Below are positions 1 through 64,000 of a DNA stretch of 64,000 nt, one piece after another. The notes beneath the pieces were generated by a model. It had not been told where the DNA came from. It made no database searches and saw only the letters and a list, made by a program, of their open reading frames with translations. Source of the DNA: Acidovorax sp. sif1233 (lineage in GTDB: Bacteria; Pseudomonadota; Gammaproteobacteria; Burkholderiales; Burkholderiaceae_C). Each line of letters starts with the position of its first letter. The first letter of the stretch is position 1. The stretch lies in the NCBI RefSeq assembly GCF_019218755.1, contig NZ_JAHUWZ010000001.1:930001-994000 (forward strand). Reading direction: 5' to 3'. A program made the translations under genes and the position numbers.

Positions 1-204
1 GCGGACCCCAACGACGCGGCGATCGTGCGCACGATCCTGGCGCTGGCCAAGAGCCTGGACCTGCAGGTGGTGGCCGAGGGGGTGGAGACGACGGGGCAGC
101 TGTCGTTCCTGCGGCTGCATGGCTGCGAGGGGTTCCAGGGGTTTCTTTTCGGGCGGCCCGGACCGGTGGGAGATATCGATGCCTTGCTGTATCCCGCACG
201 GTAG
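1..204 (+). CDS. C-terminal end of an EAL-domain c-di-GMP phosphodiesterase (partial)
   Basis: The reading frame is open from the first base to TAG at 202-204 and gives 67 residues, so the gene starts outside the window. It carries VVAEGVET and a [13 protein letters not shown] stretch, which are the last conserved strands and loop of EAL domains. EAL domains hydrolyse c-di-GMP. The catalytic EAL, the DDFG loop and any partner GGDEF or sensor domain are not visible, so activity cannot be judged. It lies 42 bp before the hybrid kinase gene on the same strand, next to two other signalling genes. Confidence 0.85.
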
Positions 205-246
205 GCCCTGCCCGGGGCACGGTCCAGGCACGGCTGGGGGTGGGGC

Positions 247-5103
<4,857 letters not shown>

Positions 5104-5127
5104 GCGGCACAACACGCAGGAAATTCC

Positions 5128-6258
<1,131 letters not shown>

Positions 6259-6294
6259 GCACAGTCCCGATAGGGGACGGTGCTCAGGCATACA

Positions 6295-7251
6295 TCAGAA
6301 CGGCGCGTCTTCGCTCTTGGGGGCGTCGGCCTGTGGGGCGGTACCCGCGGTGTCGGACTCCACATCGGCTGCAGCCTCGGCTTCAGCGCTGACGGGTGCG
6401 TCTGCCGCAGCCGCCTGGCGCACGGCCGCCTTGTCGCCCGCGCTCGCAAACTTGCTGTACTTGCCCAGGATGGGCACCAGCTGGCCGTAGATGCGGGGGT
6501 TGCCGGCCAGGCATTCGCGTTGCTCCAGGAAGTCGGCTTCGCCCGTGAAGTTGCCCACCAGGCCGCCGGCCTCGGTCACCAGCAGCGAGCCGGCGGCCAC
6601 GTCCCAGATCGACAGGCCGGTCTCGAAGAAGCCATCCGTGAAGCCCGCGGCCACGTAGGCCAGGTCCAGGGCGGCGGCGCCGGGGCGGCGCAGGCCGGCG
6701 GTGCGCTGCATCACGTCGGCCATCATGTTCAGGTAGCTCTTGAAGTTGTCGCCCGGGCGGAAGGGGAAGCCCGTGGAGATCAGGCAGTCCTTGAGCTGGG
6801 TGCGCTTGGAGACGCGGATGCGGCGCTCGTTCAGGTAGGCGCCGCGGCCCTTGGTGGCCGTGAACAGGTCGTTGCGCGAGGGGTCGTAGATGACCGCCTG
6901 CTCGACCTTGCCGCGCACAGCCAGCGCGATGCTGACGCAGTACACGGGAAAGCCGTGGATGAAGTTGGTGGTGCCGTCCAGCGGGTCGATGATCCAGACG
7001 AATTCCGAATCCTTGGCGCCGTATTCGCTGCCCGACTCCTCGGCCAGGATGCCGTGGCCGGGGTAGGCCGTGAGCAGCGTCTCGATGATGATCTTTTCGG
7101 ACGCGTGGTCCACTTCGGTCACGAAGTCGTTGATCTGCTTTTGCGAGATCCGCACCGATTCCACGTCCAGGGCCGCGCGGTTGATGATGGCGCCGGCGGC
7201 GCGTGCGGCCTTGATGGCCACGTTGAGCATGGGGTGCAGATTGGACGACAT
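6295..7251 (-). CDS. suhB: Inositol-1-monophosphatase family protein SuhB
   Basis: This 318-residue cytoplasmic enzyme belongs to the Mg-dependent inositol monophosphatase family. In bacteria SuhB is also known as a component of rRNA antitermination complexes. The metal motifs are present: [29 protein letters not shown] and [15 protein letters not shown]. The start at MSSNLHPML (7249-7251) fits the family N-terminus; the open frame runs 30 codons further upstream, but that extension is Pro/Arg-rich and unlike the family. The last 50 or so residues are an Ala/Asp-rich low-complexity tail ([15 protein letters not shown]) absent from most homologues. It is divergent from trmJ. Confidence 0.95.
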
Positions 7252-7459
7252 AGATTGTGGTGGTGGGCAGGGCGCCCGCCGAAGGGGCAGCCTGCGAATC
7301 AGGAGCGGTGCGATCCGTCCCGGCGATGCGGGCGGCGACAATGAGGGCGGGATTTTACCCGCAGTGCCATTTTTTGCCTAACCCGCGGGCCTTTGTCCGC
7401 ACCGCTTCCACGCTTCGCCTGTCCTGTTCGTGCCCCGCACACCCTCCTTTTCCGCTGCC

Positions 7460-8272
7460 ATGAAGACCCGTTTTGTCCTGATCAACACCAGCCACGCCGG
7501 CAATGTGGGCGCCGCCGCCCGCGCCATGAAAACCATGGGTTTTGACGACCTGGTGCTGGTGGCCCCGCGCTGGGCCAACGTGCTGCGGCGCGAGGAGACC
7601 ATCCAGCGCGCCAGCGGCGCCCTGGACGTGCTGGAGAACGCCCGCATCGTCGCCACGCTGGACGAGGCCCTGGACGGCATGAGCCACCTGTGCGCCACGG
7701 CCATGACCCCGCGCGACTTCGGGCCGCCCACGGCAGCACCCCGTGCGCATTTCGATTTGCTATTAAAAAATGAGCTATCAGCGCTTGACGGAAAGGCGCT
7801 GGAGGCCAAAAACACCCACAACATTGAGGAATCGGCACCCACCGCATCGGTGGCGGGCCGCCAGGCAGGCGTGGCCTTTCTGTTTGGCTCCGAGCGTTTT
7901 GGCATGACCAACGAAGACGTCTACCGCTGCCACGTGGCGCTCTCCATCCCCACCAATCCCGGCTTTGGCTCGCTCAATCTGGGCGCGGCCATTCAGGTGA
8001 TTGCCTACGAATGGCGCATGGCGCTGGGCGGATTCCCGGTGCAGGACGCCACGCCCGCCCGCGCCCTGGCCGACGCCGCCCAGGTGGCGGGCATGCTGGG
8101 CCATTGGGAGCAGGCGCTCACCACCATCGGCTTCCTGGACCCCGCCGCGCCCAAGAAGCTCATGCCCCGCCTTAACCAGCTTTTCAACCGCGCGCAGCTG
8201 GCCCCTGAGGAAATCCACATCCTGCGAGGTGTCGCCAAGGCCATGATCGAGGCGAGCCAGTCAAAACGATAG
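7460..8272 (+). CDS. trmJ: tRNA (cytidine/uridine-2'-O-)-methyltransferase TrmJ
   Basis: TrmJ is a SpoU/SPOUT methyltransferase that 2'-O-methylates position 32 of tRNAs using S-adenosylmethionine. The 270-residue product starts MKTRFVLINTSHAGNVGAAARAMKTMG, the family motif 1, and has the SAM-knot signatures FLFGSERFGMTNEDVYRC and IPTNPGFGSLNLGAAIQVIAYEWR. A GTG at 7430 would add ten residues, but the ATG at 7460 fits homologues. Residues about 99-118 are encoded by an in-frame copy of the AGCGCTT palindromic repeat, between motif 1 and motif 2, where the family usually has a loop. cysE follows in the same direction. Confidence 0.94.
   Translation: MKTRFVLINTSHAGNVGAAARAMKTMGFDDLVLVAPRWANVLRREETIQRASGALDVLENARIVATLDEALDGMSHLCATAMTPRDFGPPTAAPRAHFDLLLKNELSALDGKALEAKNTHNIEESAPTASVAGRQAGVAFLFGSERFGMTNEDVYRCHVALSIPTNPGFGSLNLGAAIQVIAYEWRMALGGFPVQDATPARALADAAQVAGMLGHWEQALTTIGFLDPAAPKKLMPRLNQLFNRAQLAPEEIHILRGVAKAMIEASQSKR
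7756..7812. repeat. AGCGCTT palindromic repeat copy 1, in frame inside trmJ
   Basis: This copy has the family layout: TTTGCTATTAAAAAATGAGC, then AGCTATCAGCGCTTGACG, then GGCGCTGGAGGCCAAAAA. It reads through trmJ without a stop and encodes roughly LLLKNELSALDGKALEAKN, with no frame disruption. The arms AGCGCTT and AGGCGCT are imperfect inverted repeats. Confidence 0.85.
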
Positions 8273-8308
8273 ACTGTGCAGCCCATAAACACATAACGAA
8301 AAGAACCG

Positions 8309-9088
8309 ATGTTCGCCCGCTTGCGTTCCGATATCCAGTGCATCCTCGACCGCGATCCTGCCGCGCGCAGCACGTGGGAGGTGATCACCTGTTATCCGGG
8401 CCTGCACGCGATCTGGCTGCACCGCCCCGCGCACTGGTGCTGGAACAACGGCCTCAAATGGCCCGGCCGCTTCATCTCCAACTTCTCGCGCTGGCTCACC
8501 GGCATCGAGATCCACCCCGGTGCCAAGATCGGCGAGCGCGTGTTCTTCGACCACGCCATGGGCGTGGTGGTGGGCGAGACTGCCGAGATCGGCGACGGCT
8601 GCACCATCTATCAGGGCGTGACCTTGGGCGGCACCTCGCTCTACAAGGGCGCCAAACGCCATCCCACGCTCGGAAAGGATGTGGTGGTGAGCGCCGGTGC
8701 CAAGGTGCTGGGCGGCTTTGAAGTGGGCGACGGCGCCAAGATCGGCAGCAACGCCGTGGTCATCAAGCCGGTGCCCCCGGGCGCCACGGCGGTGGGCATC
8801 CCGGCGCGCATCATTCCGTCCAAGGCGGGCGAAAGCGCCGACGTGACCGAACCCCAGCAGGCCCGCAAGTTCACGGCCTATGGCATCACGCAGGAGGACG
8901 ACCCCCTCTCGCAGGCCATGCGCGGGCTGATCGACAACGCCTCGTCGCAGGAGCACCAGATCGCGCTGCTGTGGCAGGCCATCGAGAAACTGTCCGCCAA
9001 CCCGCAGAACAAGGACTGCGTGCCGTGTGATGCGGCGCTCAAGGAGCAGTTCGAGGCGGGCAAGCTCAACGAGCTGGTGGGCAAGTAG
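8309..9088 (+). CDS. cysE: Serine O-acetyltransferase CysE
   Basis: CysE transfers acetyl from acetyl-CoA to L-serine, giving O-acetylserine, the first step of cysteine synthesis. The 259-residue product has the alpha-helical N-terminal segment ([20 protein letters not shown]) followed by left-handed beta-helix hexapeptide repeats ([35 protein letters not shown]), with the catalytic His/Asp region FFDHAMG and the CoA loop LGGTS. A C-terminal tail beyond the repeats (about 175-259) ends with [22 protein letters not shown]. It lies 36 bp after trmJ. A strong palindrome that can act as a terminator follows. Confidence 0.95.
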
Positions 9089-9120
9089 CGGCTTGCCTGC
9101 GCTGCATTCAAGAATCAGAA

Positions 9121-9177
9121 TGCTATAAAAATTATAGCTGCCAGCGCTTGTTGAATAAGCGCTGGCAGCTATTTTTT
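9121..9177. repeat. AGCGCTT palindromic repeat copy 2, terminator-like
   Basis: This is the most symmetric copy. ATAGCTGCCAGCGCTT (9134-9149) and AAGCGCTGGCAGCTAT (9157-9172) form a perfect 16 bp stem with a 7-nt loop, followed by TTTTTTC on the plus strand and a T-rich run on the minus strand. It lies between the convergent genes cysE and mog and would act as a bidirectional intrinsic terminator. Confidence 0.92.
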
Positions 9178-9194
9178 CTTTGAACCGTGAGAAA

Positions 9195-9797
9195 TCAGGC
9201 CGGGCGAGGCGCTCGCACCGCGTTCTTGGGCCGGAACGCCTTGCAGACTTCGTCGCGCGTTTCCAGATACGGGCCGCCAATCAGGTCCACGCAGTACGGC
9301 ACGGCGGCAAAGATGCCGGGCACGATCTGCTTGCCGTCGGCGTCCTTCAGGCCTTCCAGCGTCTCGGCAATCGCCTTGGGCTGGCCGGGCAGGTTGATGA
9401 TGAGGCTCTGGTCGCGCACCACGGCCACCTGGCGCGACAGGATGGCGGTGGGCACGAACTTCAGGCTGATCTGGCGCATCTGCTCGCCAAAGCCCGGCAT
9501 CTCCTTGTGCGCCACGGCCAGCGTGGCCTCGGGCGTCACGTCGCGCGGGGCGGGGCCGGTGCCGCCGGTGGTCAGCACCAGGCAACAGCCTGCGTTGACC
9601 AGCTCGATCAGCGCGGCGCTGATGCCGTCCTGCTCGTCGGGGATCAGGCGCGATTCAAAGGCGATGGGGTTGAGCAGGGCGCGCGCGAGCCAGTCCTGCA
9701 GCGCGGGCAGGCCCTTGTCTTCATAGACCCCGGAGCTGGCGCGGTCGCTGATGGAGACGATGCCGACCTTCACCGGGTCGTGTCGGGCCTCACTCAT
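9195..9797 (-). CDS. mog: Molybdopterin adenylyltransferase (Mog/MoaB family)
   Basis: This 200-residue cytoplasmic protein belongs to the MoCF_biosynth family, which adenylates molybdopterin before molybdenum insertion. It shows VGIVSISDRASSGVYEDKG at the N-terminus, LVLTTGGTGPAPRDVTPEA (the GGTG phosphate/MPT loop) and NLPGQPKAIAE. The start MSEARHDPVKVG at 9797 overlaps the end of darP by 8 bp, so the two are co-transcribed. The product would supply molybdenum cofactor for enzymes such as the nasA nitrate reductase in this window. Confidence 0.94.
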   Translation of the reverse strand: MSEARHDPVKVGIVSISDRASSGVYEDKGLPALQDWLARALLNPIAFESRLIPDEQDGISAALIELVNAGCCLVLTTGGTGPAPRDVTPEATLAVAHKEMPGFGEQMRQISLKFVPTAILSRQVAVVRDQSLIINLPGQPKAIAETLEGLKDADGKQIVPGIFAAVPYCVDLIGGPYLETRDEVCKAFRPKNAVRAPRPA

Positions 9798-10452
9798 CGC
9801 CGTCGTCCTCGTCGATGCCGCTGGCATCATCCGTGCCCGTGCCGCCCAGGTGCTCGCGCACCAGCTGGAACAGTTCGCGGTAGGCGCGGCCCTTGCGTGG
9901 GGCCAGGCCTTGCGACACGGCGGCCTTGTCGGCGGGGGGCGCATCCTTGCGCGCCTGGCGGATCAGCGCGCGCAGCTGCTGGGTGTCGGTGCCGGGGTGT
10001 TCGGCCATCCAGGGGGCCAGCGCCTCGTCGTCGGCGATCAGGCGGTCGCGCCAGTGTTCGGCCAGGTGCAGCTGCATCTTTTCGGTGGCCGAGCCCTTGT
10101 GCTGCTCCTGCAGCGCCTGGCGGGCCGCCTGCACCAGCTCGGGTTCGAGCTTGCGCATGATCTTGCCCACGTACTGCATCTGGCGGCGCTTGCCCTCGAA
10201 ATTGGTGATGCGCTTGGCCTCGGCCAGTGCGTCCACCAGCTTGTCGGGCAGGCCCACGGCGTCGAACAGGTCGGCGCGCAGCGTCAGCAGTTCCTTGCCC
10301 AGCTCCTGCAGTTCGTCGCTTTCGCGCTTGAGGTCGGTGCGGCTGGCATCGGGCGTGCCTTTGAGTTCGGCCTTGAGCTGAATGTCCATTTCGCTGCCTT
10401 CGGCAACGAACTGGCCTCGCACAAAGTAGCCTTTTTTGGGTTTGCGTGACAT
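9790..10452 (-). CDS. darP: DarP/YjgA (DUF615) ribosome-associated protein
   Basis: This 220-residue protein starts MSRKPKKGYFVRGQFVAEGSE. It has the DUF615 pattern of a charged helical protein with GKRRQMQYVGKIMRKLE, the most conserved stretch of YjgA. In E. coli YjgA/DarP binds late 50S ribosomal precursors. The C-terminus is acidic (GTDDASGIDEDDGDE). The gene overlaps mog downstream and is divergent from pmbA, with start codons only 64 bp apart. Confidence 0.92.
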   Translation of the reverse strand: MSRKPKKGYFVRGQFVAEGSEMDIQLKAELKGTPDASRTDLKRESDELQELGKELLTLRADLFDAVGLPDKLVDALAEAKRITNFEGKRRQMQYVGKIMRKLEPELVQAARQALQEQHKGSATEKMQLHLAEHWRDRLIADDEALAPWMAEHPGTDTQQLRALIRQARKDAPPADKAAVSQGLAPRKGRAYRELFQLVREHLGGTGTDDASGIDEDDGDE

Positions 10453-10516
10453 GGGTGGGGGCAAAAAGAGAAGCGGCGCAGAGCGCGCCACAGCGGCAAG
10501 TATCATAGCTTCCGCT

Positions 10517-11962
10517 ATGAATAAACCCTCCACCCGCGCCGCGCGCCTCCAAAGCGCCCCGCCCGCCGCGCAAGCCCCTGCCACTTCCCGCGCCACCCCT
10601 GACAGCGGTTTCAGCTACAGCCGCCCCTTCTTCGAGGAACTGGTCGACCGCGCCCTGGCCCATGCCAAAAAGCTCGGCGCCACCGACGCGGGCGCCGAGG
10701 CGTCCGAGGGCTGCGGCCTGTCGGTCAGCGTGCGCAAGGGCGAACTGGAGAACGTGGAGCGCAACCGCGACAAGTCGCTGGGCGTGACGGTCTACATCGG
10801 CAACCGCCGCGGCAACGCCAGCACATCCGATTTCTCCAGCAGGGCGATCGAGCAGACCGTGCAGGCCGCGTATGACATCGCCCGCTTCACGGCCGAAGAC
10901 CCCGTGGCGGGTTTGCCCGATGCCGACGACATCGCCCCCGCGGACACACACCGTGACCTGGACCTGTTCCACCCCTGGGCCCTCACGAGCGAAGAGGCCG
11001 CTGAAATCGCCAAGGCCTGCGAGGCCGCCGCGCTCAAGACCCACCGCCGCATCACCAACAGCGAAGGCGCGGGCGTGTCGGCGCAGCAAAGCCATTTCTT
11101 CAGCGCCCACACACGCGGCTTTCGCGGCGGCTATGCCAGCTCGCGCCACAGCTTCTCGGTGGCGCCCATCGCCTCGCTGCCCGGCCGCAACGCAGAGATG
11201 CAGCGCGACGCCTGGTACAGCTCCATGCGCGACGCCACCGAACTGGCATCGCCCGAGGCCGTGGGCCGGTACGCCGCGCAGCGCGCATTGAGCCGTCTCG
11301 GGTCACGCAAGATCCCCACCACCCAATGCCCCGTGCTGTTCGAATCCACCCTGGCCGCTGGCCTGCTGGGCGGCTTCGTGCAGGCCGTGAGCGGCGGCTC
11401 GCTGTACCGCAAGAGCAGCTTCCTGCTCGACTCGCTGGGCAAGATGGTGTTTCCCAAGCACATCGACATTCTGGAAGATCCCTTCATCCTGCGCGGCAAG
11501 GGCAGCTCGCCGTTCGACGAGGAGGGCGTGCGCGTGGCGCCCCGCAAGGTGGTGCAGGGCGGGCGCGTGCAGGGCTATTTCCTGTCCAGCTACTCGGCGC
11601 GCAAGCTGGGCATGAAGACCACGGGCAACGCGGGCGGCTCGCACAACCTGGTGATGACATCGCGCCTCACCCAGGCCAGCGACAACCTGGACGCCATGCT
11701 GCAGAAGCTGGGCACGGGCCTCTTCGTGGTCGAGCTCATGGGCCAGGGCGTGAACTACGTGACGGGCGACTACTCGCGCGGTGCGAGCGGTTTCTGGGTC
11801 GAGAACGGCAAGATTGCCTACCCCGTGCACGAGATCACCATCGCGGGCAACCTCAAGGACATGCTCAAGGGCATCGAGGCCGTGGGCGCCGATGCCTACA
11901 ACTATGGCGCCAAGACCGTGGGCTCCATCCTCGTGAACCGCATGAAGGTCGCAGGCAGCTGA
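10517..11962 (+). CDS. pmbA: Metalloprotease PmbA (TldE)
   Basis: PmbA/TldE forms the TldD/TldE heterodimeric zinc protease that processes peptides such as microcins and CcdA. The 481-residue product shows the family features ASEGCGLSVSVRKGELENVE, LGVTVYIGNRRGNASTSD, YRKSSFLLDSLGK and ELMGQGVNYVTGDYSRGASGFWVENG. Family members of this subunit lack the zinc-binding HExxxH found in TldD, and none is seen here. The N-terminal 30 residues are an Ala/Pro-rich extension. The start ATG (10517) lies inside a small palindrome, TCATAGC-TTCC-GCTATGA, possibly a remnant of the AGCGCTT repeat family. A clear terminator follows. Confidence 0.94.
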   Translation: MNKPSTRAARLQSAPPAAQAPATSRATPDSGFSYSRPFFEELVDRALAHAKKLGATDAGAEASEGCGLSVSVRKGELENVERNRDKSLGVTVYIGNRRGNASTSDFSSRAIEQTVQAAYDIARFTAEDPVAGLPDADDIAPADTHRDLDLFHPWALTSEEAAEIAKACEAAALKTHRRITNSEGAGVSAQQSHFFSAHTRGFRGGYASSRHSFSVAPIASLPGRNAEMQRDAWYSSMRDATELASPEAVGRYAAQRALSRLGSRKIPTTQCPVLFESTLAAGLLGGFVQAVSGGSLYRKSSFLLDSLGKMVFPKHIDILEDPFILRGKGSSPFDEEGVRVAPRKVVQGGRVQGYFLSSYSARKLGMKTTGNAGGSHNLVMTSRLTQASDNLDAMLQKLGTGLFVVELMGQGVNYVTGDYSRGASGFWVENGKIAYPVHEITIAGNLKDMLKGIEAVGADAYNYGAKTVGSILVNRMKVAGS

Positions 11963-12007
11963 GCGGACGGCGGACGGGCCCGTTCAGGGCAACTTCCGGC
12001 AAACAAG

Positions 12008-12034
12008 GGCCCTCGCCATGGCGAGGGCCTTTTT
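12008..12034 (+). terminator. Intrinsic terminator of pmbA
   Basis: GGCCCTCGCC (12008-12017) and GGCGAGGGCC (12020-12029) form a perfect 10 bp stem with a 2-nt centre (3-4 nt effective loop). TTTTT follows at 12030-12034. It lies 46 bp after the pmbA stop codon. Confidence 0.93.
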
Positions 12035-12117
12035 GCATTCGGCCCCTGAACACCGGGCCGCGCGGCCGTGCGGCCGAGCGGGTCCATCGACGGGACACAC
12101 GCCGGCATCATTGCGTG

Positions 12118-12168
12118 TTGACATGATACAGACCTGTATGTAGTATTAAGAACATACAGGTCTGTATC
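12118..12168 (+). promoter_or_regulatory. Sigma-70 promoter with two TetR-type palindromic operators
   Basis: TTGACA (12118-12123) is separated by 17 bp from TAGTAT (12141-12146), a near-consensus promoter. GATACAGACCTGTATGT (12125-12141) and its exact reverse complement (12152-12168) form a 17 bp perfect inverted repeat with a 10 bp spacer. Each arm is itself a palindrome, ATACAG-N2-CTGTAT. One operator fills the -10/-35 spacer and the other covers the start region, so a bound repressor would block transcription of the downstream oxidoreductase gene (start 12188). AAAGG lies before that start. The layout fits TetR-family operators, but no TetR gene lies in the window. Confidence 0.85.
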
Positions 12169-12187
12169 TATCTTTTGAAAGGTCACC

Positions 12188-13210
12188 ATGCATTCCCCTC
12201 TCCAGTCCATCGCCGTCTATGGCGCCACGGGCCACACCGGCCAGTTTGTCGTTCGCGAGGCCCGGCTGCGCGGCCTGCCCGTGGTGGCGGTGGGGCGCAG
12301 TGCCGCCCGGCTTGGCGCGTTGTTTCCCTCCGGCATCGCCTGCCGCGTGGCGGGCCTGGACGACCCCGGCGCGCTCGGGCAGGCCTTCGCGGGCTGCGCG
12401 GTGGTCATCAACTGCGCGGGTCCTTTCCTCGACACCGCGCCCCCGGTGGCGCAGGCCGCGCTGCGGGCCGGCTGCCACTACATCGACGTCACGGCGGAGC
12501 AGCCCAGCGCGCAGACGAGCTTTGCCGACCTGGATGCGCCAGCGCGGGCCGCCGGGCGGGTGGTGATGCCGGCCGCCGGCTTCTATGGAGGGCTGGCCGA
12601 TCTGCTGGCCAGCGCGCTGGCCTCGGCGGGGCGCATTGACGAGATCACGGTGGCCATGGGGCTGGACCGCTGGTGGCCCACCGCGGGCACCCGCGAGACG
12701 GGCGAGCGCAACAAGGCGCCGCGCCAAGTGGTCCAGGGCGGTGCCCTGGTGCCCCTGGTCCCGTCGTCCGATGTGCCGGACTGGACCTTCGCACCGCCGC
12801 TCGGGACGTATCCGATGGTGGAGCTGCCGTTCAGCGAAACGATCACGCTCGCGCACCATCTGCGGGCCGACACGATCCGTTCGTTCCTGAACCGCTCGGC
12901 GCTCGCGGACATCCGCGATGCGGCGACGCCGCCGCCCACGGCGGTGGACGGCAGCGGCCGGTCGGCGCAGCGCTTCGAGCTGGCGGTGCGGCTTGTGCAG
13001 AACGGGCAGGCCCGCACGGCGGGCGTGCGCGGGCAGGACATCTATGCCGTGACGGCGCCCCTGGTGATCGAGGCGGCGCAGCGCCTGATGGCACCGTCGT
13101 TCCAGCGCAGTGGGGCACTGGCCCTGGGGCAGGCCGTGGACCCTGCGGACACGCTGCGCTCGCTGCACGGCCGGGCCCTGGAGGTCTTCGGCGACGCGCT
13201 GCCGCGCTGA
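12188..13210 (+). CDS. Saccharopine dehydrogenase-like NAD(P)-binding oxidoreductase
   Basis: A 340-residue protein with an N-terminal Rossmann domain carrying AVYGATGHTGQFV (about residues 9-21), the GATGxTG nucleotide loop. INCAGPFLDTAPPVAQAAL and CHYIDVTAEQP follow, typical of the saccharopine dehydrogenase NADP-binding family (trans-acting enoyl reductase-like members). The substrate cannot be told. The gene stands alone behind a strong promoter with two operators, so it is probably inducible, as stress or xenobiotic enzymes under TetR control often are. It converges on the aldolase gene. Confidence 0.8.
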   Translation: MHSPLQSIAVYGATGHTGQFVVREARLRGLPVVAVGRSAARLGALFPSGIACRVAGLDDPGALGQAFAGCAVVINCAGPFLDTAPPVAQAALRAGCHYIDVTAEQPSAQTSFADLDAPARAAGRVVMPAAGFYGGLADLLASALASAGRIDEITVAMGLDRWWPTAGTRETGERNKAPRQVVQGGALVPLVPSSDVPDWTFAPPLGTYPMVELPFSETITLAHHLRADTIRSFLNRSALADIRDAATPPPTAVDGSGRSAQRFELAVRLVQNGQARTAGVRGQDIYAVTAPLVIEAAQRLMAPSFQRSGALALGQAVDPADTLRSLHGRALEVFGDALPR

Positions 13211-13224
13211 GGCGAAGACAGGCC

Positions 13225-13256
13225 GGGCTCAATAGGCGGCGGGCTCAATAGGCGGC
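13225..13256. repeat. Perfect 16 bp tandem duplication at the end of the aldolase gene
   Basis: GGGCTCAATAGGCGGC occurs twice head to tail (13225-13240 and 13241-13256). The aldolase stop codon (TCA on the plus strand, 13245-13247) lies in the second copy; an identical stop trinucleotide lies in the first. The duplication therefore leaves the protein end unchanged and may have been a slippage event. Confidence 0.9.
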
Positions 13257-14054
13257 CGCCGCGCCGCCGCCGGGCGGCGCCTTCGGCCCGCTGCCGCCGA
13301 AGTGGGCCCGCAGCCTGCGTGCCGCGTTGGCGAACATCAGCACATCCACGCCCACGGCCACGAAGGTGCAGCCCAGGTCGAGGTAGCGCTGCGCCAGCGT
13401 GGGGTCGGAGGTGAGGGTGCCCGCGGCCTTGCCGCTGGCGATGATGGTCCGCATGGCGCCTTCGATGGCCGCCTGCACCTCGGGGTGGCCGGGGTTGCCC
13501 CGGTGGCCCATGGAGGCGGCGAGGTCGGCCGGGCCGATGAACACGCCATGCACGCCGTCCACGGCGCAGATGGCGCCGAGGTTGGCCAGCGCCGTGGTGG
13601 TCTCGGCCTGCACCAGCAGGCACACCTCGTCGTCCGCGATGTTCAGGTAGTCGGTGCGGGCGCTCCACTGCGACGCGCGGCCCACGGCGCTGCCCACGCC
13701 CCGGATGCCCAGCGGCGGGTAGCGCGTGGCCGCCACGATGCTCCGTGCCTGTTCGGCGGTGTCCACCATGGGCACGAGCAGGGTCGTGGCGCCGATGTCC
13801 AGCATCTGCTTGATCAGGGCCGTGCTGCCTTCCACCACGCGCACCACCGGCTGCGACGCGTGGGCGGCCACCGACTGCAGCGCGGCCAGGGTGCTGCGCA
13901 CGTCATTGGGCGCGTGCTCGCCGTCGATCAAGAGCCAGTCGTAGCCACAGGTGGCGGCGGTTTCCGCCAGGTACGGGTCGGCCATGGAAAGCCACAGGCC
14001 GATTTGCGGGCGGCGGCCGGCGAGCGCGGCCTTGAAGGGGTTGTGTGCGGGCAT
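13245..14054 (-). CDS. HpaI/HpcH-family class II aldolase, probably GarL-like
   Basis: The 269-residue product belongs to the metal-dependent pyruvate aldolase family (HpaI, GarL, RhmA). Motifs are [33 protein letters not shown], the VQAE metal-ligand stretch in [16 protein letters not shown], and [20 protein letters not shown]. The family splits 2-keto-3-deoxy acids to pyruvate plus an aldehyde. Directly upstream lie an aldehyde dehydrogenase and a GarD-type dehydratase, which favours 5-keto-4-deoxyglucarate as substrate over the aromatic-pathway substrate of HpaI; that choice is inferred from context. The start [13 protein letters not shown] is preferred to an in-frame ATG 21 codons upstream. 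Confidence 0.85.
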
Positions 14055-14113
14055 GGGATTCCTTGTGGGAGGGGAGCTGGGCGCCGCATGCGGCGCCGCG
14101 CGAAAGCTGCGGG

Positions 14114-15583
14114 TCAATCGAGCCCGCCCTGGCAGACGTACTTGGTGTGCAGGTAGTTGTCGAGGCCGTGCGTGGAGCCCTCGCGGCCGTAGCCCGACTC
14201 CTTCACGCCGCCAAACGGCGCGGCCTCCGCCGCCAGCGCCCCTTCGTTGACGCCCACGATGCCCGTCTCCAGCGCATCGGCCACGCGCCAGATGCGGCGC
14301 ACGTCCTGGCTGTAGAAGTACGCGGCCAGCCCGAAGGGCGTGTCGTTGGCGGCGGCGATCACTTCCTCTTCGGTGTCGAACACGGTCAGCGGCGCCACGG
14401 GGCCGAAGGTCTCTTCGCAGGCGCAGGCCATGGTGGCGTCGGCGCCGGTGAGCACGGTGGGCGCGTAGTAGGTGGCGCCCAGCTCGGCCAGGCGCCTGCC
14501 GCCCGTGAGCACCCTCGCCCCCTTGGCCACCGCGTCATTCACGTGGCGCTCGATCTTCTGCACGGCGCGGCCGTTGATCATGGGGCCGATCTGCGAGGCC
14601 GGGTCGCTGGCCGGGCCGACCTGCAGCGCCGCCACGCGCGCCGCGAGCTGGTGGGCGAACGCCTCGAACACGCGGCGCTGCACGAACACGCGGTTGGGGC
14701 ACACGCAGGTCTGGCCGCCGTTCCTGAACTTGGCGGCCATGAAGCCGTCCACGGCGGCGCCGACGTCGGCGTCCTCGAACACGATGAAGGGCGCGTTGCC
14801 GCCGAGTTCGAGCGAGAGTTTCTTGAGCGTCTCCGCGCTGCGCCGCGCCAGGTGCTTGCCCACGGGGGTGGAGCCCGTGAAGGTGATCTTGCGCACGCGG
14901 CTGTCGTCGAGCCACACGTCCACCACCTCGGGAGTCTTCTCGCGCGAGGCGGTGACGATGTTGAGCACCCCCGGCGGCACGCCGGCTTCGTGCGCGAGCA
15001 GCACCAGGGCCAGGGAGGTCAGCGGCGTGTCCTCGGCGGGCTTGCAGACCACGGTGCAGCCGGCGGCCAGGGCCGGGGCGATCTTGCGCGCGATCATCGC
15101 GGCCGGGAAGTTCCACGGCGTGATGGCGGCCACCACGCCCACGGGCTCGCGCAGGGCGAACATGCGCCGGCCCGGCACAGGCGCGGGGATGACCTCGCCG
15201 TTCATGCGCGTGGCCTCTTCGGCGAACCATTCGATGTAGCTGGCGGCGTAGGCCACTTCGCCCTTGCCCTCGGCCAGGGGCTTGCCCTGCTCGCGCGAGA
15301 TGAGCTTGCCCAGGTCGTCCTGGTGGGCCAGCACGAGGTCGTTCCAGCGCTTGATGATGGCGGCGCGCTGCTTGGCGGGCACCTTGCGCCAGGCGGGAAA
15401 TGCGGCGTGGGCCGCGTCCAGGGCCGCCAGCGCCTCGCCAGCGCCGGAGTCCGGCACGCAAGCGATGGTGTCGCCGGTGGCGGGGTCGGTCACGTCAAGC
15501 CGGGCGCCGGTGGCCACGGTCCATTCGCCACCGATGAAGTTGGCGCTGCGGATCAGCGCGGGGCGGGTGAGGGTCAGGGGCAT
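14114..15583 (-). CDS. NAD(P)-dependent aldehyde dehydrogenase (succinate/2-oxoglutarate semialdehyde type)
   Basis: A 489-residue aldehyde dehydrogenase. Motifs in order are [55 protein letters not shown] with the general-base Glu, and [14 protein letters not shown] with the catalytic Cys. It resembles GabD-type semialdehyde dehydrogenases. In a sugar-acid operon it may oxidise 2-oxoglutarate semialdehyde or the tartronate semialdehyde released by the aldolase. Start [13 protein letters not shown] at 15583; the frame is open far upstream through the antisense of garD, but that stretch is not protein-like. It lies 59 bp from the aldolase start and 71 bp after garD. Confidence 0.92.
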
Positions 15584-15593
15584 GGTTTTCAAT

Positions 15594-15647
15594 GAAATAG
15601 GCCGGAAGCGCTTGTGCAACAAGCGCAGAAAGCTATGTTTTTGGGAG
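15594..15647. repeat. AGCGCTT palindromic repeat copy 3, between garD-like and aldehyde dehydrogenase genes
   Basis: The copy contains AAGCGCTTGTGCAACAAGCGC and AGAAAGCTATGTTTTTGGG. The stem AAGCGCTTGT/ACAAGCGC lies in the 71 bp intergenic gap of the operon, where it could reduce or process the read-through transcript. Confidence 0.85.
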
Positions 15648-15654
15648 CAAATTC

Positions 15655-17202
15655 TCAGGACACGATGCCCAGGTGCCAGGGCACGAACTCGTGGTCGCCC
15701 AGGCCCAGGGCCTCGCTCTTGGTGGCCTCGCCGCTCGCGTGGCGCAGGATCTGCTCGAAGATCTTCCGGCCCATCTCGGGCACGCTGCATTCGCCGTCCA
15801 CGATCACGCCGCAGTTGATGTCCATGTCCTCTTCGAGGCGCTGGTACATGGGCGTGTTGCTGGCCAGCTTGATGGTGGGCGCGGGCTTGCTGCCGAACAT
15901 GGAGCCGCGCCCCGTGGTGAAGCAGATGAGCTGCGCGCCGCTGGCGATCTGGCCGGTGGAGGCCACGGGGTCGTAGCCGGGCGAGTCCATGAACACGAAG
16001 CCATGCTCGGTGATGGGCTCGGCGTATTCGTACACCGCGCGCAGCGGCGTGGTGCCGCCCTTCATGGCCGAGCCCAGCGACTTCTCGAAGATGTTGGCCA
16101 GGCCGCCGGCCTGGTTGCCATGGCCCACCACGCCGTTGAACTGGGCGTTCTGGCCCGCGGTGTAGCGTTCCCACCAGGCCAGGCGGTCCAGCAGCTTCTG
16201 GCCCACGGCGGGGCTGATGGCGCGGCGCGTGAGCATGAACTCCACGCCGTGGATCTCGGGCGTTTCCGACAGGATGGCCGTGCCGCCGTGGCGCACCAGG
16301 ATGTCCATGGCCGCGCCCAGCGCGGGGTTGGCGGTGATGCCCGAGAAACCGTCCGAGCCGCCGCATTCCAGTCCGATCTTGAGGTGGCTCGCGCTCACGG
16401 TGCTGCGCCGCGCCTGGTTGGCGATGGGCAGCATCTCCTCGATGGCCGCGATGCCCGCCGCGATGGTGGCACGCGTGCCGCCCACGTCCTGCATCACCAG
16501 CGTGCGCATGAGCTTGCCTTCCTGCAGCCCTTGCGACTCCACCAGGGAGGCGACCTGGTTGCGCTCGCAGCCCAGGCCCACGATGAGCACGCCCGCCAGG
16601 TTGGGGTGGCGCGCATAGCCCGCCAGCGTGCGGCGCAGCACGTCGAAGTGCTCGCTGGGCGAGGACATGCCGCAGCCGCTGGTCTGCGCGAAGGCGGCCA
16701 CGCCGTCCACGTGCGGAAAGTCGGCCAGGCGCTCGGGCGTGAAGTGCGCGGCGATGTTCTTGATCACGGTGGCCGAGCAGTTCACCGACGACAGGATGCC
16801 GATGAAGTTGCGCGTGCCCACGCCGCCGCCCGCGCGCACGAAGCCCTGGAAGGTGGCGCGCTCGCCCTCGGGCACGTACGCCACGGGCCGCACGTCGGCG
16901 CCAAACGCCGGGTCGCGGTAGTGCTCCACCAGCCGCAGGTTGTGGCTGTGCACGTAGTCGCCGGGCTCCAGGTCGCGCGTGGCGACGCCGATCACGGTGT
17001 CGTACTTCTTGACCTGCTCGCCCTCGGCGATGCGGCGCGCGGCGATCTTGTGGCCCGCGGGCACCTGGGCGCGCGTGCGCACGCCGAGTTCGGGAATCTC
17101 CTGCCCCAGCGCCAGCGCCGTCTTGGCGACGAGCACGTTGTCGTGGGGGTGCAAGTGCAGCAGCGGGCTGGCGAGCAGGCCGGGGGCCGTGGGGGCGTTC
17201 AT
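15655..17202 (-). CDS. Galactarate/altronate dehydratase (UxaA/GarD family)
   Basis: A 515-residue lyase of the UxaA/GarD family, close in length to E. coli GarD. It has an N-terminal SAF domain (about 10-95: HPHDNVLVAKTALALGQE, QVKKYDTVIG, GDYVHSHNL) fused to the catalytic part with GTRNFIGILSSVNCSA, TSGCGM, VGLGCERNQ and GLECGGSDGFSGITANPALG. These Cys-rich motifs hold the metal site that dehydrates hexarates or hexonates. Together with the GarL-like aldolase and the dehydrogenase it suggests galactarate or glucarate breakdown; altronate is the alternative. Start MNAPTAPGLLASP. Confidence 0.88.
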   Translation of the reverse strand: MNAPTAPGLLASPLLHLHPHDNVLVAKTALALGQEIPELGVRTRAQVPAGHKIAARRIAEGEQVKKYDTVIGVATRDLEPGDYVHSHNLRLVEHYRDPAFGADVRPVAYVPEGERATFQGFVRAGGGVGTRNFIGILSSVNCSATVIKNIAAHFTPERLADFPHVDGVAAFAQTSGCGMSSPSEHFDVLRRTLAGYARHPNLAGVLIVGLGCERNQVASLVESQGLQEGKLMRTLVMQDVGGTRATIAAGIAAIEEMLPIANQARRSTVSASHLKIGLECGGSDGFSGITANPALGAAMDILVRHGGTAILSETPEIHGVEFMLTRRAISPAVGQKLLDRLAWWERYTAGQNAQFNGVVGHGNQAGGLANIFEKSLGSAMKGGTTPLRAVYEYAEPITEHGFVFMDSPGYDPVASTGQIASGAQLICFTTGRGSMFGSKPAPTIKLASNTPMYQRLEEDMDINCGVIVDGECSVPEMGRKIFEQILRHASGEATKSEALGLGDHEFVPWHLGIVS

Positions 17203-17245
17203 CGTGGGCCTTGTGGTGGGGGTGTGATTCTGGTGGCTGCGGGGC

Positions 17246-18241
17246 TCAACTGCGCATCAGCTCTCGCAGCTTGAGTTTTTCGATGAGCACGGTCTCCTTG
17301 GCGTAGACCGTGTTCACGTACTTTTCGTAGTCAGGGCCGTCCAGGTACAGCAGCGGCGCGTCGAGCTTGTCGGCCACGGTCTTGAATTCGGGGCTGGCCA
17401 CGGCCTGCTTGAAGGCTTCACGCAGCCGGGCGGCGATGGCGGGGTCCAGGCCCCGGGGCGCGCCGATGCCGTTGGGAGCGTCCACCACCACGTCATAGCC
17501 GGATTCGCGCAGCGTCGGGACCTCCTTGAAGCGGGCCGTGCGCTGCTCGCCCCAGGTGGCCAACAGGCGCAGCTTGCCGGCCTCCACGTGCGGCGCCCAC
17601 GAGCTGGAGTCGGCGAGCGCGTCCACGTGGCCGCCCAGCACGCCCTGCAGCGCCTCGGCGCCGCCCTTGTAGGGCACGTGGTTGAGCTGGATGCCCGCGG
17701 CGCCCGCGAACTCCTCCATGCCCACATGCGTGGCGCCGCCCACGCCGGCGTGGGCATAGGTCACCTTGCCGGGGTGGGCCTTGGCGTGCTGCACGAAGTC
17801 CTTGAGCGTCTTGAATGGCGAGCTGGCGGGCACGGCGATGCCGAAGGTCTGGCCCGAGGTGCGCGCGAGGTAGGTGAAGTCCTTGCGCGGGTCGGCCTGC
17901 AGCGTGCCCAGCTGCGAGAAGCGCGTGACCGAGATCGGGATCTGGCCGACGGTGTAGCCGTCGGGCCTGGCCGAGGCCAGCGCCTTGGCGCCGATCATGC
18001 CGGACGCGCCCACCTTGTTTTCCACCGCGATGCTCTGGCCCAGCACCCGGCCCGCCACCGCGCACAGCGCGCGCATCGACTGGTCGGCCGTGCCGCCCGC
18101 GGGCCAGGGGCAGATGAAGGTGAGGGGGCGCTCGGGCCAGGCCTGGGCGAAAAGGCTGCCGGACGGGGTGGCCGTCAGTGCGCTGGCGCTCAATGCGCCC
18201 AGCACGAACTGGCGCCTTGCGATGCGGGGGGTGTTGTGCAT
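17246..18241 (-). CDS. Tripartite tricarboxylate (Bug/TctC) periplasmic receptor
   Basis: A 331-residue secreted binding protein. The N-terminus MHNTPRIARRQFVLGALSAS is Tat-like (twin Arg before a hydrophobic stretch), with cleavage likely near SLFAQA. The mature part shows the Bug family pattern WPERPLTFICPWPAGGTADQ and NHVPYKGGAEALQGVLGGHVD. Bug proteins bind carboxylates; here the ligand is probably the sugar acid degraded by the downstream operon. No tctA or tctB membrane gene lies in the window, so it is an orphan receptor, as is usual in Comamonadaceae. Confidence 0.92.
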   Translation of the reverse strand: MHNTPRIARRQFVLGALSASALTATPSGSLFAQAWPERPLTFICPWPAGGTADQSMRALCAVAGRVLGQSIAVENKVGASGMIGAKALASARPDGYTVGQIPISVTRFSQLGTLQADPRKDFTYLARTSGQTFGIAVPASSPFKTLKDFVQHAKAHPGKVTYAHAGVGGATHVGMEEFAGAAGIQLNHVPYKGGAEALQGVLGGHVDALADSSSWAPHVEAGKLRLLATWGEQRTARFKEVPTLRESGYDVVVDAPNGIGAPRGLDPAIAARLREAFKQAVASPEFKTVADKLDAPLLYLDGPDYEKYVNTVYAKETVLIEKLKLRELMRS

Positions 18242-18304
18242 GCCTGTCTCCTGTTGTTTGTGGGGTCGGGAGCCGCCATTGTTCAGAACCGGTGCATAAC
18301 AATC

Positions 18305-18339
18305 CAATGAAGATATGGACTGGCTTCATTGCCTTGAAG
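18305..18339. promoter_or_regulatory. Inverted repeats between tctC and lysR, candidate LysR binding site
   Basis: CAATGAAG (18305-18312) and CTTCATTG (18324-18331) form a perfect 8 bp inverted repeat with 11 bp spacing. CTTCA (18324-18328) also pairs with TGAAG (18335-18339), giving CTTCA-N6-TGAAG. The site lies in the 131 bp gap between the divergent tctC and lysR genes, where a LysR-type activator normally binds. Confidence 0.65.
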
Positions 18340-18372
18340 TAATGTATCGAGCCCGCCAGAAAGAAGACCACG

Positions 18373-19332
18373 ATGGCCAAGATCGACCGCGTACTGCGCT
18401 CCAACCTCAAGCTGCGCCACCTGCAGATGCTCGTGGCGCTCGACCAGTTCCGCCACCTGGGCCGCGCGGCGGAGTTCCTGTCGGTCACGCAGCCGGCGGT
18501 CTCCAAGACGCTGGCCGAGATCGAGCGCATGTTCGGCCTGCCGCTGTTCGAGCGCTCCACGCGCGGCACCGAGCCCACGGCCGCGGGCGCGAGCGTGGTG
18601 CGCTTCGCCCGTTCGGTGCTGGCGGGGTATGACCGCACGCGCGACGAAATCGCCGCCGAGGCCAGTGGTGCCGTGGGCCGCACCAGCGTGGGGGCCATGG
18701 TGGCGGCCACGCCGGTGCTGCTGGCGCAGGCGGTGGAGATGCTCAAGGCGCGGTCCCGCCGCACCACGGTGCTGATCGACGAAGGGGACCTCACGCGCCT
18801 GCTGCCCAAGCTGCGCCTGGGCGAGCTGGACCTGTTCGTGGGCCGCCTGGAGCCCGGCTATGCCTCGCCCGACCTGGAGACCGAGGCCCTGTATGGCGAC
18901 CCCATGGTGGCCGTGGCGCACCCCACGCACCCCCTGGCCCGCAAGCGCAAGGTCGGGTGGGCCGAGGTGGCCGCGCAGCCGTGCGTGCTGCCCCCACCCT
19001 GGGCGTCGCTGCGGGTGAAGCTGGAACAGCAGTTCTTCGCGCACGGCCTGCACCCGCCGCAGGACATCATCGAATCGGCGTCCTTCCTGTCGCAGATCAG
19101 CTTCGTCCAGCAGCGCGGCGCCGTGGCCTTCATGGCGCGCACGGTGGGCCGGCATTACGCCGCGCAGGGGCTGGTGGCCGTGCTTGCGCTGCCCGTGCCG
19201 GTGGACCTGCCTCCCGTGGGGCTGATCACGCTGCGCGGGCAAAGGCCCACACCCACCACGGGATTGCTGGTGGAATGCTTGCGGGAGGTGGCCGCGGGCA
19301 TCCAGGGAAAGGGAACGCGGCGGCCGCGGTGA
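18373..19332 (+). CDS. LysR-family regulator of the sugar-acid operon
   Basis: A 319-residue regulator. The N-terminal winged helix-turn-helix is FRHLGRAAEFLSVTQPAVSKTLAEIERMFGLPLFER. A substrate-binding domain of the GbpR type follows. It is divergent from the tctC-garD-aldehyde dehydrogenase-aldolase genes with an inverted-repeat site between them, so it likely controls those genes in response to a pathway intermediate. The inducer is unknown. Confidence 0.92.
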   Translation: MAKIDRVLRSNLKLRHLQMLVALDQFRHLGRAAEFLSVTQPAVSKTLAEIERMFGLPLFERSTRGTEPTAAGASVVRFARSVLAGYDRTRDEIAAEASGAVGRTSVGAMVAATPVLLAQAVEMLKARSRRTTVLIDEGDLTRLLPKLRLGELDLFVGRLEPGYASPDLETEALYGDPMVAVAHPTHPLARKRKVGWAEVAAQPCVLPPPWASLRVKLEQQFFAHGLHPPQDIIESASFLSQISFVQQRGAVAFMARTVGRHYAAQGLVAVLALPVPVDLPPVGLITLRGQRPTPTTGLLVECLREVAAGIQGKGTRRPR

Positions 19333-19350
19333 AGGCGATATGCTGTCCTC

Positions 19351-19902
19351 ATGCCGCCCGTGACTCCGGATCTCATTCCCCCGCGCGAAGACCCCGCCGA
19401 CCTGCCGTCCACGCCGGACGGGACCGGCGCGCAGCAGGACCCGGCCCTGCTGCGCCGCCTGCTGCGGGCGAAGGACCACATGGACGCCGCCTCGCACGAA
19501 GCGTGGCCGGTGAAGCGGCTGGCCCGGGTCAGCGGCGTCTCCGACGCCCATTTCGCGCGCTCGTTCCGGCAGGCCTTCGGCATTCCGCCGCACCGCTATT
19601 TGCTCACCCGGCGCATCGAGCAGGCGACCACGCTGCTGCGGGACACGGACCTTCCCATCACGGAGATCGCCTATGCCACCGGCTGGGAAAGCCTGGGCAC
19701 TTTCGGCCGCACGTTCCGGGACGTCACCGGAAAAAGCCCGAGCACCCTGCGCATCGACGCCCGGCGCGAGGCGCAGCAGCTGGGCAGCGTGCCCGCCTGT
19801 TTTCTGAAGGCCGCGCAGCGCCCGGACCTTGCCACCGCAGTTTCGGAGAAGCGCCGCCGCCTGGCGGAGGGTACAAACCGGCCCTCAACCAAGGAGATGT
19901 GA
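19351..19902 (+). CDS. AraC-family regulator, short form
   Basis: A 183-residue protein with a C-terminal AraC double helix-turn-helix at about 38-140: WPVKRLARVSGVSDAHFARSFRQAFG and DLPITEIAYATGWESLGTFGRTFRDVTGKSP. There is no room for a full effector-binding domain; the first 35 residues are Pro/Asp-rich. Its stop overlaps the start of the VOC gene (TGATG), with AGGAG just upstream, so the two are translationally coupled and the regulator may control its own operon. Confidence 0.9.
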   Translation: MPPVTPDLIPPREDPADLPSTPDGTGAQQDPALLRRLLRAKDHMDAASHEAWPVKRLARVSGVSDAHFARSFRQAFGIPPHRYLLTRRIEQATTLLRDTDLPITEIAYATGWESLGTFGRTFRDVTGKSPSTLRIDARREAQQLGSVPACFLKAAQRPDLATAVSEKRRRLAEGTNRPSTKEM

Positions 19903-20318
19903 TGAGCCAAGGTATCGGTGTGGTGGGTGTGTATGTCAACGACCAGGACGAAGCCCTGGCGTTCTATGTCGACAAGCTCGGATTCCGCGTCCACACGGAC
20001 GTGCGCAATGGTGCCTACCGGTGGCTGACGGTGCAGCACCCCGAGCAGCCGGCGTTTCAGCTCGGCCTGTTCACGCCGGGGCCGCCGATGCACGACGAGG
20101 CCACGGCCCAGGCGCTGCGCGCCATGGTGGCCAAGGGGGCGATGCCGCCGCTGGTCCTGCATGTGCGCGACTGCCGCGCCGCATGCGCGCACATGCGCGC
20201 CCAGGGCGTGGAGTTCACCCAGGAGCCGGTGGACCGGTTCGGCCAGGTGGATGCGGGGTTCCGCGACCCGGCGGGCAACGGCTGGAAGATGATCCAGGCC
20301 GCAGGAGGCCCGCAATGA
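19902..20318 (+). CDS. Glyoxalase/VOC-superfamily protein
   Basis: A 138-residue protein with two beta-alpha-beta-beta-beta modules: GIGVVGVYVNDQDEALAFYVDKLGFRVHTDV and PPLVLHVRDCRAACAHMRAQGVEFTQEP, ending GQVDAGFRDPAGNGWKMIQ. VOC proteins bind a divalent metal and act as lyases, dioxygenases or drug-binding resistance proteins; the substrate is not evident. Translationally coupled to the AraC gene before it and overlapped by 4 bp with the small membrane protein after it. Confidence 0.88.
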   Translation: MSQGIGVVGVYVNDQDEALAFYVDKLGFRVHTDVRNGAYRWLTVQHPEQPAFQLGLFTPGPPMHDEATAQALRAMVAKGAMPPLVLHVRDCRAACAHMRAQGVEFTQEPVDRFGQVDAGFRDPAGNGWKMIQAAGGPQ

Positions 20319-20569
20319 GCCGGGGCCAGGGCGTGCGGCGGTTTCACCGCTGGGTGTCGATGGCCTTCACGCTGGCCGTCGTCGCGAATTTCGCGGCGAT
20401 GGCCCTGCGGGAGGGCAGCCCGCCGCCCTGGGTGACCTATGCGCCGCTGCCCCCTCTGGGCCTGCTGCTGCTGACAGGGCTGTACCTGCTGGCGCAGCCC
20501 GGCCTCCAGCGGTTCGGGGCGTGGTGGTCTTCTTCTGCAGGGGCGCGGCCGGCTCCGCCGCCCGTGTGA
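20315..20569 (+). CDS. Small two-helix membrane protein
   Basis: An 84-residue protein starting MSRGQGVRRFHRWVSMAF. Two hydrophobic segments are visible, about 14-32 (VSMAFTLAVVANFAAMAL) and about 43-61 (PLPPLGLLLLTGLYLLAQ). The ATGA overlap with the VOC stop codon supports it as the third gene of that operon. I do not recognise the family with certainty; VOC genes are sometimes followed by such proteins. Function unknown. Confidence 0.75.
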   Translation: MSRGQGVRRFHRWVSMAFTLAVVANFAAMALREGSPPPWVTYAPLPPLGLLLLTGLYLLAQPGLQRFGAWWSSSAGARPAPPPV

Positions 20570-20645
20570 ACCCACGCCGGCACTGCGCGCGGCCCGGCGC
20601 AAATGCCGTGCGCGGGCACGCGCCCCGGGGGTGCGGGGCGAGGGC

Positions 20646-21740
20646 CTACCCCTTGGAAACCAGCGCCGCGATGGCCGCGCCCACCTGCGTGGTGTCGGCC
20701 GAGCCGCCCAGGTCCGGCGTGCGCGGCCCGCTGCGCAGGACCTCCTCGATGGCCGCCACGATCGCATCGTGCGCCTGCCGCCCCGCGCCCTGGCCCTGGG
20801 TGAGGAAGTCCAGCATCAGCGCGCCCGACCAGATCATCGCGATGGGGTTGGCGATGTTCTTGCCGTAGATGTCCGGCGCCGAGCCGTGCACGGGCTCGAA
20901 CAGGCTGGGGAACGTGCGCTCGGGGTTCAGGTTGGCCGAGGGCGCCAGGCCGATGGTGCCCGTGGTGGCGGGGCCCAGGTCGGAGAGGATGTCGCCGAAC
21001 AGGTTGGTGGCGGCCACCACGTCGAAGCGCCCGGGCTGCAGCACGAAGCGCGCGGTGAGGATGTCGATGTGCTGCTTGTCCAGCGTGATCTCGGGGTAGT
21101 CCTTGGCGACTTCCTCGGCGCGCTGGTCCCACCAGGGCATGCTGATGGCGATGCCGTTGCTCTTGGTGGCCAGGGTCACGTGCTTGCGCGGGCGGCTCTG
21201 GGCCAGGTCGAACGCGAACTTCAGCAGGCGGTTGGCGCCATGGCGCGAGTAGACCGATTCCTGGATCACGATCTCGCGGTCGGTGCCTTCGTACATGATG
21301 CCGCCGAGCGAGGTGTACTCGCCCTCGGTGTTCTCGCGCACCACGTAGTAGTCGATGTCGCCGGGCTTCCTGCCCGCCAGCGGGCACGGCACGCCCTCGA
21401 ACAGGCGCACGGGGCGCAGGTTGATGTACTGGTCGAATTCGCGGCGGAACTTGAGCAGCGACCCCCATAGCGAGACGTGGTCGGGCACGGTGGCGGGCCA
21501 GCCGACGGCGCCGAAGAAGATGGCGTCCATGCCCGAGAGCTGGGCTTTCCAGTCGTCGGGCATCATTTTTCCGTGGGCGGCGTAGTAGTCGCAGCTGGCC
21601 CAGTCGATGGTGGTGGTCTCCAGCGGGATGCCGAAGCGCTGGGCGGCGGCCTGCACCGCGCGCAGGCCTTCGGGCATGACTTCCTTGCCAATGCCGTCGC
21701 CGGGGATGACGGCGATCTTGTAGGGGGTGTTGGTGCTCAT
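20646..21740 (-). CDS. dmlA: Tartrate dehydrogenase / D-malate dehydrogenase (decarboxylating)
   Basis: A 364-residue member of the isocitrate/isopropylmalate dehydrogenase family, of the TtuC/DmlA type that oxidatively decarboxylates D-malate and oxidises tartrate with NAD and Mn/Mg. Signatures are IAVIPGDGIGKEVMPEG, YYVVRENTEGEYTSLGG, VAATNLFGDILSDLGPATTG and LFEPVHGSAPDIYGKNIANP. Start MSTNTPYKIAVIPGDG at 21740; longer in-frame starts exist but add non-homologous sequence. A LysR gene is divergent, as with dmlR next to dmlA in E. coli. Confidence 0.9.
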   Translation of the reverse strand: MSTNTPYKIAVIPGDGIGKEVMPEGLRAVQAAAQRFGIPLETTTIDWASCDYYAAHGKMMPDDWKAQLSGMDAIFFGAVGWPATVPDHVSLWGSLLKFRREFDQYINLRPVRLFEGVPCPLAGRKPGDIDYYVVRENTEGEYTSLGGIMYEGTDREIVIQESVYSRHGANRLLKFAFDLAQSRPRKHVTLATKSNGIAISMPWWDQRAEEVAKDYPEITLDKQHIDILTARFVLQPGRFDVVAATNLFGDILSDLGPATTGTIGLAPSANLNPERTFPSLFEPVHGSAPDIYGKNIANPIAMIWSGALMLDFLTQGQGAGRQAHDAIVAAIEEVLRSGPRTPDLGGSADTTQVGAAIAALVSKG

Positions 21741-21801
21741 TCGGGGTCCTTGGTGCCTGGGGAAGAGAAAGAAGGGAAAAGAAAGCCAGGGGGAATCAGC
21801 A

Positions 21802-21837
21802 CGGATTGTTTGGCAGTGCGGCAAAAAATACAATCCG
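21802..21837. promoter_or_regulatory. Inverted repeat between dmlA-like gene and its LysR gene
   Basis: CGGATTGT (21802-21809) and ACAATCCG (21830-21837) form a perfect 8 bp inverted repeat with a 20 bp spacer in the 125 bp divergent gap. This is the expected place for LysR binding; the wide spacer makes it a candidate only. Confidence 0.5.
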
Positions 21838-21865
21838 GCAACTGTGCTCATATTCTTCACACATC

Positions 21866-22795
21866 GTGCATAAAAATCCGGCCACCGACGACCTGCGCGT
21901 GTTCACCGTGGTGGTGCGCAAATCGAGTTTTGGCGACGCGGCGGCGGAGCTGGGCACCTCGCCCGCGTACGTGAGCAAGCGCATCCGCCTGCTGGAGCAG
22001 GAGCTGGCCGTGAAGCTCCTGCACCGCACCACGCGGCGCGTGGCCGTGACGGAGGAGGGCGAGCGTGTCTTCCACTGGGCGCAGCGCATCCTGGACGACA
22101 TGGATCAGTTGCTGCAGGAGGTGGCCATCACCCGGCGCGAGCCGCGTGGTCAGCTGCGGGTGAGCAGCAGCTTTGGCTTTGGCCGCCAGATCGTGGCGCC
22201 CGCGCTGTCGCGGCTGGTGGAGCAGCACCCCGGCCTGCAGGTGCGGCTGGAAGTGTTCGACCGGCTGGTGGACGTGGCCGGCGAAGGGTTCGACCTGGAC
22301 GTGCGCGTGGGCGACGAGATCGCGCCGCACCTGATCGCCCGCCGTCTGGCGGACAACCACCGCGTGCTGTGCGCGGCGCCCGCCTACCTGGCGCGCCACG
22401 GCACGCCGCGCGCGCTGGCGGAGCTGTCCAGCCACGACTGCCTGGTGATCAAGGAGCGCGACCACCCGTTCGGCGTGTGGCGGCTGCGCAGCGGCGCGGT
22501 GGACGAGACGGTGAAGGTGCGCGGCCCGCTGTCGGCCAACAACGGCGAGATGGCGGTGCAGTGGGCGGTGGACGGGCGCGGCATCGTGCTGCGTTCGCTG
22601 TGGGACGTGGGGGCGCACCTGCGTGCGGGAAGGCTGGTGCAGGTGCTGCCCGACTGGCGGCAGGAGGCCAACGTGTGGGCCGTGTACCCCACGCGGCTGG
22701 ACCGCTCGGCCAAGGTGCGGGTGTGCGTGGAGTTTCTGGAGGTGTACTTCCGCCAGGAAGCGGGGCGCCTGCAGGGCATGCCCGGGACGGCCTGA
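21866..22795 (+). CDS. LysR-family regulator, DmlR-like
   Basis: A 309-residue regulator, MHKNPATDDLRVFTVVVRKSSF with the helix-turn-helix SFGDAAAELGTSPAYVSKRIRLLEQELAVKLLHRTTR. The effector domain belongs to the CrgA/DmlR-type subgroup (RGQLRVSSSFGFGRQIVAPALSRL). GTG at 21866 is taken as start; a TTG 60 bp upstream is in frame but would lie on the inverted repeat. It is divergent from the dehydrogenase and probably activates it in response to D-malate or tartrate. Confidence 0.9.
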   Translation: MHKNPATDDLRVFTVVVRKSSFGDAAAELGTSPAYVSKRIRLLEQELAVKLLHRTTRRVAVTEEGERVFHWAQRILDDMDQLLQEVAITRREPRGQLRVSSSFGFGRQIVAPALSRLVEQHPGLQVRLEVFDRLVDVAGEGFDLDVRVGDEIAPHLIARRLADNHRVLCAAPAYLARHGTPRALAELSSHDCLVIKERDHPFGVWRLRSGAVDETVKVRGPLSANNGEMAVQWAVDGRGIVLRSLWDVGAHLRAGRLVQVLPDWRQEANVWAVYPTRLDRSAKVRVCVEFLEVYFRQEAGRLQGMPGTA

Positions 22796-22874
22796 GGCCG
22801 GCCGGGGCTGCCATGGGCCGGCGCGGCGCGGGCGCCGCTGCCAGTGCCGCCCCACGGCGGCCCGCGCCCGCCGT

Positions 22875-23798
22875 TCAGCGGGTCCCTAGCAGCGCGGGCA
22901 GCTGCGCGGCCAGCGCGTCGATGACGATGCGCGTGCGCCGTGGCAGGGCGCGCGCCTGGGGCCAGACGGCGTGCAGTTCGTAGCCGAAGGGGCGCGCCTC
23001 GTCGAACACCTTCACCAGCGTGCCGGCGGCCACCGGCTCGGCCGCCAGCCACTCGGGCAGCCGCGCGATGCCCAGCCCCGCCGCCGCCGTGGCGGCCACC
23101 ACTTCCAGGCTGTCGCAGCGCACGCGCGCGGGCACCGCGAACGTGCGCGGCTCGCCCGTGGCGTCATCGCGGTAGTGCCAGGGCTTGAGCCCGTCGTCGC
23201 GTCCGTAGCTGGCGAAGGCGTGGCGGGGCGCCTCGGCCTGCAGCGCCGCCCAGCTTGCCGGCCGGCCGTGCCGCGCCAGGTAGTCCGGCGCGGCATACAG
23301 GCCCATCCATTGATGCCCGAGCGGGCGGGCCGCGAGCGTGCTGCTGTCGTCCAGCACCCCGCTACGGATGGCCAGATCGATCCGCTCTTCCACCAGGTCC
23401 ACCCGCCGGTCGCTGAAGTGCAGGTCCAGCCGCAGGCCGATGTGCTCGCGCGCCAGGCCCAGCAGCACGGGCGCGACGCAGGCGCGGCCGAACAGCGCCG
23501 GCATGCTCATGCGCAGGGTGCCCACGGGCTCGTGGCGGCCGGCCTCCACGGCGGCATCGGCCGCGTCGAGTTCGGCCAGCGCGCGGCGGCAGCGTTCGTA
23601 GTAGGCCTGTCCGTCGTCGGTCAGGCTCTGGCTGCGCGTGGTGCGGTGGAACAGCCGCACCCCAAGCCGCTGTTCCAGCCGCGCAATGCCCTTGCCCACC
23701 GCCGAGCGGGTGCGGTGCAGCCGCGCCGCCGCCAGCGCGAAGCTGCCGGCCTCCACGGCCGCCACGAAGGCCTCGATTCCCTGCAAACGTTCGTTCAT
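22875..23798 (-). CDS. LysR-family regulator next to an MDR reductase
   Basis: A 307-residue regulator: MNERLQGIEAFVAAVEAGSF, helix-turn-helix ALAAARLHRTRSAVGKGIARLEQRLGVRLFHRTTR, then a CrgA-type effector domain. It is divergent from the MDR oxidoreductase with 99 bp between start codons, so it likely regulates that gene. It converges on the preceding LysR gene; the 79 bp between them are GC-rich and show no clear terminator. Confidence 0.92.
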   Translation of the reverse strand: MNERLQGIEAFVAAVEAGSFALAAARLHRTRSAVGKGIARLEQRLGVRLFHRTTRSQSLTDDGQAYYERCRRALAELDAADAAVEAGRHEPVGTLRMSMPALFGRACVAPVLLGLAREHIGLRLDLHFSDRRVDLVEERIDLAIRSGVLDDSSTLAARPLGHQWMGLYAAPDYLARHGRPASWAALQAEAPRHAFASYGRDDGLKPWHYRDDATGEPRTFAVPARVRCDSLEVVAATAAAGLGIARLPEWLAAEPVAAGTLVKVFDEARPFGYELHAVWPQARALPRRTRIVIDALAAQLPALLGTR

Positions 23799-23897
23799 TG
23801 GAGAATTTTGCTATCTAGTCATGGGAAAAACAAGAACCACTGGCATCCATGAAGCGCCAATAGCATCGAAATCTCTTTCTTTCCCTGGAACTCGACG

Positions 23898-24911
23898 ATG
23901 CACGACACACCCGCCACCCTCCAGCGCTGGCAACTGCCCCGCTTCGGCCTCGCCCACCTGGAGCGCACCGAGGCGCCCATGCCCGCGCCCGGGCCGAGCC
24001 AGATCCTGGTGCGCACCGAGGCCGTGGCCCTCAACTACCGCGACCTGCTGATGGCGCAGGACGGCATGGGCATGCCGCTGGAATTTCCGTTCACCCCCGC
24101 CTCGGACCTGGCCGGCACGGTGTTGGCCGTGGGCGCGGGCATCACCCGCTGGCGCCCCGGCGACCGGGTGCTGAGCACCTTCTGGGGCGGCTGGCTGGAG
24201 GGCGAGCGCCCCGCCGCTGCCGTGGCCCTGGGCGCGCCGGGGCCGGGCGTGCTGGCCTCGCACATGCTGCTGGAGGCGGACTGGGCGGTGGCCGCGCCGG
24301 CCACGCTGGCCGCCGCCGCCGCGAGCACCCTGCCCATCGCCGGGCTCACGGCCTGGTTCGCGCTGGTGGAGACCGGCCATGTGCGCGCCGGGCAGGCCGT
24401 GCTCATCCATGGCACCGGCGGCGTGGCACTGTTCGGCGTGCAGATCGCCCGCCAGCACGGGGCCGTGCCCATCGTGGTCTCGGGCGATGCGGGCAAGCGC
24501 GAACAGGTGCTCGCCCTGGGCGCTGCCCATGCGCTGGCGCGCGAGGCCGACTGGCCCGCGCAGGTGCGGGCGCTGACCGGGGGGCAGGGCGCCGACCATG
24601 TGCTGGAGACGGTGGGCGGCCCCAACCTGGGCCGGTCGATGCAGGCGCTGCGCCACGGCGGGCGCGTGTCGGTCATCGGCACCCTGGCCGGCGACACGGT
24701 GAGTGCGTCGGTCTACAGCTTCCTGCTGGGGCGGGCCACCGTGCAGGGCATCGGTGTGGGCCACCGCCGCGCGCTGGAGGACCTGGTGCGCGCGGTGGAT
24801 GCCACCGGGCTGCAGCCGGTGATCGCGGGCGAGTATGGCGCCGACGAAGTGCCGGCTGCTTTCGCGCACCTGCAGCGCGGCGCGTTCGGCAAGGTGGTGG
24901 TGCGCTTCTGA
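23898..24911 (+). CDS. Zinc-free MDR-family NAD(P)-dependent alcohol dehydrogenase / quinone reductase
   Basis: A 337-residue medium-chain reductase. ALNYRDLLMAQDGMGMP and PASDLAGTVLAVGAGITRWRPGDRV form the GroES-like part. The Rossmann loop is GTGGVALFGVQIARQHGA (about 174-191). The structural-zinc cysteines are absent, as in quinone-oxidoreductase and NADPH reductase branches. Divergent from a LysR gene that may control it. The substrate is unknown. Confidence 0.88.
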   Translation: MHDTPATLQRWQLPRFGLAHLERTEAPMPAPGPSQILVRTEAVALNYRDLLMAQDGMGMPLEFPFTPASDLAGTVLAVGAGITRWRPGDRVLSTFWGGWLEGERPAAAVALGAPGPGVLASHMLLEADWAVAAPATLAAAAASTLPIAGLTAWFALVETGHVRAGQAVLIHGTGGVALFGVQIARQHGAVPIVVSGDAGKREQVLALGAAHALAREADWPAQVRALTGGQGADHVLETVGGPNLGRSMQALRHGGRVSVIGTLAGDTVSASVYSFLLGRATVQGIGVGHRRALEDLVRAVDATGLQPVIAGEYGADEVPAAFAHLQRGAFGKVVVRF

Positions 24912-24950
24912 GCGGGTGCGCCAAGGAGCGTGTGGATGCGATATTTCAAG

Positions 24951-25008
24951 TAAAAATAGCCACCGGCGCTTGTCGATCAAGCGCTGGCAGCTATTGAATT
25001 GATAGTAA
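24951..25008. repeat. AGCGCTT palindromic repeat copy 4, between convergent genes
   Basis: AAAAATAGCCACCGGCGCTT, a GTCGATC loop, then AAGCGCTGGCAGCTATT. It lies between the ends of the MDR gene and yqeY, the typical site for a bidirectional terminator, although the T-runs are short. Confidence 0.88.
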
Positions 25009-25032
25009 ATCGCCGGGTGGCGAGGCGGGCGG

Positions 25033-25479
25033 TCAGCCGGCGAGCGCGGCCTTGACGGCGGCGGACACCTGGCCCATGTCGGCCTTGCCGGCCAGGCGGG
25101 TTTTGACCACGCCCATGACCTTGCCCATGTCGCCCGGGCCCGCGGCGCCCAGCTCGGCCACGATGGCCTTGACGGCGGCCAGGGTCTCGTCGGCCGACAT
25201 GCGCTCGGGCAGGTAGGCCTGCAGCACGGCCATCTCTGCCTTCTCCTTGTCGGCCAGGTCCTGGCGGCCCGCGCCCTCGAAGGCGGTGATCGAGTCCTTG
25301 CGCTGCTTGATGAGCTTGTCCACGATGGCGACCACGGCCGCATCGTCCAGCACGATGCGCTCGTCCACTTCCCTTTGCTTCATCGCGGCCTGCAGCAGGC
25401 GGATGGTGCCCAGGCGCTCGCTGTCCTTGGCGCGCATGGCGGTCTTCATGTCTTCGGTGATCTGGTCCTTGAGGCTCAT
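25033..25479 (-). CDS. yqeY: GatB/YqeY domain protein
   Basis: A 148-residue cytoplasmic protein, MSLKDQITEDMKTAMRAKDSERLGTIRLLQAAMKQREVDER, ending with a QVSAAVKAAL segment typical of YqeY, which resembles the tail domain of the GatB amidotransferase subunit. It is thought to act in tRNA-dependent amidation or tRNA binding; its role is not settled. It commonly follows rpsU, as here (rpsU 25912-25700, yqeY 25479-25033), and is separated from it by a terminator and a 103 bp structured repeat. Confidence 0.94.
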   Translation of the reverse strand: MSLKDQITEDMKTAMRAKDSERLGTIRLLQAAMKQREVDERIVLDDAAVVAIVDKLIKQRKDSITAFEGAGRQDLADKEKAEMAVLQAYLPERMSADETLAAVKAIVAELGAAGPGDMGKVMGVVKTRLAGKADMGQVSAAVKAALAG

Positions 25480-25517
25480 GATGGCTTCCTTTTTATGGGG
25501 TTTCAGACAGGGACGGA

Positions 25518-25620
25518 GGGTTTGCACAAAGCCCCTCTGGCCAGGCGCAGTGCCGCAGACAGTAGTCTTCTTGCTACGGCAAGGCGCTGCAACGACGCCA
25601 GAGGGGCTTTGTGCAAGCCC
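25518..25620. repeat. Structured nested-helix repeat, copy A (between rpsU and yqeY)
   Basis: Outer arms 25518-25541 and 25597-25620 pair over 24 bp with one G-U type mismatch. Inside, GCAGTGCC pairs with GGCGCTGC, and GTAG pairs with CTAC around an 8-nt loop. Between these helices lie the unpaired segments AGGC and AACGAC (outer internal loop) and GCAGACA and GGCAA (inner internal loop). The same internal-loop sequences recur in copy B at 39283-39382, read on the other strand, while helix bases differ but still pair. Confidence 0.9.
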
Positions 25621-25625
25621 GGAAA

Positions 25626-25660
25626 AGCAAAAACCCGCGCTTGGCGTCCCTAGCGCGGGT
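25626..25660 (-). terminator. Intrinsic terminator of rpsU
   Basis: On the minus strand ACCCGCGCT (25660-25652) pairs with AGCGCGGGT (25641-25633) around a 10-nt loop. TTTTGCTTTT follows. It ends the rpsU transcript before yqeY. Confidence 0.9.
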
Positions 25661-25699
25661 TCTGGGACCCAAGCAAGAAGGCTTGGGGCCGAAGATCCA

Positions 25700-25912
25700 T
25701 CAGTACATCTTCTTGGGCAGTTGCATGCTGCGAACGCGCTTGTAGTGGCGCTTCACGGCGGCTGCCTTCTTGCGCTTGCGCTCGGCGGTGGGCTTCTCGT
25801 AGAACTCACGGGCGCGCAGGTCGGTCAGCAGGCCGAGCTTTTCAATGGTGCGCTTGAAGCGGCGCAGGGCGACGTCAAAGGGTTCGTTTTCTTTTACGCG
25901 GATCGTAGTCAT
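25700..25912 (-). CDS. rpsU: 30S ribosomal protein S21
   Basis: A 70-residue basic protein, [55 protein letters not shown], matching bacterial S21 along its full length. S21 sits at the 30S platform near the anti-Shine-Dalgarno and assists initiation. A TATAAT box lies about 130 bp upstream on the same strand, leaving a long 5' leader. The gene is followed by a strong terminator and then yqeY. Confidence 0.98.
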
Positions 25913-26039
25913 TAGCTAATGGTTTCCAAAATGTTGCCCGCAGAGGGTCTTGGGGAGATCGGGCCTCAAGACCGTGCGTGGCGGTTTCCCCGTCTGTAAC
26001 TAGTATTTGGCCGACGGGGCATTGCCAGCAAAGCCGGAG

Positions 26040-26045
26040 ATTATA
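26040..26045 (-). promoter_or_regulatory. Probable -10 box of the rpsU promoter
   Basis: On the minus strand the sequence reads TATAAT, a perfect -10 hexamer, about 130 bp before the rpsU start. The -35 region 17 bp away reads CCCAAG, a poor match, so the promoter assignment rests on the -10 alone. The rest of 25913-26304 holds no gene I can support. Confidence 0.5.
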
Positions 26046-26304
26046 GCTGAAGCGGGTTCCGCCTTGGGGTGCTTCGTGCTTCCCCCCTCTCGCGGCACGG
26101 GTGGCGGGGCCCCGCCAATCGCCCCGCACGGGCTCCCTGGCAGGGCCGCGCCGACTTTCCGGGGGGCTCGGCGTCGGCGAACCGGGCGCATCGCAGGCGG
26201 ATCGGCGAAATGGCGTGGAAATTGCTTCATGTTGTAACACTCATCTTCCACCGTCGGTGGGCTGCCCGGGTCATCCGCCCGGGCGGGCCTTCGCCGCAGA
26301 CACC

Positions 26305-29300
26305 ATGGCATTCATGCACCGCGTATCGGGCTGGCTGGGCCGCCTCAGTGTGGGCCGCAAGCTCATGCTCATCTATCTGCTCGACCTGTCGGCGGTGATC
26401 TATGTCTCCAGCATCCTGATCCACGAAAAGTACGTGGCCATCGATTTCACGCGCAAGGAAATCGTGGGCACCACCTATGCGGCGGTGCTGCGCGACGGGC
26501 TCATGGGGCAGTTCCTCGATGCATCCCAGCAGCCGCCGCTCGTGGCGGACGTTCTTGCGCGGCTGGCGGGCGTGCGTGCGGCCCACGACGAGCAGCTGCA
26601 TACCGAGGAGCAGGGCGAGCGCTTCAGCGGGGTGCTGCAGCAGCTGGCCGCCCACCCGCCGGCGGCCACCGATGCGCCGTCCCTCACCCGGCTGCGCAGC
26701 CAGCTGCTGCGCGACGGCCGAGAACTGCTCACCACCGTGGGCAACCAGTCCAACCTGATCCTGGACCCGGACCTGGACAGCTACTACGGCATGTCGCTGG
26801 TGGTGCTGCGCTTCCCCGAGCTGCTGCAGGCGGTGCACGACACCGTGGTGTTTCTCCATGCCGCGCCCGCGGGGCGCGGGCCGCAGTGGTCCTCCGAGCT
26901 GCTCACGCTGGTGGGCCGGCTCGACGCGGTGATGCAGGGCATCGAGTCGGACTACAACCAGGCCTTCATCGCGGGCTCTCCCGAGATGCGCACGGCCCTG
27001 ATGGGCCAGCGCGAGGCGCTCAAGGCCTCGCTGGAGAGCTTCCAGGCGCTGCTGCAGGGCGTGGCGGCGGGCGAATCGCGCCTGACCCTGGCCCAGGTGG
27101 GGGCGCAGCAGGCGCAGGTGCTGGGCGCCCTGCGCGATGCCTGGGCGGTGGGCATCGTCGACCTGGAGCGGTTGCTCAACCGCCGGGTGGACGGGCTGTA
27201 CGCGCGCATGTGGCTGCACCTGGGCACCGCGCTCGTGCTGCTGGGCTGCATCCTCTCTCTGGTGACGCTGGTGGCCCGGCAGATCGCCAAGCCGCTGCAG
27301 CAACTGGCGCGCGTGGCCGATGAGGTGCGCAAGAGCGGCGACCACACCCTGCGGGCCCACTGGAGCAGCAGCGACGAGATCGGCCGGCTGGTCACGGCCT
27401 TCAACGACATGCTGGCCCAGCTGGACCGCGAACGCCTGCTGCAGCAGGAGCTGGCGGCCAGCGCCCGCGCGGCCGAGGCCCAGCGCGAGCTGGTGGAGGC
27501 CTTCCCCATCCCCATGGTCGTCACCTCCATCCCCGAGCACGAGGTGCTGCATTCCAACGCCCCCGCCGCCCACTGGCTCAATGACCGCAAGACCGACCCC
27601 TGGGCCGCCGGGCTGGAGCCGGGCGTGCGCGCGCGCTTCTTCCAGCGCCTGGCGGACCAGGGCTCGGTGGACGAGTTCGAGGTGCGCTGGAAGGGCAGCC
27701 CCGAGCCCTCCTGGGCGGTGCTGTCGGCGCGGCGGCTGCAGTTCCAGGGGCGCGACTCGGTGCTCACGGCCTTCACGCCCATCAACGTGCTCAAGGTCAT
27801 GGAGCAGCGCCTGGAGCTGTGGGCCAAGGTGTTCGAGGCGTCGTCCGAGGGCATCATCATCATGAATGCCGACCAGCAGATCATCAGCGTGAACAAGGCG
27901 TTCTGCCGCAGCACGCACTACGACTTCTACGAGGTGCTGGGCGAAGACCTGGGCTTCCTGCTGGAGGAGTCCGGCGGCGAGCCCCTGTCCACCCAGATCC
28001 GCCGCACCATGCTCGACAAGGAGTCCTGGCAGGGCGAGGTGCGGTTTCGCCGCCGTTCGGGCGAAACCTACCCGGCCTGGCTCATGGTGTCGGCCGTGCG
28101 CGAGGGCAAGGGCGGCGGCGCCGTGGCCAACCACATCGGCATCGCCATCGACATCACGGACCGCAAGCGCAGCGAGGAACGCATCCAGTTCCTTGCGCAC
28201 CACGACGTGCTCACCGAGCTGCCCAACCGCTCGCTGTGCGTGCAGCGCCTGCAGCTGGCGCTGGCGCAGTCCAGCGTCACCGGCGAGAAGGTCGCCGTGT
28301 TGTTCATCGACCTGGACCGCTTCAAGGCCATCAACGACACGCTGGGCCACCACATCGGCGACGGGCTGCTGCGCTCGGTGGCCGGGCGCCTCACGCAGGC
28401 CGTGCGCAGCCGCGACACCGTCAGCCGCCTGGGCGGCGACGAGTTCGTGGTGGTGATGCGCGACGTGGCCGGGCGCGAGGACGTGCAGCAGCTCGTGGAG
28501 CGGCGCCTCATCCCCCTCATCCGCCAGAGCCACCCGGTGGAGGGGCATGAACTCAATGTGTCATGCAGCGTGGGCATCGCCGTGTACCCCGAGGACGGCG
28601 GCGACATCGACGAGCTGATGCGCCGCGCCGATGCGGCGATGTACGAGGCCAAGACCACGGGCCGCGACATGGCGCTGTTCTATTCGGCCGAAACGGACCA
28701 GCGCGCGCTGGCCCGCCAGTCCATGGAACAGCACCTGCGCCGCGCGCTGGAGCGCCATGAGCTGAGCCTGCACTACCAGCCCCGGGTGAGCGCCAAGAGC
28801 GGCGGCCTGCTGGGGGTGGAGGCCCTGCTGCGCTGGAACAGCCCCACGCTGGGCGCCATCCCGCCCAGCGAGTTCATCCCCATCGCCGAGGAGACCGGCA
28901 TGATCCGCGCGATGGGCGGCTGGGTGCTGCAGCAGGCCTGCGAGCAGTGGGCGCGCTGGCAGGCACCGCCCGCCGGCCATCCCGCCGGGCGTGCGCCGGC
29001 CCACCCGCTGTCGGACGTCTCCATCTCGGTCAACCTCTCGGCCGCGCAACTGGCGGACCCGCAACTGGTGGCCGACATCGAGGCGCTGCTGGCCCGCACC
29101 GGCATGCCCGCCCACCGGCTCGAACTGGAAATCACCGAGTCGCAGCTCATGGACAACGCCCACGCGGCCGAGCAGCAGCTGGCCGCGCTCAAGTCGCTGG
29201 GCGTGCAGCTGTCCATCGACGATTTCGGAACCGGCTACTCCAGCCTGGCCTATCTGAAGCGCTTTGACATCGACCGGCTCAAGGTCGACAAGTCCTTCGT

Positions 29301-29583
29301 GCACGACATGCTGAGCAACCCCGCCGACATGGCGATCACGCGGGCCATCATCGCCCTGGGCCACACGCTGGGGCTGCGCATCGTGGCCGAGGGCGTGGAA
29401 GACCTGGCCACGGCCCAGGTGCTGAGTGCGCTGGACTGCGAGGAGCTGCAGGGCTACCACTTCAGCCGCCCGCTGCCGCCCGAGGCCCTGCTCGCCTGGG
29501 CATTGCAGCACTGCGTGCTCCATGGCGCGCCAGTGCGCGGGCTGGCTTCCGAGTGCATTCAGCTAGCCCCCCTGGCCGGATGA
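26305..29583 (+). CDS. Membrane GGDEF-EAL protein with HAMP and PAS domains
   Basis: A 1092-residue inner-membrane enzyme. TM1 is about 17-38 (RKLMLIYLLDLSAVIYVSS), with a large periplasmic sensor, then TM2 at about 302-325, HAMP (AKPLQQLARVADEV...DEIGRLVTAFNDML) and PAS segments up to about 620. The cyclase domain has an intact GGDEF at 710-714 with an RSRD I-site exactly five residues before it, so product inhibition is expected. The phosphodiesterase domain has EAL at 839-841, ITESQLMDN and IDDFGTGYSSLAYLKRF. Both active sites look complete, so either reaction is possible. The start MAFMHRVSGWLG is chosen just before TM1. Confidence 0.94.
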   Translation: MAFMHRVSGWLGRLSVGRKLMLIYLLDLSAVIYVSSILIHEKYVAIDFTRKEIVGTTYAAVLRDGLMGQFLDASQQPPLVADVLARLAGVRAAHDEQLHTEEQGERFSGVLQQLAAHPPAATDAPSLTRLRSQLLRDGRELLTTVGNQSNLILDPDLDSYYGMSLVVLRFPELLQAVHDTVVFLHAAPAGRGPQWSSELLTLVGRLDAVMQGIESDYNQAFIAGSPEMRTALMGQREALKASLESFQALLQGVAAGESRLTLAQVGAQQAQVLGALRDAWAVGIVDLERLLNRRVDGLYARMWLHLGTALVLLGCILSLVTLVARQIAKPLQQLARVADEVRKSGDHTLRAHWSSSDEIGRLVTAFNDMLAQLDRERLLQQELAASARAAEAQRELVEAFPIPMVVTSIPEHEVLHSNAPAAHWLNDRKTDPWAAGLEPGVRARFFQRLADQGSVDEFEVRWKGSPEPSWAVLSARRLQFQGRDSVLTAFTPINVLKVMEQRLELWAKVFEASSEGIIIMNADQQIISVNKAFCRSTHYDFYEVLGEDLGFLLEESGGEPLSTQIRRTMLDKESWQGEVRFRRRSGETYPAWLMVSAVREGKGGGAVANHIGIAIDITDRKRSEERIQFLAHHDVLTELPNRSLCVQRLQLALAQSSVTGEKVAVLFIDLDRFKAINDTLGHHIGDGLLRSVAGRLTQAVRSRDTVSRLGGDEFVVVMRDVAGREDVQQLVERRLIPLIRQSHPVEGHELNVSCSVGIAVYPEDGGDIDELMRRADAAMYEAKTTGRDMALFYSAETDQRALARQSMEQHLRRALERHELSLHYQPRVSAKSGGLLGVEALLRWNSPTLGAIPPSEFIPIAEETGMIRAMGGWVLQQACEQWARWQAPPAGHPAGRAPAHPLSDVSISVNLSAAQLADPQLVADIEALLARTGMPAHRLELEITESQLMDNAHAAEQQLAALKSLGVQLSIDDFGTGYSSLAYLKRFDIDRLKVDKSFVHDMLSNPADMAITRAIIALGHTLGLRIVAEGVEDLATAQVLSALDCEELQGYHFSRPLPPEALLAWALQHCVLHGAPVRGLASECIQLAPLAG

Positions 29584-29611
29584 TGTCTCCTCAATGCCGC
29601 CGTGGTCCCCA

Positions 29612-29941
29612 TCATGCGAGCCGGATGTGCAGCGCAACGGCGAGCCCGACCAGGAGGACGCCTGGCGAGAAATTGCCCAGACACAGGGAGAGGCGAGAGG
29701 TCGAACGGCCCGAAATGCGCGAGTCGGCCCGCAGGTAGGCGTCACCTTCGTCGGTGAGCAGCCACCGCACCATCACCGCGCCCCCGGCCAGCGACCCCAT
29801 GCCCAGTGCCGCAAGGATCGCGATGAAGATATTCCCGGCCATGCTTGCGGCCGGTACAAGGGCGATCAGCGCGCCCGTGGCCGTGGCAGCCGCTTGCCAC
29901 CTCTCCGCGCGTTCGAATCCGTCCATGCCGAGGCTCCCCAT
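29612..29941 (-). CDS. Small hypothetical membrane protein
   Basis: A 109-residue frame starting MGSLGMDGFERAERWQ (a second Met five residues on is equally possible). Hydrophobic segments at about 20-38 (ATGALIALVPAASMAGN), 39-62 (IFIAILAALGMGSLAGGAVMVRWLL) and 90-107 (FSPGVLLVGLAVALHIRL) suggest two or three membrane helices. Codon usage is ordinary and no homologous family is recognised. It is tail-to-tail with the GGDEF-EAL gene and 85 bp downstream of the flavoprotein gene on the same strand. Confidence 0.55.
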   Translation of the reverse strand: MGSLGMDGFERAERWQAAATATGALIALVPAASMAGNIFIAILAALGMGSLAGGAVMVRWLLTDEGDAYLRADSRISGRSTSRLSLCLGNFSPGVLLVGLAVALHIRLA

Positions 29942-30026
29942 GGCTGGTAAAGCGTTTGTTTGTGTGTCTGACCGGAGTGCAGGAGCCATCCCTGGGGCGC
30001 CACCTGCACAGGCGTCCTCCGCCGCC

Positions 30027-31316
30027 TCAATGCGCCGCCAGCGGCAGCGCCTGCGCGCAGGCATGGGCGCTGGCCCAGGCCCACTGGAAGTTGTAGCCGC
30101 CCAGCCAGCCCGTCACGTCCACCACTTCGCCAATGAAGTACAGGCCCGGCTGCGTCTTGCACTCCATGGTCTGCTGCGACAGCACGCGCGTGTCCACGCC
30201 GCCGAGCGTGACCTCGGCTTTCTTGTAGCCCTCGGTGCCGGTGGGCGTGAGCTCCCAGCGCGCCAGCTGTTCGGCCAGCCGCGCCAGGGCCTTGTCGCTG
30301 GCCTCGTTGATGGGGCGCTGCCAGTCGGCCTCGCGCTGGGCCCAGGCGTCCGCCAGGCGGCCCGGGACGAGGGCGGCCAGCTCGTTGGCGATCAGCTTGC
30401 GCGAACGGGCCTTGCCCTGCGCCAGCGCGGCGGGCAGATCCACCGTGGGCGCGAGGTCGATGGCCAGCGGCGTGCCCTCCTGCCAGTAGCTGGAGATCTG
30501 CAGCACGGCCGGGCCTGAGAGGCCGCGGTGGGTGAACAGCAGGTCTTCGTCGAAGGCCATACGGGCTTTCTTGGCACCGGTGCTGATTTGCACCGGAAGC
30601 GCCAAGCCCGCGAGTTGCGCATACGGCGCCCAGCCCGCGCCATCAAAGGTCAGCGGCACCAGACCCGGGCGGCGTTCGATGAGCGGGATGTTGAACTGCT
30701 GCGCCAGCCGGTAGCCGAAGTCGGTCGCGCCGATCTTGGGAATGGACAGCCCGCCCGTGGCGATCACCAGCGAGCGCGCCCGCACCGGGCCCCGGTCGGT
30801 ATCAATTTGATAGCTGCCAGCGCTTGATGGATCAGCGCCAGGGGCTGAAAACACTATATTCTTGACCGCACAAGGCTGCCAGTGCGTCACCTGGCCCGCC
30901 GCGCACTCGGCCAGCAGCATGGCGATGATGTCCTCGGCCGAGCGGTCGGCGAACAGCTGGCCCTTGTGTTTTTCGTGGAACGCGATGCCGTGTTTTTGTA
31001 CCAGCGCGATGAAGTCGGCGGGGGTGTAGCGCGAGAGCGCCGAGCGGCAAAATTGCGGGTTCTGCCCCACGAAGTGCTTGTGGGGCGCGGCGGGATCGAG
31101 GTCGCGGTTGGTGAAGTTGCAGCGCCCGCCGCCCGAGATGCGGAACTTCTCGGCCACCTTCTCGGCATGGTCGATCAGCAGCACCTTCAGGCCCCGCTGG
31201 CCCGCCTGGGCGGCGCAGAACAGGCCGGCGGCGCCGGCGCCGATGATGACTACGTCGAATGGAGGGGAGGAAGCGTGGGGCACGGTGGGGCGAAGGCGGC
31301 GTTGGCGGGCCGCCAT
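30027..31316 (-). CDS. HI0933/YhiN-family flavoprotein (NAD(P)/FAD-dependent oxidoreductase)
   Basis: A 429-residue FAD protein of the HI0933/BaiN family. It begins with the dinucleotide fold VVIIGAGAAGLFCAAQAGQRG (about 21-41) and has FRISGGGRCNFTNRD, LVIATGGLSIPKIGATDFGY, TLGGVDTRVLSQQTMECK and the C-terminal LYFIGEVVDVTGWLGGYNFQWAWASAH. The physiological substrate is unknown for most members. Residues about 151-172 (VFSAPGADPSSAGSYQIDT) are encoded by an in-frame AGCGCTT repeat. ATG at 31316 is used; a GTG 11 codons later is also possible. Confidence 0.92.
   Translation of the reverse strand: MAARQRRLRPTVPHASSPPFDVVIIGAGAAGLFCAAQAGQRGLKVLLIDHAEKVAEKFRISGGGRCNFTNRDLDPAAPHKHFVGQNPQFCRSALSRYTPADFIALVQKHGIAFHEKHKGQLFADRSAEDIIAMLLAECAAGQVTHWQPCAVKNIVFSAPGADPSSAGSYQIDTDRGPVRARSLVIATGGLSIPKIGATDFGYRLAQQFNIPLIERRPGLVPLTFDGAGWAPYAQLAGLALPVQISTGAKKARMAFDEDLLFTHRGLSGPAVLQISSYWQEGTPLAIDLAPTVDLPAALAQGKARSRKLIANELAALVPGRLADAWAQREADWQRPINEASDKALARLAEQLARWELTPTGTEGYKKAEVTLGGVDTRVLSQQTMECKTQPGLYFIGEVVDVTGWLGGYNFQWAWASAHACAQALPLAAH
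30801..30864. repeat. AGCGCTT palindromic repeat copy 5, in frame inside the flavoprotein gene
   Basis: The copy shows TTTGATAGCTGCCAGCGCTT, a GATGGAT loop, then CAGCGCCAGGGGCTGAAAAC. It lies inside the flavoprotein gene and encodes part of a loop at residues about 151-172 without any stop or frameshift. Confidence 0.87.
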
Positions 31317-31364
31317 TGTCGCCGCAGCGTTCGCACGGGGCGGGTAGGCCCCTCGAACCGGTGC

Positions 31365-32567
31365 CTATTGCCGGTACACGCCACCCGAGCCCACCACCGC
31401 GATGTCCACGAAGTTCGAGCCGTGGTGGTTCTGTGCGCTGAACTGGTAGCCGTAGCCGCCCAGGTCCAGGTTGCCCAGCCCCTGCATGGCCTGCACCAGA
31501 CTCGCGCGCGTCACGCCGGGCCCCGCTGCGCGCAGGCCCTCGATGAGCACGCGCGCATCCATGTAGCCGGTGTAGCGGTCGTAGTCCACGGGCTTGTCGT
31601 GGCGCTTCATCGACGCCTGGAAGTCCCGCGTGAGCGCGATGGTCGGCCGGCTGGGCGAGGGGCCCGTGCGTGCCACGGCCAGGCCGCGCGCGTCTTCGCC
31701 CAGCGCCCGCAGCACCGCCGAGCCCGCGCCCAGCGACAAGGTATACACCGGCACGCCCAGGTGTGCGCGGTTGGCGCGCACGTACGCCACCACCGGAGGG
31801 CCCGCCGCCACCAGCAGCACGGCCTGTGGCTTGTGCGCGGCCAGCGCCTTGGCGGCATCGGCGGCGTCCTGGCCTTTGGGGTCCAGCGCGTGCGAGCCCG
31901 CCATGGTGGCGCCTTCGGCCGCGATCGTTTTTTCAACCAGCGGCAGCAGCAGCTTGCCGAAATCGTTGTTCTCGTAGGCGACGGCAATGCGCAGGGTCTG
32001 CACCGCCACCAGGTTGCGCACGATCCTGACCAGCTCATCGGCATAGCTGGCGCGCGTGGTGAACAGGTACGGGTGCTGCTGCGCGCGCACCGCCGGGCTG
32101 CCGGTGTACACGGAGATCAGCGGCAGCCTGGCCTGCGCGAGGTAGGGCAGCAGCCCGATGACCTGCGAGGTGCCCGACACGCCGAACAGGGCCACCACGC
32201 CTTCTTTTTCACTCAGCTGCACGGCGTTTTCCAGCGTGCGGCGCGGGTCGAAGCCATCGTCCATGGTCACCAGGCGGATCTTGCGTCCCCCGATGCCGCC
32301 CTTGGCGTTGGCGTCCTCGATGGCGGCATCCTGGCCTTCATGGATGGGCTGCAGAAACGGTGCCATGCCGCCCGACAGCGCGGTGGACCTGCCGATCAGG
32401 ATGTCGCCCCTCACGTCTGCGCGGGGCTGCGCCTGGGCCATGGCCGGCAGTGGCGACAGCGCGGCGGCGGCCCAGCACAGCAGGGTGCGGCGGCATGGGC
32501 CGAAGGGGGCGCGGGCGGCGCTGGCGGCAAGGGCGAGGCGGGCGTCGGAGGGCGGCACAACGGGCAT
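31365..32567 (-). CDS. ABC transporter substrate-binding protein, branched-chain amino acid type
   Basis: A 400-residue periplasmic protein of the LivJ/Peripla_BP_6 family. A signal peptide (RRTLLCWAAAALSPLPAMAQ, cleavage after AMA) precedes IRVGRSTALSG-like residues (ILIGRSTALSGGMAPFL), DANAKGGIGGRKIRLVTMDDGFDP and YLFTTRASYADELVRIV. No permease or ATPase gene is adjacent, so its transporter must be encoded elsewhere. The start at 32567 places the signal peptide about 25 residues in; a shorter start cannot be excluded. The ligand is unknown. Confidence 0.9.
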   Translation of the reverse strand: MPVVPPSDARLALAASAARAPFGPCRRTLLCWAAAALSPLPAMAQAQPRADVRGDILIGRSTALSGGMAPFLQPIHEGQDAAIEDANAKGGIGGRKIRLVTMDDGFDPRRTLENAVQLSEKEGVVALFGVSGTSQVIGLLPYLAQARLPLISVYTGSPAVRAQQHPYLFTTRASYADELVRIVRNLVAVQTLRIAVAYENNDFGKLLLPLVEKTIAAEGATMAGSHALDPKGQDAADAAKALAAHKPQAVLLVAAGPPVVAYVRANRAHLGVPVYTLSLGAGSAVLRALGEDARGLAVARTGPSPSRPTIALTRDFQASMKRHDKPVDYDRYTGYMDARVLIEGLRAAGPGVTRASLVQAMQGLGNLDLGGYGYQFSAQNHHGSNFVDIAVVGSGGVYRQ

Positions 32568-32711
32568 GGGGTCTCCAGGGGCGGCAGGGGGAGCCCATGG
32601 TAGGAAGGTTGCCGCGCGGGCGGCCACGGGGTTTCCCCGCAAGCACCGTCGCCCGGGGGACTGGCCGCGCGGGGCGTTAGCATGCGCCATCCATCCGCCA
32701 AGGACTGTTCC

Positions 32712-33200
32712 ATGAATCCGATCCGCTATGCCGCCTGCGCCCTGCTGCTGCTGGGCTTTCTGGCCCCGGCCTGGGCCATCAACAAATGCACGGACGCCGA
32801 TGGCAAGGTGTCGTTCCAGGACGGGCCCTGCCCGGGCCAGGGCGAGAAGGTCGAGGTGCGGCCCGCCATGCAGGGCGCCACCCCCGTGCAGCCTGCCCCT
32901 TCCACCGCGAAGGAAGGTGCCTTCGGCGCGACCTGGCAGCGCAAGCACTATCTGCAGAACCAGGGCGTGCCCCAGGCGCGCGCGGCCGTCGAGCGCAGCC
33001 AGCAGGAATGTGCGGCCACGGCGCCGGATACCGCCGTGGCCCACGCCGGCCCGCTGCGGCGCAGCACCCTGGCCTCAGGCTCCCAGTTCGCGCAGGAGCG
33101 CGCCGCCGGTGCCGACAAGGACAAGGCCGCGTGCGAGGCGCGAACCAACGAGCTGCGCAACCAGCTGAAGTCGCTCGAAGCCGAGCTCGGCAAGCTGTAG
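32712..33200 (+). CDS. Secreted DUF4124-like protein
   Basis: A 162-residue protein. The signal peptide MNPIRYAACALLLLGFLAPAWA is followed by INKCTDADGKVSFQDGPCPGQGEKVEV, the DUF4124 signature (two Cys around a short beta-rich segment). The C-terminal part is charged and helical, AACEARTNELRNQLKSLEAELGKL, a likely coiled coil. Function unknown. It is divergent from the ABC binding protein gene and converges on the desaturase-like gene. Confidence 0.85.
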   Translation: MNPIRYAACALLLLGFLAPAWAINKCTDADGKVSFQDGPCPGQGEKVEVRPAMQGATPVQPAPSTAKEGAFGATWQRKHYLQNQGVPQARAAVERSQQECAATAPDTAVAHAGPLRRSTLASGSQFAQERAAGADKDKAACEARTNELRNQLKSLEAELGKL

Positions 33201-33219
33201 TGCGTCGGACGAACCCGCC

Positions 33220-34353
33220 TCACCCTTTCCAGGTGAACGGGAACTTGAACTGCTTGACGAACCCGTTGGGCACGTAGTCGCCCAGCACGCCATAGTGCTC
33301 GGGCCAGAGCTTGGTGCTTTTCACGGCGGTGCCGAACAGGTAGTCGAGAAACGCGAAGTGCGCCGCGTAGTTCTTGTCCAGCGCCTCCTGGTCCTGGCTG
33401 TGGTGCCAGTGGTGGAAGTTGGGCGTGACCAGCACGTAGCGCAGCGGCCCCAGGCGCACGCTCACGTTGGCGTGGTTGAACACCGCCTGGAAGCCGACGA
33501 CCACGATGTAGGCGTCGATCACCTCCTTGGAAAAGCCCAGCACGTAGATGGGCGCGAGCACCAGGGTGCGCGTGATCAGCAGCTCCAGGATGTGCTGGCG
33601 CGAGCCGGCCATCCAGTCCATGCTTTTCACGCTGTGGTGCACGGCGTGCAGGCGCCACAGCAGCGGCACCTCGTGGTAGGCGCGGTGTGTCCAGTACTGC
33701 ACGAGATCGGCCACGAGCACGATGAGGAACAGCGCCACCCAGAAGTTCAGGCCCTGCACCCAGCCGCGGATGCCGTCGTTGGCGGCCCAGCCGAAGAACT
33801 TGTGCACCAGCAGGTTGGTGGCCAGCAGCACGAAGCCCACCACCATGTGGTTCACGATGAAGTGGTGGAAATCGGTCTGCCACTCGGCGCGGAAGATGGG
33901 CTGGTCCTTGCGCAGCGCGAACAGCTTCTCGATGAAGATGAAGATCAGCGAGCTGCCCAGCAGGTCCAGGATGAACCAGTCCAGGCCGATGTAGGGCGTG
34001 TTGTCGGGAAAGTTCGGGTCCACCTCCACCTTGTGGCCGCCCAGGAAGGCGGCCAGCGCCACCATGGCGAAGGCAAACGTGGCCAGCCAGCGCGAGCGGT
34101 TGAACAGGATGTTGACCAGCGAGATGCCGCCCGCGATCGCCATGGCCGCCAGCATGATGGTGCGGATCACCGTCACGTCGTAGCTCTTGCGCAGCTGTGG
34201 CGTGGTCAGGTATTCGGGGAAGTGGAAGGCCAGCACGCCCAGGAAGCACAGGATCGCGAGCGTGAGCGCGATCACGCCCGACACCAGTCCGCGCCCCGTG
34301 CGCAGCGCGCCGTGGCTTTCGGTGAATTCATTGAGCTTGTCGATTTCGAGCAT
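33220..34353 (-). CDS. Sterol desaturase / fatty acid hydroxylase-family membrane protein
   Basis: A 377-residue multi-pass membrane protein of the fatty acid hydroxylase superfamily. Several hydrophobic helices (for example about 24-44 and 60-80) surround di-iron histidine clusters: FHHFIVNH, HRAYHEVPLLWRLHAVHH and NFHHWHHS. These enzymes hydroxylate or desaturate lipids using O2. Start MLEIDKLNEFTESHG at 34353, behind GGAGGG. The lipid substrate is not predictable. The divergent neighbour is an acyl-CoA thioesterase, which may or may not be linked. Confidence 0.9.
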   Translation of the reverse strand: MLEIDKLNEFTESHGALRTGRGLVSGVIALTLAILCFLGVLAFHFPEYLTTPQLRKSYDVTVIRTIMLAAMAIAGGISLVNILFNRSRWLATFAFAMVALAAFLGGHKVEVDPNFPDNTPYIGLDWFILDLLGSSLIFIFIEKLFALRKDQPIFRAEWQTDFHHFIVNHMVVGFVLLATNLLVHKFFGWAANDGIRGWVQGLNFWVALFLIVLVADLVQYWTHRAYHEVPLLWRLHAVHHSVKSMDWMAGSRQHILELLITRTLVLAPIYVLGFSKEVIDAYIVVVGFQAVFNHANVSVRLGPLRYVLVTPNFHHWHHSQDQEALDKNYAAHFAFLDYLFGTAVKSTKLWPEHYGVLGDYVPNGFVKQFKFPFTWKG

Positions 34354-34455
34354 GTTTTCCCTCCGGCACCCGGTGCCTTGAACTGGCTTGTGTGGCGGGA
34401 GTGTAGCGGCCGTGGCGTTGTGCCGCCGAGACGGTGCGGCCCCTAGAATCGCGGC

Positions 34456-34944
34456 ATGAACATCCCTTCCCACCAACTCAGCATGACCGTGCTCATGTCG
34501 CCCGACATGGCCAATTTCTCGGGCAATGTGCACGGTGGCGCCATTCTCAAGCTGCTGGACCAGGTGGCCTATTCGTGCGCCAGCCGGTATTCGGCGTGTT
34601 ACGTGGTCACGCTGAGCGTGGACCAGGTGATGTTCCTGCAGCCCATCCATGTCGGTGAGCTGGTGACCTTCCTGGCCAGCGTGAACTACACGGGGTCATC
34701 GTCCATGGAGATCGGCATCAAGGTGGTGGCCGAGGACATCCGCTCGCAGGTGGTGCGCCATGTGAACAGCTGCTTCTTCACCATGGTGGCGGTGGATGAA
34801 TCGCGCAAGCCGGTGACGGTGCCGGCACTGTCGCCGTCCACGGCCGACGAACGCCGCCGCTGGGAAGCGGCCCTGCTGCGCAAGGCGCTGCGCAAAGAGC
34901 TGGCGCAACGCTTCCAGCAGGTGCGCGAGTCGGCGGGCACCTGA
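34456..34944 (+). CDS. Hotdog-fold acyl-CoA thioesterase
   Basis: A 162-residue enzyme of the YciA/BFIT-like thioesterase family. It has NFSGNVHGGAILKLLDQVAYSCASRYS with the active-site Asp, VDQVMFLQPIHVGELVTFLASVNYTG and VVRHVNSCFFTMVAVDE. It hydrolyses acyl-CoA thioesters; chain-length preference is not evident. It is divergent from the sterol-desaturase-like gene. Confidence 0.93.
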   Translation: MNIPSHQLSMTVLMSPDMANFSGNVHGGAILKLLDQVAYSCASRYSACYVVTLSVDQVMFLQPIHVGELVTFLASVNYTGSSSMEIGIKVVAEDIRSQVVRHVNSCFFTMVAVDESRKPVTVPALSPSTADERRRWEAALLRKALRKELAQRFQQVRESAGT

Positions 34945-35009
34945 CGGCTTGATGGACGGGCTGGCTGGAGGTATGCGCGCCGCCGCGCGACGGCGGCGCG
35001 GGGTGATGA

Positions 35010-36449
35010 TCAGCGGACGGCGCAGAAGCCGAATTCGGCCGCCGCTCCGGGAGAGAGCGTCTTGTTCCACTCCACGCCAGAGGCGTTGAGGTTGCTGCCC
35101 GCCTGGGACCAGGTGGCGTTCCACAGGTTGTTGACGGTGCCGCTCACCGGGACGGTGATGGCCCAGTTGCCCTGGGTGGTGCCCGTGTTCACGATCTGGA
35201 CCCGCTGGCAATAGCCGGAACCCCAGTCGCTGTCCGTCGTCTGCAGGACGGAGAAGTTCGCGGCCGGGGTGGGCGTTGGCGTCGGGGTGGGGGTCGGAGT
35301 CGGCGTAGGGGTTGGCGTGGGTGTGGGCGTGGTTGCATCGCCCCACAGCCGTTGCAGCAACTGGACCTTGTCGGCGCGCACGGTGGTCCAGTCGTCATCC
35401 AGGATGCCGCCGGTGTCGCCACTGTTGGGGTTCCACGACCAGTAGAAGCCGCTGCGCATGCCCTTGCCGACCATGTAGTCCACCAGCGCGTTCTGCCACA
35501 ACACGTCGCGCGCATCGCCACGGCCCAACTTGCCGCCGAACTCGCCCAGCATCACGGCATGACCGGCCTGCACGAACTGGCCGAAATGCTGCTCCCAGAT
35601 GGCCGGCATGTTGCTCGGGAAATTGGCGGCATTGAAGTATGGCTGCACGTAGACATCCGGCCCGTAGGTGTGCGGCGCCAGCAGCAGGCGGTTGGCCGGG
35701 ATGTTCAGCGGCGTGCAGGCCAGGGGTTCCAGATTGCCGCCCCAGAAGTGCGCGTTGCCGCCCGAGCAGCTGGGGTTTTCGCCGATGCCTTCCACCGCGA
35801 TCAGCCACTGGGGCGCCACCTGCAGCACGGCCGCCGCGGCGCGCTCGGCCGCGCGGTTCCAGTCGGTGGCGTTGTTGCCGGTGCCCCAGGTGGCCGCGCC
35901 GTGGGGTTCGTTCTTGATGTCGATGCCGATCACGCCGGGCACGCCCGCATAGCGCTGCGCCACAAAGGTCAGGTCGCTGATCCACTGCTGCTCGCTGTAG
36001 CCCGGGGTGTACCAGAGCTCGCTGATGGTCTGGCAATCGGGGGTGTGGTGGTCCAGCAGCACATACATGCCGCGGTTGCTCAGCTCGCCGACGACCTTGT
36101 CCATCACCTGGATGGCCGACAGGCCCTGCAGGTCGGCATTGCGGCCGTAGTCGATGCTGCTGGGCGTGGCGGAGCCATGCAAGGTGGCGGGGCAGAAGGG
36201 CAGGCGCACGGCGTTGAAGCCCTGGGCCTGCATCTGCGTGATCATGTCGGTCCAGTTGCGTGCCCACAGGCCGTGCACCACATGGTTGCTGGTCTCGAAG
36301 CCAAACCAGTTCACGCCGCGCAGCTGGATGGCCTTGCCCGCACCGTCCAGCACCTTGCCGGCGTTGATTTCGTAGCTCCAGGCCGCGCTGGCGCTGGCCA
36401 GCAGGCAGCCGGCCAACGCCAGGCTCTTGCACAGGGTGGTGATCTTCAT
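35010..36449 (-). CDS. Secreted GH5 endoglucanase with Pro-Thr linker and C-terminal CBM2
   Basis: A 479-residue cellulase. Signal peptide MKITTLCKSLALAGCLLASASAAW (to about residue 25) is followed by a GH5 catalytic domain (about 30-360). The general acid is the Glu in IDIKNEPHG and the nucleophile the Glu in VMLGEFGGKLG; RGVNWFGFE and HTYGPDVYV are also conserved. A (Thr-Pro)n linker spans about 375-395, and a cellulose-binding CBM2 with FSVLQTTDSDWGSGYCQRV and two end cysteines follows. It cuts internal beta-1,4-glucan bonds and would be exported by type II secretion. Such enzymes are typical of plant-associated Acidovorax and Xanthomonas. The linker DNA is a run of near-identical 6 bp units. 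Confidence 0.95.
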   Translation of the reverse strand: MKITTLCKSLALAGCLLASASAAWSYEINAGKVLDGAGKAIQLRGVNWFGFETSNHVVHGLWARNWTDMITQMQAQGFNAVRLPFCPATLHGSATPSSIDYGRNADLQGLSAIQVMDKVVGELSNRGMYVLLDHHTPDCQTISELWYTPGYSEQQWISDLTFVAQRYAGVPGVIGIDIKNEPHGAATWGTGNNATDWNRAAERAAAAVLQVAPQWLIAVEGIGENPSCSGGNAHFWGGNLEPLACTPLNIPANRLLLAPHTYGPDVYVQPYFNAANFPSNMPAIWEQHFGQFVQAGHAVMLGEFGGKLGRGDARDVLWQNALVDYMVGKGMRSGFYWSWNPNSGDTGGILDDDWTTVRADKVQLLQRLWGDATTPTPTPTPTPTPTPTPTPTPTPAANFSVLQTTDSDWGSGYCQRVQIVNTGTTQGNWAITVPVSGTVNNLWNATWSQAGSNLNASGVEWNKTLSPGAAAEFGFCAVR

Positions 36450-36630
36450 GGCTCGCGCATCTCCCGAAAATGGTGTTGTGTCTGGCAGTCAGCGGGCAGG
36501 CCCCTGGCGGGCGGGCCTGCGCTCTCGCAGTGTGGGCGCCCCGCGCACCGGCGGCGTTTCCATGGATGCCAATTGTAAGAGGCTGTTCGCGGTCTTCCAG
36601 GGCGTTCGCGCCATCTTTGCGGAATGGGGG

Positions 36631-37344
36631 TCAGGCCGCGTTGCGGGTGCGGCCTGCCAGCGACACGGCCTGCAGCGAAAGGCCGTCGATTTCGTGGGTG
36701 ATGCCCGAAAGCACGTTCGCCACCACGGCAAATTCCCGCCCGTGCTGGCCCGCGCGCGCCGCCATGACCTGCGCATTGAAACTGACCACCTTGGCCTCGC
36801 GGGCCACCGTCTGGATGGACTCCACGATGCCCGCCAGTTCCTTCATGAGGGTTTCGGACTGGGCCTTGCCCACCTGGTCGAACACCGTGGTGGCGGTGTT
36901 GAGTGCCTCCAGCACGCCGTCGGTGGTCTCCACCAGCCGCGCGAGCACTTCCTCGACGCGTGGGCTGCGGCGCTCCGTCAGGTCCAGCGCGGTGGCGACC
37001 TGCTGGGCAAAGGCATCGATGACGGTGCCCACGCCTCCGGGCTGCCCATACACCTTGCGGATGCGGTCGGCGTCGGGAGCGTTGAAATGGCGGGGCGTGT
37101 CCACCAGCCGGGCCTGGCTGGCGGTGAACAGGGCCAGGGTGCCGCGCGCGGCCTTCAGGTGCAGGTCGCTGCCGCCGGCGGCCAGCACGGTTTGCAGCAC
37201 CATGCGCTGGGACAGCATGCGCTGGCGGGCGGCGAGGTTGACCAGCGACATCTCGGCATCGCGTGCCGCCGGTGGCGAAGGCATGGGCAGGGTGGAAGGC
37301 GGTGCGGACGTGCCCGGGCGTGGGGAGAGGGAATAGGCTGCCAT
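36631..37344 (-). CDS. Soluble P-box / chemoreceptor-tip protein near nitrate genes
   Basis: A 237-residue protein with no membrane segment or signal peptide. An N-terminal AARQRMLSQRMVLQTVL (about 38-54) matches the P-box-like motif of type IV pilus MCP/NarX sensor domains. The C-terminus (about 175-237) has VSFNAQVMAARAGQHGREFAVVANVLSGITHEID, the hairpin tip of chemoreceptors, cut short after the tip. It is downstream of cobA on the same strand, 183 bp away. It could be a nitrate-responsive signalling protein; that is inferred from the motif and location. Start MAAYSLSPRPGTS is uncertain by a few codons. Confidence 0.78.
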   Translation of the reverse strand: MAAYSLSPRPGTSAPPSTLPMPSPPAARDAEMSLVNLAARQRMLSQRMVLQTVLAAGGSDLHLKAARGTLALFTASQARLVDTPRHFNAPDADRIRKVYGQPGGVGTVIDAFAQQVATALDLTERRSPRVEEVLARLVETTDGVLEALNTATTVFDQVGKAQSETLMKELAGIVESIQTVAREAKVVSFNAQVMAARAGQHGREFAVVANVLSGITHEIDGLSLQAVSLAGRTRNAA

Positions 37345-37527
37345 GGTGGTCCTTGTGCTCATTGCATTCAGATACATACTTCAAGCAATAGCCGGGCCAG
37401 CGCGTGGCCGCCGGATGGCCGCCGTGCGGGGGAACGATGGGACCGCCAGCGGTGTGCCGTTGGCCGTGGGGCGCACGGTGCGGCGGCCCCGGCCGGGACC
37501 GTGGGGAGGCGGCGTGGCGTCCTCGGC

Positions 37528-38349
37528 CTACACGGCGCGGCGCGCCAGGGGAGCGTCCTGCGATGCCAGGGCCACGCCGCGCACCACATCGCCCACCACG
37601 ATCACCGACGGGCTGGCCAGCCCTTCGTGGGTGATGGTGGCATGCAGCGCTCCCAGCGTGGTGACGGCCTGCCGCTGGTGCGGCAGGCTGGCGTGCTGGA
37701 TGATGGCCACGGGGGTGTCGGCCGGCAGGCCGGTGAGCAGCTCCTGCTCGATGGTGGCAGCGCCACTCACGCCCATGTAGATCACCAGCGTGAGCCTGGC
37801 GTCGCGGGCCGTGGCGGCCAGCTGGCGCCAGTCGGTGCCCGCGTCGCCGGGCTTGGCGTGGCCGGTGACGAAGACCACGCCGTGGGCATGCTCACGGTGG
37901 GTGAGCGGTGCGCCCAGCGAGGTCAGGCCCGCCAGGCCCGCCGTGATGCCGTTGACCACGGTGACGGGCACACCGGCGGCGCGCAGGTGCTCCACTTCTT
38001 CACCACCACGGCCAAAGATGAACGGATCGCCACCCTTGAGGCGCACCACGTTCTCGCCTTCGTTCACCGCCATCAGCATCAGCTTTTCAATGAAGGCCTG
38101 GGGGGTGCTCTTGCAGCCGCCGCGCTTGCCCACGTAGATGATGCGTGCCGTGGGAGATGCGTGGGCCACGATGGCATCGCTCACCAGGTCGTCCACCAGC
38201 AGCACGGTGGCTGCCTGGATCGCCTTGAGGGCCTTGATCGTCAGCAGCTCCGGGTCGCCCGGGCCCGCGCCGACCAGCGTGCAGCTGCCGCCGGTGCCCA
38301 GGTGGGGCTTGGAGGGGGGCAGGGTGGCGGGGGGTGTGGGGCGGCTCAT
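37528..38349 (-). CDS. cobA: Uroporphyrinogen-III C-methyltransferase
   Basis: A 273-residue SAM-dependent enzyme that makes precorrin-2, the precursor of sirohaem. Motifs are LVGAGPGDPELLTIKA, VGKRGG, VRLKGGDPFIFGRGGEE and VVNGITAGLA. There is no N-terminal CysG-type oxidase/chelatase domain, so those steps are encoded elsewhere. Sirohaem is the cofactor of NirB encoded upstream in the same operon. The start overlaps the ybiB stop by 4 bp (ATGA), showing translational coupling. Confidence 0.95.
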   Translation of the reverse strand: MSRPTPPATLPPSKPHLGTGGSCTLVGAGPGDPELLTIKALKAIQAATVLLVDDLVSDAIVAHASPTARIIYVGKRGGCKSTPQAFIEKLMLMAVNEGENVVRLKGGDPFIFGRGGEEVEHLRAAGVPVTVVNGITAGLAGLTSLGAPLTHREHAHGVVFVTGHAKPGDAGTDWRQLAATARDARLTLVIYMGVSGAATIEQELLTGLPADTPVAIIQHASLPHQRQAVTTLGALHATITHEGLASPSVIVVGDVVRGVALASQDAPLARRAV

Positions 38350-39269
38350 GGGGATGTCTCCGAAACTGTTTGATCGGCAAGTTGCAAGATATGTTCCACC
38401 TGGCGCGCAATCGCGGGTGGAACCGGCAACTCACCCGCCAGCACGCGGCGCGTGTAGGTGGCGGTCGTGGCGACGTCGATCTCGGCCGGCAGGCCCGGCA
38501 CCTCGCTGGCCGTGCCGGGCTGCTGCGCTTCCAGCACCTTGTGCACGCCGTGCACGAAACCGTCGTAGCGGGGCGTGCGGCGGGGGTCGGTGGCGACCTC
38601 GCCTTCCAGGCCGCGCGAGAGCAGCGCGCTCATGCCCAGCGTGTGGAAGGTGGTCTGCAGCATCTCGAAGTATTCAGGATGGGTGTAGGCCGTGACCACC
38701 ACCGAGGGCCCCGCGCACGGGCTCATCAGCTTGACCACGCTGTGCCCGGGGTTGCGCAGGCCCACCACCTCGCGCACGGCCAGCAGGCGCGCCAGGCCCG
38801 CATGCAGGTGCTGGGTATGGATGTGGCGCACGCTGCCGTTTGCTATTTTTTCAGGAGCTGTCAGCGCAGGTACATCGAGGGCCAGCAGCACATCCGATGC
38901 CAGAATGCGGCGCGCCTCGGTGCGCATGCCATGCAGCAGCACGGGCAGGCCCTCGCGCGCCAGCAGCAGGGCCAGCAGCGGCGTCAGCACGGGCAGCTTG
39001 CGCGCACCGTTGTAGCTGGGCAGCACGATGAGCGGTCGGTCGGTGGCGGGCAGCAGGGCCAGGCGCTGGTGCGTGGCATCCAGGAAGCCGCACATCTCCT
39101 CCGAGGTCTCGCCCTTGATGCGCATGGCCAGGCAAAAGGCGCCGATCTCCAGGTCGCTCACCTGCCCATCCAGCACCTGGCCGAACAGATCCGTGGCCTG
39201 CGCGCGCGCGAGTGGCTTGGCGCCGCGCGCGCCGCGCCCGATCTCCTTGATGTACTGACTGATGCCCAT
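38346..39269 (-). CDS. ybiB: YbiB/TrpD2-family DNA-binding protein
   Basis: A 307-residue protein with the anthranilate phosphoribosyltransferase fold: IGRGARGAKPLARAQATDLFGQVLDGQVSDLEIGAFCLAMRIKGET, then VLPSYNGARKLPVLTPLLALLLAREGLPVLLHG. YbiB proteins lack the enzyme activity of TrpD and bind nucleic acids; in E. coli YbiB is part of the DNA-damage response. It is fixed in this nitrate operon between nasA and cobA. Residues about 133-144 (LTAPEKIANGSV) come from a partial AGCGCTT repeat. Start MGISQYIKEIGRG. Confidence 0.92.
   Translation of the reverse strand: MGISQYIKEIGRGARGAKPLARAQATDLFGQVLDGQVSDLEIGAFCLAMRIKGETSEEMCGFLDATHQRLALLPATDRPLIVLPSYNGARKLPVLTPLLALLLAREGLPVLLHGMRTEARRILASDVLLALDVPALTAPEKIANGSVRHIHTQHLHAGLARLLAVREVVGLRNPGHSVVKLMSPCAGPSVVVTAYTHPEYFEMLQTTFHTLGMSALLSRGLEGEVATDPRRTPRYDGFVHGVHKVLEAQQPGTASEVPGLPAEIDVATTATYTRRVLAGELPVPPAIARQVEHILQLADQTVSETSP
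38839..38873. repeat. Half copy of the AGCGCTT repeat, in frame inside ybiB
   Basis: TTTGCTATTTTTTCAGGAGC followed by TGTCAGCGC is the left half of the family layout (TTTGCTAT...AGCTGNCAGCGC). The right half is missing. It encodes about 12 residues of YbiB in frame. Confidence 0.7.
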
Positions 39270-39282
39270 GGTATTTTTTTGC

Positions 39283-39382
39283 GGACTTGTGAAACAGGGC
39301 TCCAGCGTCGTTATTTCGGCTTGCCGTACAGGCGTACTGTCTGCGCCGAAAATGCCTAGCTGGAGCCCTGTTGCACAAGTCC
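39283..39382. repeat. Structured nested-helix repeat, copy B (between nasA and ybiB)
   Basis: Outer arms 39283-39306 and 39359-39382 pair over 24 bp with one mismatch. On the minus strand the inner helix is ATTT(T)CGGC with GCCGAAAT and the apical helix GTAC with GTAC around GCCT. Conserved internal loops are AGGC/AACGAC and GCAGACA/GGCAA, identical to copy A. It lies in the 172 bp gap between the nasA stop and the ybiB start, within the nitrate operon. Confidence 0.9.
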
Positions 39383-39441
39383 TTGTGGGGGTTCTAGGGG
39401 GAACTGAGCCGCTATTTTCCTGCAACCCAGAGAACTTTTGG

Positions 39442-42279
39442 TTATATGGTGGCCTGCGCCAGGGGCTTGGACGCCAATGGGCCGGTGGCGCGCACCATGC
39501 GTTTGAGTTCGGGCAGGCACGAGCCGCAGTTGGTGCCGCAGCGCAGCTTGCCTTGCAGCTGGGCCAGGCGGTCGTCGTCGGTGCCGTGGCAGCGCGCCAG
39601 CTCGGCGGTGATGGCGGTGTCCGTCACGTTGAAGCAGGTGCACACCGACTTGCCGCGCGACTGCACGGCCACGGGGGCCTTGGCGCCGGGCACCAGCAGC
39701 AGGCGGCCGTAGGTCTGCGCGGGCAGTTCTTCCTGCAGCAGGGTCTTGAGCCAGCCCTCGGCGCTGGTGTCGCCCGCCAGCACGATGCCTTCGAGCGTGG
39801 TGGTGTCACCGTGGCGTGCCAGCCGCGCGGCGCGGCGCTGGCCGCGTTTCTTGTCGGCGTAGCGCAGCGTGTCGGTGGTGGCCAGGCCCATCAGGGCTTC
39901 GATGTGTCCCACCGTGGCGTCCGGCGGGGCTTCGTGCGCGGCGGCGCGCAGCAGCACACCCACGCGCTCGCGCCCGGGTTCGCCCAGCGGCGTGTTGTTG
40001 CTGAAGGGCACGCAGCTGGCAAACGGAAACTGCGCCATCAGCGCGGACAGCGCCTCGCGCGTGGCCTGGGCGCTGCTGGCGGGCAGCCAGGCCATGGCCA
40101 GCAGCGTCCAGGGCAGCTCGGCCTTGAGCACCTTCACGGCCGCGTGCTTGAGCTCAGGCTGCTTGGACGTGGGGCAGTAGGCCGAGGTGGTGAGTGCGTT
40201 CACGCCCGCCAGCCGCTCGCCGGTGGACGAGCAGCCGCTCAAGAACTCGCTGCCCCAGTGCATCGCCATGAAGGCCTGCGACAGGCCCACCGTGGTGTCG
40301 GCCTGCGCGGGCACCACGATGGTGCCGCGCTTGCTCGTCACATAGACCAGGTCGCCGTTCTTCAGGCCGCGCCGCTCCATGTCCTGCGGGTGCAGCTGCA
40401 CGCTGGGCTCGGCCACGTGGCCGAAGAGGCGTCCCAGGGTGCCCGTGCGGGTCATGCCGTGCCACTGGTCGCGCAGGCGGCCCGTGGTCAGGCTGAAGGG
40501 GTAGCGCGATTCGCGTTGTTCGGCCGTGGGCAACCAGGCGTGTGCTGCAAAACGTGCGCGGCCATCGGCGGTGGGGAACACGCCGTCTTCGTACAGGCGC
40601 GCCTTGCCGGTGGCGGCGCCCTCGGGCAGCGGCCACTGTTGTGGCCCTTGGGATTCGAGCATCTCCCACGACAGGCCGGTGATGTCCAGGTCGCGCCCTC
40701 GCGTGCTCTCGCGGTGCTCGTTCCACACGGTTTCGGCGCCCTGGTCGGCGTCGCCAGTGGCGTAGGGGAACAGCGTGGGTTGGCCGGGCCGCAGGCGGGC
40801 CTCCAGCTGGTGCGCGAACTGCACCGCTATGGCCCAGTCGTGGCGTGTTTCGCCGGGGGCGGGCACGGCAGAGCGCACGCGCGAAATGCGGCGTTCGCTG
40901 TTGGTCACGGTACCGGTTTTTTCGCCCCAGGTGGTGGCGGGCAGCAGCAGGTCGGCGTACTGCGCGGTGGCGGCGGTGGCAAAGGCCTCCTGCACCACCA
41001 CGAACTCGGCGCGCTGCAGCGCGCGGCGCACGGTGGCCTGGTCGGGCATGCTCTGCGCGGGGTTGGTGCAGGCAATCCACAGGGCTTTGATCTCGCCGTC
41101 GGCGGCGGCCTGGAACATCTCCACGGCCGTCTTGCCCGGCTTGCTGGGCACGTCGGCCACGCCCCACAGCGCGGCCACTTCGGCGCGGTGCTGCGGGTTG
41201 GCCAGGTCGCGGTGGGCGCTGAGCAGATTGGCCAGGCCACCCACTTCGCGCCCGCCCATGGCGTTGGGCTGGCCGGTCAGGCTGAACGGGCCCGCGCCGG
41301 GCTTGCCGATCTGCGCGGTGGCCAGGTGCAGGTTGATGAGCGCTGCGTTCTTGGCCGTGCCGCTGCTGCTTTGGTTGAGGCCCTGGCAGTACAGGCTCAA
41401 CGTAGCCTTGGACGTGGCAAACCACTTGGCTGCCGTGGTCAGGTCGGCCACCGAAATGCCGCACACCTGGGCCACGCGGTCGGGCGTGGCTTCGCGCACC
41501 AGGGCCTTGAGTTCGTCGAAGCCCGTGGTGTGCGCGCCGATGTAGGCGGCGTCGATCCAGCCTTCCCACAGCATGATGTGCAGCATGCCGTTGAACAGCA
41601 TCACGTCGCTGCCCGGCTGGATGGGCAGGAACAGGTCGGCCATGCCGGCCGTGTCGGTGCGGCGCGGGTCAGCCACGATGACCTTCATGCCGGGGTTGGC
41701 GGCGCGCGCGTCCTCGATGCGGCGGAACAGGATGGGGTGCGCCCAGGCCGCATTGCTGCCCACGATGAACAGGCACTGCGCGTGTTTTACGTCGTCGTAG
41801 CAGGCGGGCGGTGCGTCGGCGCCCAGCGTCTGCTTGTAGCCCGCCACGGCGCTGCTCATGCACAGACGCGAGTTGGTGTCGATGTTGTTGGTGCCGATCA
41901 GGCCCTTGGCGAGTTTGTTGAAGACGTAGTAGTCCTCGGTCAGCAACTGGCCGCTCACGTAGAAGCCCACGGCGTCGGGGCCGTGCTGCTGGATGGTGTG
42001 GGCAAACTTCTCGGTGGCCAGGCCCAGGGCCGTGTCCCATGAGATGGCGCGTGGAGCATCGCTGCGCTGCAGACGTTGCTGCGGCTGCAGCAACCGGGTC
42101 TGCAGCGTGATGGGGCTGCTGGCGGTGAGGTGCAGGGTCGAGCCCTTGGTGCACAGGCGGCCAAAGTTGGCGGGGTGGTCCGGGTCGCCCCGCACGCCGG
42201 TGATCTGGGGGCCGTCGCTTTCGATGATCACGCCGCAGCCTACGCCACAGTAGGGGCAGGTGGATTTGGTTTCTTGCAT
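39442..42279 (-). CDS. nasA: Assimilatory nitrate reductase catalytic subunit
   Basis: A 945-residue molybdoenzyme that reduces nitrate to nitrite in the cytoplasm. The N-terminal [4Fe-4S] ligands are Cys8, Cys11, Cys15 and Cys43 (CPYCGVGCGV...LCTKG). The Mo-bisMGD regions include YVSGQLLTEDYYVFNKLAKG, NSRLCMSSAVAGYK with the Mo-ligand Cys and LPATTWGEKTGTVTNSERR. A C-terminal BFD-like [2Fe-2S] domain (CTCFNVTD and GKLRCGTNCGSCLPEL, about 880-930) is fused, as in Klebsiella NasA. Part of the nirB operon; Mo cofactor would come partly through mog at 9195. Confidence 0.97.
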   Translation of the reverse strand: MQETKSTCPYCGVGCGVIIESDGPQITGVRGDPDHPANFGRLCTKGSTLHLTASSPITLQTRLLQPQQRLQRSDAPRAISWDTALGLATEKFAHTIQQHGPDAVGFYVSGQLLTEDYYVFNKLAKGLIGTNNIDTNSRLCMSSAVAGYKQTLGADAPPACYDDVKHAQCLFIVGSNAAWAHPILFRRIEDARAANPGMKVIVADPRRTDTAGMADLFLPIQPGSDVMLFNGMLHIMLWEGWIDAAYIGAHTTGFDELKALVREATPDRVAQVCGISVADLTTAAKWFATSKATLSLYCQGLNQSSSGTAKNAALINLHLATAQIGKPGAGPFSLTGQPNAMGGREVGGLANLLSAHRDLANPQHRAEVAALWGVADVPSKPGKTAVEMFQAAADGEIKALWIACTNPAQSMPDQATVRRALQRAEFVVVQEAFATAATAQYADLLLPATTWGEKTGTVTNSERRISRVRSAVPAPGETRHDWAIAVQFAHQLEARLRPGQPTLFPYATGDADQGAETVWNEHRESTRGRDLDITGLSWEMLESQGPQQWPLPEGAATGKARLYEDGVFPTADGRARFAAHAWLPTAEQRESRYPFSLTTGRLRDQWHGMTRTGTLGRLFGHVAEPSVQLHPQDMERRGLKNGDLVYVTSKRGTIVVPAQADTTVGLSQAFMAMHWGSEFLSGCSSTGERLAGVNALTTSAYCPTSKQPELKHAAVKVLKAELPWTLLAMAWLPASSAQATREALSALMAQFPFASCVPFSNNTPLGEPGRERVGVLLRAAAHEAPPDATVGHIEALMGLATTDTLRYADKKRGQRRAARLARHGDTTTLEGIVLAGDTSAEGWLKTLLQEELPAQTYGRLLLVPGAKAPVAVQSRGKSVCTCFNVTDTAITAELARCHGTDDDRLAQLQGKLRCGTNCGSCLPELKRMVRATGPLASKPLAQATI

Positions 42280-42300
42280 GGCGTGGATTCCGGTGTTTTT

Positions 42301-42346
42301 GTGCTCCAGCGCTTGTGTGGTAAGCGCTGAAAGCTATGAATTTGTT
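42301..42346. repeat. AGCGCTT palindromic repeat copy, between nirD and nasA
   Basis: CTCCAGCGCTT, a GTGTGGT loop, then AAGCGCTGAAAGCTATGAATTTG. It lies 22 bp before the nasA start inside the operon, so it is transcribed and could modulate RNA stability or nasA translation. Confidence 0.86.
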
Positions 42347-42400
42347 AGCGTTTTCGGGCGACAGGCCTTCTGGCGCGGAGCTGGCTCCGGGGCTTCTTCT

Positions 42401-42805
42401 TCACGCCGCCACGCCGCGCCGCGCGGGCCCGGCCAGCGGCCGTGCCAGGTCCAGCGCGTGCGAGGCCAGTTCCGTGGCGTCCAGGTACACGCTGCCGTCT
42501 TCCACCTTCACGGCGAAACGCGGCGTGCAGCCTTCGTCGGGCGCCGAGGCCTGGCCGTCGCACAGGCCGATGGTCCAGTTGTGCAGCGGGCACGCCACGT
42601 GGGTGCCAAACACGATGCCCTGCGACAGCGGACCGCCCTTGTGCGGGCAGCGGTCCAGCAGCGCGAACACGCCCCCGGCGTCGTTGCGGAACACGGCCAC
42701 GTCCAGGCCCTGGGGGCGCGCCACGCGGCGCGAGCCCAGCTCGGGGATGTCGTCCACGCGGCAGATCAGCTTCCAGTCGGCGGGGGTGGTCGTGGTCATG
42801 GTCAT
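42401..42805 (-). CDS. nirD: Nitrite reductase small subunit NirD (Rieske)
   Basis: A 134-residue Rieske-type protein. All four cluster ligands are present: Cys53 and His55 in CPHKGGPL, Cys72 and His75 in CPLHNWTI. It partners NirB to reduce nitrite to ammonium with NAD(P)H. The P-box periplasmic gene separates it from nirB, which is unusual compared with adjacent nirBD in enterics. An Ala/Arg-rich tail ends the protein. Confidence 0.95.
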   Translation of the reverse strand: MTMTTTTPADWKLICRVDDIPELGSRRVARPQGLDVAVFRNDAGGVFALLDRCPHKGGPLSQGIVFGTHVACPLHNWTIGLCDGQASAPDEGCTPRFAVKVEDGSVYLDATELASHALDLARPLAGPARRGVAA

Positions 42806-42881
42806 GGCGATGATTCCTTCGATTTTTTGTGTTGCGGGGGCGTGGGGGCCGTGGGACGGGGTACCGGACGAACAGCCGGGC

Positions 42882-43673
42882 TCAGGCGGAAAGCGCGGCG
42901 TACAGGCCGGTCACGCGGTCCATGCTGGAGAGCAGGTTCTCGCTGGCCACGAACACCTCGGCCACCTGGCGGTTCACGTTGCCGCCGCCCTGCATGCGCT
43001 GCAGCGCGGCGTCGAAAAACACCCACTGCCCGTCGGCCAGCTGCAGCTCCTGGCGGATGCGGCTGGTGGCCTGGGGGGCGTTGCGCAGCAGCTCGGTGGC
43101 GGCGATGAATTCGCCGCGCGCCTTGGCGATCTCGGTGGTGGCGGTGGCCGCGTCCACGGGCAGCATGGCGGCCAGGTAGAACTTGGCCATGCGCTGGCTC
43201 AGCATGCGCTGGCGGCCCGCAACGTTGACCAATTGGCCCACGGGCTTGCCCAGCGCGGCTTCGTACTGCGTGGTGCCCTGATGGGCCAGGGCCAGCACCT
43301 TGGCATCGGCCTGCAGCATGGCGCTGGCGTTGTCGGCGGACGAGGTTTCGGCCGCCAGCGTGACCTTGTGGGCGGCCCAGGCGGTTTCCAGCTTCACATA
43401 GGTCTCGCGGATGGCGGGCGAGGGCGCAAAGGCCTTGAGCTCCGCCAGCTGGCGCTCGAACAGCGCGATGGACTGGCCCAGCACCTGGCGCGCCGTGGGC
43501 GTGTCGGCCTTGTGGGACAGGGCCAGCCAGGCCTTGCCCACGCGCTGGCTCAGCATGCGCTGGCGCCCGGCCTTGTTGATGGCGTCGTTGAGGTCGGTGA
43601 CCTGGGCGTGGGCGTTGCCCAGCGGGGCCAGGGCGCCACAGGCCGCGGCGGTCAGGAGGGTTCTGCGTTGCAT
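42882..43673 (-). CDS. Periplasmic protein with two P-box-like (PilJ/NarX-type) repeats
   Basis: A 263-residue protein. The N-terminus MQRRTLLTAAACGALAPLGNAHA is a signal peptide with twin Arg. Two repeats follow, each starting with NKAGRQRMLSQRVGKAWLAL (about 34-53) and NVAGRQRMLSQRMAKFYLAA (about 144-163), plus helical stretches. This is the type IV pilus MCP N-terminal domain (PF13675), whose RMLSQR motif resembles the nitrate-binding P-box of NarX. It lies between nirB and nirD, 20 bp after nirB. A periplasmic nitrate or nitrite sensor or carrier is a reasonable guess; it has no signalling domain of its own. Confidence 0.85.
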   Translation of the reverse strand: MQRRTLLTAAACGALAPLGNAHAQVTDLNDAINKAGRQRMLSQRVGKAWLALSHKADTPTARQVLGQSIALFERQLAELKAFAPSPAIRETYVKLETAWAAHKVTLAAETSSADNASAMLQADAKVLALAHQGTTQYEAALGKPVGQLVNVAGRQRMLSQRMAKFYLAAMLPVDAATATTEIAKARGEFIAATELLRNAPQATSRIRQELQLADGQWVFFDAALQRMQGGGNVNRQVAEVFVASENLLSSMDRVTGLYAALSA

Positions 43674-43693
43674 GGGGTGTGCTCCGTGGGGGC

Positions 43694-46138
43694 TCAGGCG
43701 CCCAGGGGGGCGAACTGGCGGGTGTCCACCGCCGCCTTGTCGAACTCGAACCAGGGGTCGGGCTCGCCATCGAGCGCGAACTGCAGCTGCTCCCATAGGG
43801 CCTTGCGGCCTTCGTGGTCTTCGAGGATGCGTTTTTTGACGTAGTCCAGGCCCACGCGGTCCACGTAGTGCACGGTGCGCTCCAGGTACCAGCCTTCCTG
43901 GCGGTACAGCTCGCAGAACGCGCCCGTGTACTCCAGCACTTCTTCCGACGTCTTGAGCTTGGTGAAGAAGTGCGCCACCTCGGTCTTGATGCCGCCGTTG
44001 CCGGCCACGTACATCTCCCAGCCCGAGTCCACACCGATGATGCCCACGTCCTTGATGCCGGCCTCGGCGCAATTGCGCGGGCAGCCGCTCACGGCGAACT
44101 TGACCTTGTGCGGGGCGTACATGCGCCACATGGCGCGCTCCAGGTCCTTGCCCATCTGCGTGCTGTCCTGGGTGCCCATGCGGCACCACTCGCTGCCCAC
44201 GCAGGTCTTCACGGTGCGCAGGGCCTTGGCGTAGGCGTGGCCGCTGGGCATCCCGATGTCCTTCCACACGTTGACCAGGTCTTCCTTCTTCACGCCCAGC
44301 AAATCGATGCGCTGGCCTCCCGTGACCTTGACGGTGGGGATCTTGTACTTGTCCACCGCATCGGCGATGCGGCGCAGTTCGTCGGCCGTGGTCTCGCCGC
44401 CCCACATGCGCGGGATGACGCTGTAGGTGCCGTCTTTCTGGATGTTGGCGTGGCTGCGTTCGTTGATGAAGCGGCTTTGCGGGTCGTCCCTGGCCTCCTT
44501 GGGCCAGGTGCTGATGAGGTAGTAGTTGACCGCGGGGCGGCAGCTGGCGCAGCCGTTGGGCGTCTTCCATTCCATGAACCTGAACACGTCGGCGATGGTC
44601 ACCAGCTTGGCTGTGCGGATCGCATCGCGCACGGCCTGGTGGCCGTGGTCGGTGCAGCCGCACATGGCCTTGGTCTTGGGCGTGGCGCTGTAGTCGCCGC
44701 CCGCCGTGAACATGATGATCTGCTCCACCAGACCGGTGCACGAGCCGCAGGATGCGCTGGCCTTGGTGTGCTTGCGCACTTCGTCCAGCGTGAACAGGCC
44801 TTTTTCCTTGATGGCCTTGCAGATGGCGCCCTTGGTCACGCCGTTGCAGCCGCAGACCTCGTCGCTGTCCTGCATGGCGGCGGCCTTGCTCTGGCCCTGG
44901 TGGCCCGTGTCGCCCATGTTGGATTCGCCGAACATGAGCCGGTCGCGGATGTCGCTCACCGTGCGGCCGTCGCGCAGCAGCTTGAAGTACCAGCTGCCGT
45001 CCACCGTGTCGCCGTACAGGCACGCGCCCACGAGCTTGTCGTCCTTGAGCACCAGTTTCTTGTACACGCCGCCGAAGGGGTCGCTCATCACGATTTCCTC
45101 GGTGCCTTCGCCGCCCTGGAAGGCGCCGGCCGAGAACAGGTCGATGCCGGTGACCTTGAGCTTGGTGGAGGTCAGTGAGCCCTGGTAGCGGCCGATGCCG
45201 AACTCGGCCAGGTGGTTGGCCAGCACCTTGCCCTGCTCGAACAGCGGGGCCACCAAGCCATAGGCGATGCCCCGGTGCGCGGCGCACTCGCCCACGGCGT
45301 AGATGCGCGCGTCGGTGGTGGTCTGCAGCGTGTCGCTCACCACAATGCCGCGGTTCACGTGCAGACGCATCTTTTCAGCCAGCGCGGTGTTGGGACGGAT
45401 GCCCACGGCCATCACCACGAGGTCGGCGGGCACCTCGGTGCCGTCCTTGAATTTCACACTGGCCACGCGGCCATCGGCGTTGCCCACGAGTTCCTGCGTC
45501 TGCGCGCCGATCAGGAACTGCATGCCGCGCTGCTGCAGCGAATCCTGCAGCATCTTGCCCGCCACGTCGTCGAGCTGGCGCTCCATGAGCCAGCCCGCCA
45601 CGTGCACCACGGTGACCTGCATGCCGCGCCTCATGAGGCCGTTGGCGGCCTCCAGGCCCAGCAGGCCGCCGCCGATGACCACGGCGTGTTTGTAGGTGGC
45701 GGCGGCGTCGATCATCGCCTGGGTGTCGGCGATGTCGCGGTAGGCCAGCACACCCTTCAAGTCCTTGCCCGGCACGGGCAGGATGAACGGGTTCGAGCCG
45801 GTGGCCATGATCAGGCGGTCGTATTCGGCGGTGATCACATCGCCTGCGGCACTGGTCGCGCTGACCACGCGGCGCACGCGGTCCACGTCGGTCACCGTGA
45901 AGCCGGTGTGCAGCGTGATGTGGTTGTCGGCATACCAGGACCAGTCGTTCAGAATGATCTCGTCGATGGTCTGCTCGCCGGCCAGCACGGGCGAGAGCAG
46001 GATGCGGTTGTAGTTGGGATGCGGCTCGGCGCCGAACACCGTGATGTCGTACAGATCGGGGGCAATCTTGAGCAGCTCTTCCAGCGTGCGCACACCGGCC
46101 ATGCCGTTCCCCACCATCACCAGCTTGAGCTTTTTCAT
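43694..46138 (-). CDS. nirB: NAD(P)H-nitrite reductase large subunit NirB
   Basis: An 814-residue cytoplasmic enzyme. It starts MKKLKLVMVGNGMAGVRTLEELL (FAD fold), with VVIGGGLLGLEAANGLMRRG (NAD fold). BFD-like [2Fe-2S] cysteines are in CGCNGVTKGAICKAI and CGSCTGLVEQI. The sirohaem/[4Fe-4S] domain carries TCVGSEWCRMGTQDSTQMG and SGCPRNCAEAG. With NirD it makes the six-electron reduction of nitrite to ammonium. First gene of the operon; its leader carries an attenuator and hexaloop hairpin behind a sigma-54 promoter. Confidence 0.97.
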   Translation of the reverse strand: MKKLKLVMVGNGMAGVRTLEELLKIAPDLYDITVFGAEPHPNYNRILLSPVLAGEQTIDEIILNDWSWYADNHITLHTGFTVTDVDRVRRVVSATSAAGDVITAEYDRLIMATGSNPFILPVPGKDLKGVLAYRDIADTQAMIDAAATYKHAVVIGGGLLGLEAANGLMRRGMQVTVVHVAGWLMERQLDDVAGKMLQDSLQQRGMQFLIGAQTQELVGNADGRVASVKFKDGTEVPADLVVMAVGIRPNTALAEKMRLHVNRGIVVSDTLQTTTDARIYAVGECAAHRGIAYGLVAPLFEQGKVLANHLAEFGIGRYQGSLTSTKLKVTGIDLFSAGAFQGGEGTEEIVMSDPFGGVYKKLVLKDDKLVGACLYGDTVDGSWYFKLLRDGRTVSDIRDRLMFGESNMGDTGHQGQSKAAAMQDSDEVCGCNGVTKGAICKAIKEKGLFTLDEVRKHTKASASCGSCTGLVEQIIMFTAGGDYSATPKTKAMCGCTDHGHQAVRDAIRTAKLVTIADVFRFMEWKTPNGCASCRPAVNYYLISTWPKEARDDPQSRFINERSHANIQKDGTYSVIPRMWGGETTADELRRIADAVDKYKIPTVKVTGGQRIDLLGVKKEDLVNVWKDIGMPSGHAYAKALRTVKTCVGSEWCRMGTQDSTQMGKDLERAMWRMYAPHKVKFAVSGCPRNCAEAGIKDVGIIGVDSGWEMYVAGNGGIKTEVAHFFTKLKTSEEVLEYTGAFCELYRQEGWYLERTVHYVDRVGLDYVKKRILEDHEGRKALWEQLQFALDGEPDPWFEFDKAAVDTRQFAPLGA

Positions 46139-46173
46139 CGTGACTCCGTCCGTTGCGCCGCCGGGGCGGCGCG

Positions 46174-46243
46174 AAAAACAAAAAAGGCGTCCACACGATG
46201 CTGCTTCGAATGCGATTCGAAACGGCATGTGGGGACGCCTTTG
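46174..46243 (-). terminator. Attenuator hairpin in the nirB leader
   Basis: On the minus strand AAAGGCGTCC (46242-46233) pairs with GGACGCCTTT (46192-46183) and is followed by TTTTTTGTTTTT. The loop holds a second perfect hairpin, TTCGAAT-CGC-ATTCGAA. It lies 36 bp before the nirB start and after the promoter, so it would stop transcription unless an antiterminator acts. Confidence 0.88.
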
Positions 46244-46259
46244 TCCGTACAACTCCTCG

Positions 46260-46273
46260 GTGCGCCATTGCAC
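46260..46273 (-). promoter_or_regulatory. Leader hairpin with AAUGGC hexaloop, candidate ANTAR (NasT/NasR) target
   Basis: On the minus strand GTGC-AATGGC-GCAC forms a 4 bp stem with a six-base loop having A at position 1 and G at position 4, the known rule for ANTAR-bound hairpins. It lies about 40 nt into the predicted nirB leader and 17 bp before the attenuator. The stem is short and the second hairpin of the usual pair is not obvious. Confidence 0.55.
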
Positions 46274-46312
46274 GGCTGAATTGCGGGACCCCGCAGGGTC
46301 GTTGCCTACGTT

Positions 46313-46329
46313 AAGCAATGCTTGTGCCA
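46313..46329 (-). promoter_or_regulatory. Sigma-54 (-24/-12) promoter of the nirB operon
   Basis: On the minus strand TGGCACAAGCATTGCTT has GG and GC elements separated by exactly 10 bp, matching the RpoN consensus TGGCAC-N5-TTGCT. The predicted start near 46303 gives a leader of about 165 nt. NtrC control under nitrogen limitation would be expected; an NtrC site has not been identified. Confidence 0.85.
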
Positions 46330-46470
46330 GTCGCCCTGCACGCATCTGGGGCGCGGGCTGGCGCCGGGCCCGGAGAATGGGGCAGGCCGGGGCCGGACCC
46401 GTGCCGCCCCGCGCCCCCGGCGGGCGCGGCATGCACCACCTTGGGCATGAAACCTGCATGGAGCTGGTGC

Positions 46471-48234
46471 ATGAGTTTTGAACTGGACTTTGGCTACACC
46501 TCGCAGGCCGGGCGCAAGGCGTTGAACGAGGACTTCGCCGCGCTGGTGTCCGGGCAGGGGCGCGAGCGCGAGCGGGGTGCCATCGCCGCCATCGCCGATG
46601 GCGTGAGCACGGGCGGCAACGGCCGCGAGGCCGCCCAGACCACGGTCAACACGCTGGTGAACGACTACTTCGCCACGCCCGACACCTGGGACACCACGGT
46701 GGCGCTGGACCGCATCCTGTCCGCCCACAACGGCTGGCTCGCGTCCATGAACCGGCGCCGCCAGCCCGCGGTGGGGCTGACCACCGTGACCGCGCTGGTG
46801 CTGCGCGGCCAGTCGTATACGCTGGCCCATGTGGGCGACACGCGGGCCTACCTGCTGCGCGGCGGCCGGCTGCAGCAGCTGACCGCCGACCACGTGATGT
46901 CGCAGCACGACTTCGCCCACCAGCTCACCCGCGCCATGGGCCTGGATGACCATGTGGTGGTGGACTACAGCCAGGGCGAACTGCACAGCGGCGACCTGTT
47001 CGTGCTGCTCTCCGATGGCGTGCACGGCAGCCTTCCCGTGCGCGAACTGCGCCAGCTGCTGCGCCAGGGCGGGCCGGCGCAGGCCCTGAGCGACGGGCTG
47101 GTGCAGGCCGCGCTGCGCCGTGGCAGCAGCGACAACGTGACCGCGCTGATCGTGCAGGTGCAGGGCGTTCTGGAGGCCACGCTGCAGGATGAATCCCGCC
47201 GTGCGCAGGACCTGCCCGTGCTGCCCCTGCTCAAGGTGGGCGACACCGTGGATGGCCTCACGGTGACGGCCCTGGTGGCCGACAGCGGCATCCACCGCAT
47301 CTACCAGGTGCGCGACGGGGCCACGCAGCGGCTGTATGCCCTCAAGACCCTGCTGCCCGCGCGCGCCCACGACCTGGAAGAGCGCGCCACGCTGGCGCAC
47401 GAGGCCTGGGTGGCGCGGCGCATGCAGTCGGGCCAGGCCGCAGCCCATCTGGCGCGGCTCAACGACTGGCCATTGGGTGCCACCGGCACGGGCGACGGCG
47501 CGGGGACCAGCGCGTTTTACCTGCTGTACGACTGGCATTCCGGCGACACGCTGGGGCAGCGCCTGCGCCACCGCCAGCACCTGGCCGTGGGGCAGGCCGT
47601 GACGGTGACCGTGCAGGCCGCGCGCGTGCTGGGCTGGCTGCACCGCCAGGGCGTGGTGCACCGCGACATCAAGCCCGACAACCTGCACCTGGGCGACGAC
47701 GGCGTGCTGCGCGTGCTGGACCTGGGCGTGGCCCTCTCGGGCCGCGAGCCCGAGGCCACGCGCCGCCTGCACGCGGGCACCCCCAGCTACATGAACCCCG
47801 AGCAGTGGCCGGGCTACGAACGCAACGGCGATCCCGCCGGCCAGCTGCCCGACGCGGGCAGCGACCTGTTCGCGCTGGGTGTCACGCTGTACCAGCTGCT
47901 CAGCCACGGGCGCCTGCCCTATGGCGAGGTGGTGCAGTACCAGCTGGGCCGCTACCACCGCGACCCCGTGGCCCCCAGCCGCCACAATCCGGGCGTGCCC
48001 ATCTGGCTCGACCAGATCGCCCTGAAGGCCGTGGCGCGCCACCGCGCGCAGCGCTTCGAGACGGCGGAGGAGCTGCTGCTGGCCCTGGAGCGCGGCGCGT
48101 CGCGGCCCCTGTCGGCCCCCGGCCCCCAGCCCCTGATGCAGCGCGATGCCACGGCCCTGTGGAAGATCGCGCTCGCGGTAAGCGTGCTGGTGAATCTGCT
48201 GCTGATCTACTGGCTGCTGTTCCTGCCCCGGTAG
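46471..48234 (+). CDS. Fused PP2C phosphatase and Ser/Thr protein kinase with C-terminal membrane anchor
   Basis: A 587-residue protein. Residues 1-240 form a PP2C-type phosphatase: NEDFAAL, ADGVSTGGNG with Asp43, GDTRAYLL, LSDGVHGSL and SDNVTALIV. Residues about 265-545 form a Hanks-type kinase with Lys292 (YALKTLL), catalytic Asp399 in HRDIKPDNL, DLG at 417 in place of DFG and a weak glycine loop. A single helix (about 563-582, IALAVSVLVNLLLIYWLLFL) ends it, so both domains face the cytoplasm. It lies between the divergent nirB and the convergent narK genes, hinting at phospho-control of nitrate uptake or assimilation. The start MSFELDFGYTSQ is preferred to earlier in-frame ATGs. Confidence 0.9.
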   Translation: MSFELDFGYTSQAGRKALNEDFAALVSGQGRERERGAIAAIADGVSTGGNGREAAQTTVNTLVNDYFATPDTWDTTVALDRILSAHNGWLASMNRRRQPAVGLTTVTALVLRGQSYTLAHVGDTRAYLLRGGRLQQLTADHVMSQHDFAHQLTRAMGLDDHVVVDYSQGELHSGDLFVLLSDGVHGSLPVRELRQLLRQGGPAQALSDGLVQAALRRGSSDNVTALIVQVQGVLEATLQDESRRAQDLPVLPLLKVGDTVDGLTVTALVADSGIHRIYQVRDGATQRLYALKTLLPARAHDLEERATLAHEAWVARRMQSGQAAAHLARLNDWPLGATGTGDGAGTSAFYLLYDWHSGDTLGQRLRHRQHLAVGQAVTVTVQAARVLGWLHRQGVVHRDIKPDNLHLGDDGVLRVLDLGVALSGREPEATRRLHAGTPSYMNPEQWPGYERNGDPAGQLPDAGSDLFALGVTLYQLLSHGRLPYGEVVQYQLGRYHRDPVAPSRHNPGVPIWLDQIALKAVARHRAQRFETAEELLLALERGASRPLSAPGPQPLMQRDATALWKIALAVSVLVNLLLIYWLLFLPR

Positions 48235-48251
48235 GGGGCGGCAATGGTAGT

Positions 48252-48318
48252 GTTTTGCTATTGAAAACATAGCTGCTGGCGCCGATGGAGAAAGCGCCAG
48301 GGCCTGTTTTTCCTTCAA
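48252..48318. repeat. AGCGCTT-type palindromic repeat copy after the kinase gene (diverged)
   Basis: TTTTGCTATTGAAAACATAG, then CTGCTGGCGCCGATGGAGAA, then AGCGCCAGGGCCTGTTTTTC. The arms TGGCGC and GCGCCA pair. It is a diverged member of the family in the intergenic gap after the kinase gene. Confidence 0.8.
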
Positions 48319-48358
48319 GATAACATCGCGGTGGTGCGCGGCCTCTGAAGCCGCCCCG

Positions 48359-48389
48359 GCCCCTGCGGGGATGCCGGGCAGGGGCTTTT
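48359..48389 (+). terminator. Probable intrinsic terminator after the kinase gene
   Basis: GCCCCTG (48359-48365) and CAGGGGC (48379-48385) form a 7 bp stem with a 13-nt loop. TTTTCC follows. It is weaker than the other terminators listed. Confidence 0.6.
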
Positions 48390-48449
48390 CCTTTCGGGCG
48401 GCCCGTGCCCGCGCCTCCGTGGGCAGGCACAAGGCAAGGCCGCAACGCC

Positions 48450-49667
48450 TCAGGAGGAAGTCCTGGCCCGTCCGCCGCGTTCGGCCCAGGTCCGCGTCCA
48501 GCGGATCTGCATCACGCGCAGCAGCAGCAGCATGGCCAGCGCACACACCGCGATGCCCACGAAACCCCACAGGTAAGTGCCCGTGTACTGGCGCGAGATG
48601 CCCATGCCGTTGGGGATGAGGCCGCCGCCCAGCGCGCCGATCTCACCGATCATCGAGCCCGCCACCGCCGTGGTCAGCGGCCAGCGCAGCGGCACCAGCT
48701 GGAACAGTGCGCCATTGCCCGCGCCCAGCGCTGCAAAACACACCAGGAACAGCAGCATGGTGATGGGCAGCGAGTTCTCTGCCAGGCCACACAGCACCAT
48801 GCTCACGGCCGTGATGGCGAGCACGCCCGTCAGTGTGTTGACGCCGCCCCAGTGGTCCGACAGCCAGCCGCCGAATATGCGCAGGGCCGCGCCCAGAAAG
48901 GCCGCCATCATCGTGAGCTGGCCTGCCTGCACCTTGCTCACGCTGAACTGGTCGTAGAAGTAGCTGGGCAAAAAGGCGGTCAGGCCGATGAAGCCGCCAA
49001 ACGTCACGGCGTAGATCAGGCTGAAGGCCCAGCCGTCCTTCTCGAACAGGCAGGCAATGTGTTCACGAAAGCTGCTGTGGGCCGCGAGGTCTGGAGGTTC
49101 CTTCGCGTAGACGGCCATCACCAGCGCGGGGATGGCCACGCTCACGGCGGCAAAGCCATACACGGCCTGCCAGCCGAACTTTTGCGCCAGTGCGGGGGCG
49201 AGCAGCGCGGCCACCGCCGTACCCACGTTGCCGGCGCCCACGATGCCCATGGCCAGGCCCTTGTAGCGCGGCGGAAACGAGCCCGAACCCAGCGACAGCG
49301 CCACGCCAAAGCTGGCGCCCGCCACGCCCAGCAGGATGCCCATGGCCAGCAGGTCGTTGTAGGTGTGCACGAACATGTAGCCAAAGCCCATGGCCAGGAA
49401 GATGCCGGCCATCTCGACCAGCGTGGCGTTCTTGCGGCCGATGTACTGCGCCAGGATGCCCAGCGGAAAACGCATGAGCGCGCCCGCGAAGATGGGGATG
49501 GACAGCATCATGCCCATCTGCGTGGGGGTGAGCTGGAAGGCCTCGCGGATGAACGGCGCCATGGCACCGTTGATCACCCAGATTGCGCACGAGAAACCGA
49601 AATACAAAAAGGACGACCACAGCGTGGGCGCGTGGCCGGACTTGAGGAACTCGCGAAATTGAAGCAT
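48450..49667 (-). CDS. narK: NarK/NasA-type nitrate/nitrite transporter (MFS)
   Basis: A 405-residue, 12-helix major facilitator. Start MLQFREFLKSGHAPTLWSSF. Nitrate-porter features are FPLGILAQYIGRKNATL (MFS loop motif), GVAGASFGVALSLGSGSFPP, GIVGAGNVGTAVAALLAPAL and AALGAGNGALFQLVPLRWP (Gly/Asn nitrate signature). With an ABC nitrate system at the window end, it gives a second uptake route. Its leader has the same promoter-hairpin-attenuator arrangement as nirB, so the two are co-regulated. Confidence 0.94.
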   Translation of the reverse strand: MLQFREFLKSGHAPTLWSSFLYFGFSCAIWVINGAMAPFIREAFQLTPTQMGMMLSIPIFAGALMRFPLGILAQYIGRKNATLVEMAGIFLAMGFGYMFVHTYNDLLAMGILLGVAGASFGVALSLGSGSFPPRYKGLAMGIVGAGNVGTAVAALLAPALAQKFGWQAVYGFAAVSVAIPALVMAVYAKEPPDLAAHSSFREHIACLFEKDGWAFSLIYAVTFGGFIGLTAFLPSYFYDQFSVSKVQAGQLTMMAAFLGAALRIFGGWLSDHWGGVNTLTGVLAITAVSMVLCGLAENSLPITMLLFLVCFAALGAGNGALFQLVPLRWPLTTAVAGSMIGEIGALGGGLIPNGMGISRQYTGTYLWGFVGIAVCALAMLLLLRVMQIRWTRTWAERGGRARTSS

Positions 49668-49724
49668 GGCGATCTTGCGCAAAAGGGCCGTGGTGCCTGC
49701 CGCAAGCACACCCCAGCCGGGCAG

Positions 49725-49793
49725 AAAAACAAAAAGGCGCCTGCATGGACTGCTCGGGCTGTGTCCCAGCCTGTGCCTGCCCATGAAGACGCC
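49725..49793 (-). terminator. Attenuator hairpin in the narK leader
   Basis: On the minus strand GGCGTCTTCATGG (49793-49781) pairs with CCATGCAGGCGCC (49748-49736) over 13 positions with one mismatch and one G-U. TTTTTGTTTTT follows. The loop contains GGCTG-GGACA-CAGCC. Its outer stem (GGCGTC), the T-run and the presence of an inner hairpin match the nirB attenuator, though the inner stem sequence differs. Confidence 0.88.
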
Positions 49794-49835
49794 AACGTCC
49801 TGTTCGCCCAATCCGCCGTTGCACCGGGCTGACAC

Positions 49836-49853
49836 GCGGCCCGCATTGGCCGC
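49836..49853 (-). promoter_or_regulatory. Leader hairpin with AAUGCG hexaloop, candidate ANTAR target
   Basis: On the minus strand GCGGCC-AATGCG-GGCCGC is a perfect 6 bp stem with a hexaloop that has A1 and G4, the ANTAR recognition rule. It begins at the predicted transcription start. Its loop shares AAUG with the nirB leader hairpin. Confidence 0.7.
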
Positions 49854-49863
49854 AGGCTTCCTC

Positions 49864-49880
49864 AAGCAATGGCTGTGCCA
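49864..49880 (-). promoter_or_regulatory. Sigma-54 (-24/-12) promoter of narK
   Basis: On the minus strand TGGCACAGCCATTGCTT has GG and GC 10 bp apart and differs from the nirB promoter at only two of 17 positions. The predicted start near 49853 gives a leader of about 185 nt. The rest of the 49882-50184 gap shows no gene or site I can support. Confidence 0.87.
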
Positions 49881-50184
49881 AGCCGGTGCATTGCCAAAGC
49901 GCAAAAGGAACCCAGCCCGGGCGCCGTCATGCGCCAGCGTTCGCTGCGGCCGGGATGGGTGCCCGGCCGGCGGGGTGCCTGGAATGGTGCAGCGCAACGC
50001 ACCAACCCGGTGTGGGCGCGATGCACCTGTTTGGGGATTTTTGGCGCGGCACGGCCCGAATTTGTTTCAGGATTGCAAGTTCCTGGATTAGCATGGTTTG
50101 CATCCGTGCCTGGCGTGTCTCGTGGTGCCAGGGGGCGGTGGACCGAGCAACGGCCTATTCCCATTCTTTGATGAGGGACCCACC

Positions 50185-51846
50185 ATGCGCGTCAATCTGC
50201 CCGTCAGCACCCAGGAATATGCGTTTCCCGCCGGCCAGACCCTGGTGTCCACCACCGATCTCAAGGGGCGCATCCTGTACTGCAACCCGATGTTCATCGA
50301 GGTCAGCGGGTACGAAAAGGAAGAACTCCTGGGCCAGCCCCACAACATGATCCGGCACCCGGACATGCCCGAGGAGGCGTTTCGCGACATGTGGGACACC
50401 ATCGCCAGCGGCGCACCCTGGTCGGCGGCGGTCAAGAACCGGCGCAAGGACGGCTCTTTCTACTGGGTGATGGCCAACGTGACGCCGCTGATGCAGGGCG
50501 ACCAGCCCACGGGCTACATGTCGGTGCGCACCGAGGCCACGCGCGAAGAGATCCAGGCGGCCGACCGGCTGTACCGGCAGATGCAGGCTGAGAAGCAGGC
50601 CGGCACGTCCGTGCATGTGCTGCGCGCGGGCCAGCTGGTGAAGAACACGTCCTGGGGGCGCGTCGCCGGCTGGGTGCGCCTGGGGCCCCTGGGCAAGATG
50701 ATGCTCTGCACGCTGCTGCTGGTGCTCGCCTCGTTCGGGGCCGCATGGCTGGGCGGGCATGCGGTGACGCTCGCGTCCGGGGTGGCGTGGGTGGCCGTGG
50801 CGCTGCTGGCGCTGGCCATGGCGGCCTACCTGCACAAGGTCACGGTCGCGCCGCTGGCGCAGATGCTGCGATGGGCCAACCGCATGGCGGCAGGCGACCT
50901 GACGCAGAAGATCAGCGCCACGCGCAGCGACACGGTGGGCGACCTGCAGAAGGCGCTGGCGCAGCTCAACGTGAACCTGCTGTCCATCGTGCGCGACGCG
51001 CGCCAGGAGAGCGAGCACATGCAGGTCTCCACCCGCGAGATCGCGCAGGGCAACCAGGACCTGTCGGCGCGCACCGAGGCGCAGGCCGGCAACCTGCAGC
51101 AGACGGCCGCGTCGATGGAGGAGATCACCGGCACCGTCAAGCAAACCGCCGAGTCGGCGCGCCAGGCCACGGTGCTGGCCACGCAGGCCACCGGGGTGGC
51201 CGAGCGCAGCAGCGAGGCCGTGGATGGCGTGGCCAGCACGATGAAGCAGATCCAGGCCGCGTCGGGCCGCATCAGCGAGATCACGCAGCTCATCGACTCC
51301 ATCGCGTTCCAGACCAACATCCTGGCGCTCAACGCGGCCGTGGAGGCCGCGCGCGCGGGCGAGCAGGGGCGGGGGTTCGCGGTGGTGGCGTCGGAGGTGC
51401 GCAGCCTGTCGCACCGCACGCAGTCCGCCGCCAAGGAAATCCGCCAGCTGATCGACGACTCCGCCACCAAGGTGAGCGAGGGCCATGAAAAAACCGACGC
51501 CGCGCAGAAGACCATGGCCGAATCGCTGGAGCTGGTGCGCAGGGTGAACACGCTGATCGGCGAGATCCACAGCGCGTCCAACGAACAGCTCAGCGGCATC
51601 TCGCAGGTGAACTCGGCGGTGGCCCAGCTCGACACCATCACGCAGCAGAACGCCGCGCTGGTGGAGGAGAACGCCGCGTCGGCCATGCAGCTCAACGGCC
51701 AGGCCCAGACCATGACCGAGACGGTGCAGGTGTTCCGCATCGATGCCTCGGCGCCCGCGCAGACGCGCGATGCGGTGGCGCTGCGCAAGGAGATGAAGGG
51801 CGGCCAGGCGGCAAAGTCTTCCAGCCGCGCGCTGGCGCCCGTCTGA
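50185..51846 (+). CDS. Aer-like methyl-accepting chemotaxis protein with N-terminal PAS
   Basis: A 553-residue chemoreceptor. PAS at about 15-125 ([50 protein letters not shown]) is of the Aer type, which binds FAD and senses redox or oxygen. Two adjacent membrane helices (about 170-215) carry no real periplasmic domain. HAMP ([19 protein letters not shown]) and the signalling domain follow, with the conserved hairpin tip [39 protein letters not shown]. Start [15 protein letters not shown]. It does not end in a NWETF-type CheR tether. Likely mediates energy taxis. Confidence 0.94.
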
Positions 51847-52306
51847 CAGGCGCCGGGCGGCCGGTTGCGTGGGCGGCGGCCCGCGGCCTCGCGGGACATG
51901 GGTTCTTGCACGCCCTCCCCCCCGCCGGTAGGGTGGCCGCGGCCGGCGGTTTGCGGTAGCCTTCGCGGCCAGGGCGGGGCGCGGGTGCCTGCCTGCTGAT
52001 GGAGACCATGGCACTTTCAACCACCGAACGATTCATCGCGACCTGCCTGCATGGCTGCGTGCGCGCCTGCTGCAAGAGAACGCAGGCACCGCTGTGCGGC
52101 GCAGGGCTGGGGCCTGGTGCAGCCGTACCTCCATCGGCCCGTGGCCGGGGGCTGGAGTGCGTCGGCAAACTGGGCAGCCGCCCTGTGCGGGCCGGTGCGC
52201 TGAAGGCGTGGCCAAGCGGCACGCCGCTGTTGCCGTACCAGGACGCGCGGGTGTCCGTGGCACGCCACGCCGGTGCATAGTGCGCACATCACAGGAGTCG
52301 ATCCCT
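51847..52306. other. 460 bp intergenic region without a recognised feature
   Basis: A GC-rich stretch between the chemoreceptor and the DUF2199 gene. A short plus-strand frame (51999-52280) exists, but its Cys/Gly/Pro-rich product resembles no family. I see no clear promoter, repeat or terminator. Confidence 0.6.
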
Positions 52307-52792
52307 ATGGCATACACCTGCGCGAGCTGCGGCAAGGACCACGATGAACTCTCGCCCTACATGATGTGGCGGCTGCCGGACCCGGCCCTCGAGCGTGAGC
52401 ATGAACTCGTGTTCGACGACGACTTCACCTGCCGCATCGGCGACGAGCAGTACTTCATCAGCTGTGAGCTGGAAGTCCCGTTCAAGGCCGATGACCTCAA
52501 GCCGCTGGGTTTCATCTGCTGGGCCCGGGTGGACCGCGAAACATACGACCGCTACCGCGGCTATCGCGAGCACGAGGACACGCTGGCGGAATACGCCGAA
52601 CTGGTGCCGGGCACGTTGGCCAATCCCATCCCCTGCGTGCCCGACTCCTCTGGCACGGCCGTGGGCCTCAAGGTGCTGGCCGGCGACCCCACGCCCTACA
52701 TTCGCTGGGTGGCTCCTGGCTCGGCCGTGGCGCACCTTCTGGCCCGGGGCGCAACGGTCGGGTATTGGCACGAGGCCATGGGCGCGGGCTGA
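52307..52792 (+). CDS. DUF2199-family protein
   Basis: A 161-residue cytoplasmic protein. It begins MAYTCASCGKDHDELSPYMMWRLPDP with a CxxC zinc-ribbon-like pair, then DDFTCRIGDEQYFISCELEVPF, a pattern I associate with DUF2199. The function is unknown. AGGAG lies 14 bp before the ATG. Neighbours are an unrelated chemoreceptor and a convergent gluconate repressor, with a palindromic repeat after the stop. Confidence 0.8.
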   Translation: MAYTCASCGKDHDELSPYMMWRLPDPALEREHELVFDDDFTCRIGDEQYFISCELEVPFKADDLKPLGFICWARVDRETYDRYRGYREHEDTLAEYAELVPGTLANPIPCVPDSSGTAVGLKVLAGDPTPYIRWVAPGSAVAHLLARGATVGYWHEAMGAG

Positions 52793-52825
52793 GGATGTGG
52801 GCTGGGCGCGGCGGGGTTCTTGGTG

Positions 52826-52889
52826 AAATCAAAAACCATAGCGGCTAGCGCTTTGTGCATGAGGGCTGGAGGCCAAAAAGGCTAAAAAT
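52826..52889. repeat. AGCGCTT palindromic repeat copy between convergent genes (diverged)
   Basis: AATCAAAAACCATAGCGGCT, then AGCGCTTTGTGCATGAGGG, then CTGGAGGCCAAAAAGGC. The right arm has lost the GCGCT, but the CTGGAGGCCAAAAA tail matches the trmJ copy exactly. It lies between the DUF2199 gene and gntR. Confidence 0.82.
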
Positions 52890-52922
52890 CCAGGGTTTCC
52901 GGCCCCTGTGCTGCTCCTCCCT

Positions 52923-53948
52923 TCAGGTGCTCCCCCGCACGGTCAACTCAAAGCCCAGGTCGACCGAGTTCCGCTCGGGCGCCTCGCCGCGCATCAGCGC
53001 GAGCAGCATGCGCGCACTGGCCTCGCCGATGGCCGAGCGTGGCGTGCGTACCGTGGTCAGCGGCGGCAGCATCTGGTCGCTGCCGGCCAGGTCGTTGAAG
53101 CCCGCGATGGCGACCTGGCCGGGCACCTGCAGGCCCAGCCGCTGCGCTGCCAGCAGGCCGCCCTGCGCCAGGTCGTCGTTGCAGAAGAACACGGCATCGA
53201 CGCCCGGGCGGGTGCGCAGCAGTTCCTCCAGCAGTTCTCCGCCCAGCCGCATGGACGAGGGCTGGGGGCTGAGCAGTTCCAGCTTCGGGTCGTACAGGCC
53301 CGCTTCCTTCAGGCAGCGGCGGTAGCCTTCGGCGCGCTGCATGGTGCGGGGGTCGAGCTGGGCCGCGACAAACGCCACGCGGCGACGGCCCCGGGCCAGG
53401 AGATGGGCCGTCATGCCGTGGCCCCCGTCCTGCTGCGAAAAGCCCACGCAGTACACGCCGGGCGCGGAGGTCATCTCCATCAGGTGCACGCACGGCACGC
53501 CACTGGCGGCGATCATCTGGCGCGATGCCTCGGTGCGGTCGAAGCCGGTGACCAGCAGCCCCGCCGGGCGGTGGGCCAGGTAGGTGCGCAGCAGCTGCTC
53601 TTCTTCCTGCGGGTCGTAGTGGGTCACGCCGATCAGCGCCTGGTAGCCGTGGGGGAACAGCGCGCGGTGCACGGCCTCCAGCACGTCGACGAACAGGGCG
53701 TTGGACAGCAGGGGCACGAGCACGGGCACCTGCACGCTGCGCTGGGAGGCGAGGGCCCTGGCGGCGGGGTCGGGCACGTAGCCCAGCCGCTGGGCGGCGT
53801 CTTTCACGCGCTGCACCAGTTCCTGCGCCACGCCGCGCTCGCCGCGCAGCGCGCGGGAGGCGGTGATGGGGCTGACCTCGGCGGCCTGGGCCACGTCGCT
53901 CAGTGTCATGCGGCCGCTGGAGCGGCGCCTTGTCTCGGGTTTGTTCAA
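52923..53948 (-). CDS. gntR: LacI-family repressor, gluconate type (GntR)
   Basis: A 341-residue regulator. The DNA-binding domain is MTLSDVAQAAEVSPITASRALRGERGVAQELVQRVKDAAQRLGYVPD (about 14-60) and a periplasmic-binding-protein-like effector domain follows (VDAVFFCNDDLAQGGLLAAQRLG, VAIAGFNDLAGS). It is divergent from gntK and a TRAP transporter with two TAGCGCT-type operators in between, so it represses gluconate uptake and phosphorylation and is released by gluconate or a product. The inducer is inferred. Confidence 0.92.
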   Translation of the reverse strand: MNKPETRRRSSGRMTLSDVAQAAEVSPITASRALRGERGVAQELVQRVKDAAQRLGYVPDPAARALASQRSVQVPVLVPLLSNALFVDVLEAVHRALFPHGYQALIGVTHYDPQEEEQLLRTYLAHRPAGLLVTGFDRTEASRQMIAASGVPCVHLMEMTSAPGVYCVGFSQQDGGHGMTAHLLARGRRRVAFVAAQLDPRTMQRAEGYRRCLKEAGLYDPKLELLSPQPSSMRLGGELLEELLRTRPGVDAVFFCNDDLAQGGLLAAQRLGLQVPGQVAIAGFNDLAGSDQMLPPLTTVRTPRSAIGEASARMLLALMRGEAPERNSVDLGFELTVRGST

Positions 53949-53982
53949 GGGTTAACCCTCATTGGGGTGCGGATCGATGTGG

Positions 53983-54001
53983 TTAGGATAGCGCTGTCCA
54001 A
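53983..54001. promoter_or_regulatory. GntR operator O1
   Basis: TTAGGATAGCGCTGTCCAA is a near-palindrome centred on AGCGCT with flanking GGA/TCC, the LacI-family layout with a central CG. It lies 35 bp before the gntR start, so it can serve autoregulation. Confidence 0.75.
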
Positions 54002-54098
54002 ACGATGGGACAAGACATTGACGCCCATTTTGGACGAAGTTGCAAAAGTTGCCACGGTTATTGCGGCATCCAGCCAGGGTGCCTTTTTTATGGATCAA

Positions 54099-54115
54099 TT
54101 GGATAGCGCTACCAA
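54099..54115. promoter_or_regulatory. GntR operator O2 at the gntK start
   Basis: TTGGATAGCGCTACCAA has an exact 8 bp central palindrome TAGCGCTA. It shares GGATAGCGCT with O1 and lies immediately before the gntK ATG at 54117. The centres of O1 and O2 are 115 bp apart, close to eleven helical turns, so looping by a repressor tetramer or two dimers is possible. Confidence 0.78.
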
Positions 54116-54116
54116 C

Positions 54117-54638
54117 ATGAGTGTTTTGCCGTCAACGGTTTTTCTGGTGGTCATGGGCGTGGCGGGCTGCGGCAAGTCGAGCCTGGGCTCGGCCCTGGCG
54201 CAAGCCGAGGGCCTGCCGCTGATCGAGGGAGACGACCACCACAGCCCGGCGAGCCGTGAAAAGATGCGCCAGGGCATCGCGCTGACCGATGCAGACCGCG
54301 AGGGGTGGCTCGCCACGCTCGGGCAGCTGCTGCAGGCGCAGCCCCATGGCGCGGTCCTGACGTGCTCCGCGCTCAAGAAGTCCTACCGGGACCGCCTGCG
54401 CGACGCCTGCCCGGGGCTGCGGTTCGTTTTCCTGGAGATCGACCGTGCCAGCGCGGGCCAGCGCGTGGCCGACCGTGCCGGGACCCATTTCTTTTCCAGC
54501 GCGCTGGTGGACAGCCAGTTCGCCACGCTCGAGTCGCCCGTGGGCGAGGCGGGCGTGCTGCGGCTGGATGCACTGGCCGCCCTGGCCGTTCTTCAACAGC
54601 AGGCCTCGGCCTGGATCGCCGCCACGGAGGCCGCATGA
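54117..54638 (+). CDS. gntK: Gluconokinase
   Basis: A 173-residue kinase that phosphorylates gluconate to 6-phosphogluconate with ATP. The Walker A loop is VMGVAGCGKSSLG (residues about 12-24), followed by LIEGDDHHSPASREKMRQGIALTDADREGWL and VLTCSALKKSYRDRLR, the family pattern. ATG at 54117 lies just past operator O2; an in-frame ATG at 54090 would put the operator inside the gene. Its stop overlaps the dctQ start (ATGA). Confidence 0.94.
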   Translation: MSVLPSTVFLVVMGVAGCGKSSLGSALAQAEGLPLIEGDDHHSPASREKMRQGIALTDADREGWLATLGQLLQAQPHGAVLTCSALKKSYRDRLRDACPGLRFVFLEIDRASAGQRVADRAGTHFFSSALVDSQFATLESPVGEAGVLRLDALAALAVLQQQASAWIAATEAA

Positions 54639-55150
54639 CCACCCCGGAAGACTCCACCCCCGTGCGGCCCAGCCGGTACGTCGCCGCCTCCCAGGTGCTC
54701 ATGGCCGCCTGCCTGGCCGTGATGGCCGTGGCCGTGTTCGTGAATGTGGTGCTGCGCTACGGCTTTGGCAGTGGCGTCGTGGCGAGCGAAGAACTCTCGC
54801 GCCTGCTTTTCGTGTGGATGGTTTTCATTGGCGCCGCGGCGGCCTACCCCGCCGGCGAGCACATGGCCTTCACCAGCCTGGCGGGCCTGCTCGCCAAGCG
54901 TCCCCTGGCATTTGGCGCGCTCACGGCGTTGATCCGGCTGCTGGTGATCGCGGCCTGCGCGATGCTGGCCTGGGGCGCCTGGCACCAGGTGATCGTCGGC
55001 ATGGACAGCCATTCCGTGGTGCTGGGCTACCCGGCGGCCCTGTTGCCGCTGCCCGCCTTTCTGTGCGCTGTCGCCATCGGCGTCATGGCGCTGATCGAAT
55101 TGATTCAACGCAAGCCGCTGGACCTGGGTCACGGCGCCGAGGTGGAGTAA
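54635..55150 (+). CDS. TRAP transporter small membrane subunit (DctQ type)
   Basis: A 171-residue protein with four hydrophobic helices (about 18-40, 53-72, 92-117, 133-155) and the DctQ pattern VFVNVVLRYGFGSGVVASEELSRLLFVWMVFIGAAAAY. It pairs with the DctM-type subunit in Na-driven uptake. Being in a gntR-gntK operon, the substrate is very likely gluconate; this is inferred. Translationally coupled to gntK. Confidence 0.93.
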   Translation: MTTPEDSTPVRPSRYVAASQVLMAACLAVMAVAVFVNVVLRYGFGSGVVASEELSRLLFVWMVFIGAAAAYPAGEHMAFTSLAGLLAKRPLAFGALTALIRLLVIAACAMLAWGAWHQVIVGMDSHSVVLGYPAALLPLPAFLCAVAIGVMALIELIQRKPLDLGHGAEVE

Positions 55151-55153
55151 CCG

Positions 55154-56455
55154 ATGATGTCCCTGGGACCCGAAGCGCAGGCTTTTATTGTTTTCTCCGT
55201 GGGCATGCTGGTGCTCATGGGCACGGGCATGAACATGGGCCTGGCCCTCGTGCTCACGGGCGCGGGCATGGCATGGGTGCTCGACTTCTGGGATGCGCAG
55301 CTGCTGGCCCAGAACCTGGTGGCGGGGGTGGACAGCTTTCCGCTGCTGGCCGTGCCGTTCTTCATCCTGGCTGGCGAACTGATGAACTCAGGCGGCATCA
55401 GCCGCCGCATCATCGACATGGCGCAGGCCTGGGTCGGGCACATCCGGGGCGGCCTGGGCTACGTGGCCATCGGCGCGGCGGTGCTCATGGCCAGCATGAG
55501 CGGCTCCGCGCTGGCCGATACGGCCGCGCTGGCCACCATCCTCTTGCCCATGATGCGCCAGCAGGGCTACCCGATGAACACGTCGGCCGGGCTGATCGCC
55601 TCGGGCGGCATCATCGCGCCCATCATCCCACCCTCCATGCCGTTCGTGATCTACGGCGTGACGACCAACACCTCCATCTCTGCGCTGTTCGTCTCCGGCA
55701 TCGTGCCGGGCCTGATGATGGGCGCGGGCCTCATCTTCGCCTGGCGCTGGGTGCTGCGCGGCATGGACCTGCCGCAGGGCGAACCCTTGCCCGTCAAGGA
55801 CCGCCTGCGCGCCACGGTGCGTGCCTTCTGGGCCATGCTGATGCCCCTGATCATCATCGGCGGCATGAAGTCGGGCGTCTTCACGCCCACCGAGGCCGCC
55901 GTGGTGGCCGCGTTCTACGCGCTGGTGGTGGCGTTGTTCGTCCACCGCGAAATGAAGATCGCGGAAATCTACGGCGTGCTGGTGCGTGCGGCCAAGACCA
56001 CCTCCATCGTGATGTTCCTCTGCGCGGGCGCCCAGGTGGCCAGCTACATGATCACGCTGGCCGACCTGCCCAATGTGCTGACCAGCTGGCTGGGTCCGCT
56101 GGTGGAGAACCCCCGCCTCCTGATGGCGGTGATGATGATCGTGCTGGTGCTGATCGGCACGGCGCTCGACCTCACGCCCACCATCCTGATCTTCGCGCCC
56201 GTGATGCTGCCCATCGCCGTGAAGGCGGGCATCGACCCGGTGTATTTCGGCCTGATGTTCGTGCTCAACGGCGCGATCGGCCTCATCACGCCGCCGGTGG
56301 GCACGGTGCTCAACGTGGTGGCCGGGGTGGGGCGGATATCGATGCACAGCGTGATCAAGGGCGTGAACCCGTTCCTCTTCACCTACGTGCTGATCCTGGC
56401 CCTGTTGGTCGCCTTTCCACAGATCGTCACCGCCCCCGTGGTGTGGCTGCGCTGA
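55154..56455 (+). CDS. TRAP transporter large membrane subunit (DctM type)
   Basis: A 433-residue protein with about 12 membrane segments. It shows the DctM pattern FPLLAVPFFILAGELMNSGGISRRIIDMA, SGSALADTAALATILLPMMRQQGYP, ASGGIIAPIIPPSMPFVIYG and LITPPVGTVLNVVAGVG. It forms the substrate channel with the DctQ subunit and takes substrate from the periplasmic DctP-type protein. It starts 4 bp after the dctQ stop. Confidence 0.95.
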   Translation: MMSLGPEAQAFIVFSVGMLVLMGTGMNMGLALVLTGAGMAWVLDFWDAQLLAQNLVAGVDSFPLLAVPFFILAGELMNSGGISRRIIDMAQAWVGHIRGGLGYVAIGAAVLMASMSGSALADTAALATILLPMMRQQGYPMNTSAGLIASGGIIAPIIPPSMPFVIYGVTTNTSISALFVSGIVPGLMMGAGLIFAWRWVLRGMDLPQGEPLPVKDRLRATVRAFWAMLMPLIIIGGMKSGVFTPTEAAVVAAFYALVVALFVHREMKIAEIYGVLVRAAKTTSIVMFLCAGAQVASYMITLADLPNVLTSWLGPLVENPRLLMAVMMIVLVLIGTALDLTPTILIFAPVMLPIAVKAGIDPVYFGLMFVLNGAIGLITPPVGTVLNVVAGVGRISMHSVIKGVNPFLFTYVLILALLVAFPQIVTAPVVWLR

Positions 56456-56508
56456 CCGCCCGTTTCCTCCTCTCTTTTTTCCTTTCCCCCCCGCTAATGG
56501 AGACAACC

Positions 56509-57528
56509 ATGAAAACTTTCCGCCGCACCCTTCTGGCCGCCTTGTCGGTGGCCGCCCTTGCCTGCTCGTTCCAGGCCGCCGCGCAGGACTTCAAGCCGCG
56601 CATCATCCGGTTTGGCTACGGCCTCAACGAAGTGTCCAACCAGGGGCGTGCCACCAAGCTGTTCGCCGAAGAGGTCGAAAAGGCCTCGGGCGGCAAGATG
56701 AAGGTGCGCGCCATCGGCGCCGCCGCCCTGGGCTCGGACGTGCAGATGCAGCAGGCGCTGGTCGGCGGTGCGCAGGAGATGATGGTGGGCTCCACCGCCA
56801 CGCTGGTGGGCATCACCAAGGAAATGGCGATCTGGGACACCCCCTTCCTGTTCAACAACGCGAAGGAGGCCGACGTGGTGCTGGACGGCCCCGTGGGCCA
56901 GAAGGTGATGGACAAGCTGCAGGAAAAGGGCCTCGTGGGCCTCGTGTACTGGGAGAACGGCTTTCGCAACCTGACCAACAGCAAGCGCCCTGTCACCAAG
57001 CTGGAGGACATGAATGGCATCAAGCTGCGCGTGATGCAGAACAACGTGTTCCTCGACAGCTTCAAGACCCTGGGAGCCAATGCCGTTCCACTGCCGTTCT
57101 CGGAACTGTTCACCGCCCTCGAGACCAACACCGTGGACGGCCAGGAGAACCCCTACAACACCATCCTGTCGAGCAAGTTCTACGAGGTGCAGAAGTACCT
57201 CACGGTGACCAACCACGTCTACAGCCCCTGGATCGTGCTGGTCAGCAAGAAGTACTGGGACGGCCTCAACAAGGCCGAGCAGAAGGTGCTGCTCGATGCC
57301 GCGAGGAAGAGCCGCGACTTCGAGCGCCAGGATACGCGCGCCGAGGCCGACAAGGCGCTGGCCGACCTCAAGGCCAAGGGCATGCAGGTCAACGAACTGT
57401 CGCCCGCAGAAGCCAGCCGCATGCGCGAGAAACTGGGGGCGGTCAATACCAGCATTGCCGCCAACGTGGGCGAGGCGCTGTGGAAGGACGTGCAGGGCGC
57501 CGTGGCGCAGGCGCGTGGGAGCAAATAA
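56509..57528 (+). CDS. TRAP transporter periplasmic binding protein (DctP type)
   Basis: A 339-residue receptor. Signal peptide MKTFRRTLLAALSVAALACSFQAAAQ, then the DctP-family pattern IRFGYGLNEVSNQGRATKLFAEEVEKASGGKMKVR, KLRVMQNNVFLDSFKTLGANAVPLPFSELFTALETNTVDGQENP (the Arg that salt-bridges a carboxylate is in LRVMQN). The ligand is probably gluconate by operon context. GGAGA lies 6 bp before the ATG; an ATG 12 bp upstream overlaps that site and is less likely. A very strong terminator follows. Confidence 0.95.
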   Translation: MKTFRRTLLAALSVAALACSFQAAAQDFKPRIIRFGYGLNEVSNQGRATKLFAEEVEKASGGKMKVRAIGAAALGSDVQMQQALVGGAQEMMVGSTATLVGITKEMAIWDTPFLFNNAKEADVVLDGPVGQKVMDKLQEKGLVGLVYWENGFRNLTNSKRPVTKLEDMNGIKLRVMQNNVFLDSFKTLGANAVPLPFSELFTALETNTVDGQENPYNTILSSKFYEVQKYLTVTNHVYSPWIVLVSKKYWDGLNKAEQKVLLDAARKSRDFERQDTRAEADKALADLKAKGMQVNELSPAEASRMREKLGAVNTSIAANVGEALWKDVQGAVAQARGSK

Positions 57529-57578
57529 GCCTGGGTGAGACGCGGCTGCCGCAACGCCATTGCGGCTCCCAAAGACAA

Positions 57579-57613
57579 AAGGCCGAGGCCCCGAAAGGGG
57601 CCTCGGCCTTTTT
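57579..57613. terminator. Strong bidirectional intrinsic terminator
   Basis: AAGGCCGAGGCCCC (57579-57592), GAAA loop, then GGGGCCTCGGCCTT (57597-57610) followed by TTT. The stem is a perfect 14 bp. It ends the gntK-TRAP operon and may also serve the opposing DUF4148 gene, since A-runs flank it on the other side. Confidence 0.95.
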
Positions 57614-57662
57614 GCATTTGCAACTGCCTGCCCGCACCGCCTTGCGGCGCGGGCAGGACGGA

Positions 57663-57956
57663 TTACAGGGAGCCGATTTCGCCGGACGAGATCTTGCCAG
57701 TGCGCAGGGCGTCTGCAGCTTGGGCATTCACCGCGTTGCGGTCAGCGGTGGAGGTGTAGACCAAGGCACGCGAACCGACGGGGATGGCACCGCTGGTTTG
57801 GGGCACTGCCGAGGCTTCGGCTTGCACTTCGGCACGGGTGCGGTTCGTTTCGAACTTCGTGGCGAATTGCGAAGCATCGACTTCGTCGGCCTGTGCACCG
57901 AAAGAAGCGAAAGCGGCCACGGCGGCGATGGAGAGGAAGCGTGCGGTCTTATTCAT
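57663..57956 (-). CDS. DUF4148 secreted protein, copy 1
   Basis: A 97-residue protein. The signal peptide MNKTARFLSIAAVAAFASFGAQA is followed by a charged helical part, DASQFATKFETNRTRAEVQAEAS and SGEIGSL at the end. DUF4148 proteins are small periplasmic proteins common in Burkholderiales, with no known function. Its first 45 residues match the neighbouring copy almost exactly, so the two arose by tandem duplication. Confidence 0.87.
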   Translation of the reverse strand: MNKTARFLSIAAVAAFASFGAQADEVDASQFATKFETNRTRAEVQAEASAVPQTSGAIPVGSRALVYTSTADRNAVNAQAADALRTGKISSGEIGSL

Positions 57957-58048
57957 GGTGAAACTCCGGTGAAATTCAAAAAAATGAGGGCGATGTACTT
58001 GGAAATACGCAGCAGGAGAGGGCCTGGATTCAGCGAATCAAACGCTGA

Positions 58049-58336
58049 TCAACCACGCTCGCCCGAAGGGATCTGGCCGGTGCGCACGGCATCGGCGGCC
58101 TGGGCACGCACGGCGGCGCGGTCGGCGGTGGATTGATACGTCACCACACGCGAACCTGCGGGCTCGATGGAGCGGGTCTGGGCCACGGTGGCGGCTTCGG
58201 CGGCCACTTCGGCGCGGGTGCGGTTCGTCTCGAACTTCGTGGCGAACTGCGAGGCATCGGCCTCGTCGGCCTGGGCACCGAACGAAGCGAAAGCAGCCAC
58301 GGCGGCGATGGAGAGGAAGCGGGCGGTCTTGTTCAT
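58049..58336 (-). CDS. DUF4148 secreted protein, copy 2
   Basis: A 95-residue paralogue. It shares MNKTARFLSIAAVAAFASFGAQADE and DASQFATKFETNRTRAEV with copy 1, then diverges (AAEAATVAQTRSIEPAGSRVVTYQSTADRAAVRAQAADAVRTGQ). It lies 92 bp upstream of copy 1 on the same strand. Exported to the periplasm; function unknown. Confidence 0.87.
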   Translation of the reverse strand: MNKTARFLSIAAVAAFASFGAQADEADASQFATKFETNRTRAEVAAEAATVAQTRSIEPAGSRVVTYQSTADRAAVRAQAADAVRTGQIPSGERG

Positions 58337-58849
58337 GATGAAATCCTTCAGGAAGAAAAAAGCGTCTCAAAAAAGCCGGGACAAAAACCATTTCTGAACC
58401 GGGTTCGGTGAGTCGCCTTGCGGGTTCGGCTCATCGATGGGATGAACTGTACGCCGCGGTGGTACAAAGAAAAACTATTTGGTCGCAAACTAACTGTTCC
58501 AGTTTTGGAAACAATCCAGACGCCTGTCTTTCTGCCTGCGGCCCGAGGGCCGGTAGCCAGTCGCAAGCGATCGTGGTGGCAGGAGAGGTGGGCGGTGAAT
58601 CCTTTCGAAAGCGCGTTGGACATGGGCTGTATCGTGCCGGGCGGCGCGGCATGCGTCGTCTCAGCGCGGTTTCGGTTCTTTTCGGTTTGTTTCGGGTTCT
58701 CCCGAATGCAACAAGTTCGAAACATGTGCATCGAGTCCGTGGGGAACGCGCCAAAGGTGTGGTGAATGGCACTTGCGCGGGTTGCATCGGCAAGGCTTAT
58801 GGGCTGAAATCACTCTGTACCTGTTTCAGCCATCACGAGGGAGGTTCCA
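58337..58849. other. 513 bp intergenic region, relatively AT-rich
   Basis: This gap between the DUF4148 pair and the CBS gene has lower GC than its surroundings. I see no gene that I can support. TTCCAGTTTTGGAA (58478-58491) is a short palindrome. GAGGGAGGTTCC before 58850 contains the CBS ribosome-binding site. Confidence 0.55.
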
Positions 58850-59290
58850 ATGACCGTAGTCGCCAAGATTCTTCAATCCAAACCCGATGCCACCGTGCAT
58901 ACCATCGGGCCCGCCACTTCGGTGTTCGATGCGCTCAAGCTCATGGCGGACAAGGGCATCGGTGCGTTGATCGTGACCGAAGGCGCCGACATCGTGGGCA
59001 TCTTCACCGAGCGGGACTACGCGCGAAAAATCGCGCTCATGGGGCGCACGTCCTCGGTCACCCAGGTGCGGGACGTGATGACGACCGCCGTGCTGTTCGT
59101 GCGGCCCGACCACACCAGCGAGCAGTGCATGCAGCTGATGACCGGCAACCGGCTGCGCCACCTGCCCGTGGTGGACGACAGCAGCAAGCTCGTGGGCATG
59201 ATTTCCATCGGTGACCTGGTCAAGGACATCATTTCCGAGCAGAAATTCATCATCGAGCAGCTGGAGCAGTACATCACCGGGGCGCGCTGA
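58850..59290 (+). CDS. CBS-domain protein
   Basis: A 146-residue cytoplasmic protein made only of a CBS pair: VHTIGPATSVFDALKLMADKGIGALIVTEGADIVGIFTERDYARKI and TAVLFVRPDHTSEQCMQLMTGNRLRHLPVVDDSSKLVGMISIGDLVK. CBS pairs bind adenine nucleotides and sense energy state; as a stand-alone protein its partner is unknown. GGGAGG precedes the ATG. Confidence 0.94.
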   Translation: MTVVAKILQSKPDATVHTIGPATSVFDALKLMADKGIGALIVTEGADIVGIFTERDYARKIALMGRTSSVTQVRDVMTTAVLFVRPDHTSEQCMQLMTGNRLRHLPVVDDSSKLVGMISIGDLVKDIISEQKFIIEQLEQYITGAR

Positions 59291-59371
59291 CGGCAGGAGA
59301 TGCCCGGCAGCCCAGGCGCGTGGGCGAGAAAACCGGTTGGCCGGCAGCCTGGATCGGCCGAGAAGCCGCTG

Positions 59372-61795
59372 CTAGCCGGCGACGAGAATCGGCTCGCAAG
59401 CCTCACCGGCTTGCTGGCGCTCGAACATGATCCGGTAGGCCGTTTCGAGGTCGCGTGTGAAGCGTTGACCATCAAACAGCGGCGAGTTGGTGCGCAGCCT
59501 TTGAAGCTTGGCACGAACGGCCGCCAAGGTCTCGGGTTGGCTGGCAAGTTCAATGGCACGGGCTTCGTAGTCCTGCGGGGTGTGGGTAATCAATTCGGGC
59601 AAACCCACTGCGGTGAGCAGGCTGGCGGCCACTCGTCCCGCGAAGGCCTGGCCCGCGAGCGTGAGCACGGGTAGCCCGGCCCAGAGCGCGTCGCTGGCAG
59701 TGGTGTGGGCGTTGTAGGGCAGGGTGTCGATGAAAAGATCTGCCGCCCGATGGCGCGCAAGATGGTCGTCCAGCGGCATCCGCTGTGCAAAGACCAGGCG
59801 AGCGCCACCCACGCCGCGCTTTTCGGCCTCCTTGACGAGATTCTCGGCGGCGGCCTCGTTGTCCTTGAACAGCCACAAAACGCTGCCAGGTACCGCCTTC
59901 AGGATGCGCATCCAGCAGTCAAAGGTGTCCGGAAGAATTTTGTAGTTGTTGTTGAAGCAGCAGAAAACGAATCCGCTGTCTGGCAGGCCCAGTTCCGCGC
60001 GTGTGAACTGGCGGTCGGAGATGGGGCGGCGGCTGTCGTTGACCTGGTAGCTGTACGGCATCCAGACTGCTTTTTCGGTGAAGAATCCCTGGTGCTCCGG
60101 GGGGATGACGACTTCGTCTGCAATGACATAGTCCATGTAATCGGCACCGGTGGTGCCGGGGTAGCCGAGATAGCTCACCTGAACGGGTGCGCAGCGGTTG
60201 GCAAAAATGCCCATGCGCCCATCCCGGGTGAATCCTTTCAAGTCGACCGCGATGTCGATTCCCAGGCCCCGAGCCATGGCGGCGATCTCCTGATCTGTGC
60301 GCCCATCGACCTCGTGAAAATGGTCCACACTCTGCTCGATACGGCGGCGGATGCCATCCATCACCTGGGGGCCAAGCGAAAACGCATGAATCTCGAACTG
60401 TTCCTTGGCGTGGCTTTCGAACAGTTCGGCCATCAGGTAGGTGGTGGCATGTGTGAAGTAGTCTGCAGAGAAGTACCCCACTCGGATGCGTCCGGGCCGC
60501 CGTGCAGGGAAGCTGTGCTGTGCAGCTTTGTCCAGCCGATGCAATTTCAGATATGCACGCGCCAGCTGGAGGTGAAGGAGTGGGTCGTCCACTATCGCAA
60601 GGAAGGGAAAGGGGCTGCTTCTTTGCAGCGCACCCTTGCTCCGCAATTCCTCCAGGTAAGAATCGAATCCTGTCCAGTCGCAGATATGCATGCGCACGGG
60701 TTGCGCGACGGCTGGATCGGCGTGGCAATGCGCAAGGCTGTCAATGGCGGCGGTGAATCGCTTGAGGTCGATTTCCGATGCCGCCTTGTGAAAGTGGGCA
60801 GCCTCCAGCGCGGGGTCGATTTCCAGGGCCTTTTGGTAGTTGGCGATCGCGTCATCGTGCCTTCCCATTCCTGCCAGAGCCCGTCCGCCGATGACGTAGG
60901 CGCTGGCTTGCTGCGGATTGATGGAAAGGGCATTTTCCACTTGCGCAATGGCCTGTTCGTGGAGGTGCAGGTCCAGAAGGCAGCCTGCATGGTCCAGCAC
61001 CACCTGCGCATTGCCAGGCTGCAGTTCGGCGGCACGCCGCAGCAAAGGTTCTGCTTCTAAAAGCAGGCCCTGCGCAGCGAGCGCGCGGGCTTTGGTCAAA
61101 CACGCCTCTGCATACTGAGGGTGAATCGCCAGCGCCCGGTCGGCTGCAGCGATGGCCGCATCAAGCTGAGCTGTTTCTATGAGGGCGCACGCCAGGTTGT
61201 TGAGGGCCTTGAGGTTTTCAGGGGCTGCCGCCAGCACGTGCTCGAAAGCGGCAATCGCTTCCTCGGACCTTTTCAGTTCCAGCAGGGCAATCCCCTGGTT
61301 GACCCGTAGCTCGGGGTGGTCGTGCCCCGCTTCGATAAGTTGGCTAGCGCTGGACAGGGCTTCTTCGTGAAAACCTGCCTTGATGAGGATGCCCACGCGG
61401 TTCATTTGTGCGGCGGGCATTTCTGGCTGCAGATCTAGAGCCTGATTGATGCGCTCTAGGGCCTCCTGGGGCTTGCCGCCCCCGGCCAGTGCCAGAGCCA
61501 GATTCACGTGAGCACCCGCATCCTGTGGCAACAACCGCACTGCCTGCCCAATCAGCCGTTGCGCGTCTGCAAATGCGCCGCTGCCCAGCGCCACCACGCC
61601 CAGCATGTGCAATGCACCAGGATGATGGGGACTCCTGGCCAGAATCTGCTGGTAGAGGTTGGCAGCGCCCTGCAGTTGTCCACTGCGATGCAGGGTCAGG
61701 GCCTGTTGGAAGGCTTGGTCAATCTGGAAGGCGGCGCTTGCGGTGGGCTGGTGGGGCCTGAAAAAAGGGGGAGATGTCATGTGGAAAGTCGCCAT
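59372..61795 (-). CDS. TPR-repeat O-linked N-acetylglucosamine transferase-like protein (SPINDLY/GT41)
   Basis: An 807-residue cytoplasmic protein. The N-terminal half (about 20-380) is a run of roughly ten TPR repeats (for example ALHMLGVVALGSGAFADAQRLIGQAV, LKALNNLACALIETAQLDAAIAAADRALAI). The C-terminal half is a GT41 domain: RIRVGYFSADYFTHATTYLMAELFE, PVQVSYLGYPGTTGADYMDYVIADE, FVFCCFNNNYKILPDTFDCWMRILK and HTTASDALWAGLPVLTLAGQAFAGRVAASLL. It would glycosylate Ser/Thr of proteins; flagellin and adhesins are common bacterial targets. Start uncertain: ATG at 61795 or 61780. Codon use is less GC-biased than its neighbours, a hint of transfer. Confidence 0.9.
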   Translation of the reverse strand: MATFHMTSPPFFRPHQPTASAAFQIDQAFQQALTLHRSGQLQGAANLYQQILARSPHHPGALHMLGVVALGSGAFADAQRLIGQAVRLLPQDAGAHVNLALALAGGGKPQEALERINQALDLQPEMPAAQMNRVGILIKAGFHEEALSSASQLIEAGHDHPELRVNQGIALLELKRSEEAIAAFEHVLAAAPENLKALNNLACALIETAQLDAAIAAADRALAIHPQYAEACLTKARALAAQGLLLEAEPLLRRAAELQPGNAQVVLDHAGCLLDLHLHEQAIAQVENALSINPQQASAYVIGGRALAGMGRHDDAIANYQKALEIDPALEAAHFHKAASEIDLKRFTAAIDSLAHCHADPAVAQPVRMHICDWTGFDSYLEELRSKGALQRSSPFPFLAIVDDPLLHLQLARAYLKLHRLDKAAQHSFPARRPGRIRVGYFSADYFTHATTYLMAELFESHAKEQFEIHAFSLGPQVMDGIRRRIEQSVDHFHEVDGRTDQEIAAMARGLGIDIAVDLKGFTRDGRMGIFANRCAPVQVSYLGYPGTTGADYMDYVIADEVVIPPEHQGFFTEKAVWMPYSYQVNDSRRPISDRQFTRAELGLPDSGFVFCCFNNNYKILPDTFDCWMRILKAVPGSVLWLFKDNEAAAENLVKEAEKRGVGGARLVFAQRMPLDDHLARHRAADLFIDTLPYNAHTTASDALWAGLPVLTLAGQAFAGRVAASLLTAVGLPELITHTPQDYEARAIELASQPETLAAVRAKLQRLRTNSPLFDGQRFTRDLETAYRIMFERQQAGEACEPILVAG

Positions 61796-61929
61796 GGATG
61801 CGGGATGCCAGGCCCGTCTTCCACAAGAAGCGAATGCGGCCTGCGGATGGGGCCGCATTGTGCCGTATTGGCCCAAGCCAAGGCCGCTTCCCGATGCCCG
61901 CCGGGGAAAAGCCCCGGAGGCTCTGGCCG

Positions 61930-62742
61930 TCAGGCCGCCTTCTCCACATGCGCCTGCCGCGTGTACAGAAAGTCGATCACCGCCTTGCGGCACTGCACGT
62001 AGCGCGGGTCCTCGGCCAGCTCCACGCGGCGGCGGGGGCGGGGCAGGTCGACGGCCAGCACCTCGCCAATGGTGGCGGCGGGGCCGTTGGTCATCATCAC
62101 GATCTTGTCGGACAGCTGCACGGCCTCGTCCACGTCGTGGGTGACCATGACCACGGTGCTCTGTGTGCGCGCCACGATCTCCAGCAGCTCGTCCTGCAGC
62201 TTGGCGCGGGTCAGGGCATCGAGCGCGCCGAAGGGCTCGTCCATCAACAGCACCTGGGGTTCCATGCCCAGCGCACGGGCGATGCCTACGCGCTGCTTCA
62301 TGCCGCCCGAGATCTCGCCGGGGCGCTTTTGCCCGGCGTGCGTGAGGCCCACCAGCGCCAGCGCCGCATCGGTGCGGGCCCTGAGCTGGGCCTTCGTTTC
62401 CTTGCCGCCAAACACGCGTTCCACGGCGAGGTAGATGTTGTCAAAGCAGGTGAGCCAGGGCAGCAGCGAGTGGTTCTGGAACACCACGGCGCGCTCCGGC
62501 CCCGGGCCCCTGATCTCCTTGTTGGCGCACAGCAGTGCGCCGTTGGTGGGCGTGGTCAGCCCCGCGATCAGGTTCAGCAGCGTGGACTTGCCGCAGCCCG
62601 AGTGGCCGATCAGCGCGACGAACTCGCCCTTGGCGATGGTGAGGTTGATGTCGCGCAGCGCCGGGAACAGGCCCTTGGCGGTCTTGAAGGTCTGCTCCAC
62701 GCCATGGACTTCGATGAACTTGGTGGTGAGAGAGGTGTGCAT
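61930..62742 (-). CDS. Nitrate ABC transporter ATPase (NrtC/NrtD/SsuB family)
   Basis: A 270-residue ATPase. Walker A GHSGCGKSTLLNLIAG, Q-loop VVFQNHSLLPWLT, signature ISGGMKQRVGIARAL, Walker B VLLMDEPFGALD and the H-loop VVMVTHDVDEAVQ are all present. No C-terminal regulatory domain is attached, so it is the NrtD/NasD-like short form. Start MHTSLTTKFIEVHGVEQTF. With nrtB and nrtA upstream it forms the high-affinity nitrate importer. Confidence 0.93.
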   Translation of the reverse strand: MHTSLTTKFIEVHGVEQTFKTAKGLFPALRDINLTIAKGEFVALIGHSGCGKSTLLNLIAGLTTPTNGALLCANKEIRGPGPERAVVFQNHSLLPWLTCFDNIYLAVERVFGGKETKAQLRARTDAALALVGLTHAGQKRPGEISGGMKQRVGIARALGMEPQVLLMDEPFGALDALTRAKLQDELLEIVARTQSTVVMVTHDVDEAVQLSDKIVMMTNGPAATIGEVLAVDLPRPRRRVELAEDPRYVQCRKAVIDFLYTRQAHVEKAA

Positions 62743-62846
62743 GAGGAACTCCGGGTTGTTTCGAGGACCGCCGCGGCACCGGCTTGGCCGGGCCACTGGG
62801 GGGCACCTGAGGGGATGACGCGCCGCAGGCGCGGCTCAGGGGTGGG

Positions 62847-63815
62847 TCAGGTTTTGACCTCTTCGAAGGTGAACGCAGTGGCCAGCTTGATGAGCGCGAA
62901 CTCCAGCACCAGCCCGACGATGCCGATCACGAAGATCGCGATGATGATGTTCTTGACGTTGAGGTTGTTCCACTCGTCCCACACCCAGAAGCCGATGCCC
63001 ACGCCGCCGGTCAGCATCTCGGCGGCCACGATCACGAGCCACGCGGTGCCCACGGCCAGGCGCACGCCGGTCAGCATGTAGGGCAGCACGGCGGGGAACA
63101 GGATCTTGGTGGCGATCTTCCACTCCGACAGGTTGAGCACGCGGGCCACGTTCATGTAGTCCTGCGGCACACGCTGCACGCCCACGGCGGTGTTGATGAT
63201 CATGGGCCAGATGGAGCAGATGAAGATCGTCCAGATGGCGGCCGGGTTGGCACCCTTGAACACCAGGAGGCCGATCGGCAGCCAGGCCAATGGAGACACC
63301 GGGCGCAGCAGGCTGATGAGCGGGTTGAACATGCGCGACAGGAAGTTGAAGCGCCCGATCACGAAGCCCGCCGGAATGCCCACCAGCGCCGCCATGCCAA
63401 AGCCCACGGCCACGCGTTCGAGCGACATCAGCACGTTCCAGCCCACGCCCTGGTCGTTGGGACCGTTGCGGTAGAACGGGTTGCTGAAGATTTCCTGCGC
63501 CTGCTTCCAGGTTTCCACCGGGCCGGGAATGCTGTTGCCCGTGGTGGCTGACACCACGGCCCACAGACCCACCAGCAAGCCCAGGCCACACAGCGGCGGA
63601 AGCACCGCCATCCAGAAGCCGCGCGACAGCGCCGCCCAGTCGCGACCGGCGGGGGCTGCAGGTGCCGTGGGCGCAGGGCTTGCCGCCATAGCCGTTTTTG
63701 ACTGTTTTTGGCTTCTAGCGCTTGCGGACGAAGCGCTGCTAGCTACATTATTCATAGCGTTCTGTGCAACCACGGGGGCTGCATCCAGCGGGGAGTGAAA
63801 GACGGCACTGACCAT
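62847..63815 (-). CDS. nrtB: Nitrate ABC transporter permease NrtB
   Basis: A 322-residue membrane protein of the BPD-transport family with about six helices. RVAVGFGMAALVGIPAGFVIGRFNFLSRMFNPLISLLRPVSPLAWLPIGLLVF contains the region before the EAA loop; GTAWLVIVAAEMLTGGVGIGFWVWDEWNNLN is typical of nitrate/taurine permeases. The first 60 residues are a low-complexity Ala/Ser/Pro tail, and residues about 17-43 come from an in-frame AGCGCTT repeat; homologues usually start near the first helix. It works with the ATPase and NrtA. Confidence 0.95.
   Translation of the reverse strand: MVSAVFHSPLDAAPVVAQNAMNNVASSASSASARSQKQSKTAMAASPAPTAPAAPAGRDWAALSRGFWMAVLPPLCGLGLLVGLWAVVSATTGNSIPGPVETWKQAQEIFSNPFYRNGPNDQGVGWNVLMSLERVAVGFGMAALVGIPAGFVIGRFNFLSRMFNPLISLLRPVSPLAWLPIGLLVFKGANPAAIWTIFICSIWPMIINTAVGVQRVPQDYMNVARVLNLSEWKIATKILFPAVLPYMLTGVRLAVGTAWLVIVAAEMLTGGVGIGFWVWDEWNNLNVKNIIIAIFVIGIVGLVLEFALIKLATAFTFEEVKT
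63689..63765. repeat. AGCGCTT palindromic repeat copy, in frame near the start of nrtB
   Basis: CATAGCCGTTTTTGACTG, TTTTTGGCTTCTAGCGCTTG, then CGAAGCGCTGCTAGCTACA. It encodes about 27 residues (SSASSASARSQKQSKTAM and around) of the non-conserved N-terminal tail of NrtB, in frame. Confidence 0.83.
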
Positions 63816-63851
63816 GGTGTTCTCCTGTGCAGGGTGGACGGGGCAGGGCGC

Positions 63852-64000
63852 TTACGCCTTGATCTTGAAGCTGTCGGCGTACTTGGCGGGGTCCTTGCCG
63901 TCCCACACCACGCCGTCCATGAACTTGCTCGTACGCATTTCGCTCTTGGGCAGCGGTGTCTTGGAAGCGGTGGCCGCCTGCTTGTAGACGTCGATGCGGT
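63852..64000 (-). CDS. nrtA: C-terminal end of nitrate-binding protein NrtA (partial)
   Basis: The minus-strand frame is open from the window edge to TAA at 63852 and gives 49 residues ending TPLPKSEMRTSKFMDGVVWDGKDPAKYADSFKIKA. This tail is typical of NrtA/CmpA-type nitrate/bicarbonate binding proteins, whose genes precede nrtB. The body, the signal peptide and the ligand residues lie beyond the window. Confidence 0.85.
   Translation of the reverse strand, partial: RIDVYKQAATASKTPLPKSEMRTSKFMDGVVWDGKDPAKYADSFKIKA

Follow-up and report, generated by a model that had tools for sequence, protein, structure and literature searches.

How are nirB and narK, two minus-strand genes of an Acidovorax genome, switched on, and by which signals? 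Both lie in the 64-kb window that we analysed (C11:930001-994000), part of a 5.76-Mb assembly scored as 100% complete, and both follow closely similar promoter elements and leaders, which a first-pass annotation had read as a sign of dual control by NtrC/RpoN in nitrogen limitation and by the ANTAR antiterminator NasT in response to nitrate. Among NCBIfam models the narK product is best matched by TIGR00886 (218 bits, under the cut-off of 312). The gene between nirB and narK, for a fused PP2C phosphatase and Ser-Thr kinase, is divergent from nirB. The coordinates of the features discussed here are collected in the table.

Table. Features of the nirB, narK and nrtA loci, with positions counted within the window unless prefixed by the contig (C11)
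Feature	Position	Strand	Evidence or remark
nirB, NADH nitrite reductase large subunit	43694..46138	-	TIGR02374, 920 bits, above cut-off
nirB leader region, promoter to start codon	46138-46329	-	
nirB attenuator: intrinsic terminator hairpin, GGCGUC stem + U6GU5	46174..46242	-	fold z, scan match, arm covariation
nirB U6GU5 tract	46185-46174	-	
nirB P2 hairpin GGAC-AAAGGC-GUCC	46233..46246	-	overlaps terminator 5' arm
nirB P1 hairpin GUGC-AAUGGC-GCAC	46260..46273	-	RNA fold; P1 covariation
nirB sigma-54 (-24/-12) promoter TGGCACAAGCATTGC	46315..46329	-	exact TGGCAC-N5-TTGC
NtrC-like palindrome TGCCCAAGGTGGTGCA (minus strand)	46432..46447	.	2 mismatches to TGCACYNNNNRGTGCA
Fused PP2C phosphatase / Ser-Thr kinase gene	46474..48234	+	Pfam PF13672, PF00069
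narK, NarK-family nitrate/nitrite MFS transporter	48450..49667	-	MFS_1 above cut-off; best NCBIfam TIGR00886
narK leader region, promoter to start codon	49667-49880	-	
narK attenuator: terminator hairpin GGCGUCU / AGGCGCC + U5GU5	49725..49793	-	fold z; scan match
narK P2 hairpin GGAC-GUUGGC-GUCU, G at loop position 1	49787..49800	-	overlaps terminator 5' arm
narK P1 hairpin GCCCGGUGC-AACGGC-GGAUUGGGC, one G.G mismatch	49806..49829	-	sequence; fold; aligned to nirB P1
narK P0 hairpin UGCGGCC-AAUGCG-GGCCGCG	49835..49854	-	distal hairpin type in relatives
narK sigma-54 promoter TGGCACAGCCATTGC	49866..49880	-	exact TGGCAC-N5-TTGC
nrtA 3' end	63855..64000	-	remainder, leader and nasT past window edge
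nrtA leader	C11:995100-995300		between nasT and nrtA
NasT-like gene	C11:995641-996267		directly upstream of nrtA, 1.6 kb past window edge

With an inferred transcription start some 12 nt past the -12 element, the leaders would be about 165 nt (nirB) and 187 nt (narK) long, in line with the 165-185 nt first estimated. The terminator-like hairpins with GGCGUC stems and U runs reported for both leaders were borne out, as the segments that form them are more stable than their dinucleotide shuffles (z = -5.4 for nirB and -4.7 for narK); the terminator-free halves of the leaders have a stability like that of shuffles (z about -1 to -1.5). The 5' leaders of nirB and narK, like the others of the 80-leader set described below, contain two short hairpins with 6-nt loops and a linker between them. 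The first-pass annotation had noted one AAUGNN hexaloop per leader. Both of these hexaloops are present, but there are two hexaloop hairpins in the nirB leader and three each in those of narK and nrtA, and the mechanically important one, P2, which overlaps the terminator, had been missed. The nirB P2 has AAAGGCGUCC in common with the 5' arm of the terminator, and because these bases are shared the two structures are mutually exclusive; in a nirB RNA truncated ahead of the terminator 3' arm, P2 appears in the minimum-energy fold. A scan of both strands of the 64 kb for hexaloop hairpins with bases in common with the 5' arm of a terminator gave exactly two matches, the nirB and narK leaders. The narK P1 (core GGUGC-AACGGC-GGAUU) is the counterpart of the nirB P1. 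The expected A at loop position 1 and G at position 4 (A1/G4) are found in both nirB loops (AAUGGC and AAAGGC) and in narK P0 (AAUGCG) and P1 (AACGGC), but not in narK P2 (GUUGGC), which keeps G4 and has G1; since position 1 of this loop is G, we term the narK leader ANTAR-like with a relaxed P2 loop. A scan of the 64-kb window with Rfam 15 returned no family matches.

With the product of the kinase/phosphatase gene that lies between nirB and narK as a query, we obtained 80 loci, with the best matches in Acidovorax; the fetched loci came from Acidovorax, Polaromonas, Hydrogenophaga, Rhodoferax, Curvibacter and others. These loci, those of ANTAR genes of the family and the Acidovorax genome itself made up the leader set, in which we searched for a P1 loop with A1 and G4 and a P2 loop with a purine at position 1 and GGC at positions 4-6. 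The 80 leaders, nearly all of them in relatives (Acidovorax, Polaromonas, Curvibacter, Rhodoferax and others), lie 5' of nirB, narK and nrtA. As the A1/G4 identity of P1 was imposed by the search rule, its presence in relatives is not independent evidence. Over all leaders, the distinct P2 sequences number 42 with G1 and 28 with A1, so that position 1 of P2 is either purine. When 34 leaders were aligned, 92.8% of cells in P1 and P2 were paired, versus 82.4% for shuffles and 35-61% for slid structures, two-sided changes numbered 29 versus 9.8 in shuffles, and the covariation score (0.331 versus 0.147) was reached by 0/500 shuffles. The P2 stem switches as a unit, from GGAC/GUCC to GAAC/GUUC, and P2 and the terminator stay in register across relatives, with the nirB P2 either invariant or compensated. 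A distal hairpin of the P0 type, with compensatory changes, was found in 24 distinct sequences from relatives.

The shared -24/-12 promoters were confirmed as the sole exact TGGCAC-N5-TTGC matches in the 64-kb window, and the pattern occurs 22 times genome-wide, versus 6 times for a reversed control pattern. Sites with one mismatch, counted in the 64-kb window, showed no excess over chance. As motif counts in the window are not above chance, the weight of the promoter evidence is on position and conservation. Across relatives the -24/-12 site is located 65-123 nt 5' of P2, mostly 80-95 nt; the nirB-type promoter is kept 80-88 nt 5' of P2 in most Acidovorax relatives and that of narK about 80 nt 5' of P2 in its own relatives. 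The two sites thus have the consensus, spacing and position of sigma-54 promoters in a genome that encodes RpoN. The NtrC-like palindrome TGCCCAAGGTGGTGCA, which recurs in relatives, is placed about 118 nt 5' of the nirB promoter. A site of this kind (two mismatches or fewer) was found upstream of 27/69 leaders versus 2.2% of shuffled regions, a comparison among loci that are related and hence not independent; within the 64-kb window alone the count of NtrC-like motifs was not above chance. No conserved NtrC-like site was found upstream of narK, which leaves this support with nirB. NtrC control is a plausible proposal, as judged from these sites.

We searched 151 genomes of the family with a covariance model of the leader element (R1), and 48 of them gave matches. 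In the Acidovorax genome the model returned the nirB and narK leaders (E = 5e-10 and 1e-7), both of which are in its training alignment, and no third match better than E = 0.14. The model is not exhaustive, since it missed the nrtA leader, with its different spacing and three hairpins, and a further leader on contig C23. Among the 55 matches outside this genome, 30 are found 82-765 nt downstream from a same-strand ANTAR gene; for 47 matches the contig also carries a listed ANTAR gene, and every one of these is within 20 kb of it. The linkage figure is slightly but immaterially favoured by the few training sequences among the matches.

The genome encodes two ANTAR proteins (79 and 77 bits versus a cut-off of 27), so the absence of any such regulator, which would have spoken against the first-pass proposal, did not occur. 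That proposal had also stated that neither nasS nor nasT lies inside the window, which is correct, and had pointed to sequence upstream of nrtA beyond position 64000 as their likely place; a NasT-like gene is indeed found there, just outside the window and at most about 20 kb away from nirB and narK, but no NasS was found in the genome. The NasT-like protein shares about 40% identity with Paracoccus NasT and combines an ANTAR domain above cut-off with a receiver-like domain that is weak (E = 9e-4, below cut-off); in Paracoccus NasT, likewise, ANTAR alone is called. The leader between nasT and nrtA has the promoter TGGCACGCCACTTGC, the loops AAUGGC, AAAGGC and AGAGGC, and the terminator GGCGUCC/GGACGCC-U6GU4. 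A sigma-54-like site, TGGCGTAAAAATTGCT, also lies 29 nt before the ATG of nasT, and upstream of nasT we found strict sites at 8/34 loci (about 0.3 expected) and looser sites at 15/34 loci (about 1.5 expected). The pattern suggests that NasT and its targets rise together in nitrogen limitation. The second ANTAR protein, a NasR-like NIT-ANTAR protein of 436 aa, is encoded on contig C23 next to a second nirBD operon; a P2-like hexaloop and a terminator lie between its gene and the next, which looks like a formate/nitrite transporter gene.

When Paracoccus NasS was used as a query against the Acidovorax genome, NrtA alone was returned (30% identity, 129 bits). Paracoccus NasS, whose gene adjoins nasT, scores 198 bits to PF13379; in the Acidovorax genome this family has one strong protein, NrtA (347 bits), followed by one of 51 bits. 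As NrtA carries the N-terminal twin-arginine signal MTDLLKTSLNRRTVLQAATVG and the next gene after nrtA encodes a permease, NrtA looks exported, and no cytoplasmic NrtA-like nitrate sensor partner of the NasS kind was found in this genome. We therefore do not class the system as NasS-NasT, and with no NasS homolog besides the Tat-signal NrtA the known way to make NasT nitrate-responsive is missing. The absence is claimed for this genome alone, because Paracoccus NasS separates NasS from NrtA poorly in Burkholderia; here the claim holds since there is a single strong protein of the NrtA/NasS family.

Taken together, nirB, narK and nrtA very probably form one nitrate-assimilation regulon that is controlled twice, by sigma-54/NtrC-type initiation and then by ANTAR antitermination. 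In nitrogen limitation, NtrC-type activators would become active and sigma-54 RNA polymerase would start at the TGGCAC-N5-TTGC promoters. By default, the terminator hairpin and U tract in the leader RNA would halt transcription. An ANTAR protein is predicted to bind P1 and P2 through hexaloops with a purine at position 1 and G at position 4, and so to hold P2; the held P2 would occupy the GGCGUC bases of the terminator 5' arm, the terminator could not form, and transcription would read through into the gene. We infer both this binding and its dependence on nitrate. The acting protein is most likely the NasT-like one encoded directly upstream of nrtA, with the NasR-like NIT-ANTAR protein of C23 as a candidate alternative or additional regulator. 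The dual control first proposed is supported for its ANTAR part, by architecture with covariation, and for RpoN; for NtrC, conserved sites are confined to nirB.

Other readings of the same leaders have to be weighed against this one. One holds the hairpins to be plain terminators, or attenuators dependent on ribosomes or Rho, with hexaloops arising by coincidence; it would fit the ease with which GC-rich leaders fold and the z of about -1 to -1.5 for the terminator-free halves. However, we identified no minus-strand gene upstream whose end the hairpins could mark, and the covariation, the register of P2 with the terminator and the linkage to ANTAR genes across many genomes make this explanation highly improbable. 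A different question is which ANTAR protein acts. The NasR-like NIT-ANTAR protein of C23, rather than NasT, might act on the nirB and narK leaders; as it would sense nitrate itself, NasS would be dispensable. Its gene lies beside the second nirBD operon with a P2-like hexaloop and terminator between it and the next gene, and elsewhere NasR-like genes take the place of nasT directly 5' of nrtA. Most relatives with the leader nevertheless have a NasT-like adjacent ANTAR gene, and here nasT is linked to nrtA and near nirB and narK while the NasR-like gene is on another contig; we consider a sole role for the latter unlikely.

NasT could also be constitutively active and controlled through its amount, in a sigma-54 feed-forward loop that passes no nitrate signal through NasT. 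The missing NasS and the sigma-54-like promoter at nasT, which recurs across loci, speak for this arrangement, but there would be little use for an attenuator that the very same condition always relieves, and its deep conservation suggests a second signal, for which a partner other than NasS may exist. This, too, seems to us an unlikely account. Going beyond the preferred reading of initiation by sigma-54 followed by ANTAR antitermination, it is possible, if doubtful, that NasT of this lineage lost NasS, that the leaders are served by interchangeable ANTAR regulators and that the nitrate signal arrives by a new route. The regulators would then be a stand-alone NasT, a NIT-ANTAR protein (NasR) or a receiver-ANTAR-PilJ fusion, the last in sister genera; nitrate might, for example, be signalled by NasR through cross-talk, by the kinase/phosphatase whose gene separates nirB from narK, or by NrtA itself. 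A literature search combining ANTAR, PilJ and nitrate found no paper describing such a fusion.

ANTAR proteins bind dual A1/G4 hexaloops of which the second overlaps a terminator (PMC3369931, PMC8934654), and a 2012 survey (PMC3369931) reported that many bacteria have ANTAR RNAs 5' of genes for nitrite reductase and for nitrate transporters. That the nirB and narK leaders belong to this known type of target is well supported; what is unusual here is the missing NasS, the G1 in P2 and the three hairpins in narK and nrtA. The leader of Klebsiella nasF, the target of NasR (PMC7496416; PMC3369931), likewise has P1 and P2 hexaloops and a terminator, and a NIT-ANTAR homolog is also present here, but the ANTAR gene linked to the operons is NasT-like. 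The antiterminator of Enterococcus faecalis EutV (PMC3369931, PMC8934654) shares the two A1/G4 hexaloops with the second overlapping a terminator, whereas in our leaders P2 is often G1, narK and nrtA have three hairpins, the promoter is of the sigma-54 type and the signal differs. The NasS-NasT system of Paracoccus denitrificans with its nasA leader (PMC3795266, PMC5424462) also has a NasT-like receiver-ANTAR protein and a nitrate-assimilation leader with hairpins, and in it NasT binds the nasA leader RNA (PMC3795266); in Paracoccus, however, nasT is followed by an overlapping nasS (P. ferrooxidans), and here by nrtA. According to Romeo et al. (2012), as cited in PMC3795266, the P. aeruginosa nirBD-PA1779-cobA operon is under leader antitermination, and the latter source reports NasS-NasT as proposed for Pseudomonas. 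The likeness is that of a nitrate-assimilation nirBD operon with leader antitermination; here, by contrast, narK and nrtA carry the same leader separately and NasS is missing.

The widespread G1 in P2 suggests that searches restricted to strict A1/G4 loops would miss many real targets, and an RNA element without a match in Rfam 15 now has a covariance model, with matches in 48/151 genomes of the family. The locus also raises the question of how NasT could sense nitrate without NasS. For Acidovorax and other Comamonadaceae, these results describe a testable two-signal circuit for nitrate use, in which nitrogen starvation and an ANTAR signal would act together.

The genome of Acidovorax sp. sif1233 encodes, in addition to its NasT-like regulator, a NasR-like NIT-ANTAR protein on contig C23, together with a second nirBD operon. 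The gene that follows the C23 NasR-like gene appears to encode a formate/nitrite transporter, and its leader contains a hexaloop hairpin (GGAU-AACGGC-GUCC) that overlaps a terminator; a -24/-12 site was absent from this leader. nasT has a sigma-54-like promoter of its own, TGGCGTAAAAATTGCT, about 29 nt upstream of the gene, and this promoter was found again in related loci. In eight loci, the gene immediately before nrtA, or before a homolog of nrtA, is not nasT but one for a NasR-like NIT-ANTAR protein; one regulator is thus exchanged for another in the same genomic position.

Between nirB and narK lies a gene for a PP2C phosphatase / Ser-Thr kinase fusion, which was found again near nirB in many relatives. 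Among the 80 loci of relatives that were retrieved with this kinase protein (kinase loci), 23, from Polaromonas, Hydrogenophaga, Rhodoferax and others, also encode a receiver-ANTAR-PilJ fusion protein, in most cases between nirB and the kinase gene. A literature search found no paper describing this fusion. Since the PilJ domain of McpN binds nitrate (work cited in PMC8199190), the fusion may, by analogy, be a one-protein nitrate-sensing antiterminator.

In 12 of the loci encoding the fusion, and in no other kinase loci, nirB is preceded by a -24/-12 site, and two 6-bp hairpins follow this site at fixed positions, +33 and +75-78. Both hairpins carry an AANGNN hexaloop, in most cases AACGAC, and in these 12 leaders the second hairpin does not overlap any obvious terminator. 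The receiver-ANTAR-PilJ protein may act on a separate type of RNA target, one that would work without a classical terminator.

Positions of the features described, by locus
Feature	Position	Strand	Source
nasT promoter	L003 6281-6296	-	own genome, nasT locus
NasR-like gene	L004 2784-4094	-	own genome, C23
Leader of next gene	L004 about 2533	-	own genome, C23
Kinase gene	46474-48234	+	window
NasR-like NIT-ANTAR replacing nasT	L079, L086, L100, L135, L138, L142, L144, L147		
Receiver-ANTAR-PilJ loci	L063, L064, L065, L076-L079, L081, L083, L084, L086, L087, L091, L094, L096-L099, L105, L108, L109, L118, L119		
Fusion gene, example	L076 6689-7924	+	
Two 6-bp hairpins, upstream of nirB	L063, L064, L076, L078, L083, L084, L087, L094, L098, L099, L105, L108
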